From NCBI GenBank assembly GCA_903813345.2, contig CAIIXF020000004.1, forward strand, positions 18,585,513 through 18,649,512: a stretch of DNA of 64,000 nucleotides, in the 5' to 3' direction. The DNA is from Owenia fusiformis. Taxonomy: Eukaryota > Annelida > Polychaeta > Sabellida > Oweniidae. Positions 1-64,000 of the stretch are shown one piece after another. The notes beneath the pieces are model-generated. The model did not search any database. It was not told where the DNA came from and saw only the letters and a program-made list of their open reading frames with translations. Position numbers and translations under genes: made by a program. How positions within the stretch are numbered: the first letter of the stretch is position 1; every line of letters begins with the position of its first letter.

Positions 1-435
1 AAGACAATTGCATCATTTTCATATCCCTAAATGCTCTAAACTTTCCCTTCGCTATCTGGGTCCTAATCTTTGGAATGCTCTACCACATGATGTTAAAAAA
101 TGCTCCACTCTAAATATTTTCAAATCTTCATATAAAAAACTACTCATCTATCGATAATGTATAATACCAATATCATACTATACTGTTGATTTTATACTGG
201 TACCCGATTTTTGTAACATTTTTACATTGTACATCCTTAGATTAATTGTTAATACCATTTTTATATACCTACATGTAACATAATATAAGTGTTTTCTTTT
301 ATATGTAGTCTAGTTGTCATTTTAATGATTTCTGTTAAACCGCAATATATACCCACTAGGGTGTCTAGCGGCTTGTTTTTATAGTGTATATTATATAAGA
401 ATTATGAAATAAATAATTGAATTGAAATTGAATTG
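1..435 (+). mobile_element. 3' end of a non-LTR retrotransposon (LINE), truncated by the window edge
   Basis: Frame 2 is open from base 2 to the stop at 155-157. It encodes about 51 residues with the typical LINE reverse-transcriptase C-terminus: a 'LSLRYLGPNLWNALPHDVKK' core followed by 'FKSSYKKLL'. An AT-rich 3' UTR follows and ends at about 405-435 in a short repeat of AATTGA-type units, the usual microsatellite tail of many CR1/L2/RTE-like elements. Everything upstream of the RT C-terminus lies outside the window. The clade cannot be set from this fragment. Confidence 0.75.
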
Positions 436-608
436 AATTATGGAACAATGTTATAATTTTTTAATGATCAACTGCTTTTTAAATGTTTTGAAATGCCTTT
501 GTTACTCTAAAAGGTAATTTATTCATGTTAAATTCTTGTTTCTCCACAGGATTGCAAAAGTAGGTGCAAAATTCTCATTTTCACAAATCAGACCAAAACT
601 GGTCAATA

Positions 609-1644
609 TACGAGGGTATATCATAAAGTTCTCATAATATCTCTCTTATTTTTTTTTATTTTTCAACATATTCTCATGAAATCTTCGTAGAATCTGCAGT
701 ATAGAATACTGTATTGATATATCAAGAAATATTTGGTATAACAGAAATATTAGATAAGTAATGGTTGCCATAGTAACCGGAAATCGAGGCACCCGGGGCA
801 AATAAAAATAATTGAGATATAATGAGCTTTATTAACCTTCATTGTTTACATACGTAATAAACTCTCATAAATTATCAAACACATTAAAATGTTATCTTGA
901 ATATGTTGTTGAATGCTTTTACTATAAAATAAATTGATCATGTGAATTGTGTGATGTCATAGGGGATGCTTACATGCTTCATTAGATGTGATACCAGACT
1001 CTGAGAATCAAAGCTTAATGATCAGAAATAACTGAGTTAGATAATGCATAGATGCAGGGATCATCAGAAAAATAATATTCATACTGATATAAAGTTTAGT
1101 TTAGTTCGAAAAATCCTTTGCTCATACTAAAGATAATCTAAAACAAATGTGGTGCAAAGATATCAACAAAATTACACCCTATGTGTGGTCTATTATTTAT
1201 TTAAGATGAACTAAAGTGGAAAATCGACTTTCCTTGGAATATTTGACAAAACAGTTGTAATGTCTAACATCACTTCTAATGAAGCATTACGATCATCCAT
1301 TATGAGATCACAAAATTCACATGACCATTATAATAGTTCAAAACAATCAAGAATGCATGGTGCTTAACAATTTGATGTGTTTTATAGTTTATTTGATAAC
1401 GTATTATGCATTTAAACATGGTTAGTTGGGGCTATTCTTGCACAATTTTTTATTTGCCCCGGGTGCCTTGATTTCCGGTTACTATGGCAACCATTTCTTA
1501 AATAATATTTCTGTTATACCAAATATGTTTTGATAGATTAATGCAGCATTGTATATTACACATTCTGTGAAAAATTCATTAGAATATACTGAAAAATAAA
1601 AAATTAGAGAGATATTATGAGAACTTTATGATATACCCTCGTAT
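609..1644. mobile_element. MITE-like element with ~195-bp terminal inverted repeats
   Basis: The left arm (about 609-809) and right arm (about 1446-1644) are reverse complements with only scattered differences. Both begin ATACGAGGGTATATC and both contain the block TTGCCATAGTAACCGGAAAT followed by a CCCGGGGCAAATAAA-type block. The central ~630 bp has no recognisable coding region. The CGAGGG terminus next to a TA dinucleotide resembles Tc1/mariner ends, so this is probably a non-autonomous derivative. The TA target duplication is suggestive but not unique. Confidence 0.75.
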
Positions 1645-2807
1645 GCCCATTTTTCATAATTCTTCTCATTTTTTTTAAATCTCAGGTGGGTGCTGCACCC
1701 ACTTTATTGCTTTAATGCCAGGGAGATCACTGCATTGTCCGGAAGTCTTTCTTTTAACATTCCTTTTATAACGAATAATCCCTTTACCCATGTAGCGCAG
1801 TCAGATGTCCCTTTGGTAGTTCGACTTTTTCAGGAAAGCAACAAACTTGGCACAGTTGTAGAAACATATGATCTGAATGAAAAATGATTTCGGGGCAATT
1901 GAATCGGGGTGGTCTTCATGGATTTTAAGCCTCTGACCGCCACCCCTATCAGGCGGGGAGGGGGTACATTATAATAAAATAAATAAAAATAGTTGTAAAG
2001 TATATTTCTTTAAATGACTTCATTTGGTCATTGCTTTGAGCCTTGAAATTGAGAAAAACCTATTTTAGAAGTGGTGTTTAGGAAGGAAAATACATTTTAA
2101 CCCAATTATCTAGCGTGAATTCATCTTTCAAAGGGTCAAATATAGGACATCAAGTACTGTATTTCAAGAATGTGATGTCTGATCATCCTGAAAAAATTCA
2201 TACTAATAGAGATATTGATGTTAATCACTCATATGATATATGGCTAATGTAGCTCATGTATTTTTTGAGAAATAAATTATCGAAATTTGGATATTTAAGC
2301 CCTTGCGGCCTAGGGGTGACCTTATTTTACCTTAATAATTTTTAAGATACATGATGTTTGGGCCTCATATGAATTCTAAATGTTGCAATAAGTAATGTTT
2401 TGTCATATTATTCCTAATTAGATGTAAAAAAAATTATTGAAAATAAAAAAAAATCAAATTTTCATTTTCGGTTCTAAAAGGCCAGGGGTTACCATATTTT
2501 ACCCTAATAATTTGCCAGATATGTAATATATGCATCTCAAATTAGCTCAAGATGTTGCATATAGTTCTGTTTTATCATACTTCTTCCAATAAGATGTAGA
2601 AAATGATCGGATATATCTAAAAAATCAAAATTTTCACTTAAGCTCTTGATGGCCCTGGGGTAACCTTATTTTACCTTAATAATTTTCTAAATATGAGACA
2701 TAGTCACCTCAGATGAGCTTAAGATGGTATATTTAGTCCTGTTTTATCATATCAGTCCCAAGGAGTGAAAAAATGATTGGAAATTATAAGAAAATTACAT
2801 TTTCATA

Positions 2808-3045
2808 TTACACCCCCAATCCGCAACATCTTCCTGCAGCGCTGTAAACAGTACTGAACAGTGCAGTCAGAGTACTGCACTATATAGCAATGTACAATGC
2901 TATTCTAACACCATCTGTTTTGGACAGCGTAGTACAGTACTGTTTTTACAGCTCAGTACTGTTTTAGAAAACAGCTGTGTACAGTACTGTTTTTACAGCA
3001 CTGTTTATGAAACCATGCTGTTTGATGCAGTTTGAGATTGGTAGT
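2808..3045. mobile_element. Small palindrome-rich MITE inside the foldback left arm
   Basis: It lies between subrepeat monomers. The ends are CCAATC at about 2816 and GATTGG at 3036-3041, with wider similarity (ACAC..CCAATC against its complement). The interior is full of ACAGTACTGT-type palindromes: AGTACTG, GTACAGTACTG and CAGTACTG recur about eight times. The corresponding place in the right arm lacks it, so it is a separate insertion or a later expansion. Confidence 0.5.
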
Positions 3046-3214
3046 GTAGTTTATGATAGGTCAGGAATGACCTAATTTTACCTTAAACATTTAAACAAAG
3101 ACATATCATATTGTCTACTCAAATGAGCTCAAAATAGTGAATATAGTCTAGTTTTGTCATATTATTCCTACTGAGATATACAATAATGATTAACAGTTAT
3201 AAAAAATGAACCTC

Positions 3215-4293
3215 AACAGCCATTTATTCCTTTCTAGTACCAATGGCAATACTATCTAGTTTTATAGAACATTTTCTAAGATGTGAAAATGTTTGATAAG
3301 TCCAGTTCATACTAGCACGAGTAGTAGCATTGTTAAGATTCTGTATATTATCATTTGAGTATATAATCCAAATCTATAAAACCTAATCAAAGGAGTCACA
3401 ATTTATGGATTCTGACAGTCTCTCCTACAGCTACATAGCTCAGAGCAAATCAGATCTGCTTTCAAACATTTGCATCTGTTCTCTTGACACAGGTATCTAC
3501 CCCATGACCTACATTTTATGTTGTGGCCTCAGTATCAGCAGTGGGAGTAGGCCAGCCACATTCATGTGGTGATAGAAACTGTGGCTAAGAATGCATTAGA
3601 ATGAATAAGGACTCTAGTCTTCTAATTTTAGGGTATCAAAAAAGATTTAAAGCTTTAGAACACTTGCGTAACCTCTGGGTACACCTTCTATTCCTGCAAA
3701 TCCAGTTTTGTGCTGTTTGTATCTATGCTCATTAACATCAAAGTTGAATGACTAAGCTACATAGTAGATGCCAAAATAATAGACAGGGCATGTATAGTTA
3801 AACATGCTAACAGTGATATATAAAGAAAATTGGGTGATTATGCAAATATGATATTACCCCACGTAAAAGTCTGCAAATAGTGCATTGCCTTGATGTCAGC
3901 TGGAATGTTTACCAGGACACTAGCTTAAAGGGGCAACAAGGTCTCTGTAGAAGATTCAATTTTTTTACTTTTTCTGAGCTATCAGGGTAATATTTGGCTA
4001 AACATCTTCTTTGACATACCTATTCTCTTAAAATGTATGGATAAACTATCAATTTTAGCATTAAGAAGTGTAAATTCAGTTCAAAGCTTCTATAAAGGGA
4101 GGCCCACTTATAGATTTTTAAGATCCAAAACATTTCAAGAGGAATCAGCTGAAATAATGTTCATCCAGGGGGTTTCTTTGGAAAAAAATAAACATATATG
4201 TTAGTCTTGATGAAATATCCAAACTTGAATATATTTTGACACTGGTCCATGATCGTTGAATGGCCCCTTTGCACTAATTGTTGCACCTTTAAA
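3215..4293. other. Central region of the foldback element, no gene recognised
   Basis: This is AT-rich sequence between the left arm and the decayed EEAD-motif frame. No open frame of useful length and no recognisable domain was found. It may hold the decayed N-terminal part of the same protein, but I could not align anything to known motifs. Confidence 0.4.
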
Positions 4294-4735
4294 ACAGCAC
4301 TAGAGAGACTTGTGGAACTGGAACAAGGATAGTCTAAGGAGGGAACTGAAACCATTGAAATGGATGGAAAGGAGATAATGACCACATAAATTAAGGAGGC
4401 AATGCAATGTTTTAGCCCAACAGTGAGGTTCTGCCCTTGCTCTTAAGAAGAAGCAGATTCAAGGATATTTCTCAATATTTTCAGTAAGACTGCTTCAATC
4501 ATGGCCTTCAAGAGAAAGAATAATACTCCTTACATTTAATTCTGATGTGGTTATGCTGATATGGTAAGGGAGAAATTCTATCAATATCTACCTGCCCATG
4601 GCCAAAGTTTAACCCTCCCCATTTTTCATACAATCATTGGATGTGATGTTACATCTGTATTCTACTGCTATTGGTAGTGCTAAAATGGAATAAATGGATT
4701 GAGATTTAAATGTGTCACTGAGTTTTCTAATTGTT
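4294..4735 (+). pseudogene. Decayed EEAD/DVV/GCD-motif protein remnant, possibly PIN/FEN1-like nuclease
   Basis: Frame 1 reads ALERLVELEQG, stop, then on to a stop and EEADSRIFLNIF at 4447-4482. The next block, ILLTFNSDVVMLIW, is in another frame at about 4527-4570. Frame 1 then resumes with LTLPIFHTIIGCDVTSVF to about 4665. From memory, these three ordered blocks match a family of uncharacterised, transposon-associated invertebrate proteins with EEADTR, DTDVVVL and LPxFHxxTGCDTTS motifs. The acidic spacing resembles FEN1/XPG-like PIN nucleases (EAE, DxD, GxD), but that link is inference. At least three in-frame stops and two frameshifts show it is dead. It is centred in the foldback element, suggesting it may derive from that element. 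Confidence 0.5.
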
Positions 4736-4895
4736 GTTAATCATTATCTCAGTAGGAATAAAGTGAAAAACAGACTATTTTCCCCATTTTGAGATCATTT
4801 TATCTTGAAAATTAATAACATTTGGCATTCTTGTGCCCAATCATTGACTGTCATTATTCACTGACAGAATCCTTGACAGAAGCAGCTCACCTTAA

Positions 4896-4912
4896 CCCCC
4901 CCCCCCCCCCCC
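4896..4912 (+). repeat. Poly(C) tract, 17 C
   Basis: This is an uninterrupted homopolymer in otherwise AT-rich DNA. Shorter C or G runs recur at 5450-5459, 46674-46686, about 57662-57673 and within 60415-60470, several of them at or inside transposon ends or hairpin loops. Confidence 0.9.
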
Positions 4913-5168
4913 ATCAGGCTAAGGTGACTGGACTTACTACCCTTTGCATTCATTCGACTTTCCTTCTCAAAAGAGAGCGTCGTCTTCACTCTATCAGTTT
5001 TCAATAAATCACTGAACTCACTGCACTAATCAGAGTTTGTTGTCGAAATAAGGACGGCTTTCTATATGGTCATTTTCTCTGACGAAATCGCATCATTAAT
5101 GTACACGCATTTAGCACTTCTTCCTTCAAGCTCGCTGATTGGTTGAGAATAGGTCAGCATGGTTTATT

Positions 5169-5205
5169 GCAGCTTGGGTCATAAATGCTTTAAGACCCAA
5201 GCTGC
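5169..5205. repeat. Perfect 12-bp stem-loop
   Basis: GCAGCTTGGGTC (5169-5180) and its exact complement (5194-5205) flank a 13-nt AT-rich loop. It lies inside the foldback element just before the right arm. It does not match the histone mRNA stem-loop consensus. Confidence 0.7.
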
Positions 5206-6330
5206 CAATGGCATTGGTCATGGGGACGGGGCTGCTAAACTCACTCCATCCTTTGCTTCTATATTATGGTAATATATGATAAAATCACCTCTGATCTGTC
5301 AAAAGCTAAAGATGTCATTTTTCAAATTTCCATTATTTTTTACATCTCCTAAGGAATAATATGACAAAACAAGAGTATATGACACAATTTTAAGCTCATT
5401 TGAGATGCATACGTCTCATAATTAAGAAAAGTTCAAGATTAAATAAGCCCCCCCCCCCAGGCCATCATAAGCTAAAATGAAAATTTCAAATTTTAAGAAA
5501 TGTCCAATCATTTTCTACATCTTATTGGAGGTATTATGATTAAACAGAACTATATGCACCATCTTGAGCTAATTTGAAATACATATATTACAAACCTTGA
5601 AAGTTATCAAGGTAAAATATGGTTACCCCTGGCCTTTCAGAAGCGATAATGAAATTTTTTTTTTTTTGAAAAGTTCCAATCATTTTTCGATCCAATTAGG
5701 AATAATATGACAAAACAAGACTCAATGCACCATTTTGAGCTCATATGAGACCCATACATTGCATATCTTAAAAATTATTAAGGTAGAATAAGGTTACCCC
5801 TAGGCCGCAAGGGCTTAAAAATTCAATTTTCGATAATTTTTATCTCAAAAAATACATGAGCTACCCAAGCCATATTCTATATTTGTGATGAACACCTATA
5901 CCCCTATTAGTATGATTTTTTCCAAGATGATCAGACATCACATTCTTGAAATACAGTACTTGATGTCCCATATTTGACCCTTTAAAATATGAATTCACGC
6001 TAGATAATTGGGTCAAAATGTATTTTCCTCACTAAACACCACTTCTACAATCGGTTTGTCTCAATTTCAAGGCTCAGAGCAATCACCAAATGAAGTCATT
6101 TAAAAAAATTTACTTCAAAACCATTTTTATTTATTTTTTATAATGTACCCCCTCCCCGCCTGATAGGGGTTGGGGTCAGAGACTAAAAAATCCATGAAGA
6201 CCACTCCGGATCACTTGCCCCGAAATCATTTTCCACTCAGATCAAGTGTTTCTACAACTGTGCCAAGTTTGTTGCTTTCCTGAAAAAGTCGAACTATAAA
6301 GGGCTCATTTCTGGACATCTGACTGCGCTA

Positions 6331-6900
6331 ATGAAGGAATTTTTCAGTTGATACAGATTACATGTGCGTTTGAGCATAATTCAAAGGTTTGCGTGAGACT
6401 CCACTCCCCCCACGTGGGAAGGGGTATAGGTTTTGACAAAATAGAAATTGGGCTGTCAAATTCAAATCATGGGAGTAACCTAGTGAGTCAATTTCCCCAC
6501 CTTGGGAGCAATAATAGCAAGTCAAATATTGTGGAAATTCCTATTATAAACAATAAACTTTCGAAAGTCTATACTCTCAGGACAGAGAACAACATAAGAT
6601 CCCACCCCTGGAACAATACTGTTTGTTACATTCCTGACCCTTACGTCACCATGCAAGAAATTTGAACTGAAACCTTTGAAGAGTGCATACTATTTGAGAC
6701 TGTATCATGTTCATGATCACTACAAAAATTCTAATTATGTCAAACTTTACATTTGCACTCTATATTCATAGGCCATTCTTAGCATATGTACATTATTTTC
6801 TTTCAGCCAGTTGGTCTTAATGCAAAAAAACAAGAGTTAAATTCCCATCTTCTGGGTCTATATATAAACATTGAAAGAGGCTTTTGACCCATGAAATTTT
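6331..6900. other. Unassigned interval
   Basis: A 105-codon open frame (6348-6665, +) begins with a non-ATG-supported context and has no recognisable domain, signal peptide or repeat. Nothing else in the interval is supported. It sits directly outside the right arm of the foldback element and could be flanking host DNA. Confidence 0.3.
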
Positions 6901-6954
6901 TATTTTATATAGAATTTCTGATCCAATTATGTCACCTCCTCGTCCATGTATTTT

Positions 6955-7335
6955 AAGGGGTGGGGTCAATTACAAAGCAAAAAAACAAAAAAGTACAACA
7001 AAAAAGAACAAAATAGTACTCTATCATTACATTACTGATATTACAATGTCACACTTAGCTTGGAAATGATTTTTGAATACTACTTGGAGCAATATAACCG
7101 CCTATTATTTCTCTGAAGCTGCAACAATTAAATCGGTGAGACTAAAAAGGGGTAAGGGGTAGGGGTCAACAAAGCCATATTAAAAATACAAAATTGTACT
7201 TAATCATTACATTTTTTTATATTACAATGTCACACATAGATTGGATATGTTTTTTGAATACTAATTGGAGCACTATCACTGACTATTATTCCTCTGAAGC
7301 AGCAAAAATAAGATTGGTGAAACTAAAAAATGAAC
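6955..7335. repeat. Two diverged ~180-bp direct repeats
   Basis: The block containing ATCATTACATT, ATTACAATGTCACAC, TTGGAnATGnTTTTTGAATACTA and CTCTGAAGCnGCAA occurs twice, at about 7018-7150 and 7198-7330. Each copy is followed or preceded by a 'ggggtaggggtcaa' type purine run. The short open frames across it (6884 and 7194) are repeats of each other and are not genes. Confidence 0.7.
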
Positions 7336-7794
7336 GAAAATATGCTTATTTTTCTATAAATTATGTTTTTTCCTAAACAAATCATCATATCTCTCTATAA
7401 TTTTAGGATACACTTAACCACTGTACTGGTGATATATTATGTAAAAATCAGTACTATAGCAAATATTTAATTTATGTCATAGAATGATAATCTAATACCC
7501 CCCTCAAATATTATTCTAGAGGGGGTAAAAGGGCTCAGAATCCTTCGTCCACAAACTAATACAACCCAGGCATATGTGAATTGATGCTATTTAAAGTCAT
7601 CTTTCAGATAAAATATGTCTAACAAGTGGCCCTCTAACTTCCCAAAATGCTTGCTGTAGACTCGCCTATATTGGTTCTTTTTGTAACGTTCGTATAACTG
7701 TAAACGACAATGTAATGGACATAAACATTAATCGCGTTGATGATTAAAAGAAGGGAATGAGCAAACGTATCCCTGTTAATAATCACATACACTC

Positions 7795-8480
7795 CCCTAA
7801 ATAAGTTTGGCAACCTTAGCTCCCCCATTGAACTACGTGTTAAAGCCTCTTTACATTTGAATTTTTATTTACTTAACTTGCGATGAAAATACTTATACTA
7901 TTGATGGAAGCGTAATTTGACTTTATTTCCAATACCTCCAAATTTTCTCAATTTTTCCTCAATTACAATAGGTCGAAAATTGATGACAAATTTGATGAAT
8001 TTTTGAAAATCGACATTCCCATGTTAACCAATGGGAAATGGAAGGTTTGCCGCAAGTCATGTGACAGAATATCCATTCATCCGAGTCTTTGCAAAAATAC
8101 GAGTTAGGCAGGCAATTGAATTTGCTAACTTTATTTAACAAAACATTGATACGTTTCTTCAGGTTCAACAAAGTTATAGTGCCGCTTTAAGGTCAATTTC
8201 TTTAAAAAAAACTCTTCCATTGATATAACACAGGAGGCGAAAAATGATTTTCAAAAATGACTTTGAAGCTCTGTAATTTTAGTATTATTACCAAGTTAAC
8301 TTAACACTTATTGTACAAAAAGGTTAGACAATTCAATTTTCTATATCAAAATTTTTTTTGCTAAATCTTTTACTGAATAGATATCCTGATTTCTGATTTG
8401 CCCCGAACCCACCATTTCCCATTGGTTTACATGGAAATGACGATTTTCAAAAATTCATCAAAGGAGTTGGGTAAACTAGC
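7795..8480. repeat. Interspersed repeat with internal inverted copy
   Basis: The block 'aaattgatga...ttgatgaatttttgaaaatcg' with 'ccatgttaaccaatgggaaatgg' at about 7970-8045 reappears in inverted orientation at about 8406-8465. Diverged relatives occur at 24660-24700, at 25018-25255 and, inverted, at 10285-10335. It is therefore a dispersed family with at least four traces here. No coding capacity was seen. Confidence 0.55.
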
Positions 8481-8781
8481 AACAGAGAGTGCCCCAATTG
8501 AAGTGTGAAAAAACCTTTTTTAAGAATAGGAGAAAAAAACATCAGAAATGCATAGATTGAAGTCTATATTTTTGGGTAGTATTTTTTAAAAAATTTCGAA
8601 AAAAGTGTTACGGTGTCTGGAGACCTTCAAAGAGGGTGGGGGCCAGAAGGAAAAAAATTCACATATTTTGCAACCCTCTTGATGAATTCCAATTTACTCA
8701 GCTATGAATGAATGTTTTTGATTTATCTGTCCAGGATTATGTAAATATATATTTATTTGATCCATACATACAATAACGCAG

Positions 8782-9180
8782 ATGCGAGTAAGTAGTCTCG
8801 TTCGGGTCAGATAGCATGGCGAGTATAGTAGAATGTTCCCTTTAACTTAAATTACATCTGTTTTAGTGGTTCAATTTTCATATAACCCTTATGTATCTAA
8901 TTGTTATGTGAATTAAAATATGTCCAGTAAAAGAAATTTTTATCTGTCCAATACAAGAAAAGATATTTCTCTTTTTGTGATTTTGTAACATGGGGTCTAT
9001 GGGGAATCAACCCGAGCTAGAAGTCACATTTTCAAAAAAATTAAATTTTCAAAGTTAATAAACAATTTTCGAAATCATATTTGTAGATGTACTTTTACAT
9101 GTAGATTTCAAATATGATATCACTTTGACTGAATTTTGAATATTTAATGACGTAAATCAAGATTATTTCTACTCGCATCT
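8782..9180. mobile_element. Possible MITE with 11-bp terminal inverted repeats
   Basis: AGATGCGAGTA at about 8783-8793 is matched by TACTCGCATCT at about 9170-9180, enclosing ~400 bp of AT-rich non-coding DNA. Similarity does not extend far past the 11 bp and no target duplication is clear, so this is weakly supported. Confidence 0.3.
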
Positions 9181-9458
9181 AGTCTATTGCTTTAAACAAT
9201 GTGTACAGTTTAGAGGTAAGTAAAGCTTTGAAAGGACATTTCATGTGAGTCTGGGTGACATTTTTATTCACTGGAGGTAGTAATCCTTTGAGTGTTTTCA
9301 CATAGAGCATAACAAGTCTCCACTCTAATAAGTGCTTCTTTAGTTACATAAATGTTATATTGTTGCATACAATAATTTTGATGGAGACTTAATATGCTCG
9401 ATGTGAATTTTAGAACTTTATAGAAAATTTTGCCTGCCATTTTTGTTGATTATTCAAA

Positions 9459-9749
9459 ATGGCCAAATGCTATTCATGCTGCATATGTAGGAAGCAGGTA
9501 AATTCTCCTAGAAAACGGAGAAAGGTTACAGAAGATTTAGCTTCACAAGTCAAGAATGCCAAAGTTGGACAGATAATATGCAATAACTGTCGTCAGGTGA
9601 TGATGAGTAAAACTAATCAGAAAATGTTTCATTGTTATTTCATTTACATGCCAATGATGAAATGTGTTGAGATTTTAGATGTTTCTCCAAGAAGTGATTA
9701 TCTCCGTTATCTGTACTTACTGTTTCCTAGACATTATCAGAATGATTGA
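9459..9749 (+). CDS. Short Cys-rich (CxxC...CxxC) ORF, possible first exon
   Basis: The ATG-initiated frame encodes 96 residues. The first 48 are distinctive: CxxC at residues 4-7 (CYSC, followed by CIC), a basic KRRK segment near 19-22, and a second CxxC (CNNC) near 41-44. This looks like a small zinc-binding module of the kind found at the N-terminus of many uncharacterised or transposon-linked invertebrate proteins. After CRQ the sequence CAG|GTGATG at 9594-9602 could be a splice donor, and the residues beyond it have no domain character. It is either a first exon or a fragment. No partner exon was identified and function is unknown. Confidence 0.35.
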   Translation: MAKCYSCCICRKQVNSPRKRRKVTEDLASQVKNAKVGQIICNNCRQVMMSKTNQKMFHCYFIYMPMMKCVEILDVSPRSDYLRYLYLLFPRHYQND

Positions 9750-11107
9750 TAATAAACTTAATAGTTGCTTTAAAATTATGTTGAATAATATCAATATGTT
9801 GAATTATAATATATACAGTGTGTGTGTTTAGTGTGTGGTTTTTAGCATACCCTATGTCGCTAACAGGAAGCAGGACATATTTCTCATAAAAAATAAACAT
9901 TACTTAACGAGTCAAAACATGAAATGTACATTCTGAATTTGAATGAATTAAAAATAATAAAGTATTTTCATTATTTTAGGTACTTTTGTTCTCTTTCAGT
10001 GTTGCGTGGGAAGGGCGGAATATATTAATATAAATATCTCATTATTGGCAAATTGCCAATTTACTATATATTGTAATTCCAACCTCTATGAGACTAAATT
10101 CCTACAGATATTTGTGATATTTTAACCAAAAAGGTATATTTTGGTAGAAAATAATGAATTTTTTTAATTTGACCTTGACCTGGGGAATATGACCTTGACC
10201 TAAATTTTCATACATTTTTGAAACACATATATCACATAGATTAATAAAATAAAGAGAAAACTTGAAAATCAGGTGGGGCTTAAAATGGCCTTGTTTACCC
10301 AACTCCTTTATCATCAATTTTCGACCTATTCTAAAAAAACAGAAACAGATCTAATATCACGTATTCTTTCTGACCAAATAAGCGTGTAGTCATCCATACT
10401 TAATGAATTAGCAGCTGGAATTAGACCACTGAGTATTAGCTAAACATATTTTTAAATTCTAATGTTAGTTTCATCGATGGAAACCCTTGATATCTCACTA
10501 ATTGCCTGGTGATTCGTTAGTGAAGAAATGCCAGCTAATTACACAGACGGATGTGTGCTTGCGTGATGCTGTCTATACATTCATTATCTTGTCTTTTACC
10601 CCCTTCATTATACTCCAATATACACTAATCCCTGAGTCAAGAAAACGAATATTTTACGCTCAATGCTCAATAATACTCTCGTCTAAATCCATTTTGAGAA
10701 AAAAACGTCTTGTCCCATTGAGATCGTGAATTCAACATTTAGAGGGACAAGGTGTATCTTACACTTTGGGTTCCTTCTACTGTAGCTCCTACTAAATCAT
10801 TTGCATGGAATAGAGCGTTCAAAATCAGGAAATTAAGTGTCATTGAATTCTAATACAATTAGACAGGATGCAAATACACCACTTCTGAATTATTACCGGA
10901 ATGGACAACGAATGTTGAATTTGCTGTTTAAAATGGTTTCTTCAGTCTCAACCCATCAAAGCAGCCCATCAATTCGCATTTACTGAGATGTACATACAAG
11001 GAAGAAAAGTTTACAATTACAATTGTTTTCTCTGAAACGTTTTATTTTAAAATTTGCCCCTTAGAATGGATACTTTGACTGATACCTCGTGTAAGAGAAA
11101 TAAATAG
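9750..11107. other. Unassigned AT-rich interval
   Basis: No gene is supported. Contents worth noting are two TGACCTTGACC direct repeats at about 10170-10202 and an inverted trace of the 7.8-8.5 kb repeat family at 10285-10335. The open frames here (71-75 codons) have no recognisable features. Confidence 0.4.
10170..10202 (-). promoter_or_regulatory. Tandem TCAAGGTCA nuclear-receptor half-sites
   Basis: TGACCTTGACC occurs twice with a short spacer (GACCTTGACCTGGGGAATATGACC region). On the minus strand each reads TCAAGGTCA, the extended half-site bound by ERR/SF-1-type monomeric nuclear receptors in animals. The match to the consensus is exact. No adjacent gene supports regulatory use, and it may be part of a repeat. 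Confidence 0.25.
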
Positions 11108-11109
11108 TA

Positions 11110-13268
11110 CAGGGTGGGCCAAAATGCCCCCTAACAGAATTAGACGACAGCTCTAGAATTACGTAGATCTCCTAGTTGCCATCCCAGGGAGGCAGATTGT
11201 TAACAAGCGTATTCAGGGAGTACATGGGGCTAATTGCACATTAGAAAGATGGAAATCTTTGGTTTTATCATGAAGCTAAAACCCTTAGTCGTGTCTAAAA
11301 CTGGCTTGAAGTGCAATCGAGTATCAGTCAGTACCAAGATCTCTTGGTATTTTACACGGGGTGTATCAATGTGATCTTAAATACGTTTTACGAACGATGA
11401 ATGCAGTGTCCCATTTTTGATGGCCCACCTTTTATGTTAAACGAAATATATAAGATAAAAACAAAAAGACGGCCACCATCGAAACTGACGTTGTCATGAG
11501 TACGTCAATCATGAAAGATCGCGACCTTCTATCAGTTCCTCTCGAGAATTTTTGGATGAAAGCAGAAAGATGTGATCATTATCAGAGTGAACGTATTTTT
11601 TTAAACTATTAAATCTTTTCTTACTATGGGAACAAACGTTATTGTTCTCATTATGAGACAATGTGATTTTGCTTTCTGTCGGTTCACATTTACTTATATC
11701 AAACTGTCAAACTGACATAGCACGTTTTAACTGGAGATCTTCGAAGAATGATTCTAACAGATACCTCTGGCTGACACACCTCTAGCTTAAAACAAGCGTG
11801 AAGCCCATCACCACGTACATCAACACCACTACTGGTACTGCACTCGATTGCACTGTTACTGAAACGGATCAGTTTAGGTAACAAGATGGCAAAGGTTCGG
11901 GTTGGAAAGTTCCGTAAGATTTTTCTTTTTCATTGATTTCTCGAGAAATAGAATCAATCATCCCAATATTTTAGGCACAATCATGTATAAGCATATTATA
12001 CAGTATGTTTCTTGTAATCAAAGTGATTTCGCACGAAATGGTTCGTGCAATAACACAATCGTACATATCATTCCTCACTTTTGTTACGTGAAACAGACTT
12101 CAAAAACAGTTTGCAGTTTTAACGCATTTCGTTTATGAAACAATAGCGAGGTACTAAACGACGATTCTGTTGTCTTCTGAACTATTTGTTCGCAAACGTG
12201 TAGATACTAATACACGTTTGTGATAAAAAAAATATCGTGGGAATAGTGCCTACAACTCGTGAAATAAGGAAAATGAAAAATCGTACCTTCGAGGTTCCGA
12301 CATTTTGTTACCAAAACGAATACGTTAATTTGAATAATATAGTAGTAGGCCGTGAACATGCAAATGCAAAAATCAGGCCTATCGAGAAAATGAGAATTCC
12401 CAAAGTAACGATTAGATAAACATGAAACAATACATTAGCAATACGCCACGATAACATCTTCGCTTGATAACATAGGTGATTAAACGTTAGTTAGACGACA
12501 GGTATCCTTTCAAAATATGGTGTATACTATATAGTGCCGAAACAGTGTTAGTGTTTTTCTCAAAAAATACTTGTGGTCTATTGGGCAATCTTTCTCATGA
12601 TTAGTTGAAAAATCGAGATCAGATAGAAAGAATCCAAAAATAACAAACGCCTATGTGGATATTGTCGGACCCTGTTCATTGAAACAATGTCTGTCCTGGG
12701 CTTAAATCGGTGGGCATTCGGGTAAAGCTTGCAAATAATGCGAAAGCAGTTTTTATCAGGTTTTAAGGGCATTTTCATACTGCTCTGCTAGCGAAGCAAG
12801 TTCGATCAAAATTCAATATCACTCAAGACCAAGATATGACCATCACGAGGAGACATATGCCGTTATTATGTTAGAATGCAAACCTTTCAGTCTGCTAGAA
12901 GGTAGGGTAATGAGACGAGGAAGTAGTCAAAAGGAAAAAGGTCCATCCAACCGAGTGACTTAATGAATTAATATGTGTCAACGCGATTAATGTACAGAAT
13001 CTGTTAAATATTCAAGCCTTGATTCCCCAATGATTACCCACGGCATACTTTATAGTTTTATATCAGTAATGGCCATTGAAACCTGTGTTCACGGATGTTT
13101 TGAGGCACCTACTCCTATACTAGTTAAAACACCTACGCACATTTGGATGGCTTGACGACTTCGAATTGTGTTGTATTTATAACGATCGAGCCAATTATTT
13201 CTATTGCTTAAGGATTATCATATGATTTTCATCCTTAAACTTGGGTACTGGTTTTTTGGCCCATCCTG
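11110..13268. mobile_element. Possible mariner-type element, TA-flanked CAGGGTGGGCCAAAA ends
   Basis: The left end is TA|CAGGGTGGGCCAAAA at 11108-11124. The right end is TTTTTTGGCCCATCCTG|TA ending at 13268-13270. These are inverted repeats with TA on both sides, as in Tc1/mariner elements. A third copy of the end (TTTTTGATGGCCCACC at about 11414-11429) means the true unit may instead be a ~320-bp MITE at 11110-11432. I found no transposase frame in the 2.2-kb interior, which holds only short unrecognisable ORFs. Confidence 0.45.
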
Positions 13269-15107
13269 TATATGGTCTGACACAACCAAATGCTTCAACA
13301 TGCGTATTCCCATCTAAATGATTTGTCTTTCAAAGAAAACTAAGATTTGTGGTCATGTTTTGCTATCATACCATCATACCCTAATGTTCTTGTCCTCTGT
13401 CAGTTAAAAAAGTTTTAACCAAAACTCCCCACGAAAATCAAAAAATCTCACCTGTTGAATACGCCATCTATATGTCAAAAAATGTCACTCTGATTTCTAC
13501 AGATGGAAGTAGGTCAAAAAAGGTCAAATTTCTTAAAGAAAATGCACCTCAATCACATCAAATCATGTGTTAGAGTGAGTCCATTCATACACTTTTTCAT
13601 TCATGTACCTGTAAAATCCAACCACTGGTGATGCTATTATAATTACAATAATTGGACTATATTCTTGTTTTTAAAATGCCATCTATTCAACTCCAATTGT
13701 GGTACATCCTTCGCAAAATTAATTGATTAAATAGCCTTAATTCACACAATACTTGGCTCAGCCTATAAAAGTGAATGACTCGTTTTTGAGACCAGGGTTT
13801 CTTTTTTTTTGCCAAATAACATTTCGCGGCAAATTTCCGACTAAGTAAAGGAGGGCTGCTTCCCAGAATCAATGTTTTTCAACAATGACAACACCGAAAT
13901 GTCGTTATTTTCTGAAATTATAACCGATTATGAATTCAAAACAGTTCAAATGATTCGAACCAATATCTCGATCATTTCTTGTGAGTTTTGGAATTTTTCG
14001 TTAGGAAATATGACCAAAATTTGCGATTCAAATGTTGAAGAAAACAAAATGGCGGCTGCTGGAATTCGAATAGATTTTGTAGCTGCATAAATATAATCTA
14101 AATCGTATAAAATGGGTTAATAACATCTGTCAACCCCGAAATCAGTACCGAAACTTACTCAAATGACATCACTTCACAGCTTAAAAACATAAATATGGAG
14201 CCAAGAATTAAGATGACAAGTGGATAAGAATAATGTGGGAATGACTTACGTTAGTGGGCATCACAAGGCAGCAAGGGGTGCACAAAGACGCATTAATTGT
14301 ATTAACATGAAAGTGATAAAAGTACAAAGTGATGACTGTCTCAAAATACAAGTTGACACAATGCTCAATGCTCAAAATGCGTGGTTCGCCATTAACATCA
14401 TGGCGTTTTAAGTCAGCTAACTACAGACAGAGGCGCTATCAGAGGTTTCAGTGGGTCTGATCACTGGCGCCGTCGTGTGATATTTGATATCTACGAGGCG
14501 ATAAAATGATATCACGAGAAATTATGTGATATTGGGTTTATCCCATAATTACAATTACCTCGTGATGTTCTGATCCAATTTCCAGGACATTGGCAGACAA
14601 TATAAACTAGAAATTAGAATATCAATTGAATATTCGAAACACTTTATTTCAACAATTAAAAGTAAATAAAATGAACATGTAAACATTGTTTTTTATACAT
14701 GATATAGTTCGTCATAAATACCATTTTTTAATCGTTATTTAGCAGCCTTCTAATCAAATTATATACACAATCGTAATTCAATACACCAATGACACTTTAA
14801 GAGAATAAATTATCTGACCTAATTTCCAACAATATTGTGGCGCGAAATGCAAATGTGATATCACACGGATATGCGTGAGATAAACGATATCATATCACAC
14901 GCATATGAGTTTGATAAACGATTTTCTGGAAAACATCACACGGATTTCAATAATATCAGAAATATCAATAGCTGTTCTCCTCCCAAGTGATTTTCTAATT
15001 ACCTAATAAGAACTATTTTCCTTGTACCTTCACACTCAATTAAGCAAGTGAACAAGGGCGAAGAACTAATTATAATCCCCAAAGGACTATTTCTACAGGT
15101 TCATGTA
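13269..15107. other. Unassigned interval with TGATATCAC-type palindromes
   Basis: No gene is supported. At 14850-14925 a ~35-bp unit (TATCACACGSATATGMGT then GATAAACGAT) occurs twice in tandem with a partial third, and related 'gtgatatt/gatatcac' words occur at 14475-14560. The frame at 13872-14090 has no recognisable domain. Confidence 0.4.
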
Positions 15108-15111
15108 CAAG

Positions 15112-15784
15112 TGAAACAGGGTTTAGGTTTTCATATACATCAAATTTTGGTACAACTTCATTTTTATATCACATTGATTTAGGTTTTAAGATATATGTTA
15201 TTGTTCTATACATTTGATGTACATCATTTCTATTCTTTATTCTCCTTAAGTCCACTTGCACTCAATACGTGATATCATTCATAAATAACATTAAAATCTT
15301 GGCTCTTTTCATATTGTTATGTATTTTCTATCAGGAGAGTTCCAATTCCCATAAAGGAGGATTTTTTTAGTGCAGGATATTCTAGTGTATTACATAATCT
15401 ACTTGGCTTTCTATTGGTTCAAATGTTGGTTCCTCATGGGAATCAACATTTGCCTCAATTTAAAGGAGGTTTAGAAGGTCCAGTAGATTTAATATGACAT
15501 TAACTTTAATTTGTTCATTATTGGTTTATTTATTTGGTAATTATGGGAAATTATTATTCGCCTCCTTTTTGGAACCTTCCCTGTGGAACTTTCCATACTT
15601 TCTGTCTTTTCTTGATTATCATCTCAGAATATCATCTTCAGAACAGTTTTTACTACGGCACAACATACTGATTAAACTAAACTCAATGTAAAGATTGGAT
15701 TTTGATAATGAAATAATAAACGTTTAGGACTTCAACTTTTAAGAATTTTATGTTACTTTATTCGAACCTTAAAAAACTGTTTCA
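15112..15784 (+). repeat. 5' LTR
   Basis: It is 673 bp with TGAAACAG...CTGTTTCA termini. It differs from the 3' LTR at three places that I could find: offsets 345 (A/C), 477 (C/A) and 504 (T/C), with no indels. A polyadenylation-type AATAAA is at 15715-15720, about 65 bp before the end. The 65-codon frame at 15494-15691 recurs in the other LTR only because the LTRs are copies. Confidence 0.93.
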
Positions 15785-15785
15785 T

Positions 15786-15803
15786 TGGTGCCGTGACCAG
15801 GAT
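15786..15803 (+). other. Primer-binding site complementary to tRNA-His 3' end
   Basis: One base after the 5' LTR the sequence is TGGTGCCGTGACCAGGAT. The first 12 bases are the exact complement of the 3' end of animal tRNA-His (GTCACGGCACCA), and 16 of 18 positions agree with the longer complement. This fixes the plus orientation of the element. Confidence 0.8.
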
Positions 15804-16613
15804 ATAATTAAGTTTTCCATAACTTAAATTTGGATTCAACTTCAACTAATTTGGAATTTCTATCACTATTGGATTCATATTGGATTATCATTGCCATTGG
15901 AATTAAGTTGGATTATCATCTCTAATTGGATTATCATTATTGTTGGATATAAATCAGATAATCAATAGTGTTGGATTAGTACATCAGGTAACTATATGCA
16001 TTTAATTGTAAAAAACTATTGTTATGGCTAAAACACATACATGTAGTTGGATCACATATGAATTAGAAATTATTAGTGGAATGTTTACCGACACCTAACA
16101 ATCATAATGTTCATGGAGTAAAAATCTAGTCATGCTTCCCCCACTTAAAATTACGGGAAGATGGCATTCAAAACTTTTATGGATATTGCATATTAGTCAC
16201 GATGTTTTCCCCTTGATATTGTGTTATAAAGAAGTCAAAAGTCACCATAACCTTCAATAAGAATGATTTTTACGAAAATGGCATATGAAAATAAAATTCA
16301 TCAAGTTGGAGTTAGAAATTCTGACAGTTTTGCACCAGCAGTTAGGTCAGCTGCACTCATTAGCCCGTTGACAGTAATCTTTAAAGATGGATTACTATAC
16401 ATAAATTATTTGGACATGGAAATTGGATATTGAATATAAACTGTTTCTCACTGTAAATATGTATATAAACTGAGTGTTTAAAACGCTTGTAAGCTGCTCT
16501 TAAGGAATATTATAACCTTATATAAACAATTGCCATATGTGATGATAATGAAAAATGTAGGATGACGCACATTCATACTTATCGTGAGCTGATACATTAA
16601 ATGGGAGAGCTAT

Positions 16614-17046
16614 AATGCCAGAGTTTATATTCGTAGACGCCCCATACCCAGGAGATGTTAACTGTAATGCCAGGGAGTGCATTCTTTGATGTTCGTACCC
16701 CCGGGAAGTATTTTAATGCCAGGTAGTGCATTCGTAGATGTCCCGTGCCCCAGAGAAGTAATCGTAATGCCAGGTAGTGCATTCGTAGATGTTCGTATCC
16801 CCGGGAAGTATTTTAATGCCATGTAGTGCATTCGTAGATGTTCGTATCCCCGGGAAGTATTTTAATGCCAAGTAGTGCATTCGTAGATGTCCGTATCCCC
16901 GGGAAGTATTTTAATGCCAGGTAGTGCATTCGTAGATGTTCGTACCCCCGGGAAGTATTTTGATGCCAGGTAGTGCATTCGTAGATGTCCCGTGCCCCAG
17001 AGAAGTAACCCGTAATGCCAGAATGCAGTTGTAGCCGTCCCGTGTT
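16614..17046 (-). repeat. ~49-bp minisatellite inside the LTR element, about 8-9 units
   Basis: The unit AATGCCAGGTAGTGCATTCG followed by TAGATGTTCGTATCCCCGGG and AAGTATTTT repeats at about 16614, 16664, 16713, 16764, 16813, 16862, 16911 and 16960, with a degenerate end near 17012. Some units are 50-51 bp, with variants such as GTCCCGTGCCCCAGAGAAGTAA. Minus-strand open frames through it (16813-17379, 16862-17059, 16597-16782) come from the repeat and have no known domain. It is the only GC-richer block in the interior. Confidence 0.85.
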
Positions 17047-18893
17047 CCATGTTACCCATGGTAGTGTATCAGTGCATGTCTCAACCAAAAGATGTACTTT
17101 TAATGCGAAGATAATGTTGCAACAGATGTATCGTTTCCCAGATGTCACCATGATGCCCACAAAGTGCAACCATACAAGTTTAGTGAAATGAATGTGATAC
17201 ATACAAGAAAACATATTACCCAATTGTGCATCACATTGCTTGAATATTAAAATGTCAACTGCTGCAAGATGTTGACAAAATACAATGCTTGGATATAGCA
17301 AATGTAAACAAGCCTTATGGATATATAATGGATTATGCTTGAGCGATGAAGAAGGATGGATTATTAAAATACTGACCATAGAAATTAGCCAATTGATACA
17401 TATTTTATAACATTTTGAATATCAGTGCTTAAAGACAACACATTACCATCATCAAAACAAAACTGTTGTGAGAGAGGACTGACAACTAGACCCTGATTGA
17501 AAGCATTGCTTACTGTACATTTACTACAGTGTAAACTAAATCAGGCAAGGGTAAAATTCAAATGATTAAATGTTTTACAGGAAATATATACAATTTTATT
17601 AAGGTACGATTAAGGTTATTCATGGAAATCCTTATCAAGTACAAGTATTAGTAAGAGAATTTAGGGGCTAGGAATAGGTTTTTTACAGTTTTTCATATGG
17701 GAGTGGGTGCACATATTTATGTATGAAAATACTTGATGCCTCCTGTTCCTTGAGCTAAATTTGATTTTAATGAGAAACTACATTTACATTCTAGTTATTC
17801 AATCAATTTCATGTAGTGAATTAGATCTGATGTAAGGTTCTAGTTATCATGATTTTTGTTGAGCAATTTGTTGAACGTCAATGACCAATTTTATCTGGTT
17901 ATATTTCTAAGCTATTTCTTCTAGCCAGTGGATGTTATATATACGGTAAATTACATCTGAATGTGTATATATTGGGGGAGGTGAAAGGCTATTCTAAATA
18001 ATTTAGTACTGAACCATTTAGAAAATATGAAAGTTAATGAAAACCAATATCGGTACAATTAATGTGACATGACAGTTTCTCAGTTTACCATAGTTGGTCA
18101 AGTTCTGTAACGAATCCCTAAACTGAAAATAATTCAAGCTATTGTATCTGTTTCAAATAATGTTGATTTTATAGTGATCTAACTTACGGAAGAATTTCAT
18201 ATTAATTTGTTTTAAAAGTATGTCATGCCAATGCTTTAGGTAAGAACATTTTATACAGAAAAATTATCTTACCTAACAATGAATTCGATTTGAAGAATCG
18301 CTAATGGCTGCTTGTATGTAACTTTGCATAATGCATATGTACGGTAAGTTTGGAATAAGAGGCTAGAGGTGAAACATTGTTTTTATTCTGCTTTCCTGTT
18401 GCTTGGTAACTTCATTAATAATATAAACATGTTCTACTTTACTAACCTTTGACTTTGGGATGACATGCCATTTGTGAAACCAGGAAATTGTAGTAAACAA
18501 TTGAATTTATAGTAAACAATACATTTCATAGTAAACAGGAATAGTAAACAATTGTGATTTTTCCTAACACATGTGTTACTAAGTCCTTATATTTTACAAC
18601 TTCAAATATCACTATTTAACCATGCATGATCATTTATACAGCTGATATACTGCTTTAAGAAAACATACCATGCATACCTTTGCATTGAAAAAAATGAAAC
18701 AAAAATTGTAAAAGTAACCTTTATTAAATATTAATGCATTTGAAGAACAGTTATTATATGGAGTAAAACTCTGTAAAACTTTGTTGTATTTGCAAAGTTG
18801 GTGGTAATGAAACATCGTTGTTTTTTTTATTGAATATTTTAGTTGACAATGTTTATTGTTCAAATATTTTGTGTTTGAGGACAAACACTTTTA

Positions 18894-18909
18894 ATTAAGT
18901 TGGGGGTAA
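18894..18909 (+). other. Polypurine-type tract before the 3' LTR
   Basis: AAGTTGGGGGTAA lies immediately upstream of the 3' LTR TG. It is the expected position of the plus-strand primer. It contains pyrimidines, so it is a short or imperfect tract. Confidence 0.6.
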
Positions 18910-19582
18910 TGAAACAGGGTTTAGGTTTTCATATACATCAAATTTTGGTACAACTTCATTTTTATATCACATTGATTTAGGTTTTAAGATATATGTTATT
19001 GTTCTATACATTTGATGTACATCATTTCTATTCTTTATTCTCCTTAAGTCCACTTGCACTCAATACGTGATATCATTCATAAATAACATTAAAATCTTGG
19101 CTCTTTTCATATTGTTATGTATTTTCTATCAGGAGAGTTCCAATTCCCATAAAGGAGGATTTTTTTAGTGCAGGATATTCTAGTGTATTACATAATCTAC
19201 TTGGCTTTCTATTGGTTCAAATGTTGGTTCCTCATGGGAATCAACATTTGCCTCCATTTAAAGGAGGTTTAGAAGGTCCAGTAGATTTAATATGACATTA
19301 ACTTTAATTTGTTCATTATTGGTTTATTTATTTGGTAATTATGGGAAATTATTATTCGCCTCCTTTTTGGAACCTTCCCTGTGGAAATTTCCATACTTTC
19401 TGTCTTTTCTTGACTATCATCTCAGAATATCATCTTCAGAACAGTTTTTACTACGGCACAACATACTGATTAAACTAAACTCAATGTAAAGATTGGATTT
19501 TGATAATGAAATAATAAACGTTTAGGACTTCAACTTTTAAGAATTTTATGTTACTTTATTCGAACCTTAAAAAACTGTTTCA
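18910..19582 (+). repeat. 3' LTR
   Basis: It is 673 bp, colinear with the 5' LTR with three substitutions seen by eye (about 99.5% identity). It is followed directly by CAAG, matching the four bases before the 5' LTR. An AATAAA is at about 19513-19518. Confidence 0.93.
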
Positions 19583-19586
19583 CAAG

Positions 19587-19958
19587 TTCTACTAAAAAAC
19601 ATGTTGCTTAACCTCCAGATTAACCTCCCTAATGTATCAAATTGGTTTACATGGGAAATTAAGTTCTCCGGGGTTTAAAACTGTCATCAATTTCTAACCT
19701 CTCACGTATACTGTGGCATACGTTTGAGTAGAATATCATAATCTTTACCTACTAGTATTTCCGAAGCCGGTCGATCTTTTGTATAAGATTCATAGAGTGA
19801 TATTCACTGATAAGTATTCTGATTCTAGTGATAACATCTGAACATGGCGACAACTCCAAGTTATTGCATCGCAGACGGAGTGAGTCACAAAACAGAATAT
19901 ACTACATTGTTATGCGGTAAACCCGAAACAAATCTATATCATATTCCGCAACAAATAT
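19587..19958. other. Unique lead-in to the 44-bp array, with a diverged relative at 48.8-48.9 kb
   Basis: The segment 19890-19958 (GCGGTAAACCCGAAACAAAT... ATTCCGCAACAAATATGGC) matches, in inverted orientation, the stretch at about 48826-48895. The 60-codon frame starting at 19844 runs into the satellite and shows no domain. Confidence 0.5.
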
Positions 19959-21548
19959 GGCAAATTCAATTGCTGTGTATGAAAGATTCGTCTGCGGTAT
20001 ATGGCATACTCACTTGCTGTGTTTGAAAGATTCATCTGCGGCATATGGCATACTCACTTGCGGTGTATGAAAGATTCACCTGTAGTATATGGCATACTCA
20101 CTTGCGGTGTATGAAAGATTCATCTGCGGTATATGGCATACTCACTTGCGGTGTATGAAAGATTCACCTGCAGTATATGGCATACTCACTTGCGGTGTAT
20201 GAAAGATTCATCTGCGGTATATGGCATACTCACTTGCGGTGTATGAAAGATCTATCTGCGGTATATGACATACTCACTTACTGTGAATGAAAGATTCATC
20301 TGCGGTATATGGCATACTCACTTGAGGTGTATGAAAGATTCATCTGCGGTATATGGCTTACTCACTTGAGGTGTATGAAAGATTCATCTGCGGTATATGG
20401 CATACTCACTTGAGGTGTATGAAAGATGCATCTGCGGAATATGGCATACTCACTTGAGGTGTATGAAAGATTCATCTGCGGTATATGGCATACTCACTTG
20501 CGGTGTATGAAAGATTCATCTGCGGTATATGGCATACTCACTTAAGGTATATGAACGATTCAACTGCGGTATATGGCATACTCACTTGAGGTGTATGAAA
20601 GATTCATCTGCGGTATATGGCATACTCACCAGCGGTGTATGAAAGATTCATTTGCGGTATATGACATACTCACTTACTGTGTATGAAAGATTCATCTGCG
20701 GTGTATGGCATACTCACTTGAGGTGTATGAAAGATTCATCTGCGGTATATAGCATACTCACTTGAGGTGTATGAAAGATTCATCTGCGGTATATGGCTTA
20801 CTCACTTGAGGTGTATGAAAGATTCATCTGCGGTATATGGCATACTCACTTGAGGTGTATGAAAGATTCATCTGCGGTATATGACATACTCACTTGAGGT
20901 GTATGAAAGATTCATCTGCGGTATATGGCATACTCACTTGCGGTGTATGAAAGATTCATCTGCGGTATATGGCATACTCACTTGCTGTGTATGAAGGATT
21001 CGTCTGCGGTATATGGCATACTCACTTGAGGTGTATGAAAGATTCACCTGCGGTATATGGCATACTCACTTGAGGTGTATGAAAGATTCATCTGCGGTAT
21101 ATGGCATACTCACTTGAGGTGTATGAAAGATTCATCTGCTGTATATGGCATACTCACTTGAGTTGTATGAAAGATTCATCTGCGGTATATGGCATACTCA
21201 CTTGAGGTGTATGAAAGATTCATCTGCTGTATATGGCATACTCACTTGAGTTGTATGAAAGATTTATCTGCGGTATATGGCATACTCACTTGCGGTTTAT
21301 GAAAGATTCATCTGCGGTATATGGCTTACTCACTTGAGGTGTATGAAAGATTCATCTGCCGTATATGGCATTCTCACTTGAGGTGTATGAAAGATTAATC
21401 TGCGGTATATGGCATACTCACTTGCGGTGTATGAAAAATTCATCTGCGGTATATGGCATACTCACTTGATGTGTATGAAAGATTCATCTGCCGTATATGG
21501 CATACTCACTTGAGGTGTATGAAAGATTCATCTGCGGTATATGGCATA
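19959..21548 (+). repeat. 44-bp minisatellite array, about 36 copies
   Basis: The unit GGCATACTCACTTGAGGTGT followed by ATGAAAGATTCATCTGCGGT and ATAT repeats with almost no length change for about 1,590 bp. Sub-variants differ at a few fixed places: TTGAGGT, TTGCGGT or TTGCTGT; TTCATCTG or TTCACCTG; GGCATAC or GGCTTAC. These recur in clusters, suggesting local unequal exchange. At 44 bp the unit is not a multiple of three, so no long frame crosses it and it is non-coding. Confidence 0.95.
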
Positions 21549-24500
21549 CATTCACGAATCAATGTGAACAGCGGTCTAAATAATCAAGATGTGATCTATG
21601 TCCAGTTTAAACTATTAAATCTAATTACAGAATCCAATGTTCAATAATCAAAATGCTCTGCACCATTAGGATTGATATACGTACTGAGTGTCCCAAAGAA
21701 TTGTACACAAATTAAACGGGAAATTTGGCATTTCAGATGATATGCTCGAGATAACCAATAGCGAGTTGTAGAATGCAGTTGCGTATGTGATGGTGCTAAA
21801 ACAATGTATCCGTCAGATAACTAAATTTCAAAATATTCCTTCATCAATCAGAGTTATTTCATGTTTGTCTTAGTACAATTTGAAAAACAAAACAAAATTA
21901 CGTTTTTTCTAAAACGAGAAAGAGTTAACAAACTTTTAAAATATTTTTTCATCATTTTTGGACATCCTGTTCATTCACTCTAGTACGTACTCATCATATG
22001 AGATACAATTGGAGGGTATTACTTTACAATTGATGGGTATTACCATGGTATATCATTCATGATGAGATTTTTCTTAAAATGACATTTTTAAGAGCTTATA
22101 AAAACTAAATCTGTTATCTTTGACATGTTCCCAATTGATGTAACAGCTTCAGTTCGATTAATCCAAGCTGCAATATTACACCATAAAAACCAAAAAATAT
22201 CAGTATCATACTTTTTGAAGTCGTATTATTATTGCATAAGGTGATGATATTGTCAGATTGTATGCTGTTTTAGAAGTGAAAAATGCATGCCGTTTGTTTC
22301 CAATCCAATAAAACGCATAGTTGAGATAAAACAGTTGTTTAAAGATACAATTTGAATTTACCGCAGTAAATTACGAAATGATATTGTCAAAATGTCAATA
22401 ATTCCTGGCCGATGTCACATATAAATATATATATACACCGATATGTTTTATTTCCTCATGTATGTGAAACAAGGCGGCCTCTAGTTATTTATATCCTATG
22501 CAAATATGGAATTATGTGCAGGAGAAGTATAATATTTTTGAAAATAATCGAAAAAGAATCATGCAGATAATTTGATTTCTTTTTCGTATCACTTCTTATC
22601 CGTTTCACATTTACGTATGAATCTTTCTAACATTATAGATCTAATCATGGACATCTGAAGCATCATTGCACCAAGTTACACACCAGCACAAGGCAAATAA
22701 AGAGGAGAACTTCCAGAAACAAACTTGCTGCTTGTCCGACATAGTCTTTACCGTCTCGTCTTTACCAGCGCCATTCGATACGATCACTAATCATGGGGTG
22801 AATGAGCAGATTATATCTTTATTTGATGCCCAATTCAGTGTACGTATATGACAGTTCTTATATTAGGTAAACGTTTTTAGAAACAGATGCTTTTTTCAAA
22901 AATCTCGTATATTAACTTCAAAGAACATATGCACAAAACTGAATCAACCACACGGACCGAATCTTTTCGCTAAAATAAACTACAACCCACCAAAACATAA
23001 CATGGACTGTACGCACAAGATGGTTCTGAGTTGCATGACGTCTTTTATCATCATGATTTGACTGCTAACGCAAGAACAAGGGTTCTTTTGACATATAATT
23101 GAAGTGATGACAAGTCATGTACGATGTGCTATTCCTTTGAGACTGATACCGTCAACATTCCATCTTTAATTTTAAGGTCGTCTAAGCTACATTCAGGTAG
23201 AGATAACTTGCACTAAGATTTGGAAACAATTTATTGAATGAGCTTCGCTATGCGTTTCAATGTAATCTAACAAAGTTGATAAAACACTTTTAAACACATT
23301 TTTTTATTGAAAATGGGATCTAACAGACCCCAAAGGTAAATTATAAACGCCGCTTAAACCCAGGGAAAACGTAAACTAACGCTATTTAATCGCTAACTCA
23401 TCAAAAACGGCTTTAAACCATGAGATGCGGCGGCATGGTGAATTTTTGTTTCGCGACTCAAAACGAGGCTGATATAGAAACAGTGATCGATCAGACGTTT
23501 TGAAACGTATATATTATATACACCTTTTATATATGGAATAAAAAATAACATCACACTATTTTCTTATGATATGATTTTTAGGCACGGGTGAGAGTATTAT
23601 ATCATTACGAGTGAGCGTATATTTATTAGTATAGACATAGTATTACATAATATTTTCCTGTTGAGGAGATTAAAAATTGAAGAAAAAATTATTGATAATC
23701 GGAAAAATTAATTGCATTCAATATGCATATAAAATGGATGCATTTCTTCCTTATGTTCATGGAAATAATCTTATTAATCAATCCTCTACATATTGATGCA
23801 ATACAGGTCAATGTGGGATGAATGGTTTATACATAGACTGACTTTTTCACAAGTGAATCATTCGCATTTGTATGCAGAAGTAATAAAACAACATCACATT
23901 AAAACAAGAATGGGAAAGATAAGACCAATCTTACTAGACAGCGGAAACGCCAAGAATCTAATCAAACATCAATGACGCAACTTTAAAATGCCTGTCATAT
24001 TTCAAATTGATAACTACAATATACTTGGTCAGGAAAATTGTCAAAATAATATATCACGCTGTTATATATTTGATTGTAAAATATATAATAATTGAGTCGC
24101 CCTCGTCCTTTTAGAATGGATTATTAATCGAAATGGATGTCGTACATATCGTTTCTCTGGAGAAACTTTTTTTAAATAAAAACAAATTCAAAAATATTAA
24201 ATGAGGTAAAAATTGACCCAGTTCGGATATCATTAAACGTGGCATCGGACAGAGGTCTATCCATTTTACTTCAAGTTTCTGCGATGGACAAATAATATGA
24301 ATATTTTGTGTATTTTTAAGTGAGATACATATGTTCTCTTCTAATCCAAATAAATTACAAACAAATTAAAATCTACGTGGTTTATCTTTATCGCACTTGC
24401 ATGTAAAATATGCGCTAAACTGAACGGACGGATATATCTATCACAACTACAAAACCTGTTCGATGGGGATGTCATATCGTAGATATCCATCATAGTACAC

Positions 24501-25653
24501 ATAAGGGAAGACAAGATGGGCTTTATTTGTTAATCCATTAAGGCGTTCTCAGGCATTTAATTCGATATGTAGAAGAAGGATTGATCCCATTGCTAAGTAC
24601 AGCCTCCGGTGCAGTCACCCCAATTAGTAGACAAGACTATGCAACGTACACGCTCGTCCATTGTTAACTTTAAATGCAATTTTCCCATTGGACTACATGT
24701 TAACGATTGTCTCAGTGTTAATCAAATCCGTTGGTAAGAACGTTGTCGGAATATATTAGTTGTGCTTAGTATAAGTATTTCTTGTTTACAACTTACAGGA
24801 AAGCGATGACAAAGACGAACTTGGAGATGTATTGAATAATATTGTGTACTAGATCGATGTAAGATTGTTTGGAAATGCTTTTGCTTTGACATAGTTTTCT
24901 AAAAGTATGATATATTCAAGTGAGAATACAAAGCATGATTTGCATTTTCCCTCAAAAGTTTGTCATCCCTGACTAACATCCCTGTGTGTTAAAACCTTTT
25001 TTGTATTTGCATTTCCATAGCCTTCAATAAGATCATTTCCAATACCTCGAATTTTATCAGATGTTTTCCTCAAATGACAAATTTCATGGTTTTGAACCCA
25101 TTGTGAAATGAGGGCTTGGCAAAATTCAAATAACAGAATATTTGTTATAAATATTATTTTTGGTGACACTCTTTGAAGATAGATATCCCGTAAACTATTT
25201 TAAGTGGAAAATATTTTCAAAAATTCATCAAAATTGGTCATCAATTTCTACCTCAGTGTAACAGATAGGACTCGAATTAGATGTATCTAAGTGACAATGA
25301 AACCATCAATGACAAGCTAAGTTAACGAATCAAGGCAAAATATCTTTAAAATAACAGTGACGGCATATCCAATGTCAAGATGTATAGTATTTTCAAAAGG
25401 ATTCGTTTCAGGCGTTTGGCACTTGTGACTGTCGCGCTGTCGAGAAGATTTCAAAAGGTGCTGTACATAGATAGTTTATATGTGAAATATAGCAGCGAAC
25501 TAGTACTGGGACACGCTGTTTCGTAGCATGGTGGAAAAAAATACTCACAATCGTTCAAAAGATCAAATTAAATTAATACTAGAATAGTACTATCCTCCAA
25601 TGACACGTCGTATAATTTCGGTTGTACGACATGTTGAGAACCGAGATTTAAGC
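21549..25653. other. Long AT-rich interval without a recognised gene
   Basis: No frame exceeds about 68 codons and none has recognisable domains. Diverged copies of the 7.8-8.5 kb repeat family lie at about 24660-24700 and 25018-25255. I found no tRNA, no long inverted repeat and no LINE motifs in the rest. Confidence 0.5.
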
Positions 25654-26250
25654 CACTGGTCAGCCGTCACCTTCGCATCAAAGATGGCGGACGGGAAGTG
25701 TCGATTTCGATATTTTTAATTTTTATCGAATTAAACTACTTTATAGTCGACGTATAGCTTTGATATTTGAACCAAATCAGACTTATATGACATGGGAACT
25801 ATGGAATATGATAATTTGTTCATATATCATGCGTTGGCGCCACAGTTCAACGATATCTTCCACCGCTTAAGGGAAGGTAACTGGCAATGTAAGATACGGT
25901 AACGATCATGCTATTTCTCAATACACGGTAACTTGACATCATAAAACTCTCATAACATTACCGCATCACCGCATATCTGTTATCTTATCATCTGGAAAAC
26001 AAAAATCCCAGCTGCCTTCAATTAAATGCTGGAAGATATCGTTTAACAGTGGCGCCCACGCATAATATATGAAAAAATGATCATACCCAGAGTTTTCATG
26101 TTATATAAGTCGGATTTAGTTCAAATATCAAAGCATTACGTCAGCTATAAAGTAGTTTAATTCGATGAAAACTAAAAATATCGAAATCGACACTTCCCGT
26201 CTGCCATCTTTGATGCAAAGGCCGTTACCTTCGCTTGATACTGACCAGTG
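25654..26250. mobile_element. 597-bp foldback MITE with ~230-bp inverted arms
   Basis: The left arm (25654-25885) starts CACTGGTCAG. The right arm (about 26020-26250) ends CTGACCAGTG. The arms are reverse complements through TTCGCATCAAAGATGGC, TAAACTACTTTATAG, CATATATCATGCG and AACGATATCTTCCA blocks, with scattered mismatches. The ~135-bp loop contains several GGTAAC/GTTACC words. There is no coding capacity. A second copy lies at about 32850. Confidence 0.85.
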
Positions 26251-27231
26251 TAAGCAGAACTATCAATAAACGATATTTTTCAATTTAAAAATAGTAACAC
26301 ATAGTATTTGTTTTTTCTCGATTTAGAGGCGATATGTATTCACATAGCATGTACAATGTATTTACAGGTGTATATTAAATCTCCAGACAGGGTCCATGTC
26401 ATAGGTATTTCGAACAACCCATTGTGAGGATTGGTTTAACACTTACTGTAAAATTCAGGTGTTTAATTTGGTCAGAAATTTCAGTCTTTCTAATTTTCTA
26501 ATTTAAAGGATATCAACAAATGGTGCCAGTGTTTCCTCTAAAAATTTCTCACTCTTCTATTCTTATTTAGATTTGCAACGAAATTCCTCAAAAAATGATT
26601 ACATGTTTTCAAAAAGTTTGATTTTATTTGAAAGTTCAACATTTTTTCTTTGGAGTTGACTTTACGTTTGGGAGTATTTTGGACAGATGCTGTCGTCACA
26701 TAACATCTTCACATGGTTCTTTCGCCAGCTTTTGGTGCGAAGTATTGAATTCGTTTGTGGAGTTCTCGTGATCTCCCGCTTGGTAACGAGTAAAGTTAAA
26801 CACGTGACCCTTTAGCAATAGCTATAGTGCAGGTATATTTGAATCTGATGATGCTATCATAGTATATGGAATGAATCTTTATAAAAAATATTCTATATAT
26901 GCGTCGATTATAAATCAGTTCATGGAGTACATGATGAATAAATGGATAAATTCGCTCTACAAAAATCCACCATTTTGGATTTCGTTGCAGATCTTGAAAG
27001 AAAAAGAGAGCATTACTTCTTTCAAAAACCTCTGACTCACTGTCTCTGGCAGAATCGTATCAACGTCATGGCCTAAATCTCATTAATACACAATTGGTGC
27101 TGTAGCAAAATTGGGAGAATTTGATTATATGTTCTTGATACTTAATTTCCATAGCACCTATTTCATCATGTCATCGCTAATGATTTCCCCGTGATTTTTC
27201 CTGTCAGCTCTGATAGGATGGTCGAATGCAC
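26251..27231. other. Downstream flank of the GPCR gene, nothing else recognised
   Basis: There are no ORFs of note. For the minus-strand receptor gene this is the 3' side. I did not find a convincing minus-strand AATAAA close to the stop codon. Confidence 0.4.
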
Positions 27232-28341
27232 CTATACCTCAGTCTGTTCCGTGGTCACTCCATTGTGAGAGTGAAATGTATTTGTAGGTGCATTAATGTA
27301 CTCTTGCGGGATACACGGAAATGTACGTCTATATGCCAAACGGATGTCTTTAGTGCGCAAACTGTAAATAATCGGATCGGACATAAAATTAAAATACGGC
27401 AAGTAGCATATAAAGTTATGGTATGCTGCGATAAGTGCTTCGTTATACTGTGCGAATCGTACTATCTTTACGATGGCATAAGGCATACTCGACACAACTA
27501 AAGTCGACATGAGAATGACAGTCGTGATGAACGCCCCATAGTTGTCACGCGCTTGGTTCCTTGACACGGCGCTTGCGCGTCTTTGAAGCAAACGTTTAGA
27601 TACCGTGCTATACAACGAGATAACACAAAGGAATATAATAATCACAACAGCTGGCCAGACATAGTTCCAGTATTTAAATTCCAAGTTCGTCTGCAGGTTT
27701 TGCTTTATTATACTCAGTCCAAATATTCCCGGAATAGCCACAATACCCGAACCAATCCATGATATCCCCATGCATTCACACACTCGCACTTTAGTAAATA
27801 GTACGTTGTACTTCATCGGAAATTTGATAGCGATGAAACGCATGATTGCGAAAATAAGTAACGTAAGTGAAGCTTCTATGTAGAAGAAAGCAAAGCCTGT
27901 GTATCCAATGACCACTACGTCATTATAGTGGCCCCAATTGCTGATAACGTCCCAATGAAGGCCAGCTCTAAATACAGTCTCTAAATACGTGGACAAGGTT
28001 CCCAATAGATCTGCTATAGATAAATTGATGAATAGCAAATGATTGACACTCATAGTTCCAGGTATGTTGTATATTGTTACTATGGCAATAACGTTGGCTG
28101 CGACCGATGAAGCACAAAGTAAACTTGATATGATTGTGAACGGTATCACCTCCTCATCTGTTTCCATCTTCAAAGGAATAATTTGTCTGTGGCTTTCGTT
28201 AATAACACGGAATGTGTTGTTTATAACGTAAGAGGCGTCTATATGGGTCGAACCATTCATATTTACCATCATTTTTGAATGTACTTTCAATACTTCCACC
28301 AAAATCAGTAATGCGAAGACAGCCACGCGTCCTGAACTCAT
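27232..28341 (-). CDS. Intronless class A GPCR, MECA-like (melanocortin/EDG/cannabinoid group) orphan
   Basis: The frame encodes 369 residues from the ATG at 28341. An in-frame TTG ten codons upstream is not a likely start, and this ATG begins a good signal peptide (residues 1-22). The extracellular N-terminus has three N-glycosylation sequons (N29, N41, N48). Seven membrane segments lie near 65-92, 99-124, 142-170, 188-210, 228-250, 268-296 and 306-328. Class A marks include N83, LSIAD with D111, R168, W195, P287 and DPIIY (322-326), followed by a helix-8 segment and Cys343. DRY is MRF (167-169), CWxP is SSMP (284-287), the TM3 cysteine and its loop partner are absent, and TM5 lacks its central proline. 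Missing TM3 Cys and TM5 Pro are MECA-group traits, and DPIIYSLRTKDIRLAYRR resembles MC/cannabinoid tails. The ligand is unknown. Confidence 0.9.
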   Translation of the reverse strand: MSSGRVAVFALLILVEVLKVHSKMMVNMNGSTHIDASYVINNTFRVINESHRQIIPLKMETDEEVIPFTIISSLLCASSVAANVIAIVTIYNIPGTMSVNHLLFINLSIADLLGTLSTYLETVFRAGLHWDVISNWGHYNDVVVIGYTGFAFFYIEASLTLLIFAIMRFIAIKFPMKYNVLFTKVRVCECMGISWIGSGIVAIPGIFGLSIIKQNLQTNLEFKYWNYVWPAVVIIIFLCVISLYSTVSKRLLQRRASAVSRNQARDNYGAFITTVILMSTLVVSSMPYAIVKIVRFAQYNEALIAAYHNFICYLPYFNFMSDPIIYSLRTKDIRLAYRRTFPCIPQEYINAPTNTFHSHNGVTTEQTEV

Positions 28342-29039
28342 GCTTCTAGGGTTCAAAGATGTCAAAGTCAATAAAGAGTCTAGAGAATGATATTTTAATG
28401 CGGCGACTGGCAGTTTAATCTCTTTTATTGTCTAAGAATGTTCTCTTGTTTTCAGATAAGATGTCTTGACTTGTTTGATCATATTGAATCTCTGTTGATC
28501 GAAACTGAACGAGTCACAATGGGCACTGGTAACAGTTACTCAACACGCCACGGGTCCAGTTGAAATATTCCAGTATATAAGGACGAGCCTTGCTCCCTTT
28601 ACAACAACACAATTTCACATACAGCTGTTCAACTTAACTCGCAAAACGAATCAGTAAATCCAGATTTTTGAATAGGGTTCTTAATCATTCCCGTCGCATT
28701 TTCTACTGTCAAATGCTAATCAAAAATTATAAAGTTGATGAGCTCACGTTTCGACGGGCTGATATGTTGTTTCCTCAGTCACATCCCAACTTCCTACATG
28801 ACTCTGGTGGATGAATGGACTACAATCGATTCTAGATGATCATAGTCGGCTAGCGCTCAGATTATAACCATCTTGGGAACCAAATCGTTTACAGAACCTG
28901 GTCGATGCGTCTTCTTTAATCTCCAATAGTTTAATCGATAAAGCTGAAAATACATTAAATAAGTAAATATAAAAGTGTGCTATCATGATTCTTAATAATA
29001 CTTGAAGAGGAGTAGGGAACCCTGTATTTTACCTAGGAA
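28342..29039. other. Upstream region of the GPCR
   Basis: No gene is seen. A TATATAA word at 28574-28580 lies about 235 bp upstream of the receptor ATG and is the only TATA-like candidate. Because TATATA is self-complementary it could serve either strand. Confidence 0.4.
28574..28580 (-). promoter_or_regulatory. TATA-like word upstream of the GPCR
   Basis: CAGTATATAAGG on the plus strand reads CCTTATATACTG on the minus strand. If used for the receptor gene, transcription would start near 28545 and leave a ~200-nt 5' UTR without an intron. There is no further support in the sequence. Confidence 0.2.
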
Positions 29040-30010
29040 ATAATAGCATAAATATTGTTAACTCTTACCTATAAACATGTTGGAGTGACATTAAATACAG
29101 ATGTAACTCGGAAAACTGATACTGTAAATAAGAAGATAAGTGAGGGAAGAAATCCTTTTTTGCCCTCTGTGGAGTGAGATGTGAAAAGAGTATTTTAGAT
29201 CCCCTTTGTATTATCAAAATTATTCTGGGCAGTTGCAGTCCCAAAAATGCTCTATGGCTGTGAGGTGTTGTATTTTAAACAAGCTGAGCTTGATTTGTTA
29301 AATGATGCACAAAGGCAAATAGCAAAAAGAATTCAGAAATATTCAGATATTTCTAGTTTGGGTTGTTTAGGATGGTTAGAACACAGTGCTTTTATAGATC
29401 TTCGTGAAATGTACTTCTTTAGGTTAATTGTAATGCTTAATCCATGTTCAATCTGCAGAAAACTGTTTTCCTGACTATGCATGCAATCAAAGATAATATA
29501 ACGGGGTAATTATGAACAGGAGTATTGTGTTACAAACCTTTATCAAGTATAAGTTGAATTATATGATAATTAATGTTATTGAACAAAACATCATCCCTTC
29601 AAAGGAAATATGGAAAAAGAAAATTTAAACTACCGTATGCGTATGTAATGCATATAAGCTATAGTAATTGAAAGATGGAAAATACTACTTATGTTAAGTC
29701 ACAAACTTAATGTTTTTAGAATTGTATTTACCCAATCCAATGTTATAAGGGAAGATACTAGGAAATTTACTCTTTGGTATAAATGATGAAATGGATTATA
29801 CCATTCAGTTCCATAGCTGCAAAATGATATGCAATATATATAACTATAGAAATGTAAAATTGAAGGAACTAAATTAATTCAAGTCAATAGATAAATGTAG
29901 CATTGTGTAAATAATACTGTTTAATACTCTGTCCTTTGTAACGTAAATCTGTTGTAAAAAGAAAGTATTGTCACCAAATTGGTGGTTGAATAAATATACA
30001 AATACAAATA
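29040..30010 (+). mobile_element. 5'-truncated, decayed LINE (RT C-terminal region plus 3' UTR)
   Basis: From about 29070 one frame reads GVTLNTDVTRKTDTVNKKIS then EGRNPFFALCGV, the usual '..T..IN..I..GR..FFAL' block that follows LINE RT. After a frameshift, 29247-29474 reads MLYGCEVLYF, LNDAQRQIAKRIQ and LGCLGWLEHSAFIDLREMYF, the downstream LYGCE...Q...LGWL block. About 500 bp of AT-rich 3' UTR ends near 30000 at GGTTGAATAAATATACAAATACAAATA, a tail-like repeat. The plus-strand orientation points away from the GPCR. It is non-functional. Confidence 0.75.
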
Positions 30011-30249
30011 AGTATATTCCTTAGAACACTAAACTCTTTGAACCTAAAATTAATTCTTTTTACATGGCTTATCGAATCTAGTTAAGGAAGAAAATAACAC
30101 CAACCAGCTGGTTATTTTTGTTGATTCAGGAAAACAATGACTTAAAATGTTGATATCTGTAAAAACTATATGATAAACAAAAATCAAATTCATTCGGTTT
30201 TCTAATTATTTAACTTTGTGACATAATATGAATTTTATCCCACAGATTT

Positions 30250-31034
30250 CTCTCTCCAAATGATAACTGCAAGTCCTGGACACATAGCTTCATTCTTAAC
30301 ACATTCTTCTTTCCCAATGGCAATGCAAGCCAACCCTGGGGCACAAAGCTAAATTCTTAACACATATTTCTTTCCCCAATGGCGATGCAAGCCAGCCCTG
30401 GGACACAAAGCTATATTTTTAACACATATTTCTTTCCCAATGACAATGCAAGCCAGCCCTGGGACACAAAGCTATATTTTTAACACATATTTCTTTCCCC
30501 AATGGTAATGCAAGCCAACCCTGGGGCACAAAGCTAAATTCTTAACACATATTTCTTTCCCAATGACAATGCAAGCCAGCCATGGGACACAAAGCTATAT
30601 TTTTAACACATATTTCTTTCCCCAATGGTAATGCAAGCCAGCCATGGGACACAAAGCAATATTCTTAACACATATTTCTTTCCCCAATGGTAATGCAAGC
30701 CAGCCATGGGACACAAAGCTATATTCTTAACACATATTTCTTTACCAATGGTAATGCAAGCCAGCCATGGGACACAAAGCTATATTCTTAACACATATTG
30801 CTTTCCCAATGGTAATACAAGCCAACCCTGGGACACAAAGCTATATTCTTAACACATTCTTCTTTCCCAATGGCAATGCAAGCCAGCCCTGGGACATAAA
30901 GCTATATTCTTAACACATATTGCTTTCCCAATGGTAGTGCAAGCCAGCCATGGGACACAAAGCTATATTCTTAACACACATTTCATTCCCAATGATAATG
31001 CAAGCCCTGGGGCACATAGTTTCACAATTAACGC
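30250..31034 (+). repeat. ~60-bp minisatellite, about 13 copies
   Basis: The unit AATGGCAATGCAAGCCAGCC followed by CTGGGACACAAAGCTATATT and CTTAACACATATTTCTTTCCC repeats from about 30250 to 31034, with units of 59-61 bp. Both end units are more diverged (GATAACTGCAAGTCCTGGAC at the start), as is normal for minisatellite edges. There is no open frame and no coding sign. Confidence 0.93.
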
Positions 31035-31245
31035 ATACTTTTATGATATTTTAAACGAAGGATTTGAGTTATGACATTTCAAATGAACTTCATAAATGTC
31101 AGATATTATTCATATCGTTAATGTTACATCGATACTATATCAGGGCAATCGAACTAAACTAGCCTTTGGAATATTACGATTTATCGTATGATCTGTAAAA
31201 TGAAGCCCTCGGATGGATTGGTTAGTTCTTGTGCTGTACCAATCT

Positions 31246-31332
31246 GTATTGCTTCTGAGATTGTCCCCATTGATCATCTCCAAAGCAATATAGAAAATAC
31301 TGGTGCGGAAGGGACAATCTCAGTAGCAATAC
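31246..31332. repeat. Hairpin, 22-bp arms, one mismatch
   Basis: GTATTGCTTCTGAGATTGTC plus CC (31246-31267) pairs with 31311-31332, with one mismatch over 22 bp and a 43-nt loop. Confidence 0.8.
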
Positions 31333-32036
31333 GAAGAATTCAGAATATTCTGCTCTCGATTTTCTGTATTGGCACTCGACTTTGTCTCGTTCCGATACAG
31401 AATTTCTTGTGCAGAATATATCCTGTATTGCACTTAAAATCATTTAATAACTTATAATATTTTCGATTGATATTCACAATATAATTTAACCCGCTCTTGT
31501 CCAGGTAGGACTTTTAAGTGTTGTTATCGCTTACGAGGACATTAGCAGTGGTAGTAAAGAAATTGTATATGTCAACCATTAGTACCATACCTCATACGTT
31601 TGTTGTCTAATTCGAATTAAATAACATATAATATATATGTTTTCATGCATGAATTATTTGAATATAATCAATCCCCAACAGTTCAATTTGCTTGCAGTAA
31701 ATCAAATGTATACTTTAGTCAGTCAGTGAATAATTTCATTAAACACTAATAAGATGTGATATACAACAAATATACTCACACATAGCTAGGCAAGGTGTGT
31801 CCGATTCAAGCCAATCCGAACAGAGTATTCACATAATGAACAGTGTGTGAAATATCAATAACACATGCAAGGTCACTCTTTAAACAGTTGTCATGGTGAT
31901 GAATAGATTTTTCACATTTGATTTGATGACTTGCCAACTTGACCCTTGCAAAAAATCCATTGAACATAAGTTGTCTTCGTGATTTCGTTCCTTTTATATG
32001 ATTTTATAGAAAAAATGTGCAATGCGTGAAAAGAAT

Positions 32037-32176
32037 TTAAGCTCAAGACTCAATGCATTGTAGCTGCTTCATTCCATCCAGGCGTTGTTTCCTAAACTTA
32101 CGCTGTCATGCAAATGTTTGGAGGCAACACTTTCATGGTATGATTCAGCATACAATGCATTGAGTTTTGGGCTTAA
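32037..32176. repeat. Inverted repeat / small MITE candidate
   Basis: The ~30-bp block TTAAGCTCAAGACTCAATGC then ATTGTAGCTG (32037-32066) is mirrored at 32146-32176 with few mismatches. The centre is ~80 bp. TTAA is present at both outer ends, which would fit a TTAA target duplication. Confidence 0.6.
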
Positions 32177-32849
32177 ATCCTTAAAGGAATAAAGACCGAG
32201 ATTTATGGCGCATTCGAACATGACTGTGTTCACGCCTTCTACAAACTGTGAACAAAGCCAATAATTCAGCCGGTATTTATTCGTAGATACAATACCTGGT
32301 CTGTACTAAGTGTCTCGTTCAGTGCTTAACGCTAAACCGGAAGTAAAAAGTGAAATGACGAATTTGCAAAATCTTTGATGAGTTTTCATGTTCTAATCGT
32401 AAAATAGACCTCAGATTATCATTACAGCAGTACAGAAAACGTTTGTGCCTAGCCCTGCAGTATTCATTTGTCGATATAATACCTGCTCTTCGGTCTATAT
32501 TTTTTCTTAATTATACATGTATGGCCAAAAAATGTAAAATAGTAAATATGTTCATTGTTAAAGACCGAAATAGCGTGTAGCATATCATCGCGCATCATAT
32601 TAGAATAATATATATATATCATCTAAAAAAATACAATATTTCCATCAGATTTACTAACCTGAAATGTTACTTCGATGTCATCCATGAGAAATACATATAT
32701 TGTTAAGTATGAGCAAAATTAATTCCTGACTAATCAATGCATACATGTTACACTTGATTTACCACATTGCATTGAGTCATTAAGTTATTGATTGCATTCA
32801 TATGAAACTTTATATCAAATAAAACATATTTTTAGGACTTCCTAAAGTC

Positions 32850-33355
32850 AATGGTCAGTAGCATGCGAAGGTTACAGCAGTAATCTCAACATCAAAAGAT
32901 GTCAGACGGTAAGTGTCGATTTTCATATTTTTAGTTTTCATCGAATTAAACTACGTTATTGTTGACGCATTGCTTTGATATTTGAACTATATCAGGCGCA
33001 TGTTACATGAAAACTCTGGAGTATGATCATTTGTTCATATATCATGCGCAAGCACCACAGTTCAATGATATCTTCCACCGCTCAAGGGAAGGTAGCTGAG
33101 ATTTTGGTTTTACAGATAATTTGATAACTGATATGCAGTGATGTGGTAACATTATCAGAGTTTATAATGGAGAGCTACAGGTAAGATGTACAGTTACCGC
33201 GTATTGAAAACTGACATGACCGTAACCGTATCATACATTTCCAGTTACCTTCTCTATTTAAGCGGTGGAATATATCGTAGAACTAATGGCACCCATGCAA
33301 ACTCCAGAGTTCCCATTTCACATAAGCCTGATTTTGTTCAAACATCAAAGCATAA
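32850..33355. mobile_element. Second copy of the CACTGGTCAG foldback MITE, right arm truncated
   Basis: It follows the 25654-26250 copy from the TGGTCAG end through the left arm (AAACTACGTTATTG, CATATATCATGCGC, CGATATCTTCCACCG types), the loop and part of the right arm up to CAAACATCAAAGCAT at about 33350. The match then stops at the edge of the next element. The missing piece was not found on the far side of that element. Confidence 0.75.
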
Positions 33356-33360
33356 CCCCC

Positions 33361-33995
33361 CTATCACACCAAACTAGTTCTTACCCGTTCTCGCCAGTCC
33401 TACGAAAAAGTCGTAAAACGGGCTCAATCTGGCTGTGGTCGGGAAATATGTCTACTTATATGTCTAATAATTACCCACTTTCGTTCATAAACAGTCTTCA
33501 ATACGTCCATCTCATTCGTAGTTCGTTCAGGTTCGCAGTTCGTTCAAGTCGCACCAGGTCGGTGTGCAACGTCGTTTAACGCGTCCCTTAGTCTAGAAGG
33601 TCACCATGACCTGATTACAGAACGGTATGGTCGCCATCGAATTTTGAATCGATTCAAAATTCTAAAATCACCTTCCCGTCTGAGAACGTTCATGAAGTTC
33701 GTAAATTGACCTTAGAAAGTTGCAGCTACGTTCATCCCGTTCGCACACAGTTTAAAACCAGTTTTGAAGAACGCGGTGGCAACTTGTTTGGTGTGATAGC
33801 TATATTTTTGCTAACTCGTTCATAAGCAGTCTTAAAAACGTTCTTAATCAGTTTAAACCCGTTTGCAATTAGTTCTACCTCGTTCTCAATACGTCCTCAG
33901 ACAGTTCAACTCGTTGTTAAAACGTCCCCAGTAGGATTGAAGTACGACGGTTCCGTTCGTAGTACGTCCAGCTCGTCGTTAGTACGTTGTCACTC
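33361..33995. mobile_element. TIR element rich in CGTTC/CGTCC words; copy A
   Basis: CTATCACACCAAACTAGTTC at 33361 and its inverted form ending GTTTGGTGTGATAG at 33799 define a 439-bp core. Shared sequence with copy B (42960-43467, inverted) continues past the core to at least 33880. It contains a perfect 24-bp palindrome centred on ATCGAT at about 33641-33664, and CGTTC occurs about a dozen times. CpG is far denser than in the surroundings. The ORFs at 33186-33579 are by-products. Confidence 0.75.
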
Positions 33996-34069
33996 GTTCT
34001 AGTAGAGATTTTACATTTTGGCATGCCAACCTAAGGTCCTTACCATGGCATGGGTGCACTAAGGTCCTA

Positions 34070-34432
34070 TCACTTTTGGAAGAGTTTATTTTCATTCAAA
34101 AGGTAGTATAGGAGTCGATACACTTTATAAGCACAACATTTGAATACACACTCAGTGGAGTCAGTTACTTGAATAAAACCTAGACATTGCAAATCTATAT
34201 AGTAATGTATTAGTATAGTATATAATTTATCAATTGTGCAAAAGACCCCATGCAGAACAGTTCTAGTGATAAAGACAATCTTCCCATTACAAACCAAAGG
34301 CTTTTATAAATTACCAAAATGCCCAAAAAATCACTATGGATTTTTCTATTATTGCAGACATTTATGGTTAGTTTATTGACTAAATTTCACAAACAGGCAC
34401 AATTCTAAAAAATCTTACTTGGAAATACAAAT
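34070..34432. other. Interval without recognised feature
   Basis: A 75-codon minus frame (34070-34297) has no recognisable domain. Nothing else was seen. Confidence 0.3.
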
Positions 34433-35186
34433 TAAGGTGCTATGGAAGTTAACAGGAAATGACAAAACAAAAAATGTCAAAACCATGCTGGATTTTGAAA
34501 AAAAATTGAATCAAGATAACAGAGTTCTGTTTGGACCTCCAGTCAGTTTAACTAGTTCAACATATTAACATGACCGGGAACACAAGGAAAATGGTCAGAA
34601 TGACCATAAACATGATGAAATAACCTTTTCAGCCCTCTGAAAATGTGACTGAAAAATAGCTAAGAGTAGGTGCTCAGGAAGGTCACTGAACAGAATCTTT
34701 CGACTTTTTCAGAACACGTGCCCAATATATTACTCTAAATGATACAATTTTAAAAGATTTCATATCATTCTCAGAAAAAGAAAAAAATGAAAAAAAATGA
34801 ATTTAAAATCGATCTATTTTCCTTTTAACTACAGCCATTATTGTTTCAGACAATTTTTAAAAATTTCAAAGATTGTATCATTTAGAGCAACATATTAGAC
34901 ACATTTTCTGAAAAAATCAAGAGATTCTGTTCATTGACCTTCCTGAGCACCTACTTTTAGCTATTTTTCAGTCACATTTTCAGAGGGCTGAAAAGGTTAT
35001 TTCATCATGTTTATGGTCATTCTGACCATTTTCCTTGTGTTCCCGGTCATGTTAATATGTTGAACTAGTTAAACTGACTGGAGGTCCAAACAGAACTCTG
35101 TTATCTTGGTTCAAAAAAATTTCAGAATCCAGCATGGTTTTGACATTTTTGGTTTTGTCATTTCTGTTAACTTCCATAGCACCTTA
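34433..35186. mobile_element. Near-perfect 754-bp foldback element, ~340-bp arms
   Basis: AAGGTGCTATGGAAGTTAAC at the left end (34433) is mirrored at the right end (to 35186). Pairing continues inward through GACATTTTTxGTTTTGTCA, AACAGAGTTCTGTTTGGACC, AACATGACCGGGAACACAAG and CAGCCCTCTGAAAATGTGAC to about 34770/34850, leaving a loop of roughly 80 bp. Both outer edges read TTAA (TTAAGGTGC and GCACCTTAA), so a TTAA or TA duplication is possible. A more decayed relative lies at about 35935-36215. Confidence 0.9.
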
Positions 35187-35214
35187 AATTACAAATTAAA
35201 ATGTGTTGCATGAA

Positions 35215-35930
35215 ACACATTGATGAAATTGTTCATACAAACTGGAGAAAGTATATAATTTGGGTTCCCCACTTTTAATGAACACATATTTTGTACCTTC
35301 TCCTGCATGTATGAACAAATATTTTGTGTCCATTCTCCAACATGCATAAGCAAATGATTTGTACTTTCTCCATTGTGCATGAACCAAAACGTTGTTCATT
35401 CTCTTCCGTGTTTTCAGTATTTTGTTAATTAATCAATGTGTCAGAACTAATAAAATGTACCTTAACCAGTGAGTATGAACGAATTTAATGTACTACAATA
35501 TCTATAATGTGTATGAAGAGACATTACGCTCTTTCTCCAGTATGGACATGTATATGAACCAACACGCCTGTGTATATACTTTATCCAGTATGTATGAACA
35601 AATATCATGTACTCCATTGTTTATGAACACACATTTTGTATGAACAAATACTATGTACTTTCTCCAGTGAGTATGAACGTACAGAGTATTGGTTAAATAA
35701 CTAGTGAAAGTACATAATATTTGCTCATACACACTGGAGAAAGTACATGATATTTGTCAATACACACAGTTAAAATTTATTGTTTCATATATACACTGGA
35801 AAAATATAAATAGTAGTCCATACACACATACACAGAAAGTAAATAAAACAATAAAATATTGGTTTAGGCACATGGGAAATTAACCTAGTTTCGATTCATA
35901 CATACTGGAGAAAGTATACACAGAGGAGTG
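35215..35930 (-). repeat. Degenerate minisatellite, ~34-bp period
   Basis: Words such as ATGAACAAATATTTTGTACT and TTCTCCAGTGTGT recur many times, at first in one orientation and then, after about 35700, mainly as the complement (CATACACACTGGAGAAAGTA). Several minus-strand frames (35189-35399, 35502-35732) read through it as repetitive peptides and are not supported as genes. Confidence 0.65.
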
Positions 35931-35934
35931 TGAC

Positions 35935-36215
35935 TCAGAAAATGTGACTCAAAAACAGTTAAAAGTTGGACTTTTAGAAGGGTCACCAGACAGAATCTAT
36001 TGCATTTTTCAGAAAGTATGCCAATTATATTATTTGAAATTATAGAAGCTTTTGAAAATTTGAATTCATTCCTAAAAATAGAAAAAATGAGAAAACTGCT
36101 TTAGAAAGCAATCCATTCTCTTTTTATGATCACAATTTTTGTTTCGGACAACTTTTCAAAATTTCAAAGCTCCTATGACATGTATGATTTAGAGTATTAT
36201 ATTGGGCACATTTTC
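35935..36215. repeat. Decayed partial copy of the 34433-35186 foldback element
   Basis: AAAATGTGACTCAAAAACAG, GACAGAATCTATTGCATTTT and TTTCGGACAACTTTTCAAAA correspond in order to the arm of the intact element, with many substitutions. Confidence 0.6.
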
Positions 36216-37489
36216 TGAGAAGTCTTTTACATGATCGATGTTTAGGGTCATTTATTCATGCAAACTAGAGAGAGTATGAGAATATTAATTAATCCAATCT
36301 GAGTAATAGTGTCAAAGGAATTGACAAAATTTTTAAAATTACCTCCTGTTCAAGTTGCAATCATTTTTATAGATTATATTGATAGATTTAATATCACTGA
36401 ATATGCTAATGCTTGTTGAGAGCCACACAACATTACCGTTTATCATTTATTAGAGATTTAAGCAGGGGTCAATTTTTTAAAGAAATAATCGTTTTAAAAG
36501 ATTTCTCATGAATAGATAATAAATAAGTACAAAAGGTATGAATTATTATATATCAAGAGCATAATGTAAAATTTCAACTGAAAAGTTAGATCAAAATGGA
36601 ATCCAAGTTCACAGTGGGGGGTATAACTCATCAAACACTGTATAATTTTTTTAAAGCTTATTGTTACAGCCTTATGTTTTTAATTTGCTTTTGTTAGTTG
36701 GGATTATATCATTGACCATTTATGAATTTTTGTACACCATACAAGATTACAGAACTTCATTTATGAACGATTTCATCAGGGGTCTATTTTATGAGAATTA
36801 TATATTTTTCCGGATAGTTCTTAGATGGAAAGCTAGGACATTGTTACGATTAAATTACATCATTTAGGTGTATAAACCATGAAAACAGGTTTCATACTGA
36901 TGTCTACAGCCTAATTAGTATAAAGCCATGTCAAAAATGGGAGGGACATTGACCAGTCCAGTTGGGGATCTTTATTACTTATGTGATTTCAATATTACAA
37001 TAATGTTGGTTGGTATCATTATAAACAGGCCCTTAATAAGTGTAGACTATTATAAATACGTTGACAGCAAGAAGATTTATACAATTTAAACTGTAAAATG
37101 CATGAGATAACATTTGGGCTCTAAAATCACAATGATTGGTATGACTAATCAAATGTTTACTTTTTAAGTAATTTTTTAAGAAAAAAATATTGGGCGAGGC
37201 GGTATTAATTTATTTCAATAGAGCGTTTGCAGAGGGGGAGAAACACCAGGGTTCAAAGATGACATACGCTTATAATGTAAATCTGTATTGAGATGACATC
37301 GTCACTGATTGGTCAAAAGTCGACAAACAAATGACGTCATCAATGGCGGTTTCAAAATTTTCGAAATACGCTTTGAATAATATTATGTTCATTTCTGGCA
37401 TGTTAACTAATATCATAGCTTCTCATTTCACAACAAGATAAAGAAATGTGTACGGAATATGACTATGTCAATTAAAACATCCCATCGAA
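36216..37489. other. AT-rich interval, no gene recognised
   Basis: A 68-codon plus frame (36661-36867) is hydrophobic but has no family resemblance. I see no repeats of note. Confidence 0.35.
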
Positions 37490-38720
37490 GTGTAGTATTT
37501 GATTCTAATATTTTTCATTATTATGGACCTCTGTTAAACCCCTCAATGATAAATAAACGGTAATGTTGATAGGTCCTCAGCGGCTGAAAACGTATGTAGG
37601 AATACATGTTTTATCATCTGAACATATCATTTAACAATTGGCGGATCAACCAAAAACAAGATGATGTTAAAAGAAAGTGAACTAAATGGAACCATTATTC
37701 TAAATCATTTTGAATGCAAGATATAGTCAGACAGACGATCTTAGTTTCAATTAAACAGATAAAATCAATATGTCATACTAATAAACTTTCCAAAAGCCAA
37801 TAAAGGAGTAGATAATCTGTTGTAAACTTCAAAAATATCAAAATCTAATATTTTTGTTTACCCCTCTTAAACATCTCAATAATAAGGAAACGCTAATGTT
37901 GAAAGGTGGAAATGTATATAGGAATACAAGGGCCGATCAAAAAGTTTCTTACCGTTGGCTCTCAATTTTATAATAAGAGGAGTTGGAAGCTCGGACTTTA
38001 ACATGAGACAGGATAGTTAGTTTACTTGAAACTGGACGAGTTTCATATATATTGGTTAATTGGTAGTGACAAAGAGTCAATTCATATTTTCAATGACAAA
38101 GTTAGGTGGAGTAGCGTTATATATAAAATATCTGCTGAATTGTGGTTCTGGAAATTTACAGACATTGTTTCAAACCTCTCATACAAAGGCCTTAAACATG
38201 TGTTTTTGGATCGAGTGGACAGATATAGGAAGTGCTTTGCAACTGGGGTTGAATATTTTTTATGAGAATGAATATTAGCAGAAAAACATGATTAAACTAC
38301 ACTCTGTTGAAAGATGACACTACTTAGTGTTAGAAATTTCCAAAACTGCAGCTTAGCACATTTTTTTGTAAAAAACGCTGCTCCACCTAATTCAATCATT
38401 GAAAATATGTATTGACTCTGTGTCACTACCAATGAACCAATTTAAATGAAATTAATGACAATCTCCAGCAAACTTACTACCCTGCCTCATGTAAAATCTA
38501 GAGCCAACGGTAAGAAACTTTTTGATCGGCCCTTGTATATGCATGATGTTTTATCATTCAAACATCAATTGAAAACAATTGGCAGATCAACAAAAAACAA
38601 GATGATGTTAAAAGAAAATGAACTAAATGGAATCATTGTTTTTAATCATTTTGAATGCAAATTATAATCAGACAGATTTAATTTTCAATTAAACAGATAA
38701 AAACAATACATCATACTAAC
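37490..38720 (+). repeat. Tandem ~331-bp monomers, first block, split by a mariner-like insertion
   Basis: The monomer carries CCCCTCAATAATAAGTAAAC, GGTAATGTTGA, ATTGGCAGATCAAC, AACAAGATGATGTTAAAAG and AATCATTTTGAATGCAA in this order. The first copy starts near 37490 and the next near 37830. The second is cut at 37925 by the element 37927-38535 and continues at 38538 to about 38718. Confidence 0.85.
37927..38535 (+). mobile_element. Mariner-like non-autonomous element inserted at TA in the monomer array
   Basis: The TIRs of ~34 bp begin CAAGGGCCGATCAAAAAGTT and include ACCGTTGGCTCT. TA lies on both sides (37925-37926 and 38536-38537). Joining the flanks gives 'aggaata/tatg...gttttatcat', which matches the uninterrupted monomers ('aggaatatatgttttatcat'). 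Inner sub-terminal inverted blocks pair 38040-38110 with 38370-38440. The 79-codon frame at 38026-38265 ends DRVDRYRKCFATGVEYFL, which resembles the W..R..KCI...G.YFE C-terminus of mariner transposases. This suggests an internally deleted relic. There is no catalytic domain. Confidence 0.85.
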
Positions 38721-39480
38721 TAGAAAATGGCAACTCAACTGAGTAGCAAATCCCAACGAACACTATATAAATCATCAATCTGTACATTCACAATGTTTAC
38801 CATCTACTCCTTTCTTCAATTAATATTTTAGATCATTGTAACCATACTTTCAAGATAACACTAAGTAATGGCGAATTTCTGCTCTAGTCAGCTATTTTGA
38901 ATTTTCAGAGGCACAAATCCGAAAAACAATGCCATAATTGTAATCTACTCTGAAATTTCTTCAATTTGTTAAGAGATCAGAAAATAATTTCGAAATCCTG
39001 CATTAGACAGCCATTTTGAATTCTTTGAGGCCCAAATCGGAAAAACGCTACAATATTTGCAATCTACTCTAAATTGCCTTTCATTTGAGTATAATAAAGC
39101 TATACTTCAAAAACATCTCAAAATTAATGCAAATTTGTGTTTTTTACGGCCTCTGGAGGTCAGGGTGAAAAATCCAGGATATATGTAGAATAGATAGATA
39201 TTGTTAATATACTACAAAATTTCAAATAATATTGTTTCTTATTTTGGTTTAAATGAAAAACATAAGGTTTTTGCGAAAAATTCCCATCATTTTTAAAATG
39301 GCGGCCATCTTGAAAAATCCTTTTTGCGTAAAACTATTCACAAATATACATCTTTCCACCAAATATGAAAAAACGAGTCTACTAGTATTCAAGTTATCTT
39401 CCGGACAGACGAACGGACTGACTGACTGACTGACGGACGGAGGGCTTCACTATATCCCTCTGAACTTCGTCCGTTGAGAT
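38720..39480. mobile_element. Second insertion in the array, ~760 bp, type unknown
   Basis: The monomer sequence stops at CATACTAA (about 38717) and resumes at AACTTTCCAAAAGC (about 39484). The inserted DNA holds two ~110-bp diverged repeats (GCCATTTTGAATTCTTTGAG type, near 38890 and 39005) and a GAAAAATCCTTTTTGCG block. It ends in a GACT/GACG microsatellite followed by GAACTTCGTCCGTTGAGATA. No coding frame was seen. The boundaries are inferred only from where the monomer breaks. Confidence 0.55.
39412..39441 (+). repeat. GACT/GACG microsatellite
   Basis: GAACGGACTGACTGACTGAC then TGACGGACGG. Similar tracts are common near the ends of interspersed repeats in marine invertebrates; I state this from general knowledge. 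Confidence 0.8.
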
Positions 39481-39483
39481 AGT

Positions 39484-40690
39484 TAACTTTCCAAAAGCTG
39501 ATTAATGAGTAGATTATCTGTTGTAAACTTCAAAAATATCAAAATCTAATATTTTTGTTGACCCCTGTTAAACCCCTCAATAATAAGTAAACGGTAATGT
39601 TGACAGGTCCTCAACAGGTGAAAATGTATGTGGTAATATATGTTTTATCATTTAAACATATCAAAATAATTGGCAGATCAACAAAAAAACAAGATGATGT
39701 TAAAAAAAGTGAACTAAAAGGAACCATTATTTTCAATCATTTTGAATGCAAAATATAATCAGACAAATGATCTTTTTTTCAATTAAACAGATAAAATCTA
39801 TAGGTCATGCTAATAAGCTTCCCAAAAACGGATTCATAAGTAGATAATCCGTTGTAACCTTCAAGAATATCAAAATCTAATATTTTTTGTGGACCCCTGT
39901 CAAACCCCTCAATAATAAGTAAATGGTAATGTTGACAAGTGCTCAACATGTGAAAACGTATGTAGGAATATATACGTTTAAACATATCAAAACAATTGGC
40001 AGATCAACAAAAACAAGATGATGTTAAAAGAAAGTGAACTAAATGGAACAATTAATTTTAATCATTTTAAATGCAAAATATAGTCAGACAGGTGATCTTA
40101 TTTTCAATTAAACAGATAAAATCAATATGTCATGCTAATAACCTTCCCAAAAACGGATTCATAAGTAGATAATCCGTTGTAACCTTCGAGAATATCAAAA
40201 TCTAGTATTTTTTATTTTTTTGTGGACCCCTGTCAAACCCCTCAATAATAAGTAAATGGTAATGTTGACAAGTGCTCAACATGTGAAAACGTATGTAGGA
40301 ATATATGTTTTATCATTTTAAGATATCAAAACAATTGGCAGATCAACAAATAACAAGATGATGTTAAAGAAAGTGAACTTAATGGAACAATTATTTTAAA
40401 TCATTTTGAATGCAAAATATAATCAGACAGACGATCTTATTTACAATTAAACAGATAAAATCAATATGTCATGCTAATAACCTTCCCAAAAACCAATTCA
40501 TAAGTAGATAATCCGTTGTAAACTTCAAAAATATCAAAATCTGATATTTTAAAATTTTTGTGGACCCCTGTTAAACCACTCAATAATAAGTAAACGGTAA
40601 TGTTGACGAGTGCTCAACAAGTGAAAACGTATGCAGGAATATGTGTTTTATCATTTAAACTCATCAAAACGATTGCTTGGTTCTTCAAAA
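39484..40690 (+). repeat. Tandem ~331-bp monomers, second block, about 3.7 copies
   Basis: CAATAATAAGTAAA marks occur near 39578, 39910, 40240 and 40580, giving spacings of about 332, 331 and 340 bp. Later copies carry small insertions (TTTTTTATTTTT near 40207). The frame at 39779-39985 is a repeat by-product. Confidence 0.9.
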
Positions 40691-42502
40691 AGAGAGGTTT
40701 ACTTAGATTTTGAATATCAAATAGATTTGGATCAAGTGTTATAAAGAATCTGATCTTCTTAACTTACTTAACTTCGAGCATGCAGATAAATATTCAATGG
40801 ATTTACATAAAATGCAGTGTTCCTGTGACACTGGCATTTATTTTTTAATGATCAAGAAAGTACTTTGCACCCTCCCGCCAAGTTAGGAAGAAGCCATAGC
40901 TTTCATTCTGGTACACATCGCATCTAGAAACATGTCTGTGTCTATCATGTAAGACGAGAGGGTCAAGGTATTCCATGATGGAGCATTTTGGAAACCCTTC
41001 TTAGAAATTGCTATGCTGAAAATGGGCTATTGGTATACACTGTGTACAAGTAATGCAGATTGCTCCGATTTTCACTACGGCGCCATGCCGATTGAGTATT
41101 TTGTTCAAAATTGAATACAATATTGAACAAACGGAGAAAATGTGACCCAGGCATCAGTGTAGTATGAATTTATTTTGTTAGGATGCCAGTCACTCTTGAT
41201 GCCAGTACTAAGTTTGCAAACATGCATGTCAACCATGGCCAATTAGAAAACGGCACCCCTTCTATATGATAATATAAACCCCTTCCTACACCTTGGTTTA
41301 GCTTTGGATCACTATGCTATCACCATGTGGCAGAAATGCATTCTGATTGGATATAAATGATCACATGACTTAGTTCAATAAGGTATCAGGAGATGACATG
41401 CCAAAATGTAAAATCTCTAATTGTAGAACGTATCGACCACGAGAACATTTTGAGCATGTTGGGGACCTACATTACATACGTCTGACAAACAGCTTTCATT
41501 CCCTATATGGCACACCTTCTACTAAGAGTTGCATCATTGACTAAATCTGAGACAAAGGCCCTGTGTCCCGAGGATTTTGACTGAAATTTGGCCATTTTCG
41601 CCCAAATCTAACTAAATTGCAGTTTCCCTCACACCTGTATTTTGAAATAAATATTGCTACAATGTAGCAATTTAAAGATCACACATGCTTACTGTTTCTG
41701 TCGACCTGACACGTGTATCTAGCCTGTAAAAATGAAAAATCGCTACATTGTAGCAATTTCACTGAGATATGGGCCCTGAAAATCATGTAATTTTAGCAAA
41801 AAATGAAGAAATAACCTGCAATTTTGACGAAATTTCAGAGGGCTTTCTTTCATGCATGACCCTCCACGGGCCTCTTATGACCATTCTTATACTCACAGAA
41901 GGGTTGGAAGTGATTTCAAATCATTGTTTGCCCTACGCAGAACGAAAAAATCGATTCTGTTCTCAAATTCTGCTAGAATATTGGTCTCTGGCCAACTAGC
42001 AGACAATTTTAGGCCTCATATTAAGGTATGAGTACCGTAATCCAACACCAAATTCGAAAATTCATAACAATACTTTGCACATATGGCGTTCGTGACCAAC
42101 TATAAAACGCTTACCCCCCATAGTGTTATATATCAAAATGTACCTGTTCATATAGGGGTTCGATTGATCTACATCAAATTATAGGGAGTCAGGTTACTTT
42201 TTGAGATATCAGCGTCCATTTATTGTAACTCGCGTTTGCCACCACTTCCTCAATTCTTATATGACGGGCAAACGCGTAGTAAACATGCTCACGTCGGAAC
42301 TATTTTTGACCTACATCGCTATTTTCGTAATTCAAATGAAAGTTGAACTCCTCTTCTTTATTTTGATACCAAATAGTGGCATACTAGGTACCCTAGAAGC
42401 CAACTATGGCGTTATTTAGAACAATACCACGGGTTTTTAAATGGACTATATAGGGGTCATACCTTTTGGCGGATGGATATGGAACCTCATACCTTGAGTC
42501 GG
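40691..42502. other. Interval without recognised gene
   Basis: The frames at 41769-41999 and 42201-42419 have no recognisable domain. TTGCTACAATGTAGCAATTT at about 41651-41673 and CGCTACATTGTAGCAATTT near 41740 are two short palindromic words about 90 bp apart. Confidence 0.4.
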
Positions 42503-42900
42503 GGCAATCTGCGCGAGATTCGGTTTTTACTTGGTTCGGTTTTTCATTAAAGGAAGTACTTTATTCCCATGATTCAAAGTGCCTTTCTGACATCGGTTCG
42601 GTTTAAGTTTGTACAACACACGTCTACAAATCCAGGCAGGTTGAGATAATGTCATTACATTTGTTTTGGGTGTACACTTTTTGTTTTGGCACTAAACAAA
42701 AATATTCCCGCACTATATGGTGCATTATGGGTAGGGACTGCTGTGAAATAATGAACGTAAGTGACATCTATCTCAAATTAAATGTTCTTATCAGTTAATA
42801 ATTGCGCATGCGTTATAATAATTTGAACCAATCAAATTGCTGGATTTGATGCGCATGCGCTAAAAACCGAACCAGAAAATGGAATCTCGCGCAGATTGCC
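42503..42900. mobile_element. 398-bp MITE with GGCAATCTGCGCGAGATTC ends
   Basis: GGCAATCTGCGCGAGATTC at 42503 is exactly mirrored by GAATCTCGCGCAGATTGCC ending at 42900. Pairing continues imperfectly inward (CGGTTTTTAC and TTCGGTTTTT against AAAAACCGAACC). The interior includes GCATGCGC-type words and no ORF. I could not identify a clear target duplication. Confidence 0.85.
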
Positions 42901-42959
42901 TCTAGTGCATACCTTGTACCATACATGAGAGCTCTTCAAACGAGAGTTTACTAAACTGA

Positions 42960-43467
42960 ACGAAAACTTAACGTTATCGCGTATTGGTATATTGCAAACG
43001 GGTTTAAACTGATTAAGAACGTATTTAACACTGCTGATGAACGAGTTAACAAAAATATAGCTATCACACCAAACAAGTTGCCACTGCGTTCTCCAAAACT
43101 GGTTTTAAACTGTGTGCGAACGGAATGAACGTAGCTGCAACTTTCTAAGGTCTATTTACGAACTTTACGAACGTTCTCAGACGGGAATGTGGTTTTAGAA
43201 TTTTGAATTGATTCAAAATTCGATGGCGACCATGCCGTTCTGTAATCAGGTCATGTTTTCTAGACTAAGGGACGCGTTCTACTACGTTGCACACCGACGT
43301 GGTGCGACCTGAACGAACTGCGAACGAGATGGACGTATTGAAGACTGTTTAAGAACGAAGAAGCTAATTATTTCAGACATATTTCCCGACCACAGCCAGA
43401 TTGAGCCCGTTTTACGACGTTTTCGTAGGACTGGCAAGAACGGGTAAGAACTAGTTTGGTGTGATAG
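42960..43467. mobile_element. TIR element rich in CGTTC/GAACG words; copy B, inverted to copy A
   Basis: CTATCACACC at 43071 and its complement ending 43467 bound the core (397 bp, against 439 in copy A). The sequence between 42985 and 43071 (CAAACGGGTTTAAACTGATT AAGAACG) is shared with copy A outside the core, so the mobile unit is larger than the core. It contains the same near-palindrome GAATTTTGAATTGATTCAAA. Confidence 0.75.
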
Positions 43468-43506
43468 GGGGGTCGGTTCTAGATGCGTACAGTATGGCTG
43501 GCTAAG

Positions 43507-43567
43507 TGGTACAAAGTTACGTCGTTAAACCTTACGGTCGTAAACATAACGACGTAACTTTGTACCA
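43507..43567. repeat. Perfect 21-bp stem, 19-nt loop hairpin
   Basis: TGGTACAAAGTTACGTCGTT plus A (43507-43527) is exactly complementary to 43547-43567. It lies 40 bp from the end of TIR element copy B. A 72-codon plus frame (43506-43724) starts inside it and has no recognisable domain. Confidence 0.9.
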
Positions 43568-44709
43568 TCTTGTGAAGATTGTAATAAAGGCTAACGCGCA
43601 CTTAAAAAGTAATATATTCAAATTAATACTAGAGCTAAAGGGCACACAAGATAACAATCATAAGATAGTAATGACAAGTGAACAAGCAAAACAAAAAGTT
43701 GGAGGTAATTCGAACTCGTTTTGATCAGGTCATTTTTCTGGCATATCTCACTGCCCAAAGCGCCATTCGCTAACCTAACAACTGCAAGAAGCTATAGGTG
43801 GGCAAATTCACGATGATTGATATTTTCAAATATATTCAAATTCTATTATTCTACCAAAGCCTGCGCCAAATGTGTTAGTATCAACGACACTTAATGTGTG
43901 CTAATTTAATGTCAACACAACTGGTTACCATGACTATGCGATATCTACTGAATAAATACTGCTTATTGATTCTTAAAAACAGCTTTAATAATGATTACAC
44001 TGGACAAACAGGTTGGAATTAACACATAATAATCAGCGATTACTTTTTTAGAATAATCATTAATAACCAGACATAGTCTGGTCCTGACCTAATTATAACT
44101 TTTAAAGGCTAGATTACCAACTGATTATTGAGACTGATTAAACTTCAAAGGGCTAATTACAAATGACACGGCTGGAATATTAATCTCTTGTCTAAATAAA
44201 ATGATCAACCTGTCTGAGATAGGAAGTATCTTTCAAAACTTTCATATGATTTCCAATATCTTGTCATTTTGATGAAAATTTGTTGTAATTTAGATGCGAA
44301 ACCTGAAAAGAAATATGATTCAAGTTAGGCAACTTTTAGAGAAAGTATTTGTATATTCTGAACCGTCAAGAACGGTAATCATTTAAAAAAGCTAATAATA
44401 TCATTAGTATTGTGTAAATAACGTCCCTAATACCTTTTTATTACAGGTCGTGTAGACCATTGTTTGCTGTTGCCTGATTCATAGCGATAGCATTGACTTT
44501 TGCACGTTTGCACATTTGCATTGACGATGCGGCTTTTTAATAGATCTCATATCTTAGATGCGTCCAAAAAGTACTGGAAGTCCTAACATATTTTCACATG
44601 TACTCCTCCTATTCATTTGGCAATTCAGTTGTAAACTTTCTGTTGAAAAAATAAATCTTCCAGATTTGTTGGATTTTCTTGCAGAGATCGCCTACTCCTC
44701 CTCCGTTCA
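43568..44709. other. Interval without recognised gene
   Basis: The words AATAATCAG and AATAACCAG near 44030-44140 recur at 45430-45680, on the far side of the 63-bp minisatellite. No coding features were found. Confidence 0.35.
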
Positions 44710-44731
44710 TTTTGTCCGATCACCGGGCGTG

Positions 44732-45262
44732 ATCTTACACAATTGTTTATAGGCTTTTGATATAGCGCTACATGACCTGTGATTTTTCACTGTAATGTTA
44801 CATACTTGTTTATAGGCCTGTGATATAGCACTACAGGGCCTGTAATTTTTCATCGTAATCTTACATATTTGTTTATAGGCCTGTGATATAGCACTACAGG
44901 GCCTGTAATTTTTCACTGTAATCTTACAAACTTGTTTATAGGCCTGTAATATAGCAGTTTGTGACCTGTGATTTTTCACTGTTATCTTACATATTTGTCT
45001 ATAGGCCTGTGATATAGCACTACATGGCCTGTGATTTTTCATAGTAATCTTACATTCTTGTTTATAGGCCTGTAATATAGCAGTTTGTGGCCTGTGATTT
45101 TTCACTGTTATCTTACATATTTGTCTATAGGCCTGTGATATAGCACAACATGGCCTGTGATTTTTTCACTGTAATCTTACATATTTGTCTATAGGCATGC
45201 AGTAAAGCAGTTCATGACATGTGAATTGTCACTGTTATCTTATCTTTGTTTATAGGCCTTAC
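44732..45262 (-). repeat. 63-bp minisatellite, about 8 copies, open in one minus frame
   Basis: The unit is built on TTATAGGCCTGTGATATAGC, ACTACAGGGCCTGTGATTTT and TCACTGTAATCTTACAT. Most copies are exactly 63 bp, so a minus-strand frame at 44707-45105 (132 residues) reads as a 21-residue repeat: CSAISQAYKQVCKITVKNHR and close variants. Two unit types (QTAILQ and CSAISQ) partly alternate. An extra T near 45165 breaks the frame in the upstream copies. No signal, domain or known repeat family was recognised, so I call it a minisatellite. Confidence 0.85.
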
Positions 45263-45429
45263 AGACAGCTAAATAAAATGAAAATAAAATCTAACATTAA
45301 TGAAATTATAAAAATATGTTTCTTTCATTTGGTTGACAGTGAACTTAAAAAATATGATGTTTGAATAAAAAATTCAATTTCGCAAAAAGTCATATTCTTA
45401 AGCTAAACAAAAGCTACTTTGTTTATTCA

Positions 45430-45690
45430 ACGGATAATAATTGGAAGGACTGGATGGATAAGTGGCAGACAGTTCTTAATTCCTAATGAAAACAAATAAT
45501 AATCACTTGACTCGATAATCAGTTCGATTTTTTGCCATTGGCTACACATTAATAAGAATTTATTACGTAATAACCAGTTAAAACACTGGTTATTGTTGAT
45601 TAATAAGTCTCGATAATCAGTGATAACCAGCAATAATAATCTCGATAATAGGTTTTAACCAGATAATAATCATTTATTCCCGGATTATTT
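45430..45690. repeat. Cluster of TAATAACCAG / CTGGTTATT words
   Basis: Several copies of GATAATCAG, TAACCAG and AATAATAATC occur, including a small hairpin TAACCAG...CTGGTTA at about 45571-45594. No clear period was found. Confidence 0.4.
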
Positions 45691-45766
45691 GAATGTGATT
45701 AAAATTGTTTTTAGTCACTGTTATTTTAAACAAAAAAACAAATTTTCAAAATCAAATGTATTGCGT

Positions 45767-46311
45767 GCTTCGATAGTTTCGAACTTGTTAATAAAGTATG
45801 TTTGCAACCAGCTCTCAAAAGGGGGATGTTTGATAATTCATAATCATAAAAATAATACGTTTTCAAATGTCAATATGATTCCCCAACACATGTTTGACAC
45901 ATTCAATTTACGTAGAAACTAGATGCAGTTGAGAATTTGTATGACAATCATTTAAATACACCATTGGATTGGTTTCATTCTCAAAATAATCATTTGAACT
46001 TGTATTGGTGCATGGCTATCTTAATATTTTGAGGATACAAAATATTAGACAACAAAACATAAATTCACTACAAAATTAACAATATTTCGTCTGATGTTTT
46101 TGTTGTCTGTCATTTAAAAGGTAACCCCTAGGGGCACTTTCTGGCGACGCTTTCAACAAATTATGCATCAAAAACATATCAACAATGTTAATTCAACCAG
46201 TGTGTGGGAGGATACAAAGCATATGGACATAATTCTGTTTTGAAATATCATCCCCCTTTTGAGAGCTGGTTACAAACATACTTTATTAACAAGTTGGAAA
46301 TTATCGAAGCA
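45767..46311. mobile_element. Foldback/MITE-like inverted repeat, ~72-bp arms
   Basis: GTGCTTCGATAGTTTCGAAC to GGGGGATGTTTGATAATTC (45767-45837) is mirrored at about 46240-46311, with a few mismatches. The ~400-bp centre has no gene. The arms may extend further outward at lower identity. Confidence 0.7.
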
Positions 46312-46394
46312 CATGATACATTATTGTGATATGTTGTCTGATTTTATACTAGCAAACACAAGAACCCAAACGTACACCACCCAGCTATGGATAC

Positions 46395-46625
46395 AAAACT
46401 TCAGTTTTGGTGCTAAAGAATGCCAGCTATGGTACATATAACTTCAGTTATGGTGCTTAAAGAACGTCAGCTATGGTACATAAAAATCCTCGAGTATGGT
46501 GCTTAAAGTAAGCCAGCTAGGGTAAATAAAACTTCAGTTATGGAGTTTAAAGAACGTCAGTTATGGTACCTACAAAACTTCAGTCATGGTGCTTGAAAAA
46601 GTCAGCGGTAAATACAAAACCATAG
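46395..46625 (+). repeat. ~45-bp minisatellite, about 5 degenerate units
   Basis: AACTTCAGTTATGGTGCTTA then AAGAACGTCAGCTATGGTAC and ATA repeats with length changes. The frame at 46259-46441 is not supported as a gene. Confidence 0.75.
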
Positions 46626-46637
46626 TTATTGTATATC

Positions 46638-46716
46638 CACGCCCGGTGATCGTACAAAAAGAAATCGCCTAATCCCCCCCCCCCCCTCCATCATTTTTGT
46701 ACGATCACCGGGCGTG
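46638..46716. mobile_element. 79-bp hairpin element with poly(C) loop and ATATC duplication
   Basis: A perfect 23-bp inverted repeat (46638-46660 and 46694-46716, starting CACGCCCGGTGATCGTAC) surrounds a 33-nt loop containing a run of 13 C. ATATC flanks both sides (46633-46637 and 46717-46721). The end sequence also occurs alone at 44710-44734 (TTTTGTCCGATCACCGGGCG). It looks like a miniature transposon end pair. Confidence 0.7.
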
Positions 46717-47764
46717 ATATCAGTACTTGCTAAAATTGGTTGGAAGTGAAGCATATCGTTTTCGGTAATATTCGTTAATTGTTCTATCATTAATCACGTG
46801 TTCTATTACTGTACATCACTAAGTGTCAATGAGATTATTATGTACTAATTCAAATAAATGAAATTACGCTTATTATTTTCAAATTACAGCGCTCGTGGTC
46901 ATCTATCAATTTCCTTTCTTATGAATTCTATCTTTGCATCATCCAGACTGGTTTCACTGCTACCTCCTCAGCTAAATGAAAATAAATAATATGCATTCAG
47001 ATTAAGGATGGCTTCGATGCCCCGAGTTCAGAGACCTTACAATTATGACGTCAAAATACTTCTGAAAATCGTATAACTGTCCCCTCAGTTTTATGCGATT
47101 ACGCCCCCGCAGCATAATTCCGCATATTTTGCCTTTGCCCAACATCACGTCTAACGTCTTTCAGGCACGGTCTGATAGGCTATATGACAATTAGTGTATC
47201 CCTTGCTATTTTGCATCGGGAGATAAAAATAGGTTCATTCATCTACTTGCCAACTAGTCCAGTCAAAGTAACATTTGACCCAAAACTAATTGCAATAGTA
47301 ATAAAATGTTGTTTTTCCAATTCATATAAATATATGAAATGACATACTAAAAATCTACCGAAATCTATTAAGTGGAACATGTAAAAAAATCATTTTTGGT
47401 ACCCCCTCCCCTTGAAAAACAGACCCCCCTAAGGAAAAAATTATTTTTCAAATGCCTGCAATTTTTTTTAAGTAATTTTACAATTTCTTGCTTGTAATAA
47501 GGTATCCCAATCTGTGTATCTCTTTACCTTTGATATTCAGAGTGAATAAGAATATTTTTAACCCTTATTCATCTGAAATTTTGCATTAAATGCGCACGGT
47601 AATTTTATAAGAACGCCATTATATTCCTAAATAGCGACTTAATCATGTATAAAAAAAATCCCAGTTTTACCTTATTATGTAATACATACATATACAAAGC
47701 GAGAGAATTTTGCATCTATTATTTGTTGAGAAAAAAAATCATAACTTTCGAAAAAAAATTAAAA

Positions 47765-48060
47765 AAATTAGGGGTAGGCATTCATTCGCTTCACTTATTT
47801 TTAAATCACTGGGAGAATTTAGATCATTAACCCCTAAGGACTTTATAATGAAAGCATATATATATTATGTATGCCTTAAATATAATATAAATATATATAA
47901 AGTCATGATTTTTTAAAACAAATTGAAAAATAGGGGTAGGCCTTCATTTGTTTCACTTATTTTTAAATCACTAGGAGAATTGAGACCAATAACCCTTATG
48001 GACTTGAAAATGAAATCTTATTAATATTATATACACTATAAATATGATATAGGTAGCTGG
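47765..48060 (+). repeat. Two tandem copies of a 162-bp unit
   Basis: AGGGGTAGGCATTCATTCG through TTTTTAAATCACTGGGAGAA to AATGAAA occurs at 47770 and again at 47932. The overlapping frames 47645-47916 are not supported as coding. Confidence 0.8.
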
Positions 48061-48574
48061 GTAAGTAGCTGATTAAGTAGCTAAGTGGGTTGCTGATCAA
48101 GTTTGCACCATTGACTTAACGTGAGGATATCATCAAGTCGACTTTTCGAGATTTCGAAACATCAAAGAATCTAAACTCTAAGTCAGATTTCAATTCTGAT
48201 TTCAAAAATTTTCCAGTATTTTGACGCCTCAAACATTGCATTAATTTAGAACTTTTTGTTTTGACCTATTTTCCATACAAATCTCAAAAGTAGGTTAAAA
48301 TACCCTCTGACGGCAAGAGGCTACGGCTATTAGCATATTCTCGGCTATCTGTACATCGAACCTCAAAGAATATTATGAAAGCGTAGTGTCAGAATCGCAA
48401 AAATATGACCTTTGCTTTTCAAAATTGTGAATTCAAGTAGCTTTTGAGGCCCTCTTCTGTACTTAAATGTTTTCTTTTTCTTACTTTGTTCTGAACAAGT
48501 TTTGGTCCTTACCCTTTAGCACTAGTGCTTACATATTCTAGTCATAGTCTTATAGTTGTAATGCGGAATATGGC

Positions 48575-48900
48575 ATATATTCATGGTTGTGCGACATTTG
48601 TGATACGGGTGAATATGCCATACTCACCTGCAGAATATGGCATATTCCACAGGTGAGTATGGCATATTCCACAGTAAATATGCGATACACTCAACTGCCG
48701 AATATGCCATATACAGCAGATGAGAACGTTATACAGAAAGCATCGATTTGATTGGCTTCATTTCGCGTTCTCATTGGTTAGTGTGTATGCCATATACCGC
48801 GGGTGAATCTGGCAAACACCGCAAGTGAATATGCCGTATTCGTTGCGGAATATGACATATATTTGTATCGTGTTTACCGCGTGACAATAGTAACTTTTAC
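48575..48900 (-). repeat. Diverged, inverted relative of the 44-bp satellite and its flank
   Basis: The part at 48826-48895 (GTATTCGTTGCGGAATATGA...TGTTTACCGCGTGACAATA) matches the complement of 19890-19958. The rest is built of GCGGAATATGGCATAT, AATATGCCATACTCACC and CGCAAGTGAATATGCC pieces. A perfect 20-bp stem (48611-48630 with 48650-48669) lies within it. Only a few degenerate units are present, against about 36 in the main array. Confidence 0.6.
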
Positions 48901-49029
48901 AATACCAATCAACATTGTGTCTAAATATATGAGTACAATGTAGAACAAGGCACAGGGTTAACAATATTGTACCTCATACATAGCAGTGTGGGCTTGTTTA
49001 CCCTATTAGCAAGATGACCACCAAAATGT

Positions 49030-49440
49030 TTATCAGCTGCAGAACATCTTACCATGTAACATGAGTAAAGTTTTGAAGTTAATCCATGAAGTGGTTTTCA
49101 AGGAATGCCAATGACAAAATGAATCCAAAAACTTCCAAAATGGCTGCCACAATGCAAGATGGCCACTGAAAGGGGACCAGAATGCAAGATGGCTTCTGAA
49201 TAGTTTATTAGCTCTAGAACTTCTTACCATGTAACATGTGAAAAATTTGAAATAAATATGTTGAGGGATTTCTTGGGGGCAAGATTTATCTAAAAACTTC
49301 CAAGATGGCCGCCAGAATGCAAGATGGCCACCGAAAAGTTAATAAGCTCTAGAACTTCTTTCCATGTAACATTTGTGAAAATTTGAAGTGAATCCATTAA
49401 GTGGTTTTCCAGGAATCGTGATTTCAAGAAAGATGCAACA
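49030..49440 (+). repeat. Three diverged direct repeats with 'AAGATGGCCGCC' words
   Basis: AGCTCTAGAACTTCTTACCA followed by TGTAACAT and a TTTGAAGT..ATCCATTAAGTGGTTTTC block occurs near 49031, 49206 and 49341, separated by CAAGATGGCCACCGAAAAG-type spacers. Spacing is about 175 and 135 bp. No coding capacity was seen. Confidence 0.75.
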
Positions 49441-49890
49441 CCACCCACCCGCCAAGCAGACAACAGTTTCCTACCTTTTTAGGTACGAGAAAATACACAT
49501 CATATGATGTCATAATAAATGAGCAAATGAGCTAATTTACATATGGGTTTGGAAGGGTTAAAAAGAAGACAAATGAACTTTTTCTTTGTTAAATTAATAT
49601 TATTATCTAGGAAAAACAATATCCAATCGTGGTCAAGCTAAATTATGTAAAAATAAGACCTCAACTTTAAGAAATATGTTTTTTAGTCCTACACTCATAA
49701 ATTGAAGGGGTGGGGTAGGGGGTATCTTCGATTCAAATTTTAACATTGTTCCACTACTTCGATTTTGGTAGATTTTTAGTATGTATCTCAAGGTTAATAA
49801 ATGTAAATAACTAACCTAATTTGATTTCTATTGCAATTTGTTTTGGGTTAAGCTATTTTTTCATTAGTTTGACTGGGCTAAACTGTCAGA

Positions 49891-52800
49891 TACCGATTCA
49901 TACGTTTACGGAGCAAATGTACGATGGAGTAAATTATTAACTGGACGGTTGGAAATTCGAAAAGATGAATAAACACATTTTGTCAGGTTGACTGCCTCAA
50001 CGTTGCTCCTCGTGTTTGACTAGGATTCCCTTCGATGGCGGGAAGCTCAAATTGCATTTAATTCTGACATCTGGTTGTTGTTTTTTCATATCAATATATA
50101 TCGGCAATACTTTGCCCATAATTTATCCTCAAGATATATCTAAGGTATTTAAGATATTATAGAAGCATTATAATCGGACATCCCAATTGTCCGAGTGAGA
50201 GACCAAAGGGACAATGTATCCTTCAAGGAAGCAAATGTTCATTAGGATTTGCTGTTTTCAATGTCGTTTATGAGAATGAATTACAGTACTATGATTTGAG
50301 ATTTATCTTTCAGACACGACTTTTAGACAGAGGTCTTAAATCCAGGGGATGCAAAAATATATTTGAGGTTCCAAGCAATATCTGAGGGCTATTGACTTAT
50401 GTGGCAATCATCGTTGTATGATGTATCGGGTGACAGCAGGTTTTGTAGAAAGGAATTCAAAGTCATGCAGTGGACAACCAAAATCTGTTTGCTCTCAAAG
50501 AACGGACAAGCAAATACGGGCCAAAAATGGATGAACCAGTTGGACAGAATAAAAAAAACACGTGCAGAAACGTTAATAGTAATTAAGTGTTCAATGGAGA
50601 ATGTGAAGAAAATTGGCTTCACGGACGAAAGACTTTCGATTTGAAATTGAGTGCAAAAGACGAATGATGGGCCATTCTTCTTAAGATTCATTATTGCTGA
50701 CAAATATTTACTACTAGTATAGGGAAATTCAAGACTCAATCAGTTCATGGAAAAAACATTTGGGCACCACCTACTGAGAAGATGGAGGCCGACCAATAAA
50801 CCACATTTTCAAGTGAAAATTTGAATCATTTTGAAATGTCCGAAACATGCGTTTTTGACTTGTTTGTTCGGTTTGGTCCCATGAACAGAGATCTCACGGG
50901 ATTTTTCTGAAATTGTGTCCGCATATAAAGGACATGATGGTTTTTGAATGTGTAAAATATTAGAAGCAGACATGAGAGGGCTTTGGAGATATCAAGTATC
51001 AAAGTACGGCCCATCTTTTATGCCCACACAATATAATCAGATTCATATGTATCCTTATATTAGGGGGAATAAACCGCATGATGTTTGCTCCAAAACACAG
51101 ATAATAGATAATAAATAAGGCCGAATGGGTTAAACCGACTGAACTAGTGTTCCCTCTGTGCTCCACAGTCCATCACAGACAGGCCTTTATTTGAATTCAC
51201 ATGTAAAACCGGTGATCGTTGTCAAGGTACTTGTGCCATTATAATCCACACTCTACTAAACACTTGTTTATTGGACTCTAGAGGTAGCAAATGAGCATGT
51301 TCTCAATTTTGAAAGGTACATAGACAATTCGGCCAAAGTCCAATTAACTCTCGATTGACTGAGCGAATAAGTAATGTTACTGCCAAAATGTCTACCAATC
51401 CTACTTTGTTTCCACATGTTTTGCTATAGGCAAAGCACGAATAATCCTTGAATTATCCCAAACAAATATTCCATTCCAATATGCTGCCGAAATTGGAGTC
51501 GAAAACAAATGATCACACTGGGAGTTCTGCTCCCTAAGGCAAATAACTTAGAACTGAATATGCTCTAAATAGGAAAATATAGTTTCGATACTGCTAAGAT
51601 GTAACAACACCCAAAATGCCCACATCTCTGTCTATGCCCTCATCATATAAACTAGATACACTTCAACACGATCAAAAGAAGACAAACTTCAGCAAATCGA
51701 AATACAAATGTTAATGTCTTCAGCTCTGTGCAAACGAGATTCCATTTGAAAATACAAAAGCTCTGTGTATTTTTTAAATTCCGAATAGGCTTTCCGAGCT
51801 GTAAAAATATGAAAAACAGTTTTCTTAAAAATTTGACTCAAAAATTGGAGTACGCCGGAAAAAACGTTGATAACCAGGATTTCATCCAAGTTGTGAGAAG
51901 TTTATAATATGTGTAGCATTGTCCTTCATAGCGAACATAGAAATTATTGTCTTTCATATTTTGAAAAGTAATATTGTTTTAAGTATGTTACATTGACATG
52001 CTTTCTAATAAAATATTTCCTTTATAAATACTCTATAAAAATGATATTGGGCATCGTATCTATATAATACCGATGTTACAATAGATGCTATCATAGATTA
52101 TATTAACCTTGTGGTTTTGAATTCCGTTGTCCAATGTGGTTTTCTTTCCCATGAATTTGTTCTTGGGAGCGTGGTGTTAACGTTTCCCAAATGAATGATA
52201 TACATAACTACGGTAATAATATTGATTTGATCCCTGAATTCACTCAATTACTAGCTGTAGTCTGATGGTTAATATAATCATTGGACTAAGTAACGTATTT
52301 AACCTGGACTTCATGAGTTTAGACTGAAGTAACCGTACAACCCCCTTCGTAAGTATGAAAACCTGACCTCATGTCAGTATGTTAAGTTAACGATAAATGT
52401 TTGAAAATTGCAAAGACGTCTGCTTTATCTGTAAACGATTATTCCCGAAAGGAGTGAGACTGGGTAAGACTGTTGATGAAGCATATCAGAAGCCAGCAAC
52501 TATATCACGATTCACGTTACATATTTCAATCATACATAGACTTCCACTTTCATGGAAAATGATCTAGGTGAGAATGGGTGACTTAGGAATAAACTGGTGG
52601 AATGATGGATGTACCAGATGACTACCAAGAAATTTTGGAAGAAATGCCACCTTACTTGGAATGTTTGGACCAGATGCTAACAGGCTTTGCACGCAAATGA
52701 AATCATTGTTTGAGAGGTGTGAGATACGAGGCCGACCACTTTCATTGAAGATTTCTACTAAATTGCAGCACGCATTTGGTATCAAAGATCGGTGTAAGAA

Positions 52801-53719
52801 GGATGAACATGTTCGCCCAGATTGACCCTAGTGGTGATTGAATGTTCCAGTCTGTAAACTTGAGCGCCATGTGTGATAAAGGAGGAGTCGATCAGAATGC
52901 CAAAGCAAAGCGGTCTTCGTTACCATCATGGTAAACACTTGATTCCTCATCACAACCCCGTGCGGAAAAAGAAAATGCGACGAGTAACCTCAATCTCAAA
53001 CCCCACTTATGTAGCAACATAATAGAATGGGCTGTAGTTTACTTTAAATGATTGTATCAAAAGAAGTGTACATTCCTTTTTTATTGATTTTAAAGAATGG
53101 ACACTTGGCAACCTATCAAAACCAGTGTATAGTAGCAGAAAAGACAAAGGACAAATGGTAGTTTCCATAATTCAAAAACAGTATACAAATGTACCTACAA
53201 TGCTGATACAAATTAATTGATAAGTCGTAAAATTGGCATATTTTCTTGAATTTTAACATTTAATGTCCTAAACTCCCACAAACTGCAGAAAAGTATACAC
53301 CATAAATCATATTTACCAAAATGAGTGTATCCAAGGCTACATAGTTCATACCAGTGTATGTATAATGCATTTGTCACGAGTTTGAGCTGAAATTTCGCTA
53401 AAATGAAGTAAGGGTAGCCTCTGCCAGGTTTCAGAAGCAAATAATTCATGTGCGCAAAATAATCAAGTAATCTGATTGGCTTAAACTTTGCTGCACATGC
53501 GCAAAATGTGTGCCGTGTTTTTTTCTAGTGATTTCGTTTCGTTTCATGGAGTTTGCGTTTCAGTGTAACTTCCGCAAAAATGGCGGACCAATGACAGAAT
53601 TAACAGGTAAAATCACTTCGAAATTTTAAGAGAACTTTTTACCTATAATAGCAAAACTTTTGTTTTATTTTTGCAATCTATCTATCAGATAAGAGTCTCA
53701 GGGACATGTATGTAGGCAA
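49891..53719. other. Long interval without recognised gene
   Basis: The largest frames (50389-50739 minus and 50399-50644 plus, which overlap each other; 53213-53449 minus) show no domains, signal peptides or repeats. I found no long inverted or tandem repeats by eye. This is the most repeat-poor part of the window and could be intronic or intergenic host DNA. Confidence 0.4.
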
Positions 53720-54206
53720 ATTAATTTTGGTAAGAGCACTCTGTTTAGTTTGAAAACACACCCTTTATTATTTTATATAGAAACAGGGCGATTTAGAGGA
53801 GAAAAAGTTGAAAATAGAATTTGTACTCTATGTAACAATAATGAGCTTGAATCAGGGGCCTATTTCCTATTTTATCGTGAGGTATATAAGGACCTTCGGG
53901 AGAAATATTTTGGTAATTTGAATCATCATGTACAGCCTGATGGCTTAAGAATTAAATACCTTTTTGAAAATAAGACTTTGTTAAATATATTAGAGAGGCA
54001 TATGTAAGAAGACAGCAGCTGATTTATAATGATCCATGAACCTGTTACTTATATTTATATTTTGAACTTGTTATTAAATGTTATTAGAAGTGGTTAGTTT
54101 GCCCAAAGTGGGCTGGGTTGTTTACATAAACTTATTTTGTTTGACTTTATTTTGTATAGACTTACCACTATAAATAAAAAATAAAAACAACAAACAAACA
54201 AACATA
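53720..54206 (+). mobile_element. LINE 3' fragment with zinc-knuckle C-terminus and AT-rich tail
   Basis: The frame 53750-54007 reads FYIETGRFRGEKVENRICTL, CNNNELESGAYFLF and YKDLREKYFG. This is the 'IETGR(F/W)...R.C..C....E.E.HFL..C..Y..LR..YF' block that ends many LINE ORF2 proteins. The last ligands of the knuckle (H and C) are replaced (AYFLFYREVY). A short 3' UTR ends at about 54168-54206 in AAATAAAAAATAAAAACAAC and CAAACAAAC. It is a dead, 5'-truncated copy. Confidence 0.75.
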
Positions 54207-55217
54207 TATCAGCACTGTTTGTTACTGTTAAACAATTATATTACAATTAAATAATTTGTGTTGCTACCTACAGTATTGATCTAAGCTTACTTACAAATTC
54301 CTCTTGATCCATGGTCAATTTTTACACCTGGACTGTCACATACAGTGTACTGAAGCTGAACTAATCACTTCTAATCACTTACTCAATAGATGAATGTTAA
54401 ATACAAAATAAATTGAATTCCACATTGTTCCCGGGCTGTTACATGCTGTACACCAGAGCTGAACTAATCATAGCATACTCACTCACTTACATGTATCAAC
54501 TCACTTACATTTAGTTGATCAGTCAATTTAAAAGAAATCAAATTTTCCAGATTAGATCATTGACCATTTACCTTTCATAAGAGTCACCGTGGGGTTTAAG
54601 TCAGATAAAAAATTCGCTCTGGGTCTGAGGAGCAAATGGACCCCTTGAAGCTCACCTGATACCCAAGACTCATTGTTAATCCTTTACAGAATGGTTTTCG
54701 CCCTTTGGCTTACTACCTTGCTCTGCTACATGTACATTGTAAATGACGAGAGCCTGATTACATTTGCATCGTAGAGTAAGGGATCAATGCAAAAGATCGT
54801 AGTCGGATAATTAAGTATATTGTGATAGTTAGGAGGGGGTCTATCTTTTTATGCTAAATAGTTAAGTTATCTTCGAGTTAATCATCAAAATACAGTAGTT
54901 ATAGCTCCGCTTCATTTAATTTTTGCATTGGTCCCTTACTCCTTGTCACAACTGCATGAGAAGTGAAGTGAGATTGCTGATGACGCATGTCACTAGCCAG
55001 GAATGTAAGTGCCTCTGTGATGTTTCACAATCAGATATTCATGGCAAAAGTAGAAATGTTGGATTCATTGAAAATTACGCGACAGGACATCATGTATTTT
55101 ATAATAATGATGATCTTATGTAACTTCATGTAAAATCTGTATTTGTATGAGTAAGTTTCTTCAGCACAGCCATAACAATAACAACTCCATGAAATATCAT
55201 ATCCTACTGAACAAAAT
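54207..55217. other. Interval without recognised gene
   Basis: A diverged local duplication is visible: GTACTGAAGCTGAACTAATC near 54349 and TACACCAGAGCTGAACTAAT near 54450. Nothing else is supported. Confidence 0.35.
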
Positions 55218-55600
55218 ATGTTTTTTCGAGTTTTAATAGAATTGTATAAGGCGAAGGACACCGCTCGTAGACAGGATACAAATAACGACAAATGGGCAAA
55301 AACCTGCAGGACAAAACAAGAGTTAAATTCGGGGAAAAATAAACCATCTTGATTTAACAGCTCAACTCTAGACAAGGATGATTTGATAAATATGTTCTTT
55401 GACCATATATGGAAGAAATGAAGACCTTGAAATCCAATGCGATCAGTTTGTCGAGTCAGATGGACGATGTCTTGTATTCATCAATTTAAATACAACGATC
55501 TCATAATTGTAATAATCGGGCCCTTGAACGAATTGAACGATTATCATGATGTTGGACATCAATCACAAAGACATATTCACAAGTCCAACATTAGATAGAC
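55218..55600 (+). pseudogene. Decayed retroelement ORF1-like frame (helical, then RRM-like block)
   Basis: From ATG 55218 a frame reads FRVLIELYKAKDTARRQDTN and DKWAKTCRTKQELNSGK, a stop, then LDKDDLINMFFDHIWKK. A shifted frame gives MEEMKTLKSNAISLSSQMDD, and a third gives YNDLIIVIIGPLNELND. A charged helical region, a coiled-coil-like stretch and then an 'N(D/N)LII..I...NE' block are the order seen in ORF1 proteins of LINEs. Frames change twice. The assignment rests on pattern memory only. Confidence 0.35.
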
Positions 55601-57605
55601 GTATATTGCTTGTTAACTAGGGCTACTGTTTAAACGAGACATAGATATATGTTTTTTACGATATAGTAGGTCGTTAGCTTGAGTTATGGGACAAAGCCAG
55701 CTTGAATCCAGTTTATGAACCACTTTAGAGGAAAGCTTTGGTAAATAACATGTCATTATGAAACTCATAAAATATTTAATTAAATAAGTCTCGGATTTAA
55801 TTAGCGCTAATATATCGCATTGTCTATAACAAGGCATTTGCATTCGACTTGAGAGCAAGGTAAACAAATCGTTTATTAAGAGCAATGTGACAATACAATT
55901 GTATCTTTCTAGTAAACATAGTTCGCTTTGGAAGATTTATGGGCCTTTTTCAGTTAATCATATATCAGCTAGTTGCCATCCTGTTTTCATATCAAAATAT
56001 AATAGCTTGGCATTTGATAAACTGGCTCTAATAATCATGTATTTAGATATATAATATCAAAACATAACTGCGAAGCAGTTTTCTAATTACATTTCACCAA
56101 AACCTGCTCTTTTCCAAAGTGCAATTTTGTTCATTGACTGAAGTCATCATCGCATGTACATGGATATAATTCACTGCATATATTCACGCAATAAATTCTA
56201 AATTAACGTCTCTTCAGATGATTCACCATTTAGAACTGACAGCCAAATTGAATTGACAATTTTCAATCCATCAAATACCTAAGAAAAGATACATTCCTCA
56301 TCCCAGAATCACTGTATCTAGACATCACGTGCATTACCATTATCAAAAATGATTGCACGTTTATTGATGCATATTAGGGAGGTTAATTAGCTACACTTGA
56401 TTTTGTACGTGAACGTGTAATATTCTAGCCTCAATGGATTACTGTCCCCATTTCGATTCGTTTTTCCAGGAACATAATTACAACTGTTTTCCTTGTATAC
56501 ATGGTGAGCCAAAAAACCTAACCTAAACAAATGTTAAGAACTCAAATAAACCAATTAGAAATGGTCACAATTTTATGGTCATTTTACAAAACATGCTAAA
56601 GCTGAACTAATAACACCCTATTACACTCTATACAGACTGTGCTATACGAAAACAAGCGGTGTGGATAACAAGAGCACACGATGCGGATATGAACGGTCAT
56701 TCTTTAAATCTAAATTTGTGATATTTCATAAACTTAGGCATGTTGGGTACTCAATTATAGTCACCAATTTGTAGATGATAGAAATTCTTTAAAAACAATA
56801 GAAAAATAATGCACTCTTCTTTGTTCCAACTGTAGTTTCTTCAAATCAAATCAGTTTCTCAAAATCTGAAAGAAATGTTCATATAATGAGCATTTCCACC
56901 CATATCGGCTATGCCAAATTAAAGATAAGTAAATTCCCTATCCACTAGTATATAATATGACATGTTTCCATCAAGAAAATCAAAAATCAATATTTAATTT
57001 TGAAATACGAGTATCCATATATAAGCTCCAAATGAAGATTTTTTCTGACCACACTACAATCATATAATAATCATATAAGGAGAGATTAACGCATATATAT
57101 TATAAAGTTCTGGCAAGCATAAAATTAAAAGAACCATTTTATCAGAAAATGCTATATTCTTCAAAATGCATGTTATACCAGTATAATTGATATACATGTA
57201 TGGAGATATCTTGACATGTAATTCATATAAGTGAAGTACATAAAGTGGAACTGTTCTTCCACATTTCGCCAATAGTCATGACATTCCCTTGATGTAATTA
57301 AAGCAAGTAATGCAATTACAAAGCCGTTTGCATCTGACAGCTTGTAAAGTTAACGGAAATAGTCAGATTAAAACAGAAGACTGTGTTATCAATTGTTTCT
57401 GACTGAATTTTACCAGGTGATTATAAGTGTATAGGGTTTCGCCGGTGTTGATGGTTGACTATCAAGCAAATATTTCCTCTCGCAGGAAGCAAAAAAGCTA
57501 ATTTTGTGTTTTTTCGGTGTTATAGACACGTCAAGGTTATAAGACTGCACTAAGAACTTTGTTCATAGTTACATATTGCACTCACAGGTCTATTCGTTAC
57601 TGAGC
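55601..57605. other. Interval without recognised gene
   Basis: The frames at 55613-55885 and 57060-57272 (minus) have no recognisable features. It is AT-rich with no clear repeats. Confidence 0.35.
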
Positions 57606-57698
57606 ACAGGGGCGGATCTTGGAACCAAGGTGGGGGGATATATCAATTTTCTCGGCCCTAGCCCCCCCCCCCCTCCCTCAGATCCGCCAGTGGAGCAG
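57606..57698. mobile_element. Short hAT-like end pair around a poly(C) run
   Basis: CACAGGGGCGGATCT at 57606 and AGATCCGCCAGTG at about 57681-57693 are inverted copies. The ~65 bp between them contains GGGGGG and a run of about 12 C. CAGnGGCGGAT termini are known from hAT-type transposons. No 8-bp duplication could be read with confidence. Confidence 0.5.
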
Positions 57699-58370
57699 GC
57701 GTTCATAACAATAATACGGTGTGTCCTTATAGTCTCATTACACTTAACAGAGCATTTGTAATTGTAATTGTGTATCTTGTAATATTTCTACAGAGGTTTA
57801 TTGATATTACAGAGACATAACTTTTGAAATCACTTTGCTAGTTTAAAATGTATACGAACGAAATCTGGACTGGTTAGTACCTACTTCCCGGTAAAAATAA
57901 TTATGAAAATGCTCAGGGTGTTTTGCTAGAATTACAATTTCTTTGCTTAATGTTCATTATTATGATATGGACTTTATTTTAGTTGGCCAACGTGTCCTAG
58001 TTTATGGCTATTGCTCATGTAGCATATTCTCTCTAATTTCCTTCAAAGGCCAAGGGTAGGAGGACAAAAACTCCGCAGTACCTCATCATATGCCAAACAC
58101 GTGTATTCTTTTTTTCGTTTTGGTGTTTATCTCATAAATTGAAAGCTTCATTACTTTAATTAGCAGCTCTAATGTATTTTTGGATGACAGTGTCTTCGAA
58201 AGTAAATGTATGTGTTTGTTCCTAATAGTTAACAATGTCCAGTTGCATCATTGATGTCAAATCAACCAAAATATCTAAATGCAGTGATTATGCCTTATGT
58301 GATATACAAAACTTGATTATAAGGAAAACATTGAGCTTACTATATATCCATTCACGAATAATAAACTATT
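57699..58370. other. Interval without recognised feature
   Basis: I see no coding region, repeat or RNA gene here. Confidence 0.35.
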
Positions 58371-58373
58371 GTA

Positions 58374-58438
58374 ATTCGATGTGGGTAGAGCAATCACCCG
58401 AAAAGTGAGGGGTCGTGGGTTCGATCCCAGCGCAGGGT
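58374..58438 (+). pseudogene. tRNA-like sequence (Phe-GAA type), pseudogene or SINE head
   Basis: GTGGGTAGAGCAATCAC resembles a D-arm/A-box. TCACCCGAAAAGTGA gives a 4-bp anticodon stem with loop CCGAAAA, anticodon GAA. GGTTCGATCC (58418-58427) is a perfect B box. The T-stem has a mismatch (GTGGG against CCAGC), position 33 is C instead of U, and no matching acceptor stem is visible. It is therefore not a functional tRNA gene; a tRNA-derived SINE fragment is equally possible. Confidence 0.6.
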
Positions 58439-58863
58439 TTTAATATTTTAATGACCTAGGAAAACACTCAAATACCGTTTTTGAAATTTTTAACTTTATT
58501 CAAGCTGATACATTTCGGCTAAAGTTCATCATATTTGTATTATAGACTGACTGCCACATAATCAACATTGTATGATATAAAAGTGTTTCGCTGTTCTTGC
58601 ACTGTATCCGAGCGACCGCATGGAGGTCGATGCCAAAATAGTAGCAAAATATATTTTATGAATGTCCCAGAGCTAAGATCTGACCCGTAAAATAGATAAG
58701 GTCTTATTTTCCTTGAAGAAGTTGCTGGCGATAAGAACTTTTGATAACGTTTCATCACCATGTAAACAATGCATACTGTATGTGCATGTATAGTTACAGT
58801 AAACCTGTGTAAGTCGAACGTCTTGGTTCTGCGGAAGAATGTTCCACTTTCAGAGGTTACGGT

Positions 58864-59356
58864 ATCTTAGGAATATGCCCACGCCATATAAATGAAAGAA
58901 TTGATATGATGGCTGCACTGAGACAAAATAACCTACTTTATGATACAAACACATGTACAAATCAAAATGACCAATTAGAATATCTTATTTTTGAAAACAC
59001 CCTCTGTCGAGTTTCTCAAAATACCCTCATTGACATAGTAACTGACTTTGTTGGAACGTGTTATATACACCCAACTAGAATTTAAAGTTAAAACTTTGAC
59101 TCATATAGCATCTCTCAACCTCCTGGACCCAAATAAAATAAAATAAAAACTTATATTGTTTATCTATTTTATTTACAATATTTTACTTACTTTCTGTTTT
59201 GTGATATCTAAAGCCACATGAAAACTATGTTTAATTTACTTAAAGCAACCTGTAATGCCACATGGCGATTGGTATGCTTTTATATGTAATTGTTTATATT
59301 GTTTTCAATAAGTGAAATAAAATCATTAATAAAAAAAAAAAAAAAATCTTAGGAAT
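58864..59356 (+). mobile_element. Retroposon with 11-bp target duplication and poly(A) tail
   Basis: ATCTTAGGAAT stands at 58864-58874 and again at 59346-59356. The insert between them ends with AATAAA (in GTGAAATAAAATC), 14 bp more and then about 16 A. The start is open in one frame: CPRHINERIDMMAALRQNN, DQLEYLIFENTLCRVSQN and DFVGTCYIHPTRI, then a stop at about 59083 and a ~250-bp 3' UTR. It is a 5'-truncated LINE or a processed copy of a cellular mRNA. I did not recognise the protein. Confidence 0.85.
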
Positions 59357-60385
59357 TTAAATAAATACAAAAACAAATATATGATTTACATATATTTATT
59401 CTATAATATTTGTTTCCCCTGGGAAATACCTAGTAAACAGGGAATAGACTTGATATTCAAAAAATCCCGTATCAGCCAAAATCCCGTATCAGATCCCATA
59501 TTAGAACTAGAAAAAAATGTTACGGAATAAATAGGTTATTGATGGTCGTGATGTATTATGAATTTGTCCTCCAGAAAATATAAAATTGGCCTTGGAAAAT
59601 ATTATTTTCCTTGGCCAGTATTATATTTCCCCTCGGAATAAAATTCATATTCCATCCTCCAATAAATAGCCTCTATTATTTGCCCCAATGACATACCATA
59701 TGAGGACGTAGCTAGACGGTATTAAGATTTTCCTGTTTCTGTTTCTTGATCAACTGCAGTGATTTTCCAAGCATTTAAGCAAGTGGGCACTTCGCCAAAC
59801 TATGATTTGAGACTTGAGAATCCATTTGCATCCACTTGAAAATGAGAACAAAATTTTGCACGTATTTGAGAACAGATAGCAGGTAGCGCTTGATTAAGAA
59901 GTCATGTTTTTCACTGATGTCTTTCACTGGTGTATTACATTAAATGTGATTTTCCTACCATTAGATACCATTTAATATCATTTTTGTACCATTAATAATC
60001 TACTTGATTTTACTCAAAATGGCACTGACATTCTTAATCCTTCTCATTCTCATTCTGCCATTTCAGTTCAGGGTATCTGAATCTTGAAAGTAAGTTTAAT
60101 TATATTCTGCTAATAAGCCATTTGTTTTTAGTCCTAGAGATCAGGGGCGAAGGTTATTCACATGTTTTTGTTGAAAATTGAATGCTTTATTTTCACAGGT
60201 AGGTAAATATTTCATAATTGTGGGTTCAATGGTCAAACGAGATGTTCCACTTTCACAGGTTCAATGAGTTTTGAAAATGTGACTTTGAAAATGGGTTCCA
60301 CTTGCGAGTCGTTCCAGTTGCGAGGTGTTCCACTTACAGAGGTCTCACACTTACCAGACAGGTTCTACTATACTCGTTTCCATAC
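59357..60385. other. Interval without recognised gene
   Basis: Short local repeats are present (AAAATCCCGTATCAG twice at about 59460-59490; GTTCCACTT words at 60240-60330). No gene is supported. Confidence 0.4.
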
Positions 60386-60390
60386 ATACT

Positions 60391-61073
60391 CATGCCCGTA
60401 GCCAGCTTTTTGTAAGGGGGGGGGGCTCGAACCCCCATCCCCCTCCCCCCTGCAACCCCCCCCCCCCCCCAAAAAAAAATTCCCCATGCTAAACCAAGCC
60501 CCTTTGTGTTGTAAAGGACAGTGGGGGATCCGGAAGCTAACAAAGGGGGACCCACATTTCAAGTCAGTAAAAAAATATCCACGCTCTCACGGAAAAACTT
60601 TTTAGGGCCCTAAAATCAAAATTTGGGCCAAAATTTAGAAGATCTATGGCACGTTTTTTGAAAATTTGGCCTAACATTGAAAAAGTAAGGCCCAAAAAGG
60701 TCAAGTAATGCCCAAAAAGGCCTACTAAAGAGGCCCTACTATATTTTGGGCCAACATTTTTCTCCCATACCCATATCCCCCCCTGGAACCGCCAGAAGGC
60801 TATGTTTAACAAAACATAAAGAACGATCCTAAAAACACAGAGGGAAAGGGGCCCAAATATGACCGCAAAAATTGGGCCAAATTTTGAAAAATAATGCCCA
60901 AACAATGCACAGTAATGCCAGTTTTTTAATCTTAATTGCCCAGTGAATGTGGGGAAGAGCAAGTTTTTCTTCAAGGAAGCAAAAGGTAGGTCCACATTTT
61001 TTTAGGGAGATATCAGGGGGGGCTCGTATGAGCCCCCCGAGCCCCCCGAGCCCCCCCCCTGGCTACGGGCCTG
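60391..61073. mobile_element. 683-bp TIR element, CAKGCCCGTAGCCAG ends with G/C runs
   Basis: CATGCCCGTAGCCAG at 60391 is mirrored by CTGGCTACGGGCCTG ending at 61073. Both ends continue into runs of G or C and a GGGGGCTCG block. ATACT flanks both sides (60386-60390 and 61074-61078). The interior repeats 'ggcccaaaa(a)' and 'aatgcccaaa' words. The 143-codon minus frame (60564-60995) and two shorter ones are repeat-driven and have no known domain. It is a non-autonomous DNA element. Confidence 0.85.
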
Positions 61074-61078
61074 ATACT

Positions 61079-62639
61079 GAGGTTCTAGGTACATAATGCG
61101 CAGGGATATCTAGATTATGTAGGAAGCGGGGTAGATATTTTCTGTATCTGTTGCGCTAGCTCAGATTCGGGAAATACAGCTGTATCGATCCATCCAGGTG
61201 TAAAAGGGTAGGAGGTCCTCTCAAATTATGGTCCTACTCTCCATGGATTTATATGGTGACTTCAATACAACTCTTTCCCTCATTATCTTATACGCAATCA
61301 GGGCCAGTAAGGGCCGTTAATAAAGGGGACCATAATCCCTGGGGGACCATCATTTCTTTCACATATTTACTATTTTTGGAAAGGTTATTGAAAATGAAGT
61401 TAATGTTACAAAAGTGTAATTTTTAAATTTTGGAATCTAAAAAGGTAATCGCCCTCGCTCCTTCGGGAAATACACATATTTCCCTCGGGATAAAACCTGT
61501 ATCCGATAAACCTCCCAGTACATAACCCTTGTATACCAAGTAACCATGGGCTAATTAATTTTCATTCTTTCTTACACTAGATATGTGCCAGCATATGTCT
61601 TTTAACATTGCATTGTTTAACAAATGCATAGTGACTTACAAGCAACATGTACTGCGTTGAATACTGATGACATATTGAAAATTGTGTATTTCCAGTTGAA
61701 ATATTTCAATACAAGTCTATGTTATAACACAAGGCGCACGTAGGGACATAAATCTGATAATTGAAACAACGGAAGTGAAATAAGATACAATCATAATGAT
61801 CCATATTGCAATCATCATTATAACACAATAGGACATATTGGAACACTATACAGCATGAATTAATACAACCCATGACTGGATGGGTTTTGTTACGTTCCCC
61901 AACAACCACAGGTTATCTTTACGAACCAGTTCCCAGTTAATGAGCTGTTCATTCTCTACTTGCCCTGTTGGTATAGGTCATTGGTTTTTTGCAATAAGTA
62001 GATTTTCTTCTTATTAGGAAGCATATTCATAATAGCTGGAGGTGAAACCCGTGTACTTGGGCATGAATATTCCTAAGGCATGTTAAACTCAGAATAAAAT
62101 AACTAAGTTTGATCTAAAATGTTTGTTATTGTCGCTGTTGTTACTCATGAATATAATATACATGTAGCATACTTTTCTATAAATGGTGTGATATTTCAAT
62201 ATAACATTAAAGGGTAGCTTACACAGGGCATGGTATTTTGGTGGATCATTTAAAAAGTACTTTAGGGTGTGGCATTTTGATATACCATATAAAAGGTAAC
62301 CTGAATTCTAGAGGTACTTGTGGTATTTTAGGTTATGAAATGAACTTACCCGCAACAACTTTCAAATTGGTATCCAGATTTCAGAATAATGGATTCGGCT
62401 GAAAGGAAAAACAAAATAGGATAGAATACGACCTGGTATAATCAAATAGTAATCAATCTATCAACATTAAATATGGCGATTTGATCAGGTTATTTTTTCA
62501 CCAGTAAGGCTTGTTATACTGTATGTTCCTATCAACATTTTGTGTGAAGACGTTTCCGATTTCCATGACTTCGATCATTTACTGTACATAATGTATACTG
62601 CATTTATACATTAGTTCAGCTGATAATTATCAATCATTT
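61079..62639. other. Interval without recognised gene
   Basis: A 67-codon minus frame (61706-61909) has no recognisable features. No long repeats were seen. Confidence 0.35.
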
Positions 62640-64000
62640 TCGGTTTAACAATTGTATTAAGAAATTAAATAAGGAATTGAATAACCTACAGTTTTTGAAT
62701 GAAAGAAACGACCTAAATTTTTCTTCAAAAGTTAAAGCAATAGAGAACCTTTTCAAAATCTGGAACTGGAGAAATTTAAGCCTGATTGGAAAAATACAAT
62801 AATCAAAGCCATTGCAATATCAAAACTAACATACCTTGCATCAACTATTCTCGTTTGAACAAGTGCAAAACCTTATTAATTCTTTTATGTGGAACGGAAA
62901 ACCACCCCTGATCAGTAATTATACGACAATAGGAGAAATAGAAAATGGAGGAATCAAAACCATTTATTTCGATTCACAGATAAAAACGTTACAAATACAA
63001 TGGGTGAAGCGATTATATAACAAAAGCTAAATGAAAACTTTTTTTCGACAAATTATTGCCTAATCTCGACCCGAAAGAAATATTTCAAGCAAAATTTAAA
63101 AATGACGCCTTTCCACCTTTTATCTCTCAATTATGAAAACCTGGAGCAAAGTTCACAATGATGAAACCTATGATATAACTACAATAACAACCATTTGGAA
63201 GAATAAATGGTTAACAATAAATATCAAAACAGTAAATTACACTAATTGGAAAACACGAGGCGTAAAACAAATTAAAAATCTTATAAAATAAAACGGAGAA
63301 CAACTAGGATACGAAGATTTCATTCAGAAGTACAATATCACTACGCCTTTTGTAACATATTATGGCATGCAATCCCAAGAAATTGGAAAACGCTTTTGCG
63401 AAATAAAAAAGAAAATATTAAAATTCTAGGAGCAAATGACATTCAAGTAAAAAATCTATGATAAATATAAAACACATCACCACAAAACAAATATACTGGT
63501 ATATCATAAAATACATTTTTAAAGAACCAACAGGGAAACGATATTTCAACGCTAAATACTATCTCTCCGAACAGGAATGGAAATCAACTTTTAGATTACC
63601 CTTTGAAGTAGCCCGTGAGCCAAAAATACAAAGCTTTTAATATAAACTCCTATTAAACCTCACGCCATGCAATCTACTTCTGTTTAATAAAAAAAATCTC
63701 TGCATCAAACTTAAATGCGAATGTAACCTTGGCCAAATTGACGATACTCTTCATTTTTACATAGATTGCCCAACAGTAGTGAACTTCTGGAATGACATGT
63801 CATTTTTTTCAATAACATTCATTTAAACAATAGGGAAATACTACTAGGCATCACAAATAATCCCAAAAATTACAACAAATCTGTACTGAACTATTGCCTA
63901 CTCTACAGAATATCAACAGAAAATCAGACTAGGCCACTCTTTATTAGAAAATGGAATTCTATTCTTAACAAACCAGAGATACGATTTTAACAAAAAAACT
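62640..64000 (+). mobile_element. Decayed L1/Tx1-like LINE ORF2, C-terminal third, runs off the window
   Basis: Pieces in order are IIKAIAISKLTYLASTI (about 62796), FMWNGKPP and ENGGIKTIYFDSQIKTLQIQ then WVKRLYNKS (62836-63030). Next come TTKQIYWYIIKYIFKEPTGK and WKSTFRLPFEVAREPKIQSF (63458-63640). Finally a Cys block, CECNLGQIDDTLHFYIDCPT then VVNFWNDM (about 63715-63800). This is the RT thumb and C-terminal zinc-knuckle order of L1-clade elements (WNGK, GGLK, WVKRL, LPF...KLQSF, C.C...DT..HF...C). Many stops and frame changes make it inactive. The 3' end is beyond 64000. Confidence 0.8.

Follow-up and report, generated by a model that had tools for sequence, protein, structure and literature searches.

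The question raised by this locus is whether a palindromic element that carries the remains of a nuclease-like protein belongs to a new class of mobile DNA, as the preliminary description had proposed, or to a kind that is already known. The window (the whole 64-kb stretch of Owenia fusiformis DNA that was analysed) contains an element which is very probably a member of a non-autonomous foldback family derived from AcademX-type DNA transposons. What appears to be new is the foldback variant, inside what is apparently a described kind of transposon, AcademX, and not the kind itself.

The foldback element recognised earlier is real, and its limits are base-exact, being the start and end points of copies elsewhere in the genome (Table 1). 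The two arms are inverted repeats with 84% identity over 1,031 aligned bases (E=0), flanked by ATG target site duplications (TSDs), and are built, as had been described, of subrepeats of about 170 bp, whose spacing is 171-175 bp in the left and the right arm alike. A partial further copy of the subrepeat is found near 3054, beside the left-arm set. The structure is thus of the foldback class, with long inverted arms, internal repeats, and transposon TSDs. The part absent at the deletion junction is the one that holds the inverted nuclease relic in most copies. Adjoining the left arm, positions 2815-3020 of the window are rich in ACAGTACTGT palindromic words.

Table 1. Features of the foldback element in the window and of an intact-looking coding relative.
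Feature	Position	Strand	Remarks
Complete non-autonomous foldback transposon copy, 4,538 bp	1793..6330		Both boundaries common to 7 other full copies
TSD ATG, left	1790..1792		
TSD ATG, right	6331..6333		
Left terminus TAGCGCAGTCAGATGTCC	1793..1810	+	18 bp, perfect
Right terminus, TAGCGCAGTCAGATGTCC inverted	6313..6330	-	18 bp, perfect
Left arm, ~1 kb	1793..2803	+	Inverted match to 5309-6330
Right arm, ~1 kb	5309..6330	-	Inverted match to 1793-2803
Three ~172-bp subrepeats, left arm (2275, 2447, 2619)	2275..2751	+	
~171-175-bp subrepeats, right arm	5318..5801	-	
Inner palindrome segment	3121..3251	+	Pairs with 4663-4800, 71%
Inner palindrome partner	4663..4800	-	Pairs with 3121-3251, 71%
Relic of the same gene's C-terminal cysteine-rich (CXC) tail, inverted	3415..3489	-	
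Deletion junction, 7-bp microhomology	3701..3707		~467 bp absent relative to most copies
Relic of the parent gene's nuclease-like domain, several frames and stops	4363..4665	+	tblastn to L055 protein
EEAD motif	4447..4458	+	
SDVV motif (family D-[TS]-D-[VI]-V)	4541..4552	+	
GCDVTS motif (family TG[CS]DTTS)	4639..4656	+	
Intact-looking relative (L056 frames), 7,570 bp	C7:18949411-18956980		TIR TAGCGAGATCAATAGTGCAAA both ends; TSD AAT

Elsewhere in the window there is a second, short foldback (34456-35164; 305-bp arms, 92% complementary, 99 bp apart), a 399-aa open frame on the minus strand with the look, by eye, of a rhodopsin-type seven-helix receptor (27232-28431), and tandem arrays at 19955-21549, 30278-31006, 39487-40675, and 44732-45259, with units of 44, 61, 339, and 63 bp, respectively, and matches of 83-92%.

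The search of the genome (498 Mb) with the arm probe gave 275 first-look candidates and at least 40 copies at 97-99% identity, while the 18-bp end pattern occurs 215 times and its reversed control not once. Complete copies could be recovered in this way, as the preliminary description had suggested; seven further ones were found, all with both boundaries (5.02-5.05 kb in four of the seven, 4.6 kb in one, and 5.8 kb in two). Perfect 3-bp TSDs flank all eight full copies, and those of the seven others read CTA, TTA, TTT, ATA, CGA, AGG, and TAA, which shows that the target is not fixed. A given arm varies by about 2% from copy to copy, whereas the left and the right arm differ by 16%, both within and between copies. 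With arms 98% alike between copies and 84% alike between left and right, this is an old dimer that was amplified recently and whose arms have escaped homogenisation. Decay has gone further in the inner palindrome (67-70%) than in the arms (84%), which selection on the arms as sites of the transposase could explain.

The dead frame with EEAD, SDVV, and GCDVTS, which had been noticed in the centre of the element, is a true remnant of a gene. Residues 659-780 of an intact protein encoded elsewhere in the genome (L055) match the relic with an E-value of 2.6e-7 in the 64-kb window, and EEAD, D-S-D-V, and GCD sit on conserved motif columns of the intact family; the three motifs are therefore not due to chance. 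They correspond to the last three of five ordered acidic motif groups that are conserved in that family. EEAD and GCDVTS are read in one frame and SDVV in another, with stops in between. The CXC relic (56% over 25 aa) has an E-value of 0.012 in the window and of 0.001-0.01 in other copies, and is weak when taken on its own. A relic of the transposase was not detectable in the window copy. Searches of Pfam, NCBIfam, and PDB sequences with the relic gave no nuclease match, the scan of viral contigs found no relatives, and the literature search on the motif strings returned nothing relevant. The read-through relic, when searched against the genome, retrieved many copies in which the relic is broken in the same way, stops recurring at identical positions, and also weaker matches in the open frames of other elements. 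The longest open frame does not exceed 105 aa in any of the eight full copies and none is coding; an intact central frame is thus missing from all of them. As the stops are shared and no long frame is present in the eight copies, the founder of the foldback family was most likely already non-coding, i.e. dead before it spread.

Intact proteins of this kind had been considered as a possibility between such arms. None is present there among the matches listed; rather, they reside in relatives that are longer than the foldback copies and have short terminal inverted repeats (TIRs). The transposon-borne family to which the relic belongs has hundreds of candidates in the genome, with TIRs and TSDs, and its open members yield intact frames of 1,602 aa (L057), 955 aa (L055), 870 + 592 aa (L056), and 984 + 465 aa (L058). 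The proteins of these four loci share a nuclease-like domain with conserved DG-, VxD, EAD, D.D, and TG.D motifs. Upstream of it the relatives show a DN[LIV]D / DQ.L / GG.H / D...E pattern, in a region that may be a DDE-type core, and their tail holds a CXC-like cysteine-rich segment with a weak match to PF03638. PF20231 (DUF6589) matches the DDE-like region of L055 weakly (E 0.0019) and is above the cut-off at C3:3010745-3011491, directly upstream of a nuclease-like domain and on the same strand. Apart from this weak DUF6589, Pfam and NCBIfam searches with the intact proteins gave no named domain, and the PDB sequence search gave no relative. The longest of the frames is uninterrupted and joins the DDE-like and nuclease-like parts (C8:34911000-34920900; 4190-8995 of L057, minus strand), with no TIR seen in the 9.9 kb read; it may represent either a domesticated gene or an element without introns. 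DUF6589 is also found in uninterrupted frames of 1,952-2,641 aa at C11:14708020, C3:26995943, C5:17848263, C11:19954101, and C1:55249787, which are possibly AcademH-type elements.

The intact-looking relative of Table 1 has open stretches of 592, 82, and 870 aa and bears the gene in full, with a DDE-like domain, a FEN1/XPG-motif domain, and a CXC tail. It shares the TAGCG terminus and the 3-bp TSD with the foldback elements. Likewise, the copies of a second, 5'-truncated coding family end in ...ATCCCGCTA (CGCTA) in 11 of 12 cases, followed by unrelated flanks, the exception being L052 with CGACA. The TAGCG terminus common to the coding relatives is a putative recognition site of the transposase. 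No coding element with exact TAGCGNNRTCAGATGTCC ends occurred among the matches listed (about half of the 215 termini), and the long end-to-end pairs (C4:31414538-31423481, C5:3551807-3561061, C5:27015979-27023696, and others) contained no DDE or intact nuclease match among those listed. Candidate termini around L055 were judged to be chance. A third type of end, TAGCGGAGTCAGATGTCC, is seen at seven sites (e.g. C1:974728 and C10:24960122) and was in no case seen paired with itself.

Of the likeness to FEN1-type nucleases, the motif order held, with DGA and VxD of the intact relatives at the positions expected for FEN1; the profile score was marginal, being reached by 0.5-4% of shuffles. The FEN1 profile was built from 49 archaeal FEN1 proteins, for which a FEN1 query sequence was used solely to fetch real archaeal genes. 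The comparison of the family with it by hhalign gave a probability of 0.4-1.2% and an E-value of 0.04-0.15. The optimal alignment lies in the FEN1 register, with VxD on VFDG, EAD on EAQ, D.D on DYD, and GCDTTS..G.SK on GTDY..GIG.K, and at a lower threshold DGA was aligned on IDA. Column shuffles reached the hhalign score in 2/200 and 1/200 trials, and in 1-4/100 with other master sequences. In contrast to this agreement in the order of acidic motifs, neither the relic nor the intact proteins matched Pfam XPG or PDB chains significantly at the sequence level, and the XPG_I model, when run on the genome, found other genes only and not the relic family. Kinship of the nuclease-like domain with FEN1/XPG appears likely from the motif order and these marginal scores, and nuclease activity of the family is putative. 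The X of AcademX refers to XPG.

The plan of the 5-kb copies points to the way in which arms and centre came together. There, tblastn detects the forward relic, as in the window, and on the opposite side an inverted nuclease relic, then the inverted CXC relic; in both, the 3' end of the gene points outward. The self-comparison of the L021 DNA shows the palindrome running inward in a colinear manner (1306-1462/3515-3355 and 1896-2282/3381-3021). A sister foldback family (L034, L036, and L037), with ends TAGCGGGRTCAGATGTCC and 3-bp TSDs in 3/3 copies (TTA, TTG, and AAT), has the same two-relic plan with gene 3' ends outward. The simplest account is that the 3' half of a parent was dimerised in inverted orientation and later decayed, which explains the inverted arms of about 1 kb together with the two opposed nuclease relics. 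Near one terminus, DDE matches occur in both orientations (C10:5224132 + and C10:5225651 -), which suggests inverted dimers elsewhere too.

The likely course of events would begin with an ancestral AcademX-type copy from whose gene the 5' half disappeared. The remaining 3' half would have become an inverted dimer, with the 3' terminal region of the parent and the 3' end of the gene at both ends, facing outward, and the coding relics would then have decayed while the arms persisted. AcademX-type relatives may provide the transposase in trans; this enzyme would recognise the arms, cleave at TAGCG...CGCTA, and integrate the element through 3-bp staggered cuts. The subrepeats of the arms could serve as extra binding sites, as similar TIR subrepeats of Galileo have been proposed to be secondary transposase sites (PMC3573991).

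The assignment to AcademX is inferred from the TSD length and the nuclease-like domain. According to PMC10045372, where AcademX of the Academ superfamily is cited from Kojima 2020, TSDs are 3-4 bp in AcademX and 9-10 bp in AcademH, and these lengths are tied to the nuclease and the helicase, respectively. Window family, sister family, and the coding element on C7 all have 3-bp TSDs. AcademH, though of the same superfamily according to that source, thus differs in its 9-10-bp TSD and its helicase. With AcademX, the relatives of the window element have in common the nuclease-like and DDE-like domains, the 3-bp TSDs, and the TIRs; the window family differs in being non-autonomous, with subrepeat arms of about 1 kb and only decayed 3' parts of the gene. 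As a transposase-like domain, a nuclease-like domain, and 3-bp TSDs match AcademX as described (PMC10045372), the element probably does not represent a new class, and the earlier remark that no superfamily was known to be described with such a combination does not hold. It is nevertheless conceivable, if improbable, that the DDE-plus-nuclease elements form a separate, undescribed superfamily resembling AcademX, of which the window element is a foldback derivative: the proteins are named by no Pfam or NCBIfam domain except the weak DUF6589 and have no PDB relative by sequence. However, AcademX is characterised in print by its nuclease and its 3-4-bp TSD (PMC10045372), and the genome contains DUF6589 proteins whose open frames measure 1,900-2,600 aa, which is what the presence of AcademH would lead one to expect. 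About as doubtful is a DDE-plus-FEN1-like-nuclease lineage distinct from AcademX which has repeatedly given rise to successful foldback families when its nuclease-bearing 3' half was duplicated in inverted orientation, perhaps through the action of its own nuclease on hairpin intermediates.

The central frame could also have come from outside. A foldback of another superfamily with 3-bp TSDs, which are known in Harbinger, Zator, and CACTA as well, might hold a nested AcademX gene fragment, and no transposase with exactly these arms is among the matches listed; but the TAGCG terminus and the TSD length are common to the coding relatives, and the relic stands twice, symmetrically within the palindrome, an arrangement that would not result from a nested insertion, so that this origin is quite unlikely. 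The capture of a FEN1-like repair gene of the host by an unrelated foldback element, to which the resemblance of the acidic motifs to FEN1 might lead, is the least probable and was rejected: the family that the relic matches is carried by transposons, with TIRs and TSDs and with hundreds of candidates, the relic is common to two foldback families, and the XPG_I genes of the host are located elsewhere and do not match it.

The probable derivation from AcademX-type transposons brings the foldback architecture to a superfamily with which, in the literature consulted, it is not commonly connected, and the inverted dimer of one end offers a clear route to foldback arms. As one genome holds both an intact-looking DDE-plus-nuclease element and the foldbacks derived from this type, the roles of the nuclease and the subrepeats are directly testable. 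Foldback structure arises in unrelated superfamilies (PMC3169594). Galileo of Drosophila (P superfamily; PMC3573991) and Tm1 of nematodes (Mutator; PMC3169594) resemble the window element in their long inverted arms, internal direct repeats, and many non-autonomous copies; Galileo F, for example, has units of ~210 bp and TIRs of 0.9-1.26 kb (PMC3573991). Both belong to another transposase superfamily and have another TSD, whereas the arms described here are part of a 3' gene half that was dimerised in inverted orientation.
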